This document shows positions 1-64,000 of a DNA stretch of 64,000 nt, piece after piece. How positions within the stretch are numbered: position 1 is the stretch's first letter; every line of letters begins with the position of its first letter. The position numbers and the translations under genes are program-made. The notes under the pieces were generated by a model. That model did not search any database, was not told where the DNA came from, and was given only the letters and a program-made list of their open reading frames with translations. Location of the stretch: positions 27,693 through 91,692 of the forward strand of contig JADGJC010000156.1 in the NCBI GenBank assembly GCA_027596075.1, read 5' to 3'. The DNA comes from Rhizophlyctis rosea (taxonomy: Eukaryota > Chytridiomycota > Chytridiomycetes > Rhizophlyctidales > Rhizophlyctidaceae).

Positions 1-762
1 AGATGCATAATGACTTGATGTACTTAGGAAGGGGATGCTGCTTTGTGAAATGAACACCGCATGTCTTTCTAGAGTTGAATGATGAAGCGCTGCATTATGG
101 CCACTGCCAGCAACTACCGTCCACATTAGCTCTTCCAAATGTGGGGAAAGCACGGGGTCAAGGAACTACCATTCAATTCGATATCGCCAATAACTGCCCA
201 ATCAGACATTCTTTTACCAATTCCAAGAACGATGAATTCCCGTTGGAGTTGATCTTGTGATGAACCGTAATGAGTGCGGTCAATGCTCACCACATGAATG
301 GAGGTTGAATTGAACGGCTGATGAATAAGGTTTGGTGTCATAACAAGCTGCTGGCATTGTCTCTATTCCTTCCCAATGCAATGTGGGCAACCATCCCTCG
401 ACGCCACAACGTGGCAGTGCATGTGTCTAGCTCCACCGATGGACCTCCGACCCGGCGTACCAACACATCGGTCCCAAACACAAGCTTCAAATCTTGGCGG
501 CGGCACTGTCCCGTATCATTTGGCAATGCAATTGCATTGCAGACGCAAAAAGCGGCAAAACATGCAGCAAAGTTTGTTGAGGGGACAGACGCATGTGAAT
601 GAATAATCCGAGTTGATGGCGCTGACTGTCTTTTGGAGAATGCATACCTTGACCACTCCCATCAATTTTCCCACGACAGCGTCAATATTTTTTCTCCATC
701 TCATCTGGTCAACTTGAACCCCGTACTGAGTCAATACCACCTTTGTTTACTCGAAGAACGAT
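1..762. other. Left-edge intergenic stretch, no supported gene
   Basis: Only short overlapping frames on both strands are present, none with recognisable domains or a convincing splice pattern. The last part is presumably the promoter of the b561 gene that starts at 763. Nothing else is seen. Confidence 0.5.
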
Positions 763-2306
763 ATGCTGATAAACAGAACGCGAAGCCTGCTCGCGTGGTG
801 CCTTGTGCTGGCCTTATCCTGCATCTCTCGAGGTAAGAGGCCACGTCGAGTGACGTTGAGATAACCCATCTGACATTAGCTTCGCTACCAAGTTGGTGCA
901 CAGACTGGCTTCTGCGATGGTCAAATCTTCTGCTTGTACGGAGCAAATGATGGGAAGGGGAATATCTTGTTCACCGTTCACTCTTCCGCCTCTGGGTACG
1001 TTCACTATTGATGAAGGGTCCGCGTGTGACGCTTAATTGATGGGAAATGTACACAGTTGGGCAGGCATCGGAATAGGAACTCGAATGGCAGGCGCAGACA
1101 TCTACGTCGGATGGCGGAATAGCACGAATGGCTACACAATCTCCCACCGGACTGGCACAGGCAACGTCTTACCACAAGTGGCATCTCAACAGAATGGGGT
1201 GGCTGTCTCTCAGCTCCTTGCTCCTGCCCCTTCATGGGCAAAACTTTCCTTCTCATTCGCCCGACCCATCTCACCAAGTCAAGGGGCGGCCGTTACTTCC
1301 TCATCCAGTTTCATCTACGCGTACAACAACAATGGTGGACCAACCAATCGCGACAGCCCTTCGTCATCGTTCCCGCAGCATACAAGTCACGGCGACATCG
1401 TTGGTACGGATTTCACTCGTGCGCTTGGCACTGGAGGAAGTAATACCACGACAAACAGTGGGGGAAGCTCGTCCGCTCAATCAGGGCAGCCCCGCGTGTC
1501 ATTGGGTGATCTCAGCTACACCGTGATCTTGAAGGCTCACGGGGCGCTGATGTTTCTTGCGTGGGGTGTTTCGCCCTTCATTGGGTAGGTTTGTGAACGA
1601 AAAAGGTCCATTTGTGCCTGCATCTCACGCTTTTTCCCACAGCATTTACATTGCCCGTTACCTCAAAGGTAAATTGGGGCACTGGTGGTACCGCCTGCAT
1701 GTCCTGTTCATGTTGGGCATAACGACCGTCTTCACTACGATCTCATTCATCTTGATCACCCTTTACGTTACACCGCCGCATTTCGAAAGGTCCGGAGGGC
1801 ATCGGGTAAGCCTCGGCAAACGCCTTTTTGACGTGCAAGGCGCACTTAGGAAATGATGCTTACATTCCATTGAACAGCCCATCGGTCTATTAATCCTCAT
1901 CGGCATGTACATCCAAGTCGCCCTCGGCTACTTCATAAACTACATGTTCGACATCAATCGCACGAGCATCCCATGGTGGGATAAGCTCCACTGGTGGCTG
2001 GGACGGGGTCTCTTCCTCCTGGCGGTGATCAACATCTACTTGGGGCTGGATCTTTACAGCAATTACGGCGACATCAACCTGCACGTCTTCGCGGGTCTTT
2101 ACTGGACTTGGATCGTGATTGGTATCATTGTCCTCTTTGCTGGTCATTTCATCCATGGTGCAAAACGTGAGTGTTTGATTTCGTTGATATGTTCATATTG
2201 TTGTAACACTGTTTCGCTTGAGGTTAATGGAAATGTTCTGTTCTTCTCCGCATCAGACCATGGGGGCAACTATTCAGCCCCAGTTGGTTCCGTCGACACT
2301 ATTTGA
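763..2306 (+). CDS. DOMON domain - cytochrome b561 membrane protein
   Basis: A six-exon model (763-832, 893-995, 1057-1584, 1643-1805, 1878-2166, 2257-2306) reads without a break to 400 residues. The N-terminus is a hydrophobic signal peptide (LLAWCLVLALS). Residues from about 26 form a DOMON heme-binding domain opening with TGFCDGQIFCLYGAND and followed by a Ser/Thr-rich spacer. The C-terminal half is a cytochrome b561 core with the expected four histidines in separate helices: KAHGALMF, YRLHVLFM, KLHWWLG and NLHVFAG. Such proteins carry electrons across a membrane, from inside to an extracellular heme domain, and are linked to iron reduction or oxidative polysaccharide attack. The physiological substrate cannot be read from sequence. 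The first acceptor was placed at 892 because only this keeps the DOMON frame. Family call is firm; the role is inference. Confidence 0.9.
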
Positions 2307-2767
2307 AAGGAATGCCCGGTGATAGCTTGAAAAGCACAAGAAAGCATTGCGGGAATCGGGGGTCAATAGTGCGTGTATAAACTTGTATGCAGTAATTGCT
2401 AGATGATGTAAATGTGGTATATATATGAATAGCGCGCTCCAGATTCTGAGATGTACATTTTGAGGACGGTTGAAGTGGCCGATCCAGTACGTTGCTTGGT
2501 CCGTGAGATGTCACCAGAGGCAACGCCATTTGATGCATTGCCCTAACTAGTTCTCTGCAGCTGATGAGTTTATAATGTTGATCTTAGCAGCATCAATTAC
2601 ATCATGGATCACCGTCCCGCTTCACTGAGCATGCGATCTTGGCCGGACAGGGCGACCAGACCTCAAAGACCTTGCCAATCATGACGCTGCTGACCCATTT
2701 TTTTTTCTGGTTGACGATCCTCAGCCACTTTGCAAAAGCGGCGATCTTTGCAACACAGCTCCCAAAC

Positions 2768-2780
2768 TCTATATAAACCT
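2768..2780 (+). promoter_or_regulatory. TATA-type core promoter
   Basis: The element CTATATAAACC is followed by a long C/T-rich stretch (about 2810-2890) and then by an intron-like donor at 2899. This arrangement resembles a strong core promoter with a 5' UTR intron. No recognisable coding region follows, so the transcript is unidentified. Confidence 0.5.
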
Positions 2781-2898
2781 CCCTCACCCCTCTAGCACGT
2801 ACATTGTTCTTCGTCGGCTCTCTTTCTTTTTTCACCTTCTACCTTCCTCTCTTCGATCCATCCAGCCAACCCTCTCATTCCATCTTTAAGACATTAAG

Positions 2899-3040
2899 GT
2901 ACGTTTATGACCCATCTCCTTTCCAGAGACATGCACTGGCCTTGGTCCTCCCTCCGTGCGTAGGTTGCTGATGCTAGGTACAAATTGGGGTATGGTGAAA
3001 CGTACTCTAACATATGCAAAAGTTTTGTTCCCCTCCTCAG
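2899..3040 (+). repeat. Intron-like segment, copy 1 of a paralogous pair
   Basis: It starts GTACGTTTATGACCCATC, has a branch-site-like ACTCTAACAT near 3003-3012, then a pyrimidine tract ending CCCTCCTCAG. A second copy with the same ends and branch site lies at 3671-3810. Both look like spliceosomal introns in the + direction. Confidence 0.6.
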
Positions 3041-3199
3041 TTCACACGGAAAACGATGCGATCTTCTCTCGAAGTGGCGGCGGCGCAAGCGGCAACGATG
3101 GACGGCCCCTTATCGAGGGGGAGAGGACATAACCAGCTAAGTGTCGTCCGGATTTGCACTTTGTGCTTCAACGAACGAATCGGATCTTGGGTAGCCAGC

Positions 3200-3312
3200 A
3201 GCGGGGTCCCTGTTAGGGCACGGGGGCGGTTGCAATGATGGCTGCCCACGCTGGCTATTTGGGTGGAGGCGTCCCTGTTAGGGAGTCAGGGTGATTGCAA
3301 TGATGGTCATCC
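3200..3312 (+). repeat. Short direct repeat (two units of about 45 bp)
   Basis: Units at about 3206-3250 and 3268-3312 share GTCCCTGTTAGGG followed by a G-rich stretch and TTGCAATGATGG. They lie between the two paralogous introns, so the whole region may have grown by local duplication. Confidence 0.55.
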
Positions 3313-3670
3313 AGCCCTTAACCGTGGGTCCGGGGAGTTCGCCCTTTTGTAGCCAAATGATAGGACAGTGATGGCCTTTTTTTGTCAAATAGCAACGGCG
3401 GCGACGGCGAACGACCTCCCACCCGAGGGAGGGGGCCCACGGCGTACGAGTGCTCGAGATGGGTCCATCGCGGGCTTGCACGAAGAAACAGGTAGCGCAC
3501 CATTCGGCAAACTTATTATATGTCAATTGCAGAGGGCCCAATCCCGCCATAGCCGGTCCCAAGCCCGGTTGAGAAAGGCAGAGGGGGTCCTCGACATAGT
3601 GAAGTCTCTCAACAAAAATATCGAATTTAGCTACATATACATTTCTTTTCTTGTATTACAAGATAGTAAG

Positions 3671-3810
3671 GTACGTGTATGACCCATCTCCTTTCCGGGA
3701 CGTGCATTTGTGCCTGTCCTCCTTCGGGTTGGTTGCCGCTGCTGGGTACGGTTGGGAGTTGATGATGCGTACTCTAACATACAAAAAAGTTCTTTCCTTT
3801 CACATTGCAG
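3671..3810 (+). repeat. Intron-like segment, copy 2 of a paralogous pair
   Basis: It begins GTACGTGTATGACCCATC, carries GTACTCTAACATAC as branch site and ends TTTCACATTGCAG. It aligns along its length with the segment at 2899-3040 and has nearly the same length (140 versus 142 bp). The flanking exon-like sequence is much less similar. Confidence 0.6.
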
Positions 3811-4169
3811 GCCCTATCCAAGACTTAGATAGTCCAGTATGATTGTGCTTTTATTCCTATTCAAGGACTGTGTGAATATAATTCACTACCTAGTTGATAT
3901 TAAGTATCCGAGAATAAGTGCTTGTTAACAAGAGAAGTTACAAAGTCGAACTCAGGGTCCAGTGAATTTGAAAGTCACGTTGCGCAGCAGTCATCGACCA
4001 GGGTGGTCACTGGTCACCACCTCAACTTCGTGTGCTGCACAAACTCTTCCCCAGCTTTTCCCGTTTCCCTCGTGCCATATTTTAGAAAGTAATCAACAGA
4101 GCAGCACGTCCCAGCTGAAACAGATTGTGAGCCCCTATCTAGTCGTCTTCTTCCCGTTGAGCCTTCTAA

Positions 4170-5336
4170 ATGACCAACCTTGGCATACCACCCCTCCCCA
4201 TCGTCGATATCACACCACTAGCCGATCCCTCGCAACCCGAAACAGCCCGTCGCTCCGTCGTCGAGCAACTCAGCGCGGCCTGCGTCTACCATGGTGCCTT
4301 CTACGTGAAGTCCGCAGACATTGGCGGTCTCACTCGAGAATTCCGCTCCCAAGTACTAGACTCAGCACGCGCCCTCTTCGCGGTAGACGACGCAGTAAAA
4401 GAAGAATTTAAAGTTGTGCGGGAAAAAGGAAGGGAGGGCCTAACAAGAGGCTACATCGCAATGGGCACCGAATCTGGATCCGACGCTTTAGAAGTCAAGG
4501 AAGCCTTCAGCTACGGTTGCCCAACAATAACCCAACCCACTAACGCCCTAAGCGGACCCAATATCTGGCCAAACCCCACCAACCTCTCACCCCCCACAAA
4601 ACAAACCCTCGAAACATTCTTCACATCCATGGTCAAAGTCGCCGAAACCCTCACATCAGGCCTCTCCCTCGCCCTCGGCTACCCCGCCTCCCACCTCCAC
4701 GACAACTACTGCAAAAACGGCGAAACCATAAGCCTCATGCGTCTCTTCCGTTACTTCCCCGCAACAAAAACAGAAACGCTAAGCCCTGACGACCGTAACC
4801 GCGCAACAGGGTCCAGTCCACACACCGATTGGGGTTTCCTAACACTCATATTACAGCAAGACGGTGTAACCGGTTTACAAATCGCAACACCCAACCCTGA
4901 AGACCCGTCGAAAACGGAATGGGTGGACGTCCCCCCCATACCCGGAACACTTCTCGTAAATGCCGGTGATTACCTGTCCTTACTGACCAATGGACGCGTC
5001 GTCTCCCCGCTCCATAGAGTCATAGTACCACAAAAAGAACGTTTGAGCGCCGTTTTCTTTTACTACCCGGATTACGACGCTCGCATTCCCATACTTAGTG
5101 GGGAAGGGGAGGAGGGGGATACCGGCAGTATAGCTCGATTGAGTCTTTTCAAAAATCAAAGTGAAGAATTGGAGGAGATTGAGGCGATCAAATATGGTGG
5201 GGCAACAGCAGCGCCTGCAGCGGCTAGCGAGGTTCCTCCAAAGCTTAAATTAGATCCAAAGGATGTTTCGAATATGGCGTTCGGCGAGTATATAGCTGCT
5301 AAGTGGGCACAAGTTGCAAGGGGCGGATACTCATAG
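4170..5336 (+). CDS. 2-oxoglutarate/Fe(II)-dependent dioxygenase, IPNS-like
   Basis: Intronless gene of 388 residues. An N-terminal DIOX_N-type segment (residues 7-130) precedes the double-stranded beta-helix. The iron triad is visible as His218 and Asp220 in SSPHTDWGFLTL and His282 in SPLHRVIV. The 2OG-binding pair is Arg291/Ser293 in ERLSAVFFYYPD. The fold, length and motif order match the isopenicillin-N-synthase-like family of fungal oxygenases, soluble enzymes acting on small molecules. The substrate cannot be predicted; no biosynthetic cluster surrounds it. The C-terminus (residues 315-388) is variable and Ala-rich. Composition changes from very C-rich in the first half to G-rich in the last 250 bp, as in other genes here. 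Confidence 0.93.
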   Translation: MTNLGIPPLPIVDITPLADPSQPETARRSVVEQLSAACVYHGAFYVKSADIGGLTREFRSQVLDSARALFAVDDAVKEEFKVVREKGREGLTRGYIAMGTESGSDALEVKEAFSYGCPTITQPTNALSGPNIWPNPTNLSPPTKQTLETFFTSMVKVAETLTSGLSLALGYPASHLHDNYCKNGETISLMRLFRYFPATKTETLSPDDRNRATGSSPHTDWGFLTLILQQDGVTGLQIATPNPEDPSKTEWVDVPPIPGTLLVNAGDYLSLLTNGRVVSPLHRVIVPQKERLSAVFFYYPDYDARIPILSGEGEEGDTGSIARLSLFKNQSEELEEIEAIKYGGATAAPAAASEVPPKLKLDPKDVSNMAFGEYIAAKWAQVARGGYS

Positions 5337-5424
5337 TACAGACATGCATTGCCTTGAAGCATTTGTAGCATTCAAGTGTGTGTGAATTTGTATATACAGT
5401 TGTACACAAGCAGAACGCCAACCA

Positions 5425-7042
5425 TTACGATTGCCCCAGCACTTGCGCTCGCAGTGCGAGGATCTTTTCCCGCTGATCTGGCGGCATGGCGCTGATTTGT
5501 TCGGGTGTCATGTTGAGAACTTGCAAAAGTAAAGCCTGGAATTGATTTGAGCAGAGTGCCGAGTTAGTCTTATGCACATGAGAATGCACACGCAGTAACA
5601 TTACCTTTTGCTGCTCTTGGAGGATGTCGTCTGTACAGGGAATGCAATGAGAAATTGCTTCATGGTGTGTGATACCAGTACTCAGCGAATCACTTACTCA
5701 AAGATTGTCCTTGTTGCATCTGCGGATTCACCGGGGGAGCAGCCTGCATAGTCGGCGCTGGGACAGGTGGCCGAACGAACTGTTGCGCAGACATTTGTCC
5801 TACGGCAGGGACCGGCGCCATCATTGGCTGAACAGGCATGAGCGCCGGATTCACTGGTGGGACCTGCGGTGACATGCCCACCGGCATCCGTGGAGGGTTT
5901 GCCTGCAAACCAGGTTGCTGAGCAGCACTTACGCCTTGACTTTGCAAGATGCGCTGAAACATTTCACTCGTAAGCTCATGCTTGCTCTGGGTAGAGATAC
6001 GCGATATACCTGCATAGCGGCGGGCTCAACTAGATTCATCACCAACAACGCTTGGAACACCGCATACGTCAGTTGTGGATTATCGGTCAGCAATGTTCGG
6101 ACAGTGTCCGGGTTTGTCTGAATCGTCAGCTAAACGCGTGTATGAGTGAGACCTTGAACCTCCGGAAGGTCCTTCTTCAAACCCCACCTTCAGTGATGAT
6201 ATCAATTCCATCATTTGCTGTTTTGAATATGTGGACAAAGTTTTCCCAATGACCTCAACCGATGATTGTTGCTGCTGAACCTGCGGCTGCACTGCCGTCT
6301 GTTGGGGTAACGACTGCTGGAAGGGTTGCTGGAAGGGTTGCTGTACAGGCTGTTGATGTGATTGTTGTGGTGCTTGCTGTTGAATTGGCGGGACAGGTTG
6401 TGATGTCTGAGAGGGCGCCGTAGCAGGAGGGTAGTCACGCAACCGCTACGAAGATCATTCATTCAGTCATGCAGTACCGCAAATTACAAAGCGAGGTTGG
6501 TTACCGGTGCCTCAGGTCTTCGTCTTTCTGTTGGCAATTCATCCTTGTCGCTCTCCGCAAAGTCGATGCGTAGTTGCCTCCCTCCCACGTCGTACCCGTT
6601 CAAGTTTCGCACCGCACTAGCAGCGGTGTCGGCGTCTGCCTTGACAGTCAGGACCAGAAACCTAGTATGGTTGACAGAGGCCACTAATTCACCTTGAAAT
6701 GTACAGAATCCATAGCCTTTTGGCTTGCCAGAGTCGCGGTCGAAAAGAAGACGAAATGACACTACTGGGCCGACCTCGTTGAAGATCTCGATCAGCTGCG
6801 GTTCAGTCAAGTCATCTGCACGTCCACAAGAGTTGAGTGAGGCTTCCCAAGGCAGATAGCGCAAGCTCCGAGGCACAAACTGCTTACAAGGTATGTTTCC
6901 CACTGCGACAACAAAATATGGTCAGCCATTGATTTCGTGTAAACAAACGGCAAGAATGCTCACCGAAGACAACTCGGCTTCCTGTCGGATTTGCGTCGTA
7001 TGACCGGAAGTTGGCAGCGCCAGCGCGACTCGGATCTTGCAT
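5425..7042 (-). CDS. CSTF2: Cleavage stimulation factor 64 kDa subunit (CstF-64 / Rna15)
   Basis: The spliced product begins [16 protein letters not shown] and enters a classic RRM: RNP2 as VFVGNIPYDL (joined over two introns), then [10 protein letters not shown] as RNP1 and [21 protein letters not shown] Gln/Pro-rich spacer follows. Next comes the hinge that binds CstF-77 ([20 protein letters not shown]), another Pro/Met/Gln-rich linker, and a short C-terminal helical domain ([20 protein letters not shown]). This order is diagnostic for CstF-64, which binds the GU-rich element downstream of the poly(A) site in the nucleus. About eight small introns were needed, all in phase. The gene is head to head with the ANCHR-like gene, with 271 bp between start codons. 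Confidence 0.93.
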
Positions 7043-7313
7043 CTTGATACGCAAGCAGGAAATGGGTCGTAGATCGGTTTTAGTGAGCGCAGAGGAAAGA
7101 GAGCGAAGCCAAAGCTGAGGTGAAGTCCTTTGCGTTGGCGACGCAGCATTGTGTGGCGCGCCTCAGAAAGCGCCACCACCGCCCCGCCAATTCCAAGGGT
7201 CACCGCCTCCATCATTGGCGCTTCCCTTCACCTCCTTCTCCCATCTGACAACCTCCATTGTTAAGTACCAGTAACCCACCAGCCATTCAATACTTGACCG
7301 TTCTCTCAATAGT
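7043..7313. promoter_or_regulatory. Divergent promoter between CstF-64 and ANCHR-like gene
   Basis: Only 271 bp separate the two start codons, so both 5' UTRs and core promoters must lie here. No TATA box is obvious on either side. Confidence 0.55.
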
Positions 7314-8362
7314 ATGAGCGACCCTGACGCCGAGCTTCGCGCGCGTTTTGAGCGCCTGAAAGCAGGAAATGCCAAATTGGAACACTTACCATCGTGAGTG
7401 CCCGACGCTGACCGTGATGTGCGTGGCGCTCGTTGAAACCGATGTCTTCCAGAGACGAAGAGCTAGTTGCTCGCCTACAAAACCTCACCGGCGGAACACC
7501 AGGCTCTAAAGCAGCTTTACCAACCACCCCAACCCGGACATACTCTGGTGCCCCGCTCGAAGACCCTGCCTCCCTCGACGCAGAAATAGCCGACCTATTA
7601 CAGGACGAATCCCTCCTAAACGACGTAGACGTTGACGTAGCCTACGAGGACGAACGAATATCCGTTCCGTCCACACCAGTTGGGGGAAAGCCCGGGCTTG
7701 ATGAACTACGGAAGGCCGCCGCATCCAGTATCGCCTTAGATAAACCCAAGTTCGTAGATTACACAGAACTAGTTCTCACGTCACCGTCAAAGCCCGACGA
7801 ACCTTTCACATGGTCCCAACAAACCGGCCGGAATGCTGACGACCATGAGGTTGCTTCACTCATTCAGCAGATACACGACGAAGTGTCGTTAGAAGCCAAG
7901 CACGGTCCGGCGTTAGCGCCCGAGAAGCATTTGGAAGAACGCGTCAAATCATTAAAGGAGTTCATTCCTCCATCGACAAATCCGGAGAAGGGAGGGAGCG
8001 GGGACCAGGGAACTAGTGGGAAGGAGGGGGGAGGTCATAGTAGGCAGGCTGGTACTGCTGCACATCATGGCTTGGGAGCGCCACCACCGGTTCCGTCTGT
8101 GGAAGACCTCCGGAGTGGAAAGACGGAAGAGTCAGATTGGTGGTGTTGTAAGTGTGCAGAGAGTTTGCTGAAATGGCGGGTATTGCCCATGCTGACATTT
8201 GTTGCAGGTATCTGCAATGACGACGGGACGGTACAATGCCCGGAATGTGACGACGATGTTTACTGTGATAACTGTTTCAGAGAGGGGCATCGGGATGACC
8301 CTGAACTGCGGAAACATGTAGCAAAGAAACTATCAAGGCGGGCGCGTGCAAATGATGATTAA
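7314..8362 (+). CDS. ZFYVE19: ANCHR/ZFYVE19-like zinc-finger protein (abscission checkpoint)
   Basis: Three exons (7314-7393, 7453-8147, 8208-8362) give 309 residues. The C-terminus holds a B-box-like zinc finger, read across the last intron as WWCCICNDDGTVQCPECDDD followed by a second Cys pair and FREGHRDDPELRKH. This finger with CxxC spacing and the FREGH motif is typical of ANCHR, which retains VPS4 at the midbody in the animal NoCut checkpoint. The N-terminus has two short RFERLKAG / EELVARLQNL-like helices resembling the helical motifs of ANCHR. The middle is acidic and probably disordered. In fungi the partner is unproven; the orthology rests on the finger and the overall length. Confidence 0.75.
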
Positions 8363-8518
8363 TGATGTTTTTCCTTGTAAATAGCAAAAGGAGTAGTTCT
8401 GATCAAATCTAGTCCGTCATGATCACAATGCAGGCTCAAAATCCGTTTCAACAAGAGCGATTAGTTCTTTCGACACGAGGCAACACAATCTATATACATA
8501 CAACAGGTCGTAAGTCCC

Positions 8519-10209
8519 TCAGACGGTCTCCATATACCGTTTCAATTCCCAATCCGTCACAGCTGTTTCCCACTGCTTCCACTCATGTTTCCTAGTCGCT
8601 CCGTAATGATCCACGAACGCATCACCCAACACATTCCGGGCAAAGCTATCTTTTGCCATCATCTTCTCCGTTGCCTCTCGCAAGTCCCTCGCCAACCGCT
8701 CCCCTCCCTGGGAAACCACATTCCCCTCCGCCGGCGGCAGACGTGGTTCCATCCTGTGTTTGACGCCATAAATGCCCGATGCTAATATTGCGGAAATCGC
8801 AAGATAGGGATTGACGTCTGCTCCTGGTACCCGCACTTCGATTCGGGTTGCTTTCGGAGAGCATGTTGGTGGTGCAATGACACGAATGGCTGCGGTACGA
8901 TTCTCGAATCCATATGAGACAGTGATGGGCGCCCAGTAGTTTTCCACCAAGCGTTTGTAACTGCACATAAGAATCTCGATGAATTGCTAATGTTCCTCAT
9001 TCCAAGCCCTAAACAAACCTACCTATTGATGGTCGGGGCCAGCATCGGCATGATAGCTGGCAATCCTTCCAGCACTCCCGCAATGAAGTGCCGCATGGTG
9101 TCGCTGGTGGCCTCCATTCCACTTCCTCCAGACTTCGATACGAACGCATTGTCACCAGTTTTGGAATCAGATAAGCTGAAATGAATGTGTCCGGAACAGC
9201 CTGGTAGATCTGGCCAGGGTTTGGCCATGAAGGTCGATATGATGCCATGTTTTAGGGCCAACTGCTTCACAGACGTTTTGAACAGGTGAGCCCGATCTGC
9301 CAGTTTCAATGCATCTGAGTATTCAATTGCTGCCTCAAATACACCCGGACCTGCATAGGAGGTCAGCATCAATCCTGGACGTCGCGGGGGGCGGATCAAA
9401 CTCGACCTGTTTCGGTGTGTAACGCTTCAAGAGGAACATCAAACTTCTGAAGTTCATCGAAGATACTTTCGAAAAAGTCTTGATTGAGAGTCGGTCTCAA
9501 CAAAGAATATCCAAACATTCCGCGGGTCAATGGAGTGAGCGCAACCCCTTTCTTTTCGGCCAGCGAATCGGGTGTTTCTGTCCTTTCCTTGTTAACATTC
9601 ACCATGGAATACCCTATGGACAAAAGCACACCTCTATAATTATACCACTCAAACTCCATCCCACACATTGCCGTAAATCCTTCTTCCTTGCACTCATCAA
9701 CGACGCGTTTGAGCAAGCTTCGCGGACACAGTTCGAAGGGCTTATTTGTGATGGGGTTGTAGAAATCCAGAAGGAAAAATGGTGCATTCTTCTCCCATGG
9801 AATGCGACGGAAGGTCGATAGATCAATATGTGCCGCGATGTCAGAAAACCCTGCATCAAAAAAGTTGCATCAGTTCTCCGTGGCAGGTTGGCGGCCTTGC
9901 TCCAAGGGAGCCATACCCTGGTCGGTCTTCTCGTGGACATCGTACACGCGATCGAGCATGTCCCAACCAAATACCACATTGCAAAAACCTGAAGTCAGAC
10001 GTGTTATTTCACAGGAAACATACAGGTTTGAAAGAGTAAAACGAGTACTTGCCAAAGCCGCCGTCCACGCTTTTAACAAACTTGCTTTTGGCCATAAATT
10101 TGCCCCTGGCGATCCCGTCAATGTCGGCACCTGACACTTTCACTTTGAAGTCATCTTTGAGGAGTTCCGCGAGGTCGTCTGCAGTCAGGGGTTTATCTTC
10201 TTTGGACAT
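8519..10209 (-). CDS. Type I-like glutamine synthetase (GS-I / lengsin-like ligase)
   Basis: The spliced product starts MSKEDKPLTADDLAELL and contains the GS beta-grasp and catalytic domains. Visible landmarks are CGMEFEWYNY (metal-binding Glu), an AIEYSDALKLADRAHLFK block, TFMAKPW, the His-containing GCSGHIHFSLSD, SYKRLVENYWAP, FENRTAAIRV, and RIEVRVPGADVNPYLA. These are bacterial-type GS-I signatures, not the shorter GS-II normally used for ammonia assimilation in fungi. Related enzymes join glutamate to polyamines or ethanolamine, or are structural (lengsin), so the substrate is open. Intron 1 (9989-10052) uses a GC donor (GCAAGT) with a normal AG; no GT donor keeps the frame. A TATA element lies 50 bp upstream of the start. 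Confidence 0.88.
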
Positions 10210-10254
10210 GTTTGCGGAGATTGCACAGAAAGATTCTTGCGAAAATTACGGATA

Positions 10255-10269
10255 GTATTATATATAGTT
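10255..10269 (-). promoter_or_regulatory. TATA box of the GS-I-like gene
   Basis: On the minus strand the sequence reads CAACTATATATAATA, about 50 bp before the start codon at 10209. Confidence 0.5.
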
Positions 10270-10419
10270 GTTGAATTGGATGTGGGTGAGGATGGGAAGG
10301 CGCGCAGCACGCCAAGCGACAGTTTGTGTGGGTGCAGCTCGTGCAGGTCAGAAACATGACGTCGTTTTGGTGGTGGTGCTGAGTGTGGCAAGGCAGACAG
10401 TGACTGCACTCGCCCTATC

Positions 10420-10800
10420 AGCAAATCTTCTGCAGATGTTCGCTTTGACGTGGGTACTCAAGTATGTAAGAGTGTAAGGGATGTCGCCGCCGTGTGCAAA
10501 GAAAATGTGTGCTACGGTGAAGAAAAGTAAATCTGCTCAACCTTTAATCAGGCCCGATGTCTTGTATGAGGAAGATCCAACAAAATTACAGCGCATGCTG
10601 GAAGTGGTCCCCAGCAAACAGCCGAGGGGCATCGATGAGTATCTGCCAGGCATACATCAGCATCCCTCCACAACAAATCTTCCGTCAATGCAGCTCCCTT
10701 TCAGATGTTTGCTTTGATGTAGGTACTTAGGTATGTAAAAAATGTCGCCGCCGTGTGCAAGGAAAATGCGTGCTACGGTTATAAAAAGTAAATCTTTGCT
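10420..10800 (+). repeat. Diverged direct repeat, two copies of about 115 bp
   Basis: Copy A (10420-10537) and copy B (10672-10800) share GATGTCGCCGCCGTGTGCAA / AATGTCGCCGCCGTGTGCAA, the following GAAAATG.GTGCTACGGT, and AAAAGTAAATCT. Order and orientation are the same, with about 135 unrelated bp between them. No coding sense is evident. Confidence 0.7.
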
Positions 10801-11448
10801 AATGTCATTGTGGAAGCGACAGAAGTTGTTGTGGGGCAAATGTGGAGTGAGGTCGTGAATGAAATGATAACAATAGCTTCCCAGTGTGCGACGTCATCTT
10901 TGAATTGCACTCTGGCATCGATTCCGGTTTGCGTGCTCAGAAGGACGGATAGGTAGTAACTCTTCCACGAGCATCCATGCTTGACCGCATCGTTCTACGA
11001 CCGCATTGTTAGGCAAATAATGATAATGACTATAACGTGAGCAACGGATTGGTATGATATACGGCCATTTCATGTGAACCATTATTCATGGCCTCATACC
11101 GTTTGTAAAGGGTATTTTCATAGTCATCCAGCATTTGGAGGAACTGTAAATGAGTAGGTTTGATAGCGTGATAGGCTAGGCCGACCATTGTAAGCCCAAA
11201 AGCCTAGTGGAGGAGGGAGTGAGTTGCCAAAATGGTGCATATACATATCATTCTCAGCGTTTGGTCCATCAAACATCGGCACCAGCCGCTTGACCGAACA
11301 GCATATCATCACTGTTGCAATGGGCGAAGGCGGATGGAATCGTAATACCCGCCCGTTTGTTGCAAACTGCTGTTACTTGGGACATTGCAGTCACTGACAA
11401 TTCTCATATCTGCTGGCCATGGATCGCATCGTTCTGGTGATTAGCGTG

Positions 11449-11760
11449 TCAGAAGCAAACATCGGAGACCGCTCGATGTGAAAATTTAGACTTCGATTTC
11501 GACCACGAGTTCGAGGCGGATTGGGATGTCACTGTGCCTCCACTAATGGCCTGAAGTGCTGCGCCCTCTCCGGAGCCATATCTAATGTGGCTTTTTAACG
11601 GTCCAGCACCAACCGTCTTCCCGAGCTCCAACTTTGCCGTAACACCTCCGCCCAAAGCTACATTTGATGAGTTGGCGAGATCCCACAAAAGGCAAAGTGC
11701 CACAAACGCGCCTTGCACGTTTTGGGCTACTTTTGTCGGTGGATTCCCAGTCCAGCCGTG
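11449..11760 (-). pseudogene. Possible relic of a SYLF/Ysc84-like domain
   Basis: The minus-strand frame reads protein-like text including NVALGGGVTAKLELG, then TVGAGPLK, and ends SWSKSKSKFSH near its stop. The order of a NVTLGG-type motif, AGP and SxSKSKG resembles the second half of a SYLF (Ysc84/LSB3) lipid-binding domain. The first half, with its start codon and glycine-rich strand, is not visible upstream, and a neighbouring frame overlaps. I treat it as a possible broken remnant; chance similarity is quite possible. Confidence 0.25.
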
Positions 11761-12046
11761 TGGAACAGTGGTCAGCCTGAGACAGGAGAAGAGTGTGCAT
11801 GCACCAGAATGACTGGGAAAGTTTGCGGAGCTTTTTGAACGGGCGTCCCAGTCGTGGAAAGTGAAGGATACTACTGCCTATCAATGGGCCATTTTTACCC
11901 GAACCGAAAGGTGGCGAACACGGTTTTTGAAGACCTTCAAAAGCGACGACTTCATGCATTGCCCCTTGTGCTGTTAGATTACCCGCAGAAATCAACTAGG
12001 GTGTCCGCCAGGTAGATTATAGACATAGATATAGACTCTCTTCATA

Positions 12047-13570
12047 ATGCTCTTTAAGTCCGTTCTCGTCGGTGGTTTGCTTGCCGCCTCTGCGGTTTCC
12101 GCCTCCTGCAGCAAGGGTAGCAAGGGTAGCAAGGGAACTAGCTACTCCAAGCCCTCTAGCGGCACTAAGTGGACTAATGCTTGGTAAGATGGGGACAACA
12201 AATCGGGAAAAGTCATGTTGATGTATCCTGACTTTTTATTTCCCACAGCCCTACCCACAAGGGCAGCTATGTTGGTCCCAACGCCAGCAAGTGCTTCCCC
12301 ATTATCATGGATGCTGACGCTGAAACCGATGACGTTCTTGCCGCCATCTACCTTTTGAAGACTCCCCACGCTGATGTTCGGTACGTGGATGGCTACGAAG
12401 AAGAGATCTATCCCTTCGAAACAAAACAGAACCTGATATTGACTTATATCATTGCAGTGGCTTCAACGTTCCCGGTACCGGTTGGGCTCACGGTAGCGCT
12501 GCTGCCAACCTTGCTGACTTCGCTGACAAAATCCGTCCTGGATCCAACATCCCTGTCAGGTACGAAACAAAATTCATAATGGCCATGACCAAACCCCCTC
12601 ACCTTCTTTTACAGCATTGGTGCTGGTTACAACCTCTACGAGCAAGACCTTGCTGCGCAGCTCGCTGCCTCCAATGCTTCTGACCCCAACCCGGGTTGCA
12701 GATACCAAAAGAGTGTTCCCGAGGGATTCACTGGCCGCTCCGACTCCGACCTTTTGTTCGGTTTGCAATACATGGTTCCCCGCACTACCCGCAAGTGGCG
12801 CGATTTGAGGAACTACCAGGCCATTGAGGAGGATGTGAAGGCCTGGATTGAGAAGGCTCACTCTCAGACTGGCAAGAAGGTCACTTACTTCATCACTGGG
12901 TAAGAGATCTCGAGAAATGCATGACATCGCAAGCTGCTCAATACTTACATCATCCATCGACAGTCCGGCAACCAACCTTGCCCAAACTCTCCGCAAATAC
13001 CCCGACCTCTCTAAGAAGATTGACCGTGTTGTGTGGATGGGTGGTGCCCTTGATGTTCCCGGCAACTTGTACATGGTCCCGGGCAACACCGTCGGCGAGT
13101 ACAACATCTACATTGACTGTATCGCCGCCAAGGAGCTCTTCGCCAACTCTGGTCTCTCCATTACCCTCGTTCCCCTCGACTTCACCAACAACCTCGTCCT
13201 CAACGCTCCCTTCTTGGCCGGCCTCAAGAAACTTGCCCCCAAGTCTTGGGAAGCCAACTTCGTTTTCGAGCTCCTTGACGTCAACCGTGCTACCTGGTAC
13301 GGCGGTGACGAAGCCTTCTACGCTCAATATACCATCTGGGATCCTCTTGCTGCCGGTGTCATGTTCAACCAGGCCGGTAAGGTTACCTTCGAAACCACCA
13401 AGATCCAGGCTACGTGCGGTGGTGCTCTCGCTGGTGATGCCAAGATCTCTAGGAACACCAAGGCGTCCTACAAGGGTGCTACCGTCAAGGTCGCCAAGAC
13501 CCTCGAGACTGCTGCCGGTGGCAGTGTCAACTACCCTATCATCAAGAACTTCTTTGCTTCCTTGCTGTAG
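12047..13570 (+). CDS. Secreted inosine-uridine-type nucleoside hydrolase
   Basis: Five exons (12047-12183, 12249-12380, 12458-12559, 12615-12899, 12964-13570) give 420 residues. A signal peptide (MLFKSVLVGGLLAASAVSA) is followed by a short Ser/Lys/Gly repeat (SKGSKGSKG). The nucleoside hydrolase calcium site is clear as IIMDADAETDDVLA, the family DxDxxxDD signature. Further conserved blocks are FITGPATNLAQTL (read across the last intron) and VVWMGGALDVPGN. The C-terminal half contains the YIWDPLAA-like segment IWDPLAAGVMF, with the catalytic-site Asp. Such enzymes cleave the N-glycosidic bond of ribonucleosides. Secretion suggests nucleoside scavenging outside the cell, or a role in host interaction, which is inference. 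Codon use is strongly biased to C-ending codons, suggesting high expression. Confidence 0.93.
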
Positions 13571-14191
13571 ATAATCCAACGCAGGGCAGGACTCCGTAGG
13601 GTAGGATAATCTCATAATACAAGGGCCGCAGGTGTGGGGCTGATTGGTTTTCCCTCATGACGAAATGGCTCCCGTCACGCAAACGTAGCAAAATTAGAGA
13701 GTCGTAATTCTATGAATAACAAAAGCAAGTTGTAAAGCATTACCGATATCAATACTATGTTGGCTGTTAACGACGGCTTTTGTTTGCTGCGATATGCTTG
13801 GATAGGATTGGAGTTTGACAGGTCGGTATGACAAGCCACCGGGCCAACTTTATGTTGTGCGTATAAGTGGCTTGGTTGGTGCAACATTGCATTGGAACGT
13901 CATCCCCCAACTTGAATTGCATGGGTCGACTCGCTCGTCCGCTTCTGCCTGCTCATCGGCCAAACTCATCGCAGAAAGAGCACATAGAGAAGGAACATTG
14001 GCGACGTTGCAGGGATACGTTCACACAGCATTTACATCCTAGGTGTGGCCAAGATCCTTTGTCTTTTCCATTCGTGTTGGGACCGTCATAAACCGTTCAT
14101 ATTACGACACTCCAAATAGAGCAAAACGCACCAGACTCCCTGGGAATTTATCCCCACTAGCAATTAGACCAAAGCTTTTCGCTTCAACAGA
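13571..14191. other. Intergenic between nucleoside hydrolase and AP-3 beta
   Basis: This stretch holds the hydrolase 3' end and the AP-3 beta promoter. No other gene, repeat or RNA is seen. Confidence 0.5.
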
Positions 14192-17100
14192 ATGGACCGC
14201 TACCTCTCGCGAGCCGCCAACTTGGCTCAAGAAGCCGGGAAGTTCTCGAAGCGGCTCACACAAGAAATTGTGGAGAAATCGCGGGAGGTTGGCTTACCGG
14301 GACATCTTTATGATACATCGGAGGATAAAGTTTCAGAAATACGAACAAACTTGGACTCAAAGGTAGTTCCTGAAATGGATGTTCTGCGTGCTGCAACGTT
14401 TCATAAGGAACTGATAGTCAATATGCAACCGTAGTTTGATAAAGAGAAGATTGATGGGCTTAAGCGGCTGATTGCTGTAAGTTCAAAGAAAACCGTGTTG
14501 TAGAAACCCACTTCATCAATTGTTGTCATCAGATGATATCCAATGGAAAGGATGTGTCTGAATTCTTTCCTGGTATGCAGCATATTATCATCATGCAATC
14601 GGTTACGTTTCTGAAAACCTTGCCTCCTCAGACGTGGTGAAGAACGTGGCGTCCGGATCTTTTGAAGTTCGGAAACTAGTGTACATATATCTACTGCGCT
14701 ATGCAGAACAGGAGCCAGACCTTGCACTATTGTCGGTGAACACCTTCCAGAAGGGTAAGTATATCCTTGACGCGTCCAGCACTTCGATAGGACTGCACTC
14801 ATTACATTGGTGTTGCAGATTTGTCAGATAAGAATCCACTGATTCGTGCCATGGCTCTGAGAGTAATGTCAAGCATTCGAGGTAATGCGACTTGTCATTT
14901 TCTTGTGTAGCAGCCACATAACAAAGTTTTCCCTTAGTACCCGTCATCGCGTCGATCAGTAAGTGGTATCGGTTTCGCTTGATGACAATAACTGTTGATC
15001 TCAAATTATATTTAGTCATGCTGGCGCTGAAGAAGGGGATGACCGACCTGTCACCATACGTGCGAAAGGCTGCCGCGAACGCAATTCCGAAATGTTACAG
15101 GTACGGATTGTGAAGCACTTGTTGAAGCACATAAAGTCAGAATATATAACCTTCGCCGGATGCAGTTTAGATCCTACCCTGCAGGAGCAGCTTATTGAAC
15201 TGATCGAGGGGATGCTAAAGGATAATTCAACATTGGTCCTCGGCAGTGTCATAGCGAGCATGTGCGAAATCTGTCCAGGACGGCTGGACCTCATCCATAA
15301 GCATTACCGAAAGCTGTGTAGACTCTTGATCGACGCTGATGAGTGGGGCCAGATTGAGATTTTGAAACTGCTCTTGCGATATGCGCGAGGCCAATTTCTC
15401 GATCCTACGACGGGGCGGAAGGTAGTATTATTTGCGTCTCCCGCGGCGTATGTAGTGCCTAAGAACCTCCATTTTAGAAAGATGTTCTGAAGGAGATGGC
15501 ACCAGTCACACCGGCTTCAGGCGCGTTTTATTCAGATGACGAGGATGAAAGAGCCCGCAGTCGGCAATCGACACAAAGCAAACGAGAGCCGGTTGAGCAA
15601 CCACCAGCATTAGATCCTGATCATGAACTGCTTCTGCGCTGTTCCCGGCCCTTACTCTTCAGCCAAAATCCCGCAGTACGTGCAACTCGACCTTTGAATC
15701 ATGAACGTCTCTAATCCCAAACCCAGGTGGTCATCAGCGTAGTGAAAATCTATTTCTACTTGGCCCCAATAGAAGACTGCCAGCAGCCAGCGAAAGCCCT
15801 GTTGCGCGTCCTACGCTCATCGCGAGAGGAGAGTTATGTGGCTTTGTTGACGATTGTGACCATGGCACAGCAGTACCCGGAGCTGTTCCGGCCTTATATT
15901 CGACATTTTTACGTGTTTGCTGGGGAGCCTGCTTGTATTCGGGACGTGGAATTGGAGATTTTGGGGTTGTTGGCTACGCAAGGGAATGTTTCTGCTATTA
16001 TGCGGGAGTTCAAGGTATAAAAGCTTTCTTGACGAAAGGAGTGCCGGGGACTGCATGTTGATGATTGTGGCTAGGATTACGTTCGAAGCGTAGATAAAGG
16101 TCTGGTACTCAAAAGCATACAGGTGCGCGTTATTAGTCGTTGAGATCCATCGGTATGAAGTCATAACCTGTGGTTTATCAGGTGCTGGGGCGGTTGAGTT
16201 GCAGGATCCCCGAAGTCGCTGAGGAAGCGCTTCGCGTTCTCATGGCTATGGTATCCAGTAAAGATGGTAATGGCCGAGAAAACGTGTCTCACTCCATTAT
16301 CGATATGAATTTTCTTATTCCTATGCTATAGAGGAAATCGTCGCCGAAGCCGTAGTCGTCACACGTAACTTGATCCAATTGCGACCAGACCATAACACCC
16401 GGACGATCGTCCAACTCTTCAAAGCAATGGACACCATAACAATCGGCATGGCGCGAGCTTCTATTCTTTGGCTAATCGGACAATACTGTGAAAGAGTGCC
16501 CAAAATCGCGCCCGACGCCCTACGGATAGCCGCCAAACAATTCACATCCGAAACCGCAATCGTCAAGCTTCAAGCCCTCAATCTCGGCGCTAAACTCGTG
16601 TGTGTGGACCCGAACGATGTGAATCTGCTATTGTTCGGATATGTGTTGAATTTGGCGCGGTTTGATTTGGATTATGATATCCGGGATAGGGGGAGGTGCT
16701 TGAAGGCGTTGGTGTATGATTCAATTGTGAAGATGAAGAGTGATCAGGATGGGGAGAATGTGCCGGTTACGCCTTTGCTTGCGGCGCAGTTGAAGAATAT
16801 TTTGCTTGGGAGTAAGGCGCTTCCGATTCCTGAGAATCCGTATGCAGGTGAGTTTTTTGACTGCTGATGGTGATCTCGAAGAGCATTTTGGGAACCAATA
16901 CGCCCCAAAATCAGGACGAGACCGTTTCACCATCGGCACCCTATCACATACTCTGAACCAACCGATTATCGGATACGAAGATCTCCCATCCTGGCCAACG
17001 GAAAAGCCTGACCCATCCGTGCGCCATGTTGAGGAGATTGAGGAACGATGGAACAGGGATCGAGTGGTGACGAGCGCGGTGAAGGAATTGAAGTTCCAGC

Positions 17101-17562
17101 CGAAGGCTAAGAAGAAGCGTGTGATTGATTTGAATCAGTTTTATGAATCTTCGGAGGACAGTGCTGGGGCTGGTCGGGAGGAGGAGGAGGAAGAGGAGGA
17201 GGAGGAGTTTGAAGAGGATGATGAGGAGGATGAGACGGAGGAGGATGAGAGTGAGGAGGAGGAGGAAGATGATGGTAAGGATGCTTGCTCCGTAGGTGAT
17301 ACTGGACTTTTTGCTAACTTACTTGTTCATAGATGATGAAGAGGAGAGTGAGGAAGAGGAGACACCCGCTGCTGGTGCGGCAACGAGTGCATCCAGTGGA
17401 GGAGCATTCCCGGCACGAGATGCATCGTTGGTATCATTAGTAGAAAAGGGTAGGCCGAAGTCTAGTCGTCGCTCTTCATCAACCAAGAGATCTGCAACTC
17501 AAGTGCGGATTCAATTGCAGGTCCACAAAACAACAATCGGCCTCAAGCAAAATGACGAGTGA
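14192..17562 (+). CDS. APL6: AP-3 adaptor complex beta subunit
   Basis: Multi-exon gene starting [20 protein letters not shown]. It encodes the alpha-solenoid trunk of a beta-adaptin: an early [20 protein letters not shown] block, [36 protein letters not shown] and the paired-helix repeats continuing to about 16850. After the trunk there is a hinge with a long Asp/Glu tract (codons at 17177-17360), then a basic/Ser tail ending QNDE. Beta-adaptins of AP-1/2 share the trunk; the very acidic hinge is typical of AP-3 beta. AP-3 sorts cargo from endosomes to vacuole or lysosome-related organelles. The small C-terminal ear seems absent or very short, since the protein stops about 70 residues after the acidic tract. 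A Snapin gene lies 34 kb away in the same window. Confidence 0.92.
17181..17275 (+). repeat. GAG/GAT low-complexity tract in AP-3 beta
   Basis: A near-continuous run of GAG, GAA and GAT codons encodes the acidic hinge. It is interrupted by a small intron (about 17275-17332) and resumes after it. Confidence 0.8.
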
Positions 17563-17765
17563 TACACATCGCTGAAGCAGGAACTACAATACACTTGTTT
17601 AGGCGGCTAATCACATATGTAACAGAAACAGAACGCGGTCGTGTGGTCAATCATATTTCGACTAAGGGTTCATGCAAAGAGATTTGCAGCTATTCATAAG
17701 ATGGTATTTTTGGGCATGATGATGGGAGGTATTTGAGTTCGTAGATTAAGTCATTCAGGGGAAAC

Positions 17766-18580
17766 TCAGTGGTGTGGTGATGGGGCGCGTTTGAAGAGGA
17801 GGGCACCGACGAGTCCAATGGCGGCCACCGCTGTGCCGACGATGGCCATTCCCACGAGTCCTTCTGTTTGTGGATTATATGAGATTGGGTGATTCTGAGA
17901 CATGAAGCAGTTTAGGAACATACCAGACTTGACTTTGTCGTCGATCAGTTTACGCAGAGAAAGAGCTTGGGGGTTTTGAGTCTCGAGTTGCAAGAGGGTA
18001 TCGTTGTATTTCCGGGCGTTCTATCAGAATGGTTAGATATCAGTTGAGGATAGCTATCTCGGCCCCCTGCTGCGCCAACTACCAACCCTGTAGTTTCCTA
18101 GCTTGTATTCTCCAAGGGCGAGATAGTACAGGCATTCGCGTCTCCGATTCGGAAGATCACGGTAAATATCTATTTGTTTACAAATCAAGTCAGTAGTGCT
18201 ATTTTTGCGAAAGTCAGTTTCACACGTGTGAGGAAGCATACCGTGCAAGAGCTGTATCCCCAGTTCCTGGTCAGTTTTCACACGAGATCGGACTATTCAA
18301 TAGTGGCTTGCTTTGAGTGTGTATGTTCTTGGTTGCTTCTCTACTGCAAAGTTGCAATATGACGCCGGTATATTTACCTAATGCCCAGGCATAGTTGAAC
18401 TTTGTTTGAGGCCGGGGCTTGTCAATTTCCTTCATATACTGTTCTCGCAGGATCTAGCGGCATAAAGAGTTTGAGTTTGATATACAGCTCAAGTTTCAAA
18501 TGTGGGGGAGTTTCACATACGTCGATTTCTTGAGGCGAAAGCGGAGCATCGACCTCTGCGGCGTACGGCAAGTTGTCCAT
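17766..18580 (-). CDS. FIS1: Mitochondrial fission protein FIS1
   Basis: The gene starts [20 protein letters not shown] and is split into about five small exons. The TPR-like bundle is unmistakable: [15 protein letters not shown] (canonical YAWCLVRS region), [40 protein letters not shown] and [19 protein letters not shown]. The C-terminal anchor is [21 protein letters not shown] followed by a short basic tail. FIS1 is a tail-anchored protein of mitochondrial and peroxisomal outer membranes that recruits the dynamin fission machinery. Length of about 150 residues is normal. The 3' end lies about 200 bp from the AP-3 beta stop, so the two genes converge. Confidence 0.95.
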
Positions 18581-19035
18581 TGCGTTCTTGGGGTGTTGTA
18601 TGGGATGGATATACGAATGTGGTGGTTATGAGTCGGTGTTAAATATGGCGAGGTAAGCGTAACCTGGTGTGAGGACTTTTGGTTGAAGATGAGGATTTTC
18701 TGGGAAGGTGATGGAGGTTGACGAAAAGATCGTGGGGAAGGGTGGAGCTGGGGTTGGTGGATGGGGTACACGTCATTAAGCATCGGTTCTGTGATCAAAA
18801 AGGCTCCACTCACGTGACTTCTATCGCCTGCCTAGGGCTGATGAAATGTCTGATTGTTGGGGAGACTTGTTCTCACACTGTGGACACCCGTCGCGTCGGT
18901 TTGCTGATCTTCCTTCCCTAATCTCGCATCTTCACGCAGCGAGCTCAGTTGCAACATACAGGAACAAAAGCGAGCTCATTTGGAATATACAGGAAGAAAA
19001 GTCAACAAGATTGTCTCGATGCCGGTCACGCAACT
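18581..19035. other. Intergenic, FIS1 promoter and 5' side of the F-box gene
   Basis: No separate gene is seen. The stretch probably contains the FIS1 promoter and the unresolved 5' end of the following F-box/LRR gene. Confidence 0.4.
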
Positions 19036-20446
19036 TGTACAACCTGGCTCTGTAGCCGCCCAATCTGCATAACCGACTTCCCAGCACACGTCCTACTCAA
19101 CATACTCGAGCACGTCCAGCCGCCTGTTGGTCTCGTGAGAACGCCGCCAGGTGCCCTTCCGGCTTGGAAACCGGTTGATGTGAAGATTCTGGGTCTACCG
19201 TACGAGCTACACTTGGCACAAGGTCCTTATCATCCCTCGTAACTGGCTTGAATTTGCCGCTGCCGCTGACCACTACTGCAACATGGTAGTATGCAAGACG
19301 TTCCGAACTATGGCATTCCAACTACGGGGCGGTCACTGTCTCGACGTCATGAACTATCGTTGCACACTTCCTCCTGTTATACACTGCAACGAAAGCCGGT
19401 GTGATTGCTCCGGCAAGTCACACGCTTGTGACATATTCCTACAGGATCCACTTCGAGTCCAATTTGCCCGCGTTCTTGATCTTGACCACTCGTTCTGTCA
19501 CGACCGAAAGTTGACAGTCACGCGTGTACTGGATACGCTTGACTTGACACGCCTTCAGCACTTCTCGTTCAAAAACTCTGCCAGCGACTTCCAGCCCTGG
19601 ATAGATGAGATTGCCGGAGCATTTGTCCAAGCGGCGTGCGATGGACGTCCTCTCCGATTACAGTCCCTCCAACTCACTGAACGATACCAAGCAAGCGACA
19701 TCTTTCACCAGTTCCTTTGTCTGCTTCAACATGCACCGCTCGAAGATTTGCTGCTGGAGTTCAGGCATTCCTGTGACAACCTGAACGATAACGATATGCG
19801 CATACCATCCGACATGGTTTTCCCTTCCTTGCGCTCTCTGAAAATCACATCCACCATCGAATTCGTCAATCTCGCAGCGTCACTTCCGTGCTTGGAATCC
19901 ATGCAACTGCGCCACGTCCATCCGTCCCACATCCACCCTGATCATTTGCATGTATCGCTCGCCACATTGACGCAGCCTTCCCTGAAAGCCTTTGGATGGG
20001 AAGGCCGGCTGTGGCACTTATATGTCCCTTCCCTCCCCGCGAGGACCTGTGCAACTCTGACCTCGCTCACCCTAAGTTGCGACAAAGCAGACCGCCCGGG
20101 CGTCACTGCAATGTCGCCATTACCCATCCAAATGTTATCAAAATTCCGGACCGTCACCTCTCTGGCCATCAACAACGACACTGAGCCCCTGCATTGCAAG
20201 GACCTCCTTCAACTTCTCTCCTGCGTTCCAGGCAGATTGAAGCACCTGAACTTGAATGTGACGGGTTGGGACTTGTTCAAAACTATTGAGGGGTTGGACA
20301 CACAGCCGGCGCTGGAGAGTTTGACGCTGCGGGTTTGGATTCGTCGTGAAATTCGTCCCGATAGAGTCGCGCGCTTGAAACTTGATGCGGGGATTTTGAG
20401 GTTGAGGTTGAGAATGGAGGGTTTGGAATGTTATGCTTATGAATAG
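19036..20446 (+). CDS. F-box / leucine-rich-repeat-like protein (5' end unresolved)
   Basis: The main exon (from about 19283) gives 387 residues with irregular LRR-type repeats such as PLEDLLLEFRHSC, FPSLRSLKITSTIEF, LPCLESMQLRHV and RLKHLNLNVTGWDLF. It ends GLECYAYE. Upstream, in another frame, CITDFPAHVLLNILEHVQPP looks like the first helices of an F-box. An intron between about 19200 and 19282 must join them, but no clean donor was found, and the true start codon is not clear. The protein would be a substrate-recognition subunit of an SCF ubiquitin ligase. A decayed copy of its 3' end follows directly. The gene may itself be in early decay, because the 5' half is hard to assemble. Confidence 0.6.
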
Positions 20447-20519
20447 TTGGGGATCCCTTCATTATTGCACATCTCTCTGTAGATGAAGCGGTATTGGGAA
20501 GGAAACTGCAGACTAGGGA

Positions 20520-20726
20520 GAATGTAAAATTATTGAAGCACATGAACGTGAATATGGCACGTTGGAACTTGATGGAAATCATTGCGAGGTTGACCGGTGC
20601 TAGAGAGCGCAGTTCTAGGTGCTTTGTGGGCACGCTGCTCCCTTCATCGCGCTTGATAGAGAAGCGACGTTGATAAAGCAGCGATTGAAGATATCGGAAC
20701 TGAAATGTCATGCATATAATAATTAG
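20520..20726 (+). pseudogene. Relic of a tandem copy of the F-box/LRR gene 3' end
   Basis: The segment translates as LLKHMNVNMARWNLMEIIA, matching RLKHLNLNVTGWDLFKTIE near the end of the upstream gene. After an internal TGA it resumes with RLKISELKCHAYNN, matching LRLRMEGLECYAYE at the exact C-terminus, again ending in TAG. Only the last 70 codons are present and the frame is broken, so it is a dead fragment of a tandem duplication. Confidence 0.75.
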
Positions 20727-20876
20727 TTGCAGGCTTTTTCAGTTTTCCCCTTGAAGATACTTGGCGTATACTTCGAAATACTTTTTTGGATGAAGTATTA
20801 TAAACTTCTCAAACTACACCCATTTTCTTGATGGTCCGATGGATGGGAGATTTGAATCGCGGACATGCAAGCTCTT

Positions 20877-22013
20877 TCACCTTCTAACATCACGTAAGTA
20901 CGACATGCCGGTAACATGTGCTGGCCTACACACGCTGTTTACGAGAAACCACAAACTGCGAACCATGCCAACACTGCTCATTCCGCACCGGCACCCGCTG
21001 TGAATTGCGCCATCAACTGTCCTCTTGCTACCCGCCTCCCTCCCATCCTCAAAATGCTCCTTATAAGGCACCACCTTCCCCCTTGCACGAGGCGTAAACT
21101 TGTTACATAGCGTAACCAATCTCATCACCTCTTCCAAAGCATGTGGTATGGCTCGCCCGCCTGCAACTCATCCGTCTTCTGAATCTCATCCCATTCGCGA
21201 AAGATTTTAGGAAAGCATATGACTTTGATAACGTTGAGTGAGCGCATGTGAATGGTAAGGTGCTGTAAGGTGTTTAGGTGCTGAGTTGCAAAGCTCCCTA
21301 TTAGCGATAATGCTTTCTAGCCTGTCTAATCCAGCCGAATGTTTGATGCTGGTTGTAGTAGCCTGACCAGTGTAAATGAGCTTCAGCAATGCGTAAAATG
21401 CTTCGTACTTTACATCCGTCAGGATGACCTCTTTTGTGGTTCGTTCCTGCACCGTTAATCTCAACATTACTTGATTGCCTGTCACTCTCCTCACTGATTG
21501 TCTGTCAACCTTGTAAATGCCTGATTGCCGGTCAATCTCGTCACTGATTGCCCGTCAATCTCATCCCTGATTGCCCGTCAATCCCGTTACTGATTGTCCG
21601 TCAATCTCGTCACTGGTTGTCCATCAATCTCAACGACCGGTGTCCTGTTGTCGCCAACAGGGGCATATGTCGCAGGTTTGATGATGAAGAACTCATACGT
21701 ATCTCCTGTTGGAGAATGGTAGAATGGGAAAGTTAGAGGTGAAGACTCAAGTGGAGATTATACGTGTGGTCTGTTGTACCCGAAGCTTTTCGTTGGTGTT
21801 GTCCATTTGACATGAGATATGCCAAATGGAACTGAATGCTTCCAATTCTCGACTGTTCTGTCTCCAATTTTGCTCCCTGCTGACGCTAATCAAAGTCCAG
21901 TAAAAGACGAAAAGGTGAGCAGCAGGGTCGGTGTCCAGGTACTCTACGGTCGGTTGGTGATCTTTGAAGCTGTATCCTTCATCATGGGTGAGGGTTGAAT
22001 TATTGTAATGCAA
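20877..22013 (-). pseudogene. MATH-BTB gene broken by a 23-bp tandem repeat
   Basis: Read on the minus strand, an exon with FYWTLISVS and FSSIWHISCQMDNTNEKLRV (MATH-like) splices in frame to DTYEFFIIKPATYAPVGD and reaches EIDGQPVTRLTDNQ, where a stop appears. Past the repeat, the frame resumes with ERTTKEVILTDVKYEAFYAL and LLKLIYTG, the second half of a BTB domain. It then splices in frame to GRAIPHALEEVMRLVTLCNK. Both introns are intact. The first half of the BTB domain is missing, and its place is taken by the minisatellite at 21472-21636, whose 23-bp unit shifts the frame. MATH-BTB proteins are substrate adaptors of cullin-3 ligases. This copy cannot make a full protein. The MATH assignment is weaker than the BTB one. 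Confidence 0.65.
21472..21636 (-). repeat. 23-bp minisatellite, about seven units
   Basis: On the + strand the unit is close to TGATTGCCCGTCAATCTCGT followed by CAC. Units start at about 21472, 21495 (27 bp variant), 21522, 21545, 21568, 21591 and 21614. The adjacent coding text on the minus strand (GAGATTGATGGACAACCAGT) is itself a unit, so the array grew from gene sequence. Confidence 0.85.
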
Positions 22014-24226
22014 TGTAAATCTGTTGAAGTTGTCGAAAGCTTGTCAACCCTGTCCCGCTTCCCATGCAAATCGTCATCAGCGACATAGGCTTACGTGCTC
22101 AACAGTCTAAATGTGACGCTGTTCCGTTGAACACTAGGTGTGCTCAATTGTGCCGCTCGGATGATTCTGCGCGGTGGCGCAAAAGTTCTACGTTGAAAAG
22201 AACCAGACCAATGGATATGATAACGACGCAACGATGAAATTGGTAGATTGAAACATCGGTGAACACGCCATCCTCGTTGGGGTGCCAGACTTGCCAGCGA
22301 CTGTGAGTCTCGTGATGTCGCATGACGAATGACGCTGGCGTCGCGAAAGGTGAATCATTAATATTAGATTGACATGGCCGAACACCACGGGTACATGTTC
22401 CAGCACTTTGTACATGCCCACTATGCCCTTGGTGTCAAGTTGTCCAGCAAAAACCAATCTGTCCGTTGCCACGAACCATAGCCTGTGCCAGGTGGCACAG
22501 TAATGCCTGTTTTCAATGAGTGTCCGATTACCCTACTGCAGTAATAGTATAAAACCCCAATAAGGCAACTTCCGCGTCACCGAATTTTGGATTGGCATGC
22601 TGCGCCACAACCCCCCACCTTACAAAAGGACACACCCCCCTGTTTCTAAACCATACGACCTCTCCAGTCTGACGAAACCATAACATTTCAAGCTTACCAC
22701 AACGTATTCAACGACTGCGCGAAGATTAGTATAGCAGCGAAGGGCGGCGGGTTATGTACAGCCTTGCTAGTACCTTCAAGTCATTGGTACATGTCTGCAC
22801 TTCAAGTTGGTTGTTTCACACAATGCTGATAAGGTCTTTCAGGACGTAAACACACTGCTTGCGTATCCGCCGAAAGCCCAATCTGCCATGTAGTGCAATG
22901 TTCGTTTGGTCATCTTTTCGTAGCATGGGTAAGGGCCATTCTCTTCAAAGCGCTTTGAATGCGCATTTGCTGACTAGTAGTTCATACAGAGGCAATGTCG
23001 CACCCACATCCTCGTTGTCGTCCAGAATTCTCCCCAATTCGCAATCTGTCCTTGCTCATTCACATTCTCGCACACATCACAGATCAACTTTCACTCGCAA
23101 CCACAACACTGGACTGGCACCGAATTTCGCTGCATTGGCAGCAATGAAAGGAGGAGCGACGACATTCCTTTGCTCGCTTCCATTACTTATGGGTCTTGAA
23201 CCTCAATGGAAGATGACTCTCTGGTCTAAACGTCCGCTAGGCCGGTCCCCGGATTCTGTGTGTGTACGGCGGCGAAGGGCTCGGTGCCCTATTCACGAAC
23301 CCCCCTTCAAACGTGCTCTTCAGCACAAACTCATGGTCCTTCGGGCAGTGAAACTGGGTTCAATTCCCACACTTGTCGAGGTTCACATTCTGGCGATACT
23401 CCATACTGATTGTTGTCGTCGTTGCGTGGACGCTTCGTGACTCCGGTGCTTGCACTGTTGTAGGTGCTTAGTGAGCCCCCGATTGGCACTTCAGTCCCTG
23501 AGCTTCGTAATGTTCCCTTTGCTGAGGGATCCAAACACTTTTTGCTTTGGCCAATGGTACACAGGGCCTATGAAGTATTTAGAACTTCCGAACTTCACAC
23601 CATGTGAGAACAAACTGGTGTAAGGTAAGCTCCTCCTGAACCAAGTTTACGAACGGCGACGGTCACTCTCCTGGGATGGCAAATCATCGCCAAAGTCCCG
23701 ACTATTCTCCACCTTCACATTACCCCCACCCAATCCAAAAACCAAAATCTCACCTCCTCCCATCAACAAAACTCGGTATTTACACAACACATGATACAAA
23801 AGCAAACCATTACACATCGTGGACGAAAGCACAAAATAGGGAGCAAAAAAAAAACAGAATACTACACTACACAAAACTACGTGGCAAAAACAAAGGCGCA
23901 CTATTTTTTTTCTCATGGTCTAGGAAAAGGCAGGGGTATATACTGTTGACAAAAGACTACGGTTCAAACTAGAAAGTAATCAGGTCCAACAAGGACTGCG
24001 TCATCGAAACGAAGGAGGGGATACATAGACAAGGTGGTATGCACAAAAAGAAGCCCAAAAAACCGGGAAAGCAGCGGATGATACAGATGTAGACGCCGAA
24101 ATCTAAGCCGGCGGGTGAGGGTATGGGTTGGGTACGTATACGGGACTTGGAGGAGATTTAGTGGACGGGGTCGGAGTGAGTTATGCTATTTTCAAAACAT
24201 GAAAAATAGTGAGTCTCATGCAACTT
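22014..24226. other. 2.2 kb gene-poor stretch
   Basis: No gene is supported. A TATA-like AGTATAAAACC occurs at about 22546 (+) without a clear coding region behind it. An open frame of 193 codons at 22859-23440 (+) has a low-complexity Ser/His/Thr look and no recognisable domain. The stretch may hold the 5' part of the decayed MATH-BTB gene at its left end. Confidence 0.45.
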
Positions 24227-26004
24227 TCAGAGAAAGCCACTTTGCCAAAAAAAGCTACCTCTACTGGGAGTATCGCCACCATTCGGTCTAGACCGTTTGG
24301 TTGGTGCCGTGCGCACTCTGCGGATGATGATGGGGCTATCGGCCGTTTGCCGCGACGGCATATTGGCGCTGTATACTCTGACGATCTTTTCCGCTCGAGG
24401 TGGTGCTGGACGTTCTTTGACTGACGATGATCTTCGCACTTGTGGTTCCTCAATGACCATCGCCACGTTGGGGGTGCTAGCATCCTCCTCACCCACACGA
24501 TGAACCGACGACATATGCACCACAGTCTCCGCCTCCTCCACCTCCCTCCTTCCAAAAAGCTCCCTCGGAATATACGTGACATCCAACAAATGATACGGCC
24601 TAACCTCCTTACTCGTGACCACGAACTGACTCCAATTATCAATCAAAATCTCCATTACAAATGAACACCGCTCGTATTCTTCCAGTGGTTGTTTTTGCGA
24701 TTTGGAACGGAGGATGTTGGGCGAGAAGACGCGGGCTAGGTTGTGGGAGTTCATTTGGTTTTGGTGGGAGTTTGTGACGATGCTGGCGAAGAGGTCTAGG
24801 AGGGTTTCGAGGAGGACTAGGTGTGGGGAGGGGAGGAGGAGGAGGAGGAGGCGGAGGGCGCGGATTCGGAGACCAGATTCGGCGGGGACGTCTGGAGTGG
24901 GTCTGTTAGTTATCTCATGAATTACGACGCGACGAAGCAATGTAATGGTCTCACCTAAGCATTTCAGCAAGTGCGGGTACAGCTCGAATGTCAGAAGTGG
25001 TTCCGGCATTCTTCGTAAGTATTTTTTGAGGAAGTCTGCCACGTCGTAAACTGAGTAGCCTTCAAACGAGCTGTGGAGTACTCGTCAGCGAGCTGAACAC
25101 AGACGAGATATGCATTCAACTAAGCCTTACCATCCCGAGCCATAAGTCGGTGGCGTGTCAAACTCAACCGCCAAATGACCCATTCGTTTCTCTGATCCAC
25201 TAACCCGGAATAATCCACTCGCTTCCAGACCTAATGACGGAACTCAATCAGCCGACGTTTATCCACATTACCATGTGGACACATCACCCACCATGTTGCT
25301 TCAAATACCGAATGCACTCATAAACAACAACAGGTATCCGCCTCGAATTCAACATATTATCCGTCGGATCCGCCGGAACGGATGCATATTGAAGTGATTT
25401 GACCAGCGATGTCTTCATGACCGTTGCACCACCATCCTCTTTGTCCTTCTTCCATGCTGCCCACCATTTCCGTTTCTGCCCATACACAGCGGTTTGAATG
25501 GATTTTGGGAGATCCTGTGGAGCGGGTTTAATTCGGCAATGTTTGAATATGCCGTTGACTCTGCTGAGGGCTGCAGTGTGTAGGGCGTGGAGGTCGTCTT
25601 GGGAGAGTTCGCCGTATGTTTTGTGGACGAGGGGGTCTGTGAGGGGTGTATTAGCATTTGATCGAATGTATGCTCAACATTGTTTTGAACTGTTGTCAGC
25701 CGTCAATACCTTTGGAGTCTGTCCTCCTCGGGATCGTAACAGGCGTCGCGCTCTGGAACGTGCGTTGCTCGCCGTTGGTTGGGGCGGGGCTCACAGCAGA
25801 TTCACTTCTACTCTTCCTTCGACGAAGCACTTCGCTCATGCTCCGTTGCAGGCTGCTATTTTTGTTGAGACCTTGATGCTGGACTCCGCTGCCTTCGCCT
25901 CCTTTCAGAGGTTCATTGCGGTGGTTCTTAGAGTGCTTACTGCCGAGGTTTCTAGGGAGTGTGCGGCTCGCTCCTACGTTCGTTGAGGGCAACTCTAGCG
26001 ACAT
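24227..26004 (-). CDS. RhoGAP domain protein, Sac7/Bag7-like
   Basis: The chosen start gives MSLELPSTNVGASRTLPRNL and a Ser/basic N-terminal region. A conserved pre-domain segment (SLVKSLQYASVP, then IPVVVYECIRYLKQHG) matches fungal Sac7/Bag7 RhoGAPs. The arginine finger is clear in GLEASGLFRVSGSEKRMG. It is followed by YSVYDVADFLKKYLRRMPEP, the NPxxN-like LPSPHLVLLETLLDLF region and MNSHNLARVFSPNIL. The C-terminal 100 residues are Ser/Arg-rich. The protein should switch off a Rho-type GTPase at the cell cortex. At least four introns are present. An alternative start 24 codons upstream (26076) is in frame but less likely. Confidence 0.9.
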
Positions 26005-27178
26005 TATGGTTCGGGTTTGTAAGGCAGAGATCGCTTTGTTTGTAACAGATAACTTGTCTGGTGGATGTGTGCCCACTCAGGGAATTTTAGAAATGAACGT
26101 GGTTGAACTTTGCGTTACGAGATATTCGAATTAGACTATCGGCATGCAGGTACTTTCGCGGTGGACGTAAGTTTAAAAGGGGTTGACAGTTGGTGGAGTT
26201 ATGAACTTTTGACACAGCTCGTGCAAGGAAGGGGTAAAGGTTGTCTGAATGTTCTTCATGTCCGTTACCCTGACCTGGACCCTGTGCCTACCAACAGCCT
26301 CGGGTGGAATGAGGTGTATGCATACGGAGTAGTAGGTAGTCTATTACCATGCGCGTCCGAGTGACCGCCAGTCGGGCGTGTGGGGCAAAACCACCGGGGG
26401 CGGTGCTCTGGGGCCAATGTGCGGAGACATCCGGGCAAATTGAGCCACTGGGCAGGTGGAAGGTGGAACCCATGGAGGGTGGTCGGAATAACCGGCTAAT
26501 AACTAATTCGCTGCCTGCAAACACGTCAACCTGGCAAGGGCCGCCCACTCTGTACTTTTTTGTCAAAATGTTCGAAAACGAAACAACGCACACAATCATA
26601 AATACAAGTGAGATATGATGCACATGGTGTGCAGCCAGAAGAGCTCAGAACTCATAAAGGTGAAGTCTCAAGTTCGAGTAAATGGGTATATAGGTGCGTC
26701 TTTGGTACGGCACTCCTTGTATATGGCGCGCTCTTCACATGAATCGATTTAGCTATTTAGTGAGAATGTCACAAAACATCGTCAAGAAAGTGACTAAGTT
26801 AACAGTATGAAGGAGGAACGAGCTGGCAGTGGGATGTCAAGCGTGCCGTTGAGTCTTGCTTCCTACACACAGGATTGCGTCATGGATACCAAGAGACCCT
26901 CCTCAGACATAATTATGTTGGTCTTCCTAAAAGTCATTTCTGAGAAATGAGAATGATACCAAAAAAATTGTCAAGAGCAAGTCCTCTGATTTGCTCTGCA
27001 AACCCCAGTGGACCCTGGCGAAAGGACCCCAAATTGGCCCAGCCAACCATTTTCTGTGTGGTGTCAAGTGCCAGCCACACGCCACGCTACATCCACCCAA
27101 CCCCACCCAGTGAGAACGCCAAGAACCAAGTTCCTTCCCCCATCTTGGTCAGATTGCCATCTTGATATACGAAGAAGG
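26005..27178. other. Divergent intergenic region between RhoGAP and PMT genes
   Basis: No gene is supported. The two genes are transcribed away from each other, so both promoters lie here. Confidence 0.5.
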
Positions 27179-30149
27179 ATGGCAGACACCAAGGAGAAAG
27201 AGAAGGACGCTAACTTGCGTCAGCGCAAGGGGGAGAAGAAGCAGGAGACGGAGAAGGTCAAAGCTGTGACCGAAGTCCCTGCTCCTGTGGCCATTGTTCC
27301 TCTGGAAGAATCTGTAAGTCGGGCGCGTATTCCTAGGCCTTTGCAAGCTCATCACCGTAGTTGGCGCGAGTTCACCTTGAAGGTATCATAGGCCAAGACA
27401 AAGCCAAAGGTCACTCCTGCTCAGGCGGCTCAACTCGCGCAACTCAAATTGAAACAAAGAGAATGGGCCTACAACATTTCTCTTGTCGTTGTAACGATAC
27501 TTTCCTTCCTCACGCGAGTTTACCGGATCAATGAACCTGCTCAAGTGGTGTACGTGGGATTAACAGCTCAATCATCCACCTTCTCTGTTAACTCATGTCC
27601 GATGCTTTGCAGGTTCGACGAGGTTCACTTTGGAAAGTTCGCGTCATACTACCTGCGCCGTACATACTACTTCGATGTACACCCTCCACTGGGGAAACTC
27701 CTGTTGGCGGCAACGGGTTGGCTTGTTGGGTATGATGGACACTTCCTGTTCGATAAAATAGGAGACGATTACATTGAAAACAACGTCCCTTACGTTGCTT
27801 TGCGGATGACTCCTGCAACGGCTGGTGCATTGATTATTCCAGTCGTGTTCTTGACATTGAAGGAGATGGGAATGAGTGTGGCTGGAGCAACCTTCGCGGC
27901 ATTGCTTCTTGTGTTTGGTGTGTATCAATGAAGCGGGTTGCGGTTGGTGACGATGAAGAAGTTGACCGACTGTTCACTTTAGATAACGCCTTGATTGCTC
28001 AATCGCGTTTGATCCTGCTGGATAGTATGCTTACTTTCTTCGCCATTCTGTCCGTTTACACCTGGGTGAAGTTCTACAAGCAGCGCCATGTGTAAGTTTT
28101 GCAACCAGCGTCCATACATCGCTCGTGTATCTCACTCATATCTTGATAACAGGCCATTTACCTTCAAATGGTGGTTCTGGTTGTCGATGACTGGTGTGTC
28201 CTTGGCACTCACCACGGGGTAAGCTTCAAATATTTTGTTGGCCGTCTTCCGAAGTATGAAAACTGTAAAACTGATCTGACCCAATCTACAGTGTCAAGAT
28301 GGTTGGTCTTTTCACGGTTGCATGCGTTGGTATTGCGGTTCTTTTCGACTTGTGGGAACTATTGGACATCCGCCGTGGGCTCACAATGGTATGCCTCACG
28401 GAAATCATGTTCAACGAAGAATGAGATATGCTAATCATATACTTGAATGCAGCGTCAAGTTGGAAGACATTTTGCCGCGCGAGCATTGTGCTTGATTTTC
28501 TTGCCAATTGGCATCTATCTGTCATTCTTCTACATCCATTTCGCCATCCTCTCGTACAGTGGTCCGGGAGACGCTTTCCACACTCCTGCATTCCAAGCGG
28601 AATTGAAGGGAAGTTCCATGAATATCGGCACTCCAGGTATGCCCCACAGATCTTCATCTTATATCTTTCTTTCCGATTATCAAGCAGTTGCTGATTCGCC
28701 CCGTGAACCCTAGCAATCCCATACCATGCCAACATCACATTCAAGAACCGGGATCTGAAAGTATATCTACATTCTCATGGCGAACACTACCCGCTACGAT
28801 ATGACGATGGTCGTATCAGTAGTGAAGGACAACAAGTAACCGGTTACCCTCATCGTGACGCCAACAACTTCTGGGAGCTTCTTCCGGCCGAGCCAGAATT
28901 CGCCGGCGAGTCAGCCGAATACGAACTGGACGAAGAAGAGCAACTCAAAGGAATCCGATACCTCAAACATGGCGATCAAGTGCGTCTTCGTCACCCTAGA
29001 ACTGACTCGTACCTCATCACGCACGATGTTGCGTCCCCCTTGACCCCGACCCATATGGAGATGACTACCGTTAAGCTCGATGTCGCTAACAAGCGGTACA
29101 ATGAGACACTTTGGAAGGTTTTGTTGACGGAGGAAGATGATGACGCGGAGGGCGTCAAAGTGCGGGCGCGTCGGGGGCATTTGAAGCTTGTCAATGCGCA
29201 GCATAATGTGGCAGTGCACACTCATAAGGGAGTGTTGCCTGCGTGGGGTTTTGCGCAGAATGAGATCAACGGGAACAAGAATACCAAGGAACCGAAGAAC
29301 ATTTGGTTCGTGGATGAGGTTCAGCATCCTAGGATCGTAAATGGTGGGTGGAATCGTGTTCCAGATGTCGAATGTCGAATGTCGGGATTGTAGTTGACTG
29401 ATGGATCCTTCTGAATCTATACAGGTACCGAGGTCGGTGAGGAGGATGAATCCAAAAAGAAGAAACAGCCCGAGAAGAAGCTCTCCTTCCTCCAAAAGTT
29501 CTTCGAACTCCAATCCGTCATGATCAGCGCCAACGCCGGACTAGTCAAACCCCACCCATACTCCTCCACCCCCATCACCTGGCCCTTCGTCCTCCGCGGC
29601 ATCTCCTTCTGGGAAACCAAAGAAGGCCTCCGCCAAATCTACCTCCTCGGCAACCCTATCATCTGGTGGCCCGCAATCGTCGGCACCTTCATGTACGTCG
29701 CCATGTGGGTCCTCGACCGGATCTTCCTCCGTCGCGGCGTGGACGACTTCCGTCCTCCCGTTCGAAGATGGTGGGACCGCAGCATTGGGTTCGTCTTCCT
29801 TGCCTGGGCGTTACATTGGCTTCCGTTCTTCCTCTTCGAACGCAAACTCTTCTTACACCATTACCTGCCGAGTTTCATTTTCTCTGTCATGACTGCCGCA
29901 TTGGTGTTTGAGTTCATTGGACGGGTAGCGCTCCATGATGCGGCGAAGGTTGCCCTTCAGACTCCGATTACGGTTTGGATGAAGAGTCAGGGTGGGCCGG
30001 TGTATAATGCGGTGCTTGTGGCGTTTTTGGCGTGTGCGGTGGGGAGTTTTTGGTATTTTTCGCCGTTGACGTATGGGACGGGCTTCCCGGATGTGGAGGC
30101 TATTAGGGCGCATAAGTGGTTGACGAGTTGGGATTTGCAGCATGCGTAA
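27179..30149 (+). CDS. Dolichyl-phosphate-mannose protein mannosyltransferase (PMT)
   Basis: The product starts MADTKEKEKDANLRQRKG, a charged cytosolic tail, and then has the multi-spanning PMT fold of the ER membrane. The catalytic luminal loop reads VFDEVHFGKFASYYLRRTYY (across an intron) with the DE pair, then FDVHPPLGKLLL. Later come SRLILLDSMLTFF and MIR-repeat sequences: YLHSHGEHYPLRYDDG, HGDQVRLRHPRTDSYL and RRGHLKLVNAQHNVAVHTHK. The C-terminal helices include HWLPFFLFERKLFLHHYLPS. The enzyme adds the first O-linked mannose to Ser/Thr of secreted and wall proteins. Motifs mix features of the PMT1, PMT2 and PMT4 groups, so I do not assign a subfamily. Several small introns are inferred. 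Its products may include the Ser/Thr-rich secreted proteins encoded nearby. Confidence 0.93.
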
Positions 30150-30151
30150 GA

Positions 30152-30179
30152 GGGAGGGGGGTGGGAGGGGGCGGGGGGT
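30152..30179 (+). other. G-rich tract, potential G-quadruplex in PMT 3' UTR
   Basis: Starting 3 bp after the PMT stop codon there are at least five runs of three to six G separated by one or two bases. The run could fold as a G-quadruplex in DNA or mRNA. Confidence 0.5.
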
Positions 30180-30810
30180 GCTTCGATGATGGAGTTATTT
30201 GTAGGAGTATTTACTTGTAGCTTGTTTGCAAATGCTATCTTTTTCGTCGAGTGTTCAGCAATCACTATGGTCATTATGTGTGGTGGTTTGGAGCCACTTC
30301 GGATGATCTCATGTCGAAGACTCAGTTTGTCCAAAAATCCGTGGTGGAGCATCGGAGCCAGTTCCGTTGTCCATCACTCAGTGACCAAGTAGCTGGCTAC
30401 CACCGTTCAGATCGGCACGCACAATCATGTATCATTTGTGTTCTGCTGCATTCATGACGATCAAACCCTCAACGCGGCATCCCCTCCAAAGTTTACGAGT
30501 TGAGACTCTTTGCAATGTATTTTTCTTTACTCGCCAAAGGATCATCCAACCAAATCGGCCGTCCCATCCCCTTCCTCAACATACAAGCTCCGACCCCCCG
30601 TCGCGTCTTCGCTCTTCCCACTATCTTGTGATGCACCACTTGGTTTTACGGGTGTGTGATGATATTGCTGGACTTGAGCGTCGTCGGTTTGGGCTAGGTC
30701 ATGGCGGGCTACGATGTTGTCGGGGTCTGATGCTGCTTGTATTGAAGGGGTATCAGATTTTTCGGTTTTTTTGGATGGACTGTTTGAGTGATTGATGGTT
30801 TGAGGTTTGT
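30180..30810. other. Intergenic with a minus-strand open frame
   Basis: No confident gene. On the minus strand a protein-like open frame of about 70 codons ends in RSLYVEEGDGTADLVG (stop near 30552). It may be a 3' exon of the small gene at 30811-31131 if an unseen splice shifts the frame. Confidence 0.35.
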
Positions 30811-31131
30811 CTAGGAGGTTTTGACGGTACCTGGTGTTGTATCTTTTGATTCTAGAATGGGGAGTTGGCTATTGGGTGGGTTTGGGATGTTGAATAGTTC
30901 GTGTTGTGGGGTTTGCCAGTTCCTTTATGAGCATGGGGGACGTGAGGTTAGCAATCACATTTGTTATGTGAGGATTTTTGGGTCTTGGGGCTGCGTTGGC
31001 TTCTGGCTTTGGGGACTTATGTCTGGGCAAGGAGTTGCGGAACACAGTTCGTCTGCTTACCAGTTATCTTCCTTGCCTTGCGTCTCGATGCCGGTGAAGG
31101 CGTTTGGGATGTCTGCAGGTTGGGAGCTCAT
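30811..31131 (-). CDS. Probable small two-exon gene, 60 residues, unknown
   Basis: Exon 1 (31061-31131) begins MSSQPADIPNAFTGIETQGK and ends at a strong donor GTAAGC. The intron (30923-31060) has a TGCTAAC branch site and an AG acceptor. Exon 2 (30811-30922) continues NWQTPQHELFNIPNPPNSQL and ends TPGTVKTS. The join is in phase and restores a single frame of 60 codons. I recognise no family. It is Pro/Asn/Thr-rich without a signal peptide or membrane segment. A further donor (CAGGTACC) inside exon 2 means that the true 3' end may differ. Confidence 0.4.
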
Positions 31132-31966
31132 TATATCTTGTTAATATGTTGGTAGAGGAGGCGTTTGAACTTGGTAAAGGTAGTTTTGTGAATGCAATTT
31201 CGAGGAGGAAGGTGATTATGAGAGCGTGGGAACCGGTTTTGTGGGGTGAAGTTATGACGTCTACACCCCACCGATCAGCCACCGACGAAGTCACCGCGTC
31301 ATCAGGGTGGTGTAAATGTGTCGCCAGGGTCCAGGCCAGGTCTCGACCACCTCAGTATCGAAAAAAGGACTTCAGAAGGACATGACAGAAGGGTCTATAA
31401 CAAGCATGTTAACTCTATCGTTCGGCGCTACTGGTTTTCTCATGTGGCAGGGAACGGCGCAACAACTCCAAGCGCAATTGTAGACGATGGTATGGGCAAG
31501 TCCTCTGACCGATGGATAAAAGCAGGTTGTGATCGACTATGAGACCCTTGCCAAATTGATGAGTGACCAATCGCGCGACCTGTTCCGTAGATGGGCCATC
31601 CACAGCATCCAGCGTTTCATGGAAAGCAATTCTTTCATTTATTCTCAGGCACATCAAAACCGCAACGGAATTCATACTCTGTCAACATGAAAGCTTGAAT
31701 AGCAGGGAGCTGCGAGAGCCCAATCCAACTCAACCACGCGATCGACCCCACCTGCCATTCGCCTGTGATTTTCAGACCCCTTGCAATCTAAAAATTCAAA
31801 TGATGCTTTAACATCCAACCACAAGCTGCCTCCGCCGCTGCATGCACAATTCACCTCCATCCGAGATCGCACCATTCCCACAAGATCTTTTTTAACCATT
31901 TTGTCTTACCCGTCTAATGGGCCATTCATATCCACACCATTCCTGGACATCGTTTATACTGTTCCT
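31132..31966. other. Intergenic, divergent promoter region of the receptor gene
   Basis: No gene is seen. The right end should contain the promoter and 5' UTR of the GH5-SBP-7TM gene. Confidence 0.45.
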
Positions 31967-34900
31967 ATGCATTTTCTGCAGTCAAATTCCATATGGCTCG
32001 GGCCAATCGCCATTTCAGTACTTTGCGCTGCGCTTGGGTATGCTTGTGAGATAACTGGGTTCTCTTGCACAGTGTGTAATGTCTCTTCCCTATAATTCAC
32101 TCATTCCACTTCGCAGGAGGTGACGGCAGAGTCCACCCTCGCGATGTACGTATGGGAGCGACGCTGTTACAGCCCTCAATTTTGCAGGTCGCCCCTCCCT
32201 AACCTCCACAAATCAAATGTAGTGGGACGGCAACAGCCCATGGGGAACAAACACCCTTCCACAACGTTCAGCTGTAGATGCCGCAATTGCCCACGGATTC
32301 AACACTCTCAGAGTGCCTATCGAATGGGTGCGTGTTAAGTGGTGACTTAGCACTTGGAATGCTTTGGAAGCATGCTGTTAAATCCCTACGCAGGAATGGA
32401 TCCAACCAACATTTTCGCAACCCCTCGACGAAAACGTCGCGGGTCCTCTCGACAGCCTCGTCAACTACATCACGTCAAATTCATCCCACTACGCAATCAT
32501 AACCCTGGAATCCAAATATCAGTTCATGGTATACACTGCGCCCAACATGGTCTCGTCAAATCGATCCGCAGCCCTCTGCGACCTCTGGACACGGCTTGCA
32601 GGTCGATACAAAAATCACCCCAATGTGATTTTTGAGATTGCAAATAAGCCATACATGAACTTCACGGCGGCGACGTGGAATAACCTGGCGAATAATGTCA
32701 TTGATGCCATTAGGTACAATGCGAGTGCGACTAGTCAGTTGATCATTGTACCGAGTGTTGGGGAGAGTATGGTGGATTGGTTCTTCCATCAGCATTTGAA
32801 TAGGGGGTTGCCTCCAGCTGAGGGTGAGTGCCAAACGATCAAATTCTTTCATACATTGACACTCAATAGGATTCAACCCACTATCCTCCTCTCAGTAATG
32901 CAAAACATCAACGACCCATACAACAACTTCGCCTATGGTTTCGAAGTACACCAAGACATGTGGAACAGCGGATGGGAAGAATGTACTGTCCCTACAACCA
33001 TCTTACGTCGACTCACGGTACCTATGTCATGGTTGAAGCTACATCAGAGGAAAGCGTTTTTGTTCTGGTGGACGAATAAGGCGAGCTGGCAGTGTGTTGC
33101 GATCATGAGGAGGGTTTTGACATTTTTGGCGCTCAATACGGATGTGTGGATTGGGAATTCGTATGGTGCGCCTGCTTGGTGGATTAATACTGGGGGTATG
33201 TGTGTTGTTGCGCCGTTTGGTTGGGTCAAAATACCATTGCGATTAAGCTTTTTTGGGTGTCGGGAGGATGCGTGAGAGCTAAGGATACAGGTCTCCAAGT
33301 GTTTCATATGGATGTAAAGCTGATCCTTACCGTTCTCCATACTTTTCCCAGCTGGCCCCACACCAAATCTCCAAGTTATCGACCAATTTGTAAACGGCAC
33401 ATTCTCAAACGACCTCGCAAACCTCCGAAACGACCCAAAAGCCGTAGACAAGGAGGGATACCCTTTGGACATCGATCCAGGTTCCATCACCCCTGATGTG
33501 TGGAATGTGAATCAGCAGATGGAATTCCTTATAGAGCACAGTATTTCCAATTCGTCCGTCTTGAACAACCCGATTGTTGTGTGGGATTATACGGGCAACC
33601 AGTATGAACCCAGCTGTGATGTGTTGCTGCATGCTATGATGGATTATGTTGCGTGGAGTAATGGGTCGGTGGCGATGGCTTATTATAGTATTAGGTATGG
33701 AGGTGGGGATGGAGATCAGTTGTTGGATGGGTCTTGGGCGTATGCGCCGAAACCTGGTTAGTCATTGCGTATCGAAAGGGAGGCGGTGGTCAAACCGTTT
33801 TCATTAACGAATTGATCCATCATGATTGTCAAATCTAGATATCGTCATCGACACCTTTGACAAAATCAGTTATCGCTACTCAGTGAATGACACAGTCGCA
33901 CTCTCGGGTTTCCTTACTGAATACAGTCAACAGACTGGAAGTGCATTCCCAGATAGGTTCATCCGACAGGTATGCATTTCCTCTTTCTCTCTCACAAAAT
34001 TTCCCACACCTCACCACCACCATCAACCAGACCATGTACCAATACAAATTCAACGACGAATGGCACGCGGCTCCTTACAGTAATTCTCTCCTTTACATGA
34101 TGTTCAACGTTACAACCTTTCGGGCACTAGACCTTCCCTTCCCCCCACCATTCAACCTCACCAAATCCCAATGGACATGGCCCCGCTTCGTCGACACGGT
34201 CCAAAAAATCAGCTCCTACATCTCTGTCCCCTTCTGGATGTCCTGCGGTTCCGGTAAAGACGACTTCCACATGGCCAACATCGCGCGTACATATGGTGGC
34301 AGCCTAATCAACACCGACGGCAAGTGTGCTCTCAACTCCCCTGCATTCATTCAAGCATTCAAGGAAGTTATCGTCCCGCTGTTTATGCCGCCGAATAACG
34401 CTACGCCCCTGCCGTGGAAATCGAACACTATTGCGGAAATTCAGGCTATGCCTATTGTGGATGATCCGTTAAGGTTTCCTGATTCGGCATTTGCGTATGA
34501 CGATAGTTATAATGGGAATCCTGCGAATACGATTGGGGCGCCGGACGTGTATAATGGGATTTGGTTCACTACGTCGAGTATTATTAAGAAGGAGAGTATT
34601 TGGAATACGGATGGTACGAAGGATTTGGCGGTTGGGTTGTATCCTGGTGAGAACATTTACTTTTTTGGTGGTCTGAAGTTCTAAACCGTTCTGACGTATG
34701 TCCATCATTTCCTGTCCTGCCAAAACAGGCGATTATACATGGCTAGGGGGAGCGGGGATGTTCATCAATCGGAATTCGTCAGTTCCCCATGATTCATGGG
34801 AGTTCATGACATTCCTTTACGACAACAGAAACAACGACTATATGCTCATGCTGTCGTACTTCAGTTCCAACCCGTCGGTGTTGAATGATGTTGCTGTTGA

Positions 34901-36995
34901 CCCGACATTGACGACTCAGTATCCTAATTTTTGGAGTATTGTGAATTTGCAGGTATGTCGGGGTTGGTGCTTGAAGTTTTGATCCTGCAACGATTGGCGA
35001 TTGACTTTTTCTTTGCTTGTACTTTTGTGTAGACTGTCTGGGCTGTGCCACGTTAGTGTCTTTTGGAAACTTTGCAATACAACATTTCGTTCTCTCCCGC
35101 TGACAGTCCTAATCATCAACCAGAGCGATACCCGTTAAGCAATTTGCCAGTTGAATCCCGCGTTTTGAAAAAGTACCCGGTAAAGTTCGTCACCCAATCA
35201 CCCGTTCCGACTCGCAACTTATCTCGGTCGTCCGCCACCCAACACTCATTTAGATCCGCATGCTCCTCGCCGAAACTCTCGTCAAAAACATCACCATCGA
35301 GGAAGAGGTTGATCGAGTATGCATTGCCTTGGACTACAGCATTCTGCATACTTGCGGAGTTGAGGACTTGGAACTCATTTCGCAAGGGTGCGGTAGGACC
35401 AGACAGGAGGTGTGGGAATTCGTGTATCGACGGTGGGATGAGAAGGGACAGTATTTGTGTCGTATTGATTATACTATTAATCCGCCAGGTGGGAATCTTT
35501 GAGGTTTACGGGATTTAGGAATTGTGGGATGGGTTCCGATTTTCGACTAACTCAAAATCTTTGCGCTTGGCGACAACGCAGATCCCGTGGTCTTGCCATG
35601 CCCATACATTCCGCATGGTAACAGTGCGGGTGTTGCGATTTACTTCTTTGCCGTATGCGCGATCGTCTTTCTTTGTGGATGCCTCTTTCTTCTCTTCCGA
35701 TGGCGGAAACGACCTGCGATTGCGTCTGCGTCTTATGAGCTTAGGTATGTATTGTACACACAGGCATGGTTGTATTCCATTCTTGCGCTCACATTTTACT
35801 GGATTAGTTCATTCATGGTTGCTGGTGCGATTGTTTCGAACTTCTTCCCGCTTTTGTCGGTTGGAGCACCTACAACGGGCAAATGTATCGGCAGAGTCTT
35901 TATGGTGGTTTTGGGATTCTCAATGTTGATTGGTGGATTGATTGTTCGATTGACTCAGTAAGCAGTGTCTTTCCCATCCGTGGAGCTGTCTCGAGTCGAT
36001 GAGGCGTTGCGGCATTGAATATATGAACCTCACTTACCCTTCCTCCGTCTCTTCTTTAGGATATTCACTATGTTGCACTATGGTAGGATGTATCGAAAAG
36101 GAACTGATTTGGCTGCCCTATCATGGCTGGTGGTCATTGTGCTGATCAATTTGGGACTGCTGGCTTGGTGGTAAGCTCCCCTGCATATCGGAGATACCGT
36201 TATCCAAGCGTTTTTTCCAACCTTTCACTGCGCAAATCAGGGCCTTATTCAGGAATCCCGGTTTGGAAGTGATGGATTTCACATTGCCTAACTATCCGTA
36301 TGACCACTACACTTGGCCGGACTGTTCTAATGGTTACAGTGCATCTATTGCTAGTCTGATGGTTGGGAATTCGATATTTGCTGTTTATGGGGTAAGTCAT
36401 GATTCTGCCAAACCTTGGGAATATCTTCCAATTGCAACCCTGATATCCTGAATTTGCATACGATATCCCTCTGCAGATGTGGTTCGCTATCCAAATCCAC
36501 ATGTACCACGGCAAATGCAGCTCAGTCATCAGGGGAGTTTCGTATTCCATTGTGTTCCTCTCCGTCATTCCTGTCCTTGGACTAGCCATCGGTGACCGGT
36601 TGAACAACCCTGGAACACGAGGTGGATTCCAATCGGCTTTGATCATTTTGGGAAGCGTCGGTGCCTGTCTTATTTATCTTGTTCCCAAGCTGCTACGATT
36701 AGACGAGGAGGAAGTGCCACCGGAAAAGCAGAATCAATATTCCTCCCGTTTGGCCTGCAATGAGACGGGGCCGGGTAAGGAAGGGGATTTGCCTATAGGG
36801 ATGAAGAAGAGTGGAAGTGTTGCCAGTGGCAATGGGAATGGGGGTATGCTGCGGAGAAGGAGCGGAAGTGGGGAGATTAGGAAGAGTGGCGGGAAGGCGG
36901 TTAGTATCGAGATGATTAGTAGTAAACCCATGTCTGTTGAGGAGGTTCGGCTTGAAAATGGGATGGAGAAGGCGGACGGAGAGGGCGGGTCTTGA
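31967..36995 (+). CDS. Class C GPCR-type receptor with pseudo-GH5 and solute-binding ectodomains
   Basis: One long multi-exon gene. (1) A signal peptide, MHFLQSNSIWLGPIAISVLC. (2) A GH5 cellulase-like domain, about 32120-33190: WDGNSPWGTN, AIAHGFNTLRVPIEW, GRYKNHPNVIFEIANKPYMN, INDPYNNFAYGFEVHQDMW, LALNTDVWIGNSYGAPAWW. The catalytic acid position (NEP) is NKP and the nucleophile region (TEFG) is FWWT. (3) An extracellular solute-binding domain, about 33350-35090: IVVWDYTGNQYEPSCDVLL, GSWAYAPKPDIVIDTFD, AMPIVDDPLRFPDSAFAYDD, TWLGGAGMFINRNSSVPHDS, WEFMTFLYDNRNNDYMLMLS. (4) A short Cys/Trp-containing linker. (5) Seven hydrophobic segments, 35610-36700, ending LVPKLLRL, like the PKxY end of class C TM7. 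(6) A Gly/Ser/Arg cytosolic tail. The GH5-SBP join (after WWINTG) and SBP internal joins are in phase; junctions in 34950-35590 are not resolved. Role as a sugar or cellulose sensor is inference. Confidence 0.85.
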
Positions 36996-37655
36996 CGGAC
37001 CTATTGATAGAATACTGAATGATGACCTGTAGTTGTGCATAAATGCTTTCATTTATATGTGTCAGCTGTAGTATGATACATTGTTGATGGCAATTCTAAC
37101 CCATGCATTGAAAAAGAGCAGGGTGAAGAACTTGATTACATATTCAGTGGGTAAGGTTCATGCTTCAAATACTACTTATTGCATGGGTACGTACTCCGCC
37201 ATGATATCTTCAACTTAATGTCACAGCATGGGGACGCTGTTATTCAATTGTGCGACCTTCGGTACATGGTGCACAAGCAGGAAAGACCAAACCTTTGAAG
37301 TGAAAGAGTTCGGGTCAAGTGGGTCACTTGGGCATCAAGTGGCATCGGGTGGAGGAGTGACAGGGCCCGAGAAGGACCCTAGAGTAGCTCGGAGGTTGGC
37401 GGCGCGGCAATGCCGCACAAGTGACAAAGTGGCTGTGCATCAATGGGAATGGGAACCCGGGCTCATGGCAGAACGGTGGAAGCTGCTGTGAAGAGGCATT
37501 GTTTGTTCTCTTCAGAAGCATCTCTTTCTCACGTTCCCACCCCCCAATACCTAGTGGAATATTCGGGCTTTATAAGCTACGACGGGAGGAGTGGCACCCT
37601 CAATTCCTAGCACCATTTTTTGACACCAAATAACCCCTGTCCTCATACTTCCACG
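36996..37655. other. Intergenic between the receptor and TMEM184 genes
   Basis: No gene, repeat or RNA recognised. Both neighbours are on the + strand, so this holds the receptor 3' UTR and the next promoter. Confidence 0.5.
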
Positions 37656-39452
37656 ATGGCCGAGTCTCCCAACAATTCCACGGCCTTGACACTCAACGCC
37701 CAGTGCGACGACAATTCCCTCATGTGGGACCCAGACAGGTAAGTGTTAACAACGTCGTTTTGTTTACTCACAGTACTTGGTTATTTACTCCGGACGCTCG
37801 CTGCCTATATCCTTACAGAAACGTCTGGGACGACCTATCAGACCTCACACACGCACCTCACCATATTCAGGCCTGGGCCATTGCTGGCGCCGCCGCCGGA
37901 ATAGGTTTGTTTTCGATGTTTGCTTCCCCCCAATACGGGCGCTTTGTTGACACGAGAATCCCATTCAATTCATCAGCCGTCGTCATTTCGCTTATCACCA
38001 TTTTTGCGCACTTGAGAAATTATAACACGCGAAAGGAACAAGTATGGAAATATGCGGGCAATGCCGCACTTCTATGCAGTTTTGAAAATGGGCAACAGAG
38101 ACAAAATGGACTGACGGCCATGGCAATTCATCAAATCAGAAACAAATTGTGCGAATTCTCTTCATTGTGCCCGTCTATGCTATAATCTCGTTCCTTGGAT
38201 TCTACTACTATCGCTACGCCGTCTACTTCAACATTGGTGAGCACATGCACATTGAACGCACTTGCTCATTCCAATACATGTGAACCGTATGCTCATTAGT
38301 TTGTACACAGTGCGTGATGTTTATGAAGCATTTGTCATTTACTCCTTCTTTTCGTTGATTTTGCAATTCATGGGGAAGGTAGGATTTGCAACAAAGGAGG
38401 GTTCGGATGCTTCAAATGCTTTGTGAATGCTGATTAATTGCTTCTGCAGGATATCACGACGCAACATCTGTTGCTGTATGACAAGTCGATGATGTACCTT
38501 CCACCTCCCCTCGTGAGCATTGGCAATACCCCATCTTCTAACAAATCATAATTCTCATCAGTCCATTACCATTCCAGTGCTGCCATATTCCCTATAACCC
38601 ATCATCGCATACGTTCCTGAAGAACGTCAAGATATTGGTCATGCAGTATGTCTTGTTCCGGCCTTTGATGTCAATTGTAGCAATTGTCACGCAGGTAAGA
38701 GCGAACCCTCACTTCGATCAACGACCATTGCTCATGCGTACTCCACATAGAAATTCAACCGGTTTTGCCCGGAAAGCATGAGCCCGCAATACGCGCACTT
38801 TTGGTTCATGATTGTCAACTTCATCACAGTGACAACAGCCATGTACGGACTGTTTTTGCTCTACGTCACCGTGAAGGACCAAATTCACGACAGAGGACCA
38901 ACTGCCAAGGTAAAAAGCCGATGAGTTCCACATGAGGTCTTCAAATGTTGAATGGCGTGTCATTAAATCTGACCGTTACCCCAGTTCCTTGCCATCAAAG
39001 CTGTCATTTTCCTCACATTCTGGCAACAAATGCTCATCTCGGCCCTAGTTCACTTCGACGTCATCAAAGCAACAACCTACTGGACAAAAACCAACGTAGC
39101 GAACGGCGTCCAAGCATTCCTTATCTGCATTGAAATGGCCATCGCAGCCGTTGTCCATATTTGGGCATTCTCCGTAAAGGAGTACCGCGACCCGCAAGGG
39201 AAGCATACGAGTATTTTCAATGCGTTGGCGAGCGTGTTCTATCCTTTGGACATCTATCGGGAGTTTAGGGATGGGTTCAAGCATCTTGGGAGTGTGATGA
39301 GGAGGGGGGAGAGGAGTGAGGGTGGAAGTGGGAGGATATTGAGGGAAGAGGGGGATGAGATGGGGATGCAGCATTTGGTTACGTCTCAGCCTGGCAAATT
39401 GGATGATGAGCGGAGGAGTGGGTCGATGGATAATAGGATGACGAGGGGATGA
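37656..39452 (+). CDS. TMEM184 / organic solute transporter alpha family membrane protein
   Basis: The product starts MAESPNNSTALTLNAQCDDN (luminal, glycosylation-rich) and has about seven membrane helices spread over seven or eight exons. Family landmarks are IFAHLRNYNTRKEQRQIIRI (helix 2 boundary, read across an intron), VPVYAIISFLGFYYY, VRDVYEAFVIYSFFSL, LKNVKILVMQYVLFRPLMSI and KFLAIKAVIFLTFWQQMLIS. These match the Ostalpha/TMEM184 (DUF300) family. Members transport or regulate organic solutes at plasma or endomembranes; the fungal substrate is unknown. The C-terminal 90 residues are Gly/Arg/Glu-rich and cytosolic. It lies directly downstream of the receptor gene in the same direction, with 660 bp between. 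Confidence 0.9.
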
Positions 39453-39881
39453 GTTGGGTGAGTTGTTGTATGTAATTTTATTGAGTGTTATTTGTAGATT
39501 TGTATGATACTAAGAGAAATGTTATGTGTTTGTGTACACGTAAAGTGGAATGAGCAATAGTGCAAATATGGTTTTGTAAAAGTCGGGGCCCGCATTCAAC
39601 TTTCCAAATACCTAGGGATGCTTGTTTCGCAGATAACGTATTTGCAGAACGTCATTCCCACCGTCTTGGGCAGTTTTGATGGCCAGTGGGTGGCGCAGTC
39701 AGACCCACTGATGGGTTGTCTTGACCACCCCGCGAACGGCTGTGGGAACCACGCTTTTTCACCAGCATTTTCACTTTGACTACACTTTTTGTCGAACCGT
39801 TGTTATCTTCGCACGCTGCAAGTCATTGGAGTGAGCGTTGTGCGTTATATATTCGTGTTCAGGACGCCTTTCCGTGAGACA

Positions 39882-42059
39882 ATGACTTCACGACCACCGG
39901 CAAAGCGAAAGCGTATCACTGGTCCTCGGGACAAAGGAAGTGCCGTCATATACGAAGGCTCTTCTTCGTTGACTGTACACTCCCACCCTTCCTCCTCCTC
40001 CTCCTCTCGGCATCTTCCTAGCCCTATCCCTCACATCCACTTCTCCATACACCGCGACTTCATCCACCAAATATCAGATGAGCTTGTCCTCCACGTTTTT
40101 GGAAACCTCAGCCATAAAGACTTGGCCACAGCTGCTTTGGCAAGCAGAGAGTGGAGACGGGTTGCATCTGATAAACAGTTATGGAAGCAACTGTTTTTAC
40201 TTCGGTTTCCTCTCCTTCCCACCGTTTTGTATAATGGAAGTCTGTCCGTGCCTTTTGAGGGTATCAGGCAGTTAGGGCGTAGAACGCCGCTTTTGTCGAG
40301 TGATGTAGTTAAGGTGGTTGATGTGAGGCCGAGACGGAGAAGCGATTTTGCGGGGTCTATTATGAATGAGCGTGAGGTATGCACCGTTTGCGGTCCGGCG
40401 ATAGTCGGCGGTTACGGTTGTGCTGATGCTTATATGCAGGACTGGCGCTCTATGTATATTATCCAACATAACTGGGCTTCAGGCAATTGCCAGATTCTGG
40501 ACTTGAACCCTGTCCACCCCGCCATATCATCCCACTTTAACACCACCATGCCTTCCCCTTCTCCCACATATCATAATGCCCGTCCCACTGTTGCCTTTAC
40601 GAAGGATCTGATATTTACGGCAGTCTCTATGGACGGTATCCCGGAAGTGCGGATCTGGCGAGTGGCCGACCGCTCGTTTGCAGGAGTTTTGAGGAGTACG
40701 ATGTTTGGGTTTGGAGGTGTGTCAAATGCAGGTGGTGAGACTGGTGGAGTGGACGTGACAGCCATGTGTTTGGACGGGGCTGCCAATGGTGGGCAGGATG
40801 GGTCATGTCGGCTGTTGGTTGGGTACTCGAACGGTGCAGTAGCGCTGTTCCAGATAGCTTCTGGAGATGTGTTGGAGGAAGACGGCGATGCAGAAACGAT
40901 CCAACGCCCATGGGAAACAGCGGAACTCTTGAATTTTGCTCCACAGGGCGGCGACTCTCCCATTTTAGCTGCAGCCTTTTTGGGATCATTTCTAGTAGTT
41001 TGTACAGCCGATTTTAAGTTGTCATCATTCACCATCCTCACCTCACCACCAACATCACCCTCTCCCACCCCTTCAACACCAATCCAATACCTCCACACCG
41101 CTCAGCTCCTTCACACCCTCCGCAGCTACGTCTGTCACGCCCCAACAGACATCCAACTAATCCGCCACACACACTCCACATCGGGCCGGCACTCGATATT
41201 CGTTTCCTACCCGACACCACTATTTGGGGGCGGATGGGAGCTCGCGTTGCAGGAGATTGTGTTTGAAGGACCCAAGGTTTTGTCCAGTCGGAGTTATACA
41301 CCTGAGGTTGTGGTGCCTAGGAGTGGGTTGGGGATTGGGAGCGCCAATGGTCCTGGAACGTCGATTTGGTCCACTCCGCATTGGATACTTGCTAATTCGT
41401 GGGCGTATGCGGGCGGGTTTGGAGGAGGTGGTGGTGGGGGAGTTGGAATGGGGGGTGTTGAGGGGTGGGGACAGATCACGCAAGTCACTTCGGTGAAGTT
41501 TGCGCCGCCATATTTGGTTGCTGCGTGTGGGGATAATAGGATTCGTGTGTATCTTTATGTGAGGATTCATGGTGGGGAGGGTGGGAAGAGTGGGGATGGG
41601 GGAGAGACGGGTGGGTGGAGTGGGGGGAGAAGGAAGCGAAGAAGGAAGTTAGTGCATGTTGCGACGTTGTATGCTCATACTGCTGCGGTTACGGCTGTTG
41701 ATGTTGATTCGAATGGGAAGATGGTTACGTGTGGGAGGGATGGGATCAAGATTTGGGAGTTGCCGAGTGTTTTTCGGAGGAGGGGGGAGAGGATGACGAT
41801 GGAGGATGACGTCACACAGTTGGGTATGGAGTCTCATTTAGCAGTTGATGATGGGGATGTAGAGTGGTTTATGAGGAATATGCCGGAGGAGCCTATTGTT
41901 ACTGTGTCAATGAGGAAGAGTGGGGAGGGGGAGGAGGGGAATGCGGTTGTGGGAAGCAAGAGAGATGTGGTTGAGTGGGTTGGGTTTGATGAAGGGAAGA
42001 TTGTTGGGGTTAGTGGTGGGGATGCGGGTGTTAGGATCTTTTCATTCTTTGAGGAGTAG
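39882..42059 (+). CDS. F-box / WD40-repeat protein
   Basis: Intronless gene; the ATG at 39882 gives MTSRPPAKRKRITGPRDKGS, about 725 residues. An F-box spans about residues 56-105 (ISDELVLHVFGNLSHKDLAT, ALASREWRRVASDKQLWKQL). Degenerate WD40 blades follow: EVRIWRVADRSFAG, LLVGYSNGAVALFQIASGD, VTSVKFAPPYLVAACGDNR, AVTAVDVDSNGKMVTCGRDG ending IKIWEL, and a last blade ending GDAGVRIFSF. Gly-rich loops (near 41415-41460 and 41570-41640) interrupt the propeller. The protein should act as a substrate receptor of an SCF ubiquitin ligase. I cannot name a closer orthologue. An in-frame extension to 39789 lacks an ATG. Confidence 0.88.
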   Translation: MTSRPPAKRKRITGPRDKGSAVIYEGSSSLTVHSHPSSSSSSRHLPSPIPHIHFSIHRDFIHQISDELVLHVFGNLSHKDLATAALASREWRRVASDKQLWKQLFLLRFPLLPTVLYNGSLSVPFEGIRQLGRRTPLLSSDVVKVVDVRPRRRSDFAGSIMNEREVCTVCGPAIVGGYGCADAYMQDWRSMYIIQHNWASGNCQILDLNPVHPAISSHFNTTMPSPSPTYHNARPTVAFTKDLIFTAVSMDGIPEVRIWRVADRSFAGVLRSTMFGFGGVSNAGGETGGVDVTAMCLDGAANGGQDGSCRLLVGYSNGAVALFQIASGDVLEEDGDAETIQRPWETAELLNFAPQGGDSPILAAAFLGSFLVVCTADFKLSSFTILTSPPTSPSPTPSTPIQYLHTAQLLHTLRSYVCHAPTDIQLIRHTHSTSGRHSIFVSYPTPLFGGGWELALQEIVFEGPKVLSSRSYTPEVVVPRSGLGIGSANGPGTSIWSTPHWILANSWAYAGGFGGGGGGGVGMGGVEGWGQITQVTSVKFAPPYLVAACGDNRIRVYLYVRIHGGEGGKSGDGGETGGWSGGRRKRRRKLVHVATLYAHTAAVTAVDVDSNGKMVTCGRDGIKIWELPSVFRRRGERMTMEDDVTQLGMESHLAVDDGDVEWFMRNMPEEPIVTVSMRKSGEGEEGNAVVGSKRDVVEWVGFDEGKIVGVSGGDAGVRIFSFFEE

Positions 42060-42078
42060 GGATTGTTTTTTGGGATGT

Positions 42079-42096
42079 AGTTTTTTTTTTTTTTTT
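42079..42096 (+). repeat. Poly-T run after the F-box/WD40 gene
   Basis: A homopolymer run of about 17 T lies just downstream of the stop codon and between converging genes. It may be part of 3' end signals. Confidence 0.6.
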
Positions 42097-42454
42097 GGAG
42101 TGTAATGATGTATTCATATATTGTATCCATGTAACAACTTTGAAAAAAAAGTTTTGGAACAACCAAATGAGCGTTAACAATCGGACAAACAGCTACGAAA
42201 TTGGGGATTGCAAATTGTTGATCTGGAGTCATACGTGACGCCGAAGTGCACAATATGAGTTTTCCAATGGTACGCCCCTACTGCGGACATGCTAATGCAC
42301 AGTCAGGCAAGGAGCAAATGCTCGATAAGGAGGGTGAACAGGTGAGCGCGACCAAAGAAGAATTATATTACATGTTTTACCATCACTCTGCTCTTTCTAC
42401 ATATCAGCTATGACTCTACATAACTATCTACAATACATAGAGAGTACCATTCAC

Positions 42455-44026
42455 CTAAACTGAATCCGCGGACATACTGCCCCACCCCAATAACACTCCC
42501 ACTAGCAGCGCAAGTTCCATGAAGGTCCTACCAGAAGTGTGCGGCGCGGAGTTTGTTGAGGCTTGCGTGGGAAGTGGTGTTTTGGTGGTCGAAGGAGAGG
42601 ACGGGCCGTTGGTAGTGGATGCGCTGCTGCTGCTGATTCTGCTGCTCGAAACCTCTCCGATATTGTTCGATCCCGCCGAACCGTCATTGAACGAATTGCG
42701 ACCTGCGCTACCGTTGCTGACGACGTTGGTGTTAGTGTTGGTTGGTGTGTTGCTACCATCAGCACTGCTTCCCGCACTGCTACCGTTAGTGTTGGATGAA
42801 ACTCCGTCGCTGCTTCCCCCTCCATTTTCTGTGGACCCAGCAGCCATACTACCTTGACCGTTAGTCCCTGAACCGCTTTGACCGATATTCCCTGAACCGC
42901 CCTGACCGATATTCCCCGAACCGCCTTGGTCGATATTCCCCGAACCGCCTTGACCGATGTTCCCCGATACCCCAGCATTGTCTCCGACCGATCCGCCTGC
43001 CGTGTTCGAATTACCATCACCCGTAACTGGACCTCCTCCGCTGCCACTCGTGTCTGCTGTTGTGTCGGCAGTGGGACTGGCACCACCGCCTGCACCACTA
43101 CTTCCCAACTGATCCCCGAATCCGTCGCCCATCTTGCCTATACTATCTGCTAATTTATCCGTTGTCGTTGCTGTCCCCTGACTGGTTGTCGTGCTCGTTT
43201 CAACACCAGCTCCCCAACTAGTCGAATTACCCGACCACCACTTTTGGTCATCACCCAAAATGTCCGGCATCAACGAGTTGAAGGTCATATCCGTAGCACA
43301 AACAAGTTCCGGTTTCACGACCTTGTTCACCAAGTCATATCGCCGGCAGTCTAAATCGTTGACGTAGTATGCCCATGGTTGGGCCATATCGGCACCCATT
43401 CCCACGCACCATTCTCCGCTTCCATCGGGCTGCGTGTGGTTAGACGGGCCTACTAATGCAAGAGAATATGATCCCACGCAAGCGCATGGGATGCCCGGGC
43501 GGACTTCCCACTTGTCACGCATCCATTTTGGTGGCTTGGAGACGGGAAAATAGTAATCATTTGCGGGAATGGTGTAGTTGGCAACTGCGTCTTGATTGAA
43601 CAGGTATGTGTAATCAACTTTAGATGTTTTCAGGTCGGCTTCGAAGGCGGGCCGCGTATTCGACGAATAGTAGACTTGGATACTGGAGTTCCACCAGGAT
43701 GGCAGAAGGTAAGGAGCGATTTCGGTGTCATTCAAGGGACGGCGGCCGCACAAGGAGCAACCCCAAGGATGGATAAAAAAACGTTGTCCCCAATCAGTTA
43801 GGCATGTAGTGTTGTTTCCGGCTCCCCAAGGATTTCCTGGAATTGTCAACCAACTGTGCTGGCCCCAAGGCGGGGTGGCGGGCATTGTATCCCCTGGGAC
43901 AGTTGCATCAACCCAGTATGTTGGTGCTGTCTGATCTCCATGTGGAATGGAGGTGCTCTGTGAGCGAAGGATAACACAGGACGGTAAGGTAAGGAGAAGT
44001 GTGATCTGGGCAGCTGAGAAGCGCAT
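42455..44026 (-). CDS. Secreted, repeat-rich, probably GPI-anchored protein
   Basis: Intronless. The start at 44026 is preferred because it places MRFSAAQITLLLTLPSCVIL as signal peptide; an ATG 14 codons upstream would bury it. Residues up to about 270 form a Trp/Cys-rich globular region (WGQHSWLTIPGNPWGAG, RFFIHPWGCSLCGRR, VRPGIPCACVGSYSL) with several N-glycosylation sequons. I do not recognise this domain. The rest is Ser/Gly/Thr/Asn-rich, including five 8-residue repeats of GNIGQGGS type. The last 15-20 residues (TFMELALLVGVLLGWG) are hydrophobic, as in a GPI signal, though a short tail (SMSADSV) follows. A surface or wall-attached role is likely by inference. Confidence 0.7.
   Translation of the reverse strand: MRFSAAQITLLLTLPSCVILRSQSTSIPHGDQTAPTYWVDATVPGDTMPATPPWGQHSWLTIPGNPWGAGNNTTCLTDWGQRFFIHPWGCSLCGRRPLNDTEIAPYLLPSWWNSSIQVYYSSNTRPAFEADLKTSKVDYTYLFNQDAVANYTIPANDYYFPVSKPPKWMRDKWEVRPGIPCACVGSYSLALVGPSNHTQPDGSGEWCVGMGADMAQPWAYYVNDLDCRRYDLVNKVVKPELVCATDMTFNSLMPDILGDDQKWWSGNSTSWGAGVETSTTTSQGTATTTDKLADSIGKMGDGFGDQLGSSGAGGGASPTADTTADTSGSGGGPVTGDGNSNTAGGSVGDNAGVSGNIGQGGSGNIDQGGSGNIGQGGSGNIGQSGSGTNGQGSMAAGSTENGGGSSDGVSSNTNGSSAGSSADGSNTPTNTNTNVVSNGSAGRNSFNDGSAGSNNIGEVSSSRISSSSASTTNGPSSPSTTKTPLPTQASTNSAPHTSGRTFMELALLVGVLLGWGSMSADSV
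42862..42975 (-). repeat. 24-bp coding tandem repeat (GNIGQGGS units)
   Basis: About five in-frame copies of a 24-bp unit encode GNIGQGGS / GNIDQGGS / GNIGQSGS within the secreted protein. High DNA identity between units suggests recent slippage. Confidence 0.8.
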
Positions 44027-44068
44027 TCCTGAGCGACAGAAACGGTGGGGTGTTCGTGAAGATGCCAA

Positions 44069-45024
44069 TGTTACGAGTAGTGTACGGCAGTTGATGAGGA
44101 TTGAGTGTCGTCAATGGCAAGGCAACTTTACATCCAGCGCCAAGACCTCTGCAAATTTTCAGAAGAGAAGTTGGATGCATCAAATCTGCTGGGACACTTG
44201 GGATCCCCCCTGCGTAAGCGATATTTATTCCAATTTGAGGGTGGGAACTCCGAATTTTAAAATGCACCAACGCCTGGCACAGCACAACCTGCTACACCAT
44301 GAAGGATATATGCATATCATACACCTATTACAACATAACAATGGACCGCTTGACCTCCCAGTACGGTTCCGTCACATGTGGGCTGGTGTGGGGGGAAGAT
44401 TGCGATGGTGCGAGTATTGCGCAGGTGACCCCTCTCTTCTCGCGGGGTTGTCGTCGGGGTTGCCGTACCATACCCACAGAACTGACGGTAAACCAGTCAG
44501 AATAACTCCACAGTTGCGGCCTCGCCACTGCGCAGTGCGGGGGTGCGCTGGTACGCAGCTCCGGATGTGATGATGTTGCCATTTTTTTTATACTCACTCT
44601 ATGTGAGGCTCAATTTGTGGGGATGACTTGCGGACCGGATTGCTGAGTTGGTCTTTCGAAATCCCTAGGACCGTCGTCTCATACCTGGTCAGCCGCTGCG
44701 TTCCGAACACATGTGAAGCCATGATAACATGGCGCTGGCTACCTACGAGCTCACCGCAGGACATAGTGGCAGTGGTGCGACGTTGTGGGCACACTCCAAA
44801 TAATGGGTTTCAAAATCACTCCAACACTTTTGATTAAGCGAGCTTTCAGATACACGGACCGAGATATATTCGAAAGCACAACCGGGTGCCATCATTACAT
44901 GCTATGTGCCAAGTACAATCATAGCTTCCGTGAGCCAGCCCACGAAAGCCTTCCTAGCCCAAAACTACGCGACATTCCCCGCTAACGACGCGAACGTGGC
45001 CAACCGAGTAATCCTTCGGCTAAC
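44069..45024. other. Intergenic between the repeat protein and LPMO genes
   Basis: No gene recognised. Both neighbours are on the minus strand; the left part holds the promoter of the repeat-rich protein and the right part the LPMO 3' end. Confidence 0.5.
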
Positions 45025-46410
45025 TTACAAGCATTGAGAGTACCAGGCGTTGGAATACTTGCAGGTGGAACCAGACTGGCAGCAAGTGAGGCCCGAATAT
45101 CCTTGGCCACCACACTGTGCATATTTGGGAGCGCAGTTGCTGAAGGGAGAATATAGCCATGAGTTTGCCTGATTTTGCTACTTGGTCGAAACAGTGACAC
45201 TTACCCGCCACTGCCGGAGGAAGTGGTAGTAGTGGTAGTTGTAGGTTGAGTGCGGGTGGTGGTGGTAGTGGTGATGCGAATGGTGGTAGTAGTGGGTTGC
45301 TGCTGTTGGGACGAGGTGGTGGTGGAGCGGGTGGTCGTGGTGGTGGTGGTGGTGGGTTGAGGGTTGGTGGAACCCCCACCGGAGACATAGACAGCGGGGC
45401 CCGGGGGGGTGTAGGAGTTAAGAGTTTGGTGGATGTTGATTAGAATACCGGGGTCGGTTGGGTTGTAGGACAGGGAGACGGTAGCGGGGTTGCCGTTGCC
45501 ATTACCACCAACCCGGAGTTGTGCGCAGCCAAAGTAGGGTTGTGCCCCACCAGTCTGAGTATTGAAGGAATAAACGGTGAGACTACTTGATGAGGGGGAG
45601 CTGGGTCAACATCCCTAAACTTACGGAACCAGCATTGTGAAGGGCGATCAACTCGCCGCGGAGAAGGTAGTCTCCGGGAGCGAGGTCGGAGGGAAGGGTG
45701 AAGGGGACCAAACCCTTGTTCGAGTTGGCCTCCTGCATTATGGATGGACGTTTAGGAGAGGAAACGACGACCTAAGCGACTTCATGGCTCACGTTCGTTG
45801 CCCAGTATTGCGCACCGGCGACGTCGCCGGCCTCAGCACCGCCGCGGTCCACCCCACCGTGAATGAGACCTCGAGAGTAGATCTTGAACCACTTGAGAGC
45901 ACTGTCACCGCTAACGGTGGTGGCGTCAGAGACCTTGGCCAAGTAAATCTGTGGGATACCGACCACGTTAGTAAAACTGAGTCTCACCACCGAAAAACCG
46001 CGCTTTCAAAAAACGAACCTGGATGGGGCCGTGATGGGCACCATGGACGGCATAGTCTTCGGACATGCCGTGCTCTGCGAAAATAGATTGTTAAAGTACA
46101 AGTTGACCTCTCATGACGTTGAAACGAGGATGGGCCGGAACATACCGTGAATGACCAAGGTCATTTGGTCTCCGGGCATGGCGGTACATACACCAGCAGC
46201 AGGGCCACTCACATAGTTACAATTGACCTTGGAACTGGACCAGTCGGCCTGCAGAAAGGGGTTGTTGTCCCTCACGGGGCGCATACAATAACCCCAGTCA
46301 GTTGTCGGGTAAGCTTGGCCAGCACCACTGTTGTAGAGACCGCGAATGTTGGTGTGAGCGGCAACAGAGGCCGCCAAGAAAGTACCGGCGAGAATGGCCT
46401 TGACGAACAT
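45025..46410 (-). CDS. AA9 lytic polysaccharide monooxygenase with CBM1
   Basis: Signal peptide [18 protein letters not shown] is cleaved before [10 protein letters not shown], giving the N-terminal His of the copper brace. The second His lies in [17 protein letters not shown] (joined over an intron). The axial Tyr is in [17 protein letters not shown]. The catalytic domain ends near [15 protein letters not shown] long Thr/Ser/Gln linker (45235-45370) leads to a complete C-terminal CBM1: [18 protein letters not shown], ending [10 protein letters not shown]9 enzymes oxidatively cleave cellulose, and CBM1 anchors them on it. About five small introns are present. A TATA element sits about 95 bp before the start. 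The electron donor could be a DOMON-b561-type or other reductant, which is speculation. Confidence 0.95.
45235..45370 (-). repeat. Thr/Ser-coding simple repeat in the LPMO linker
   Basis: Runs of ACC and ACT codons (GGT/AGT on the + strand) encode the flexible, likely O-glycosylated linker between AA9 and CBM1. Confidence 0.8.
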
Positions 46411-46500
46411 GGTTTATGAAATGTAGAACTTGGACAGGTATGTAAGAAAGTAGGTTGTTCTGGTCGGTCTTGACTGGCAAGGAAGAATGTCGTTCGAGTC

Positions 46501-46513
46501 CTTATATATTTTG
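46501..46513 (-). promoter_or_regulatory. TATA box of the AA9 gene
   Basis: The minus strand reads AAAATATATAAGGA about 95 bp upstream of the start codon at 46410. Confidence 0.55.
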
Positions 46514-49082
46514 GATGGTGACAACAAGACGGCGCATGACGGCAACATCACCTCCCACAACCCCACACATTTGGCCAACAACCCCAGACTGATGAGGACA
46601 CAAGGGGCAAGTTGATGAAGTGTACATATCCAAGGACGGAACATGGAAAATAATCCCGGCACAGTACACTTCAGCATGGCGGGACAGTGATGCCGCTTTC
46701 TGGCAAAGTCATAGAAGGATGTGGCACAGAGACATTCATCTTGTTTTCCAATTTTTGTGGAAAAAGATTCTTGGAAACAACCATTATGGTACCATCATCA
46801 TTCAGCAGGAGTTGTGGAGAGAAGCTCTCTCCCAAACCACCGGAAGATCTCAACGCGTGGCTGGCGACACGCGCTTTGAGCTGCGCGACGCGAAGTTACG
46901 CGAAGGTGTTACAAACATCTTGAGCTTTGATTCTCAATGTGGTTGTCGAGCCAACCTCCACAGTCGAAGCAACACAAAAGTCTGCGCGTGGTTTGACAAA
47001 GCTGGTATATATGGTGTGGGGGTTTCAGGAGCGGGAGGCCGGAGTTCAACGGGAGACGCTTCCATGCGTTGTGTCGTTTGCCCCGGGGCACCCGGGGCTC
47101 TGCGCGTTCTGTTTTGGAAACTGCATCCATATCTAATTTGCTGGTATGCAGCCAAGCTTTTCATATTCTGTGTGATAGCTTTAAGTTTGTGACATCATAG
47201 AGACATTTAATATTCTTTTTTTTGATGTTGAGTATTTTCATTGCGCCTCGAAATGAGTCGGTATGTTTGGCTGGAACAGAACGTGGAGATGTGGGCCTCA
47301 AATGGTACAAATATAACATGGTATGGTGGGAGGGTTGGGAGCGCGCCTGGCTTGCAAACATGTCAACCTTGCCTGGCGTTTCGCCCTCGGCGAAGGCAGA
47401 AATTCCAACTTGTTCATGGTGAAAAGTGACAAAAATCAAGATCACAACGGTGCATTGCCGGAGGCAAGTTTGCCATTGTGTTGGCGTGTGCCCGACACCG
47501 CCTGTGAAGAACTCAAAAGAAGCAGCGAAATAGCGAGGAATAGCGCCCATGATTATGACAGCAACAAGAACCTTCTTTATTCCTTGTGAAACAACAACGG
47601 AACACTCCGCGTTCTGCGCATGCCCTCTTTTGTCGAACATCGCGACGGACTTCCAAATACGGATGCGGAGGTCAGCAGGTTCGGGTCACGGTCCCGCATG
47701 TGGGCATAAACCGTTTGGCGGTGCCAACTGTGTGGAGAGTGGCTGCATGGGTTCCAACAATGAAAGCATGGAAAAGAAAAAACATCGACTTGGAAATTAG
47801 ATGCTGTGAGCCAGTTTGGGAAATTCCTATCTTTCTTGTATGCACCTACAAACCTACCTATGAGGGGTCGACTACATTCTAAGCCTTTACTGCCAAACAC
47901 CTATAAAGGCGTTGACCCATCCCCGCTACTTTTCAGCAAAAACGTCCTTCGACACCTTTTTGACAAATCAGACTTAAATGTGGCGCAGCAGGCCGCTTTT
48001 GTTTGTTTACTTTATTGTCCTTACATGCTGATTGATGCCTCGTTCACACCTTGCCAAATATCTGCTCATTCCACACCTGACGAGCACCATCATTTTGAAC
48101 AGGAAGAAGTTTTTCAGATGATCGCATTGGAACATCTGCGGGGAAGTCCATCATTGGTGTTCGAATCTAAATGTCATACATGGGATGCCATGGATAGAGT
48201 CGCCGGAATACAGGGAGAATTGCTGGATTCGGCGGGGCAACCCAGCGTCATGTGAATGGTTCCCAGCAACGGCAACGTGCGGCCACACTTCACTTTCGAA
48301 CGATCCTTTTCATTTTAGTGTGCAAGATGACTGCCCAGGATTTTTTTTTTTGAAACAACAATGACGATATATCTAATCCAAGGTTTCAATCAAATGGAAT
48401 GATCGGAATGTTCGCTTCAATGTAAAGGCATCCATGATTGGGCAATTCATCCGATTCTTATGTCTCATTTACATACTTCGATGGGTTGTTCGTAAATAGC
48501 TTTTTGACTTTCAAAGTGACGTGGGTTTGGCAATTCATTGGACCTTTCGGAACAGTCCGTCAACGGTGCTATTGTGGCACAGGTAACACAGACATATTAA
48601 TATTATGATTTACTTGATATGGGCAAAACAGGCAGGCACAGTCGCTGCAACCTCCTGCTCGTGCGACCCTGTACCACCCAATTGGAGCAACGAAGCAAAA
48701 TTGTTGCACCGCCACTCAGCGGCAACTTCGGTGGGCGCGGGCGCAGCCGAGCTTCAAACCTTATTAGTCACTTTTGTGTGGTACAGGGTTGTGGGAGAAA
48801 GTGTTCCCGTTCCCTTCCAAGCAGCCCATTCCTTTGCCCACTTTTGTGTGTCTGCCGTCACAGTGCCGTGGGCGTGTTACTAGCCAGGGGACCCATAAAC
48901 CTTTGACAGGTTATTTCTCGGCTCAACCTATCACAACCCCCCTTTGCCCTCCGTTCCCAAGGGGTTGCACTGTAGACGGGTGTTATAACGAAAAAACCTC
49001 AACCACCCTCCTTTTCCTCATTCTTGTCTTTCCTCATATTTCGAGTGGAACACATACCCATACCGCTGGTCGCGAAAAAAAA
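46514..49082. other. 2.5 kb divergent intergenic region between LPMO and deacetylase genes
   Basis: Several open frames of 90-190 codons occur on both strands, none with recognisable domains or convincing splicing. The region separates two divergently transcribed secreted carbohydrate-active genes and may hold long regulatory sequence. Confidence 0.45.
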
Positions 49083-50762
49083 ATGCCTACCGCGTCGCGC
49101 TTCACGCTCTTCACCTCCGTTTGCGCGGTGTTGTTGAGTGCTTCTGTGAGTGGTGCTCCCGACTCGTCTGGGATTCAGATTCCGCCGCCTATTCCTGCTC
49201 GTGAGTTTTCTATCTTGGCGAGATTTTCTTAAAAGCGTGAAGAAACTGACGTGATTTGATTCCTGTTTCATAGGGTGGCCCGCTAACACTCAGTTGGCAT
49301 ACATTGAAGAGTCGCTGTTGCAGGATAAACTTGTCCAAGAGTGAGTTCGATGGGGTATGCGTCTTGGATGGTGTTAAGGTTCTGACGGAATGTTCTTTGT
49401 GTGGGAATAGTGCCTGGGCTCATGTGCAGAAGGTCGTGAGGAAGGAACTTCTGGACATCAAGCCGTCTACTTACATTCAGGTGAGCATTGATAGCTCTAT
49501 TGCGCATTCGTGGAAGCACTCGAACTAACGTTTCTATGATAGTACGCCCAAGTAACATACAATGACAATCGTAAGTGGGGTCATCACAATCGTATTGTGT
49601 TTGAAAGAGCTGAATTACTCATCACGATGGTCATCAGCGGCTACCGCCGGCTACAAGGCGCGCCGTTTACAAGATACGGCAGACTTCAAAGCAGACGTTT
49701 ATTCTTGCAAGGGACAGAATGAATGGGGTTTGACTGTAAGTGAATATTGTCACTACTGTCACTTGATCCGCTTGATCCGGACGCTGATTATGATTCTGTT
49801 CAGTATGATGATGGACCCACGTACAACGTGGTTGGCGGCAAGCACGTCAACGATACGGGTGCGATCAGGGACCGGCTTGGGGTTTTGGGTGTGAAGGCTA
49901 CCTTCTTTGCGTGCGGGACGGCTATCACGTCCAACCCTAACGAGTTGAAGGCTAGTTATGATGCTGGACATGAGATTGCGGTATGTCGACATGTGCATTG
50001 GTTATTGCGCAGAAGCCATTGGTGCTCATCTCAACTCCCATGAAATACAGGTCCACACTTGGACCCACCACCCCATAACCTCCCTTACAAACCTCCAACT
50101 CATCGCAGAAGTAAAATACACGGAAGCCCTCATCTACAGCCTCATCGGCAAAGTCCCCAACCAGTTCCGCCCGCCTTACGGCGACATTGATGATCGCTGT
50201 CGTGCGATTTTGAGTGCGTTGGGGTATAATACGATTATCTGGGACAAAGACTCGATGGATGCGAGTCTGGGAGCAGCGCAGCAGACACCGACAAAGGCGG
50301 AGGAATTCGTGAAGGGGATTCAGAGTTGGTGGACCCCGGGGGCTGGCTTTATTTCTTTGCAGCATGATAGTGGGTGTTGCATTTGTTGGTTTTTGTTTGG
50401 AGGAGTGTCATGTTTGGAGTTTTGTGAACTGACTTCATGCCTCAATCTGCACAGTCTCCCCATTCGTGACCCACATCGCCACCACCGTTCTCGACTGGCT
50501 CATCGGTCTCAAGAACCAGGGCCAGTCCCCGCCTCTTCAGATCAAGACGGTCGGACAGTGCATTGGTGTCCCATACTACCGTGACGGAACCAGCGGTCCC
50601 GGCACGACGCCGGTGACTACCACTACTGCAGCCGCCACATCCACTGTCACGACGACGCCGACGCAGGCCGCTACTAGTAAGAATGCTGCGTCCGGCACTT
50701 CGGTTGGGATGGGTCTGGCGGGAGCTTTGAGTGCTGTTCTGGCTTTGTTGCCTTTGTGGTAA
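49083..50762 (+). CDS. Chitin deacetylase (CE4), probably GPI-anchored
   Basis: The start lies at the end of an A-run and gives a signal peptide (TLFTSVCAVLLSASVSGA). About six exons are used. The NodB/CE4 motifs are all visible: motif 1 as LTYDDGPTYN (Asp base and metal Asp), motif 2 as HEIAVHTWTHHPITS (metal His pair, across an intron), motif 3 as QFRPPYGDIDDR, motif 4 as IIWDKDSMDAS, and motif 5 as FISLQHD. The C-terminus is Thr/Ala-rich and ends in a hydrophobic segment (GMGLAGALSAVLALLPLW), which fits a GPI signal. The enzyme converts chitin to chitosan at the cell wall. Motif 1 has TYDD where TFDD is usual, a mild change. The first exons read WPANTQLAYIEESLLQDKLV. Confidence 0.93.
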
Positions 50763-51217
50763 CATGGAGGTGTTTTTGTTTGCGGTCTTTTGGGGCCGCT
50801 TCTATGACGGTTTAGATTTGTAGGCTTGGTAGGTAGAGGAAGTTGATTACCCTAGATTTGTGCATAGTTGGAGGTAGTTGCGTGTTGATAGGTGGCTGGG
50901 AGTCATTTTGTGTAGCTTAGCTCAGACGTGACTTTCTGGAATGTTGTGGGAAACATCTGTGAACTAGAAGGAGATCATTGAGATGCAATGAGTAAAATAT
51001 TGCACGAACGATTCGAAAGTGGCCAGAGAGACTTTGACGGCGCGTCGTCATTTGGCCATCTTCTTTGGGCCTCCTTCTTGCACCCCAGTCAGACTGCGTC
51101 TTAGCAAACTTTCTAAAAATTCATTGTCAGGAAGCGTTGCGATTCACGCAACACCTCAGGTATATACTGATCAATATGTCCAACCAGCTCCTCTACTCCG
51201 CAAAGTAAACGGGGTCT
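50763..51217. other. Convergent 3' region between deacetylase and Snapin genes
   Basis: No gene recognised; the two flanking genes converge here. Confidence 0.5.
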
Positions 51218-51682
51218 CTAATGGGTATATCCAACTGCCCGCGCCACGGCCGCCGAATGAACGCGTTCGAGTCGCTCCTGGATGATTTTAAGCGTTGCTG
51301 CGGCTGTGGTTAGGCGTTTACGGGCTGTTATGAGACGTGTTATTGCTGCTTCTAGGGCGGGTGGGTCTGCGGTTGAGAGGAGGAGTTGTAGTTCTGTTGG
51401 CCGAAGGGGGTGGGAAAGTGTTTAGAGAGGGTCGGTTGAGATTGGCTCAAGTATCGTAAGAAGTGTAGGAGTAAGTCATACTCCACCTGCGGACAAGCGT
51501 TCTATTTCTGCGTGTAGCTCTGCTTGGCTTGCGCGGACTGCTACTACGCGTATGTCCATTTCTTGTATTGCTGGGGCGATCAGGGAGACTATTCCTGCTG
51601 CTATTTTTGGGGTGTCGGAATCTTGAGAAGGGGATGGCGATGTTGTGGGATGGTCACTGGTTGGTGGGTCTATGGTGCTCAT
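51218..51682 (-). CDS. SNAPIN: Snapin homologue, BLOC-1 complex subunit
   Basis: Two exons (51487-51682 and 51218-51393) join in phase to 123 residues. After a Pro/Ser/Thr-rich start (MSTIDPPTSDHPTTS), the coiled-coil core reads GIVSLIAPAIQEMDIRVVAV, RASQAELHAEIERLSAG and, across the intron, ITRLITARKRLTTAAATLKI then IQERLERVH. This follows Snapin helix by helix (LLxPAVxxLDxxVxxVRxSQxEL, then ARxRxxxVNxILQxxQERLxRL). BLOC-1 works on endosomes in sorting to vacuole-like organelles, together with AP-3 in animals. A gene this short and split is easily missed by automated callers. The intron is 93 bp. Confidence 0.85.
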
Positions 51683-52250
51683 TTTGCGGGTATAGATTGC
51701 GTGATGAAGGTGGTGTTGATGTGGATGAAGCGTGGGAATGGGAAAGATGGAATGGAGCGGGTGTGGGAAGAGCTGCGGAAACACGGAAGGCGAGGTCCGA
51801 AGCTGGGGGCCAACACGTGGCTGTCGGCTGAATCACCTTTTGAACGGCACAGCTCCTCCATCAGCTCCGCCACATTGGCCCGCGTCATGCGAATGATGTC
51901 ACATACGCGTCTTGCTGTCACTCTCACAGATGGATGGTACCGTATAGTGAGACCGGAATGCAATGGGAGGGAGGGATGGGAGGGATGGGAGGCAGGTCTG
52001 CTCATGAGCATGACGGTGGGACAAATGATCTTGTTCATTGCAGTTGTAACAACGGTCTTTCGAGTTTCACCGCCCAATCTTACACGCTGATTGAGACAGT
52101 TTTATAAGTCGCATCGGTTTCTCTTCCTTTTGATCCAAGACTTCTTCGATTGCTTCTCACATCCGATATTCCAACAAACATTGTACATAACCAGGGAAAG
52201 TCCTCATACCTATTCACACATACTCCATTGAAACCAACATCCATAACACA
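51683..52250. promoter_or_regulatory. Divergent promoter between Snapin and Slm-like genes
   Basis: Two genes start in opposite directions. A TTTTATAAGTCGC element near 52100 may be the TATA box of the + gene. A G-rich tract lies at 51964-51992. Confidence 0.45.
51964..51992 (+). other. Potential G-quadruplex in a divergent promoter
   Basis: Six GGG or GGGA runs occur in 29 bases (GGGAGGGAGGGATGGGAGGG then ATGGGAGG), spaced by one or two bases. Confidence 0.5.
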
Positions 52251-54516
52251 ATGACCCTATTTGGGCGCAAAAAGACCATCCCTCCCGCACCAGCCGATGA
52301 GGTCCAGGCTCCAAACACTCCCGGTTTGGAGATCTCAGACCCCGTCGCGGCCCACCCCATCGCAAACACCATCCCCGAACCTCCTACAGGTCACGCCGTT
52401 GCGCCTGCTTTAGACGGCCTTCCTCTTCCTCAACACTCAACCGTCGCTCCTTCCACAGGTCCCGCCGTCGAGCCTGCTTCGGACGCCCATCCTCTTCCCC
52501 GTCAAGCAACCGTCGCTTCTTCCACAGGCGCAACAGGCGCGCCCTCTCGTTCATCTACCATCTCCACCGAAGCCCCTCCCCGCAGGAGCGACGAAAGTCT
52601 CGAGCACCTCCCTAGTCGGAACTCAACTGTTATGTCTTCCGCTACAGCTGCGTCCTCTGGCCCAGCTCGCACTTCGACTGTCATGTCGTCCAACACCGCC
52701 GTTTCTCACGGCTCGGGCTCGAACGTGTATGGTAATCCGGCGGATATCTTGTTGGATCGTGCTGCTGGGTGGTTGTCGTTTGTCAAGAATTTGATGGTGA
52801 GTATGATCGCATCTTTGTTTACCTGATCGCGATTGCGATCATCATTTCAGAGGTTGGATGCCATTCAATTAAACATCTTGTTAACATCAATCCTCATCAA
52901 TTTACAGTACCATTTCGACGACCTCAGCGAAACCGAAAAGGGGATCGCTCAATCTTCCTCCAAGGCCTCCAAATACTGGCTCGCCCCCTCCAAAGACCGC
53001 GACTTGGCTTTTACTCATGGCGGCGGCTCCATCCAATTCCTGATCAAAGCCCTCCAAGAGCAGTCTGCTGGCTTGGCGCAAGAGCACGAAGCTATCAACA
53101 AGGTTTTGGCGGGTCAGACGTTGCCGACTTTGTATGCTTTGTCGAAGGAGATCACGAAGAAGATGGATGGATTGGAGGATGAGCAGAGGGCTAGGAGGAA
53201 AGAGAGGCAGAAGGAGGAGGAGAGAATCAAGGGGTTGCAGGAGCAGTTGAAGCATGGGTTGTTGTCCGCGAGAGGCGGTACCAACGTTCCGGCTAAGAAG
53301 GCTGGCGATCCTTATCTCATCAATACTGGTGAGTTCAAACTTTGAATCAGCAACAATGTTGCAGTGTGTCTAACCAACATGTCGTTTTCAACGCAGCTGT
53401 TCACCACGAGCTCGCCGAAGCCCACCGCAAATTCACCCACCGCAGCGCCACCCTCGCCGAATCCGAACGCACCTTCGGAACCTGGGAATCCCACATCATC
53501 GCCCAAATCCGTTCCGCCCTCCTCGCCTACACCTCCCTCGCCGCCGTGAAAAACAACCACCCGGGCATCCAACCCCTCACACAAGCCATCGAAGCCATCC
53601 ACCCCGACGCGGAATATCCGGCGTACCGTCAGGCCCGTCTGCCCTCCGAGCTTTTGGACGCTCAGTCTGACCGCGGGTTGGATGAGTTCATTTCGTCGCG
53701 GCCTTATGAGGGCATGGGAGATGAGTTTGTGCAGATTGAGAAGGAAGGGCCGATGCAACGCAAGTCGAAGGTTTTGAAGAAGTGGAAGGAGGCGTGGTTT
53801 GTGTGTACTAAGGCCGGCTGGTTGCATGAGTATGCTGAGAGGCCGAGGTGGGAGGCTGGACAGGGGTTGGAGCCTGTTAAGAGTATTTGGTTGAGGGAGT
53901 GTACGCTTAGCCCGTTGCAGATGCCGGGAGTACGTGGGGAGGAGGTGAGCATCTTTTGCGCGTGATTTAATTGGTTGGTTGGGCGTTGCATTATGATAGA
54001 ATTTTCAGCTCATGAATGCTTCGTCACCTTGTTTATAGTTCTACTTGAAGAAGAAGACCGAGCCTGGAGTGTTCGGCGGCGGTAAGAGCGTCTACTACAA
54101 GGTAAATGGCATATCGCAATTGCATCCAATCTGACACGTCAATCATCAAACTCATCGTTACCACGCCTTATCCCCAGTTCGTCACCACCTCCCTCGCCGA
54201 CTCCCAATCCTGGCACCACATCCTCCAACCCCACGTCGCAGCCGTCCTAAGCATCAACCAACGCACCGACTTCACCAAAACCGGGGGCTCCGTCACGTCC
54301 CCAATCTCGCCTCTCACGCCAGCGGATAACGCCCTGAGCAACGCGGCGCCGGCGGCGGAGTTGGATGATGGGTCGTTGGGGAGGAGGATGAGTCGAGAGA
54401 GTCGGGCTAGTACGGCGCATAGTGTTAGTGATGATGAGGGGAGGTTTGAGGGTGTTGAGAGGAAGGAGACGCAGTTTGGGAGTGGGCCGTTGAGTACTGT
54501 TCCGCATAGGGAATAG
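52251..54516 (+). CDS. Slm1/Slm2-like F-BAR and PH domain protein
   Basis: The product starts MTLFGRKKTIPPAPADEVQA and has a Pro/Ser/Thr-rich N-terminus with a duplicated segment (see repeat). The helical BAR-type region begins NPADILLDRAAGWLSFVKNL and runs through YHFDDLSETEKGIAQSSSKA, a charged coiled coil (EDEQRARRKERQKEEERIKG) and TFGTWESHIIAQIRSALLAY. A PH domain follows: QRKSKVLKKWKEAWFVCTKA, GWLHEYAERP and FVTTSLADSQSWHHILQ. The C-terminus is Ser-rich. The order matches fungal Slm proteins, which bind PI(4,5)P2 at eisosomes or the plasma membrane and act downstream of TORC2. About five exons are inferred. Affinity to other F-BAR/PH proteins cannot be excluded. Confidence 0.82.
52380..52535 (+). 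repeat. Duplicated coding segment in the Slm-like N-terminus
   Basis: Two adjacent units of about 23 codons share the pattern PLPQHSTVAPSTG / PLPRQATVASSTG. STVMSS also occurs twice further on. These are disordered, phosphorylatable stretches. Confidence 0.6.
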
Positions 54517-55179
54517 AGGGGAAGTTCTTTGTGTGTGAGGGGGGTGATTTATGTATGCATTTTTCGTGGAGTGTTTTTTCTTGTATGTGTTTTTCGTTCG
54601 TGTGAAGTAGTGTAGCAGTTCCATATTCATGTCTTTTGCGTTTGTATGTTGTAAATTTTCATCAATGTATGCAAGTATGGAAGCAAGGTTAGATTTCGGA
54701 TTGTTTATTAGCGCGGTCGTCTTCAGGCAACGGAGAATATCCGCATATTTTTATTCTTATTTTCTTGCACGCCTCGGGACTATATGTGTAAGCGAGAAGA
54801 AGTTATTTCAGCCGGTCAAAATGTTGCAAGGACCCTGAAATCGTTTGGGTGGGCTTAGCAAGTTGTGTGACAACCTTTGGTGACACGCGTTGCCACAAAG
54901 TGTTGCACCGCCATCCTGCTGGGTGGCTCGGATCCTGGCGGCAAGCCGAACACACTCTTTCTCCCCATTGCGCTAAATATTCCCACTCAACAATTCGATC
55001 AGTAAGGACCTAAACAACCAAAACGCATCACGCAGACCAGGTATGTATGCAACATAAGCCGCGAGTTGCGACAAGTCAAACGTCGTCTCATTTATTAACT
55101 TGGACTTTCTGACAGCAACGTCCGAAAGTAAATAAACAAACTCTTTGTCACCTGTGGAACCCGCACAACCCCGTAAAGA
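54517..55179. other. Intergenic between Slm-like and R-SNARE genes
   Basis: No gene, repeat or RNA recognised. Confidence 0.5.
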
Positions 55180-55759
55180 ATGCAGGCCGTGTCGTCGAGT
55201 AAGGGCTACGAGCCCGTGCAAACGAACTTGCAGGGTGGTAGTAGTAAGACTACTCAGGTGTGTGTAGGTCAAGAAACATGTTCGTTGTGTTCCGTTGGTG
55301 AGAGCGTGCGAAAGGGCTGTGGCATGTCAACCAAGCGACTTTCCCACACCATTCCAACCCCATCCTCACCTACCCTCCCCACCGCCACCCACCAAGGTCC
55401 TAAACCAAGCCCAAGAAGTCGTCGAACTCTCCCGCACAAACATCTCCAAACTCCTCGACAGAGGCGACAACCTCCAAACAATCCAAAACAAAACAGAAGC
55501 AATGTCCGACTCGGCAAACCAGTTCCGCAAATCCGCGAAAGAAGTGCGGAGGAAAATGTGGTGGCAGAGCGTTAAGATGAAGATTATACTGGCGGTTATT
55601 TTGGTGGTGTTGGCGCTTGTTATTGTGGGGGTTGTGTTGTGGCAGACGGGGGCGTTTAATGGGGGTGGTGGGGGAGGGACGGCGGGGAGTGGGGGAGGAC
55701 AGCCGCAACAGCCGGCACCCGCGCCCGCTCCCCAGGTTACGGGGCAGCCGAGTGGGTAG
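55180..55759 (+). CDS. R-SNARE (synaptobrevin/VAMP type)
   Basis: Exon 1 (55180-55257) encodes MQAVSSSKGYEPVQTNLQGG and joins in phase to the SNARE motif: VLNQAQEVVELSRTNISKLL then DRGDNLQTIQNKTEAMSDSA and FRKSAKEVRRKMWWQSVKMK. The zero-layer Arg is in LLDRGDNLQ. A single transmembrane segment follows (IILAVILVVLALVIVGVVLW). Vesicle R-SNAREs drive fusion with target membranes. There is no longin domain. Unusually, the luminal tail is about 40 residues of Gly, Pro, Gln and Ala (polyG, then PAPAPAPQ); most family members end within a few residues of the membrane. Confidence 0.92.
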
Positions 55760-56536
55760 GTACGAGTGTGTGTAGTTGTTGGGTTTGGGATGAATTAGGG
55801 GGGAAGGTGCAATGTGGTTTGTGCAGCATTAGCACTTCCCATTTTGTTTGTTTACTTTTTACATTGTTTACTTTGCGTTTTGTCTATTGTAGATGTCTTG
55901 TATCATATGTTTCCAATATAGTTTTTTGTCTTCGACTTGGTCAGGATGGTGCAGGCTCTTCGTTTTATGTTTTCTTTTGTATGCATGATGAGTGAGCTGG
56001 GATGGCGGGGTCGTAAATGCGGCAATTGCTGACGGCTTCCGAATAGGTTGACTCATGAATCGTTATGAACATACCTTGTGGGTTGATCGTAGGCGACCGG
56101 TTTGGCGAAACATTCCCAAAATGGTACATTTTCCAACGACCTGATAAACAGCTCCAACTGACAACCCACTCTTCAAGTCGCCCATTGTGATGTACTGGAC
56201 ATTCAAGGTTGTCTTCCTGTCGCTATCCGCTCTGACAAAGACTTTGAATGCATCGCTACTTCTCGCGTACTCTCCCTTCGGGCCACCGAGTGACTGCCAC
56301 CTCCTTGAACTTATGAACATCAGTCTAGTGCCCTATCGTTGTTCCGATCCTGCTATGTTAGATGCTGTTGACAGTGGGTTTGCCTGACCCCCTGGCTTGC
56401 AGGCTGCAAACCGCCCAAAAACCAACAATCTGCCTATGGCCCAATCATATCATGATATGTAGTGTATGTACAGTGGCAACAGTGCTATGGATTCCTATGT
56501 ACAAGATGAGTGATGATATGACATACCACCAGAGCC
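55760..56536. other. Convergent 3' region between R-SNARE and REX1BD genes
   Basis: No gene recognised. Confidence 0.5.
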
Positions 56537-57311
56537 TTATTCTGCCAGTTCCGCGATCTCGGCTTGGATGTCTTCCAGCTTCTCGTTGATTTGGGTGACT
56601 GTTTCTTCCACGCTGAGGGATGCAAGGTTGATACGGGATTCACAGCCATGCAATCTTTCATTCATGCAGGTGGGGCACTGACCTGCTGCTCAAGGAGTTT
56701 AGTTCATCACTTAAGTCTCGTTGTCCAAATATTGTTTCGGACTGTAAGTGGTCGTTAGGAAAGGAAATCATTGAGTCAGGAGCAGGGCTAAAGTATTTGG
56801 TATGCACTACCCGACAAATTTGAAGTTTGACAGTCTGCAATCAATGCACCATCCAAGGGTATCAGCAACACGTCACATGTAAAAGTCCCGCGCATCCCCA
56901 TTGCGTCCATACCTGTTCCAACTTCCTCTTTTCCAAATTCTGAATATCACGAATCAACCCCGCCAAGTCCGTTCGTGGAATCTTCGCCAAAGCTGTTTCG
57001 ACATCCTGTACTTCTTGTGATATGGAAGCAAACAGTCCGGTGATCTTTTTGACGAGGGTTTGGTATTCTTCTGGTGTTGCTTCGCGGGTTGTATAGAGGG
57101 AGAAACCGCTGGACAACAAAAAAGGGAGACGAATTGGGTTTGGGGATTGGGGTTTTGCGGTTATGGCAGGGTTTCAATTGGGCCCTTACGTTTCTAGGTC
57201 TTTGTAAACTCCGACGCGTGCGGACTGGAGTTGGTTGAAGCGGAGGAGGAGTTGGAGTGGGGATTCCAGCATTGCTTCCAGGCCTAGGTTTTCCAGTTGT
57301 TCTGTGAGCAT
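56537..57311 (-). CDS. REX1BD: REX1-B domain protein (REX1BD homologue)
   Basis: The start at 57311 gives MLTEQLENLGLEAMLESPLQ. The domain continues LLRFNQLQSARVGVYKDLET and, across an intron, GFSLYTTREATPEEYQTLVK, then ITGLFASISQEVQDVETAL, LAGLIRDIQNLEKRKLEQ and TVKLQICR. It ends with a short helix, EKLEDIQAEIAELAE. The combination of RxxxYKxLExGFxxYL, a middle helix and LIRxxQxLEKxKLxLT is the REX1-B pattern, named from a Chlamydomonas DNA-repair locus. All-helical, small, soluble. Biochemical function is unknown. About five tiny exons are needed; two middle junctions (56690-56870) are approximate. Confidence 0.75.
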
Positions 57312-57538
57312 GGTTGTGTTAGAGTCGTTGATAAGAATGTTGTAGGGGGGGTTGGAAGGTTATGTTAATGGGGTTGGGAGATGAGTTGGAGACTCGAGTT
57401 TCCAGGATCCTTCTTGGAATCCTGTGGCCGGAATAGCTCGAAATAGATTATTGCAAGTGGGGAGATAAACAAAGTTATGAAATCTGATTACATGTGATCC
57501 TCCACCTCAACAGAAGAATCCAATAGATCAAAGGATGT

Positions 57539-58374
57539 TCAATACAGCGTTTCTGAACCCGTCAGACCTGTATAACAATGTATGATATGGTCTGGAGTGG
57601 TATTGACAACGGATTCCAATTAGTGTCAATTAGCAAAACTTGTGCCTTCTTCGACCCGGGCCAGAGTAAATAAATCATACCTTCCGCATAAGGCGGTGTC
57701 CTCGGCTTTTGACCAACAGGCACATGTCGACCAGGAGGTTCCCTTTCGATGCGTGTACTATCCGCCTTCGGATAGGTTGCAATCTGCTGTCCGGTGTCTT
57801 GTCCGGTTGCTGTCCGCATAGTCGCATCGGTTGCCGATCGTCCAACGGCTGCCGATGTATCTCGTAAGATTTGAACAAGAAGCGCAATAACAATTTCCTA
57901 CCTTGAACTGGAACGCTCGGCTCATACCATTCCAACCCCATGATTTTGATCCACCCTATCGGAATCTCTTCCTTCAAGACGGCGGCTCCCAAATCGGGAT
58001 GGCGGTAGACGAGTTCCCATGCTAGGTATTTTGGCACGCCGGGTGGGAGGTCTTGTTCATTCTGAGAGTAAGAATAGAGGAGCCTGCGTCAATATGATGG
58101 AGAGAGGTATTATTTCTTGGAACGGACATACTGGGATATGCACAGAGGGGTGGCCGGATACCGCTAGACGCCTGTGATTGGTGGATGGAAATATGTGGTA
58201 CGGATGCATGATGGATTTGGAATAGTGTAACGTTTTCTGTGGAGCAGACGGTGAAGGAGGGAAGTCTTTTTTCAGAGCATGATGGGGAGCGATTCGTGTG
58301 TGAAACAAAGTGCGGGTCTCACATGTCAGAGAAACGGTTTCAAAGGGCTCCCCATGACTTGCTGACGATACCAT
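57539..58374 (-). CDS. Unknown protein, spliced, conserved-looking
   Basis: A model of four exons reads from MVSSASHGEPFETVSLTCET through HPSVHIP, then across a GTATGT intron to NEQDLPPGVPKYLAWELVYR, HPDLGAAVLKEEIPIGWIK and IMGLEWYEPSVPVQ. After another intron it continues DTSAAVGRSATDATMRTATG and REPPGRHVPVGQKPRTPPYA, ending LTGSETLY. All joins are in phase with good donor and acceptor sites. The middle, rich in Trp/Tyr/Pro, looks like a small folded domain; the rest is probably disordered. No signal peptide or membrane segment is seen. I do not recognise a family. An internal ATG at 58209 (MHPYHIFPSTNHRR) is an alternative start. Confidence 0.55.
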
Positions 58375-58634
58375 CCATTTATCAGGAGTTGGATCAGCGA
58401 TGCCCGGCTACGTAATCAATGATGACGCGTTGCAGTGACCAGCTGAATCAGCTGATTGATGAATGCACAAAAGGAATTTCATTCATCGCGTTCAGACATT
58501 TGGAACACATTCAGAGTTCATAACGGGGACGGTCCCGATCGATCAAACCTTGGAACGTGAAATGAAATGAAATTGATGGAGTCTCTCAATCCTCCGTATC
58601 GGCGCAATTCTCAATTCTCATTTTAAAGCGCAAA

Positions 58635-61484
58635 ATGACAAGGATAGGCCCACTTCCACAAACGCAACCACAAGCTGGAGGGAAACGGCAACTGAAACCA
58701 CTCAAAGATCTGACATTCACAAACAACTTCATTTACGAACTACCTTGCGATCCACTCACACCTTTGACTGCAAAGCCCCAACCCCCACCCATCCCCGTCC
58801 AGAACCCGGCTTCTACACAGCAACCAATAGATGCAGTACCTGTTGACCCATCCCGCACGTCACGGACAGTCCGTGGCGCGTGTTATTCCGTCGTTCAACC
58901 AGATACAAGCCCTAACCCTACCCTCCTCGGCTTTTCACCCTCCAGCAGTCAACTGCTAGATCTGGATCCAGATGAGCACACCACACCATCATTCACCAAC
59001 CAGTTCACAGGCATTACACCCTTCCCCGCATCCCCAGCAACATCTTACAACCCCATACCCCTACCGCACAATCCTAACTGGTCGCATGCGTACGGAGGCC
59101 ACCAATACGGCTTTTACGCCGGCCAACTAGGCGATGGCCGCTGCATCTCCCTCTTCCAACTGCACAACTCAAAATCTGAACCTTGGGAAGCACAATTGAA
59201 ATCCACCGGTCCAACCCCATATTCGCGCTTCGGAGATGGCCGATCGACGCTTCGTTCTGCCATCCGGGAGTTCCTGGCTTGCGAGTATATGGCTGCATTG
59301 GGCGTTCCAACCATTCGGGCGTTGGCGGTTTGGGGCACTGCACGGATAGTGTATAGGGAAAGGAACGAGCCAGAAGGATTGTTGGTCCGTCTTGCACCGA
59401 GCTGGGTCCGTTTCGGAAGCTTTGAGCTCTTTCATTACCGCAGCGAAAGAGAAGGGGTCAAACTACTTGCGGATTACATAATCCGTCATCATTTCCCAGA
59501 ATGTATCGACCCAGTATCTGAAGACTCTACTTCAGAAGACCACATCTCCCCACTCCGTCCAACATCCACAACATCCAGCTCAGCAAACCGCCATGCAACT
59601 GGAGGTCGCAGAATGTCAATCTTTAGTCGTGTCCAACAACAGGAGGCTGACTCCCCAACTGGAAGTCCCCACCCGCCACGCCGTACAGGGAGTGCACATG
59701 CACGGAAGGAGAAAAGGATTAATGAGGAGACGGGGGCGATAGTGGAGATTGAGATGAATCAGTATGCGAGGTTTTTTCAGGAGGTTTGTCGGAGGACTGC
59801 GCATTTGGTGGCGTGGTGGCAGAGTGTGGGGTTTGTGCATGGGTCTTTGAATACGGTGGGTGTTATGAGTATGTGGTGATATGTTGCGCGAGAATATCAT
59901 AGTTGTGTTGTTGTCTCTGATTGATGAACTTCCAAGCCTTGTGACATGATTTTCAATTCCCGTCGGGACGAATACTGATCATTTCTCTTCAAATATCACA
60001 GGATGATATGTCAGTCCTCGGCCTAACACTTGATTACGGACCATTTGTAAGTGTTGCATTCGCGAAAGCCTTGAAACGCAACAAATCTTCACAGGCAATC
60101 CACTAAGAGCCCATACTAACGTCCGCTCCCACACACCCAGGGCTTCCTAGAATCCTACAACCCCTTCCACACCTCCAACACCGCCGACCACAACGGACGC
60201 TACAGATTCGAACACCAACCTAGAGTCGTGATCTGGAACCTCAGCAAAATGGGACGGACGTTGGCACACTTGCTTGTTTCTGATAAAGATGCTGATGAGG
60301 CGACTTCTGGCATTGAGAATGACAGTCACGGCCAGAAGAGAGGGCCGCAACCTATGGTCAATGGGGGCGATGTTGTTAAAGAGCTTTTGAGAGAGTTTGA
60401 GCCGGCGTTTATTGAGAAGTACACTGAGTTGATGCGGAAGGTTGGTTTCTGCAGATGGGGATCGGATTTGCATTTCTTTTTGTGATTTTTTTCCCGCACA
60501 GGAAAATAAGTTTCAATGAATCGATGTGCTAACAATCTCCAATTCAAACAGAAACTTGGCCTCCGCACAACAATTGAAACCGACCTCCAAGACCTAATCC
60601 TCCCCCTCCTCCAACTAATGGCCGACGTCGGCGTAGATTACACCCCCTTCTTCCGCTCTCTCTGCCACTTCCGCTGTTCCCCAACCCAATTTGCCTCTCA
60701 AACCACTTTCGACCCAGCAAAATACGAAGCATCGAAAGACCCTTCCTTGCCGGCTCCTAAACCGCGGTTGACTGATCCGTTGAGTTTGTTGATTTGTGCG
60801 GGGTTGGGGTTGATTAGGCGGGCTAGGGCTGGTATTAAGGAACGTGCGAAGTGGGAAGGAGGGGGCGAATCGAATTTGGAGAGTAGTCTTGCTGGGGCGT
60901 ATGGGAAGGTTGATGCGGCACCGCTGGTGTCGAGGGACATGGACGAGCACCGTCCACCGTCCCCGCCGTTGAGTGAGGCTGACGTTCCTACACTACTGGA
61001 AATTGCATCAGCTTGGGCTGAATGGGCGGAAAAGTACCGACAACGCATCTTATCGGAAATATCAACAACTTCCACAACCAATCCATCATCATCTGCCCTC
61101 GCGGCAACACCCTCCAAACCCTCCACATCCCCACAACAAGCTCAAAACCTTGACCTAGAAGACATTCGCCGCCTCTCCGCCATGCAGAAATCCAATCCGC
61201 GTTATACGTTACGGCCGTCCATCCTCTCTGAGATCATACGTGGGGTGGAAGCTGAGATGGGGGCAACGAAGAAGGGGCCTCTGGCTAATGTCCAGCGGGG
61301 ACATGGTGATGAGGGTGGTGGAGGAGGAGGAGGAGGGGCAGCGGTGGGCAGTAAGACTCTGGAAAGAGCTATGAGGGTTTTGATTAGGGATGTGTGGGGA
61401 GAGCAGGCGGAGAGTTCTACGGGGTGGAAGGATGAGGAGGATAAGAAGTGTAGTGATAGGTGGGGTGGTCTTCCTGCTTCTTGA
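58635..61484 (+). CDS. SELENOO: Selenoprotein O-like protein AMPylase (YdiU/SelO family, Cys-free of Sec)
   Basis: The first exon gives MTRIGPLPQTQPQAGGKRQL and reaches the SelO core: NWSHAYGGHQYGFYAGQLGD, GDGRCISLFQLHNSKSEPWE, LKSTGPTPYSRFGDGRSTLR and VPTIRALAVWGTARIVYRER. After an inserted low-complexity stretch come FFQEVCRRTAHLVAWWQSVG, FVHGSLNTDDMSVLGLTLDY (across an intron) and GPFGFLESYNPFHTSNTADH. Later, GRYRFEHQPRVVIWNLSKMG and SNPRYTLRP are also typical. SelO is a pseudokinase-fold enzyme that transfers AMP to Ser/Thr/Tyr, mostly in mitochondria. No Sec codon is apparent. Two insertions rich in Ser/Pro/Gly (about codons 295-375 and near 61315-61345) make it longer than usual. No clear mitochondrial presequence is evident at this start. 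Confidence 0.92.
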
Positions 61485-61859
61485 AGAACTTGGGGCTTGG
61501 TTGAAAGCTTTCTGCTCCTGTGTTTTGGCCGGAGGAATCTGTAACCTGTAAATACTGTACCATACAGTTAGATACTCCCCCCCTTTTGTATATACGGATT
61601 GGGAACAATTTCTGAAGGGAACAAGCGTCAGGGTGCAGCATGAATAGGTATTTGCACGAATGATCTGGTTCGCGTGCGCTTTATATATCGTGACGTACTT
61701 TTACTTGATACCGAACATGATTACAGACAAATTGGGCATTTCAGGTTTCTTTTGGGAACGAAAATTCATCTACATGAACATGGAAAAAAACTGCATTATC
61801 AACTACCCATAACCTCCTTCTCACGAGGTATCGCACCAATCCACCACCTGTCCCCCACT
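61485..61859. other. Convergent 3' region between SelO and ThrE-like genes
   Basis: No gene recognised. Confidence 0.5.
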
Positions 61860-63985
61860 CTAAACAGTCATATGCTCCATCTTCGGCCCCCCAACCGGAA
61901 AAACAACCAACGTAGCCACAAAAAGCCCCATAGTAATACTCAACCCAATCGTCAACATCTGAAACGCAAACTGCGTCCCATTCACCACATTATTCTCAAA
62001 AAACCCCAAACTACTCCTCACACCCATACTCCCCGGCACAATATTAATAATCCCCGCCAGTATCGGTCCAACCGCCACGTCCCCCGTAAACCTCGCGTAG
62101 GTGTTGGAGGCGAGACCGATCAGGAAGGACGCTACTACGTTTGGAATTTGCGGGGTGTTGGAGAGGGAGGGGAGGAGGGAGAGGTATGTTGAGGATGCGA
62201 GGCCGAGAGCGGAGACGAGGAACATTATTGGCCATTGTTTGAGGCGTGATTCGAGGAATATGCAGACTGAGGCTGTTAGGGGGAAGAAGAAGGGGATGTA
62301 GAGCCAGTATGAGATGGGGGTGCACCACGTTGAGGTTGGGGAGCAGGTTGGGGGGAGGATTAGGGGGGAGAACATTGAGGTGTTTGTGGCGGTTGCGGAG
62401 GCGGTTTTGGAGAGGAGGAGTTTGGCGAAGACGTGGCCGAAGGACATGCCGAAGCTGGTTTTAAGTGTTTGAGGGGATTGGTTTGGTTGTGGTGGGGTTG
62501 GGGAGGACTTACCCGACCAAGAGGGCTGTGAACATTGCGGTGAAGAGACGGACCGTTCCTGATATCATGTTTCGGGTGCTTATTTCGATGATGCTGATTG
62601 TTAATGAGAGGCCCTGTGACAAGATATGTGTGGAATTTCAATAACGGCCCTTGCCCCTTCCAGCATATGCCAATCTTTCAAGAAAAGGCAGAGAACAAAC
62701 GTACCGGCAACAGCATAACCAACCCACTCAACGTCGTCGTAATATACGTCAAACACAGACACTCCCCACTCAACCCCCAATCCACAATCTTCGCCAAAAA
62801 ACTCACAAAAACCGCACTCGCAAAATCACACAAATACGTAAAACTCGGGAACCGTTCCGCCGCTAGACTCGCTCCCCCAACCACACATCCAAACAACCCC
62901 GCAAAAAGCGCATCAATCCACCGCCCCCCGAATCCGAGGATCGCGAAGCCGAGTGACATGGTGGGGAATGTTAAGAAGAAGGCGAGTTTGCCGTACCCGG
63001 AGCGTTTTTTGATGGCGGAGAGAGTGTCGAGGGCGTCTTCTATGGGTATTTCCCCGGAACAGAGTCGGTGGCAGAGGGTGTTTACGTCCATTAGTTTGGA
63101 CATGTTCCAGCCTTGGAAGGTTTTTACGAGGTGCATGTGGGAGGAGTGGTCTTCTTCGCCGAAGGAGATCATTATCATTCCTGTGGGGTGGGGGGAGATG
63201 TGGGTGTGAGTGGTTGGTGGGGTCTTGGGGTCTTTGGTTTGTTATGGTGGGAGTTGACTGACCTGGGAAGACGAGGAAAACGCTTTCGACGCCTAGAGCT
63301 TCGGAGATTGTTGTTAGGTGGTATTCTAGGCGGTGACTGGGTGCTCCGTACATTGCTAAGGCGCGCGAAACCCGCATGATGAAGTCTCGTTTCTGTGCAA
63401 ATGATTCAGTCCAGTCACCTCATCTCCTCACATAACGGAAAGCACTTAGCAAGTTCCCACCACCCCCCTCATTCCAACGCAACATACCAAATTGGTATAA
63501 TCAACCCCATTGATAATAGTATGATGACTCTTATTCATCACCGAAAACCTCTTAAAAGGATTCAAACTCGATTTCCTCCTCCCCCCATTCCCTCCACCTC
63601 CACCCGCAACACACCCGCAAGTCGGACACGCACCACCACTCGCAGCGGAGGGTCGTCCTGAGCTGAGGTACTCGTCTGAGTCCGCGGCGAGTTTAGCGTT
63701 CGCGAGCATCGCTGCTGTCGCGGCAGCGATTTGGCCATTTCGGTCTGTCCATGTTATTGAGCCGTTGGATGGGAATACCGCGGTTGCGTCTAAGGGGAGT
63801 GGGGGTTGGGGTGTGTCTTGGAGGGAGGGCTCAGCTGCGGTGGGGTGGGTGATGGATTCGTGAAAGCGGACGGAGGGTTGGTGGGTTAGGGAGAGGGATT
63901 TTGTACCGTTTGCTTCGAGTGTTGGGATGGGGGGTTTGACGTCTGTGTCTGTTACGTGGATTACGTGCGGGTTTGCGTCGTCCAT
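61860..63985 (-). CDS. ThrE/Prm10-type membrane transporter (DUF1212 family)
   Basis: The start at 63985 gives MDDANPHVIHVTDTDVKPPI and a long cytosolic Ser/Pro-rich N-terminus with a Cys pair (ACPTCGCVAGG). The conserved domain starts FIMRVSRALAMYGAPSHRLE and YHLTTISEALGVES, then SFGEEDHSSHMHLVKTFQGW, and has about ten membrane helices: LAFFLTFPTMSLGFAILGFG, RWIDALFAGLFGCVVGGASL, YWLYIPFFFPLTASVCIFLE and GPILAGIINIVPGSMGVRSS. This is the bacterial threonine/serine exporter (ThrE) architecture, found in fungi as Prm10 and relatives. Transport of amino acids is likely but untested. Five exons are inferred. The whole gene fits in the window, with the promoter just beyond the right edge. Confidence 0.9.
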
Positions 63986-64000
63986 GCTGTGGCTTCGGTG

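Follow-up and report, generated by a model that had tools for sequence, protein, structure and literature searches.

A predicted class C receptor gene of Rhizophlyctis rosea joining a catalytically dead GH5 domain to a bacterial-type solute-binding domain

Introduction

Metazoan class C receptors, such as mGluR and CaSR, carry a type I ANF flytrap ahead of the seven-transmembrane (7TM) domain and, in most members, a nine-cysteine domain. To our knowledge, how saprotrophic and zoosporic fungi detect insoluble polymers is still an open question.

Early-diverging fungi possess class C receptors whose binding domains are of bacterial type, in agreement with the sequence-only reading of the locus described here. 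According to the available text of PMC3251606, the glutamate-family GPCRs of Allomyces and Spizellomyces bear SBP_bac_1, OpuAC, LysR or PBP_like_2 domains. Of about 100 receptors in anaerobic gut fungi, almost half carry a bacterial sugar-type solute-binding protein (SBP) domain ahead of the class C 7TM, and about 30% have a pectin-lyase fold as an enzyme-like head (available text of PMC5168858).

The R. rosea gene resembles the former group in joining a periplasmic-binding-protein ectodomain to a 7tm_3 domain and the latter in combining an SBP with a class C 7TM. It differs from both in its outermost part, a glycoside hydrolase family 5 (GH5) domain: no GH5 head is reported in the available part of PMC5168858, and no cellulase domain is described for the Allomyces and Spizellomyces receptors, since neither “cellulase” nor “glycosyl hydrolase” occurs in that of PMC3251606. 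A fusion of GH5 with a class C receptor was likewise not found in the open-licence PMC literature searched, as far as its text was available. SBP-class C receptors are thus known in chytrids and gut fungi, while the pseudo-GH5 head appears to be new.

Gene structure and domain order

The window is the whole stretch of 64,000 nucleotides that was analyzed. On its + strand, the sequence from 31917 (or 31967) to 36995 reads as one predicted 16-exon gene encoding a protein of about 1,275 amino acids. The order of the parts is leader, GH5, diverged type II SBP, cysteine stalk and class C 7TM. The features are as follows.

31917..32037, +, exon 1 (favoured model), coding for the hydrophobic leader and perhaps the first GH5 strand (enumeration of 5′ ends)
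31917..32003, +, hydrophobic leader (favoured model)
32010..33401, +, pseudo-cellulase GH5 domain, residues ~32-345, exons 1-6 (PF00150; C-terminal limit set by aligning HK097 and paralogs)
32646..32648, +, Lys170 at the acid/base Glu site of NEP: NKP, and SKP in HK097 (alignment)
33066..33068, +, Trp286 at the nucleophile Glu site: FWW, and NWW in HK097 (alignment)
33196..33351, +, junction intron, 156 nt, GTATGT...TCCCAG, phase 1, with a CTGAT branch-like site (splice reading)
33402..33560, +, GH5-SBP linker, exon 6 (HK097 alignment)
33561..35352, +, diverged type II solute-binding (flytrap) domain, residues ~399-845, exons 6-12 (profile search with paralogs)
35353..35613, +, cysteine-bearing stalk, resembling those of SBP-7TM paralogs in this genome
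35629..36695, +, class C seven-helix domain, residues 907-1176 (7tm_3)
36696..36995, +, cytosolic tail and stop, with VSIxMIxSKPM common to HK097 (alignment)

The spliced path is free of stops through all the named parts and across all 16 exons, and Pfam matches both GH5 and 7tm_3 on the joined 1,275-aa protein. One predicted GH5-SBP-7TM gene, read earlier as a single path, is in this way confirmed at the sequence level.

The 5′ end is less firm. There are 251 possible 5′ ends with one or two introns, and because ten of them tie for the top splice score, exon 1 is the least certain exon of the model. ATG 31917 is favoured over ATG 31967 since its leader is followed by PFQYFALRLGG, which resembles a first GH5 strand; ATG 31967 reads another frame of the same stretch. 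Pfam GH5 scores do not discriminate between the two starts (84.7 bits for 31917 and 85.2 bits for 31967). After the enumeration, the start at 31967 is retained as an alternative only.

The GH5 head

The GH5 domain matches PF00150 with 85.2 bits (cut-off 23.5, E 6.8e-24; 84.7 bits in the joined protein), and a PDB search with this part retrieves cellulases at 4.8e-30. We take the head to be subfamily 5-like. It is homologous across nearly the whole domain to GH5 subfamily 5-type cellulases (PDB 5hnn; six intact paralogs), but in contrast to them it has lost both catalytic glutamates and is joined to a receptor. The acid/base and nucleophile positions are occupied by K/K and W/W, respectively, in this receptor and in HK097_009272, a protein from another R. 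rosea genome, while the three full paralogs used for comparison have E at both. When the catalytic residues were read at 12 of the 20 GH5 places listed for the genome, both glutamates were found in six paralogs. The description of this domain as a dead cellulase is therefore upheld in both receptors. The histidine and tyrosine of the HQY motif are also replaced in the receptor GH5.

Three active paralogs agree at 117 invariant positions, of which the domain retains 56, the catalytic ones being among those lost, so that cellulose binding is unreadable from sequence. One hundred enzyme-invariant columns are present in both receptors. The two receptors both keep 38 of these and have changed to the same new residue in 30; in 22 the new residues differ, and in 10 one receptor keeps the original. 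The changes in common may represent a conserved new surface. The canonical GH5 cleft is largely remodelled, and cellulose need not then be the ligand.

The solute-binding domain

The SBP domain is considerably diverged. The window's SBP part alone has no Pfam match, and no SBP family exceeds the cut-off in the whole protein either; the SBP of HK097 also falls below threshold (22.6 bits versus a cut-off of 26). A Pfam search of the spliced protein therefore returns two of the three parts anticipated, GH5 and 7tm_3, but not the SBP. A single-sequence search of the SBP part found only 5iai at 0.39, a profile of the two receptors (A2) found no SBP in the PDB, and NCBIfam gives no SBP in the three filed proteins. 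In the genome, PF13416 has no match, and PF01547 is matched 5 times (E up to 0.1), never at the receptor gene.

The bacterial-type SBP of the sequence-only reading is nevertheless recovered when HK097 and three paralogs are added to the profile (A5), which matches 5ci5 at 5.3e-10, 4rya at 1.6e-7 and further solved SBPs. The A5 relatives are family-1 SBPs, several of them named for sugars, including CbpB (7x0i, 1.9e-5) and a cellobiose-binding protein (8bfy, 0.0094). CbpB presumably binds cello-oligosaccharides. SBP_bac_1 is matched alone in three of the five profile members, the window's member not being among them. Recognition as a diverged SBP is thus obtained only in a profile together with paralogs. 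An AlphaFold run of HK097_009272 (P0001) with P0002 and P0003 gave an unusable model (pLDDT 30.9, pTM 0.22).

The seven-helix domain

The 7tm_3 match reaches 66.7 bits (cut-off 33.5, E 3.2e-18) over model positions 5-251 of 251, and that of HK097 reaches 44.8 bits. A hydropathy scan, which is not a topology program, gives nine segments over threshold between residues 910 and 1176, and seven after merging of two overlapping pairs. We take a Cys pair joining helix 3 to loop 2 and a PK motif in helix 7 to be class C marks. C992, C1081 and PK are identical in the two receptors, and the two cysteines may form the disulfide. The seven class C-like helices with a PK motif are thereby borne out. Metazoan class C receptors share the flytrap and class C 7TM plan, but neither their type I ANF flytrap nor their nine-cysteine domain was matched by Pfam across the whole protein. 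Other fungal class C members also have no nine-cysteine domain, according to the available text of PMC3251606.

The second receptor and the paralogs

The decisive observation is that the same domain order recurs in HK097_009272, with a dead GH5, an SBP and a class C 7TM. Its public record is named hypothetical protein/cellulase, and it was not met in the accessible part of the literature found. Its filed model differs in that the N-terminus, the first helices and 22 residues of the GH5 are missing. All proteins retrieved in the searches carried the name R. rosea. Identity between the two receptors is 132/241 (55%) in GH5, 255/423 (60%) in SBP and 108/207 (52%) in 7TM; in BLAST pieces, it is 53% for the part from GH5 through the stalk and 46% for the 7TM with the tail. 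With GH5 about as conserved as SBP and 7TM, the domain is kept and not decaying.

The genome contains at least 65 exon-level 7tm_3 matches at no fewer than 46 places, and at least 26 PF00150 matches at no fewer than 20 places, both lists being lower bounds. Among the listed matches, only contig C64 has the two on one strand within 10 kb. SBP-class C paralogs occur at loci C79, C69 and C618, where tblastn matches cover SBP, stalk and 7TM pieces.

On contig C266, 7tm_3 and PF00150 lie close together on opposite strands, the Pfam matches being 1.5 kb and the open frames about 0.6 kb apart. The C266 GH5 has neither glutamate, ends in a hydrophobic C-terminus and adjoins another SBP-class C receptor gene. 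In an 11-row GH5 tree, the two receptor GH5s stand apart from nine paralogs on a long branch, and C266 pairs with C264 (80/81). The tree does not join the two kinds of GH5 that have lost both glutamates, so that descent from one such ancestor was considered and rejected, separate losses being likelier.

Possible function

The reading that we prefer, with a probability of about 0.5, is that of a fungal SBP-type class C GPCR carrying an additional, catalytically dead GH5 at its outer end, which acts as a glycan-binding or ligand-presenting head. The SBP would close on a soluble saccharide and drive the 7TM, in the manner of flytraps elsewhere in class C. No longer hydrolytic, the GH5 would serve as the non-catalytic head, either tethering the receptor to plant-wall β-glucan or handing its oligosaccharides to the SBP. 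The conserved GH5 of the second receptor, the sugar-binding relatives of the SBP family, the C266 GH5 beside a further receptor gene and the reported cellulose-decomposing habit of R. rosea speak for this reading; the remodelled cleft, the filed split of the gene and an SBP recognised only with paralogs speak against it. The sequence-only reading, in which the GH5 captures cellulose or its fragments for direct sensing by a zoospore or hypha, stays hypothetical in this part. The signal could pass via G proteins, and Gα genes are present in the genome (22 exon-level matches).

More tentatively, Rhizophlyctis may on two occasions have turned dead GH5s into non-catalytic glycan heads for class C receptors, fused here and as a membrane-anchored partner beside the SBP-class C receptor on C266, insoluble cellulose being read through a GPCR.

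The GH5 might also bind another glycan or be structural. It is rather unlikely that the domain is a structural head only (a spacer, dimerisation or protein-binding module) which binds no glycan and leaves sensing to the SBP alone. The replacement of both glutamates and of the HQY histidine and tyrosine would suit such a head, as would the 56/117 invariant positions kept, but its identity is near that of SBP and 7TM, and the 30 positions with the same new residue suggest a kept function, although a protein interface would look alike.

A head re-aimed at a different ligand (a protein, or some other glycan of plant, fungal or bacterial origin) instead of cellulose is regarded as improbable. The long branch of the receptor GH5s and the many enzyme positions replaced alike are in keeping with it, whereas the closest solved structures belong to cellulases, and the part of the literature available describes the host as a cellulose decomposer.

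Integrity of the gene model

In the filed annotation of this sequence, the gene is broken within the SBP into HDV00_002489, ending at 34684, and HDV00_002490, beginning at 34842. That these are two neighbouring genes wrongly joined here is very improbable. An in-frame ATG at 35260, upstream of the 7TM part and with a mildly hydrophobic start (1.95), would allow a second gene, but the filed split cuts within a domain, omits the GDYTWLGGAG stretch kept in HK097 and makes HDV00_002489 begin in the middle of GH5; HK097_009272 is continuous over it.

At the GH5-SBP junction, the splice is identical in P0003, a filed protein from the same sequence, whose annotation basis is unknown, and HK097_009272 (P0001) runs uninterrupted across the intron position. 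Both agree with the sequence-only reading that these are not two neighbouring genes. Its clean intron also stands, at 33196-33351 in phase 1, but not quite as a boundary of domains: it seems to separate GH5 strand 8 from a stretch aligning with the last GH5 helix, and not GH5 from SBP. The linker is less conserved than the domains, sharing 21 of 49 aligned residues with HK097 (residues 336-384 in 1,260-aa numbering). As a control for a separate start, unspliced ATGs in the SBP frame were read over 33050-33760. Peak hydropathy is ≤1.24 in all except ATG 33198, which reaches 1.87 but whose frame meets a stop near 33275.

A degenerate pseudogene, to which the lost catalytic residues might point, is scarcely credible and was rejected, given 16 exons without a stop and GH5, SBP and 7TM domains 52-60% identical to HK097.

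Conclusions

Cellulose sensing by the predicted receptor is plausible, and its sequence makes the protein a good candidate for sensing plant-wall sugars directly. In a soil fungus reported to decompose cellulose, a cellulase otherwise conserved but with its catalytic residues removed forms the outer domain of a receptor that also has a sugar-type flytrap and a core for signalling, an example of an enzyme turned receptor part. With it, the question of whether a GPCR reads the plant wall becomes directly testable with one ectodomain.

Gene Model and Neighbourhood

The receptor gene lies on contig C64 of a 44.1 Mb assembly in 634 contigs, among neighbours that look ordinary.

28707-30146: protein O-mannosyltransferase (MIR, PMT_4TMC)
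31917 (or 31967)-36995, +: receptor, with leader, dead GH5, diverged solute-binding domain (SBP), stalk and class C seven-helix part (7TM)
38973-39449: Ost-alpha family protein
39780-42056: F-box/WD40 protein

The hand-built model has 16 exons and encodes 1,275 residues from ATG 31917, or 1,260 from ATG 31967, with no internal stops; the first exon is uncertain. The 15 introns range from 61 to 156 nt, every one with GT-AG ends, and a single one (32824-32895) could be read through in frame. HDV00_002489 and HDV00_002490, both filed for Rhizophlyctis rosea, match the window exactly in every exon they have in common with it, except for residues at exon edges. Between them they hide the architecture, being cut inside the SBP.

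One Gene or Two

That GH5, SBP and 7TM belong to one gene is given a probability of about 94%. The filed alternative of two genes is rejected, as its cut falls within the SBP: the first product enters the intron 34647-34728 and the second begins at an internal Met. Four observations support a single gene and bear out the sequence-only reading, which had held that these are not two neighbouring genes. First, HK097_009272, a protein of 1,084 residues encoded by a second genome under the name R. rosea, aligns with the receptor from GH5 through SBP and stalk as a single piece (53%, 820 columns), a second piece covering 7TM and tail (46%, 310 columns). Identities over aligned columns are 132/241 in GH5, 255/423 in SBP and 108/207 in 7TM. 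The filed HK097 model has three gaps, at the initial GH5 strands, over a stretch of 22 GH5 residues and at the opening helices, all put down to faulty annotation. Second, the filed annotation of the window uses the same GH5-SBP splice as the hand-built model, despite the gene split. Third, GH5 most likely continues beyond that intron: past strand 8, HK097 reads YWGLTVEPANVDILINFAKKT, similar to the ending of an active paralog (WGSYMYSVEP...ILNKFF), and the window counterpart of this stretch begins at exon 6. The splice proposed earlier is supported, but the intron most likely precedes the last GH5 helix instead of marking the domain boundary; the Pfam GH5 model stops just short of it. Fourth, no usable leader in the SBP frame was found among the unspliced ATGs of 33050-33760, where the best, 33198 (hydropathy 1.87), hits a stop and the others reach at most 1.24. 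An in-frame ATG at 35260, with a mildly hydrophobic start, lies upstream of the 7TM part.

Domain Recognition

Pfam scores GH5 at 85.2 bits (cut-off 23.5) and 7tm_3 at 66.7 bits (cut-off 33.5), and the joined protein matches both families. Among solved structures the first part comes closest to cellulases, for instance 5hnn (4.8e-30), and the SBP is followed by seven hydrophobic segments (nine windows, two overlapping pairs being merged).

The middle part, previously read as a bacterial-type SBP, is recognised only in company. Alone it has no Pfam match and retrieves 5iai at 0.39 among solved structures; genome searches with PF13416 and PF01547 gave no match at the gene, and a profile of both receptors found no solved SBP. 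In HK097 the same part scores 22.6 bits for SBP_bac_1, under the cut-off of 26. Adding parts of three SBP-7TM paralogs from the window's genome gives a five-member profile that finds solved SBPs, including 5ci5 (5.3e-10), a sorbitol SBP (1.6e-7) and CbpB (1.9e-5), many of them with sugar names. SBP_bac_1 is matched singly by three of the five members, the window's not among them. From these matches the middle part is taken as a diverged type II SBP, probably of the sugar kind.

Loss of Catalysis

Catalytic residues were read at 12 of at least 20 GH5 places in the genome. Ten, the receptor's own among them, are subfamily 5-like; the other two, on C55 and C113, are GH5 of other kinds and look intact. 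Both glutamates are retained at six places (C520, C60, C79, C314, C231, C115), and the acid/base alone is lost, with the nucleophile kept, at C482 (NAP; L057, G000:C482:23500-27500) and C264 (DQP). The C264 GH5 (L058, G000:C264:1500-5000) ends in a hydrophobic tail. Both are lost at C266 and in the receptor (NKP, FWW); HK097 has SKP and NWW, so the "dead cellulase" of the first description holds in both receptors.

There are 100 columns that both receptors cover and in which three full active paralogs do not vary. Of these, 38 are kept by both receptors, 30 carry the same replacement in both, 22 are replaced by a different residue in each, and 10 are kept by one. In the HQY motif His has become E and Tyr has become H in both receptors, and the HNY histidine is absent under either of two alignments. 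This pattern points to a GH5 remodelled and then kept.

Relatives and Distribution

The genome holds at least 65 exon-level 7tm_3 matches. Weak relatives of the receptor's SBP, stalk and 7TM lie on C79, C618 and C69; among the matches listed, PF00150 is found on neither C618 nor C69, and that on C79 is about 137 kb off. The SBP-7TM paralogs of C79 and C618 (L061, L062) have a leader-like start and an extra N-terminal piece ahead of the SBP. Their tails and that of HK097 contain a CPTC motif (CPTCH, CPTCG), which the window receptor is without.

Protein searches gave one match with the whole receptor (5,894 candidates), one with the profile of both receptors (7,671) and three with an SBP-7TM profile (4,730), all named R. 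rosea, a result which, with shared 5-residue words and length limits required, does not establish absence elsewhere. The architecture was compared across two genomes. The difference of about 47% between HK097 and the window receptor suggests that the name R. rosea may span distant lineages.

A second association of the two domains occurs on C266.

L065 (G000:C266:27500-34500), ~5984-4233, -: double-dead GH5 (NSP, GKW)
L065, up to ~3668, +: SBP-7TM (class C receptor gene)

The genes are convergent, about 1.5 kb apart between Pfam matches and 0.6 kb between open frames. Among the ten subfamily 5-like places, only this one and the receptor, the two with both glutamates lost, have a 7tm_3 match, of those listed, within 10 kb. 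With so few cases the arrangement may be chance, and the two GH5 domains do not group in the GH5 tree. The C266 GH5 opens with a leader-like stretch, and its C-terminus, which is hydrophobic (...RRWVVGRWWWWVWIGVLVVWGTV), could anchor it in the membrane; the pair is possibly an in-trans counterpart of the fused receptor.

Proposed Working and Significance

Class C receptor signalling is triggered by closing of the flytrap on its ligand. Here a probably sugar-type flytrap would close and signal, and the non-catalytic cellulase head could grip a chain without cleaving it. Glycan binding by the head is given roughly even odds; cellulose is the likeliest glycan, though not the sole candidate. G-alpha genes are present in the genome. 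R. rosea is reported to degrade biomass and to decompose cellulose (PMC6690862, PMC6373445).

Bacterial-type binding domains on class C receptors of early-diverging fungi, mentioned in the sequence-only reading, have indeed been described. According to PMC5168858, the SBP-class C type makes up almost half of about 100 receptors in gut fungi, and pectin-lyase folds occur in about 30%; PMC3251606 adds Allomyces and Spizellomyces. A literature search among open-licence PMC papers found no GH5-class C fusion, and the receptor is therefore regarded as joining an SBP-class C core of known type to a pseudo-enzyme head that appears new. Databases already contained it unrecognised, entered as a "cellulase" for one genome and split into two hypothetical proteins for the other, and other multi-domain receptors of chytrids may be hidden by similarly split gene models.
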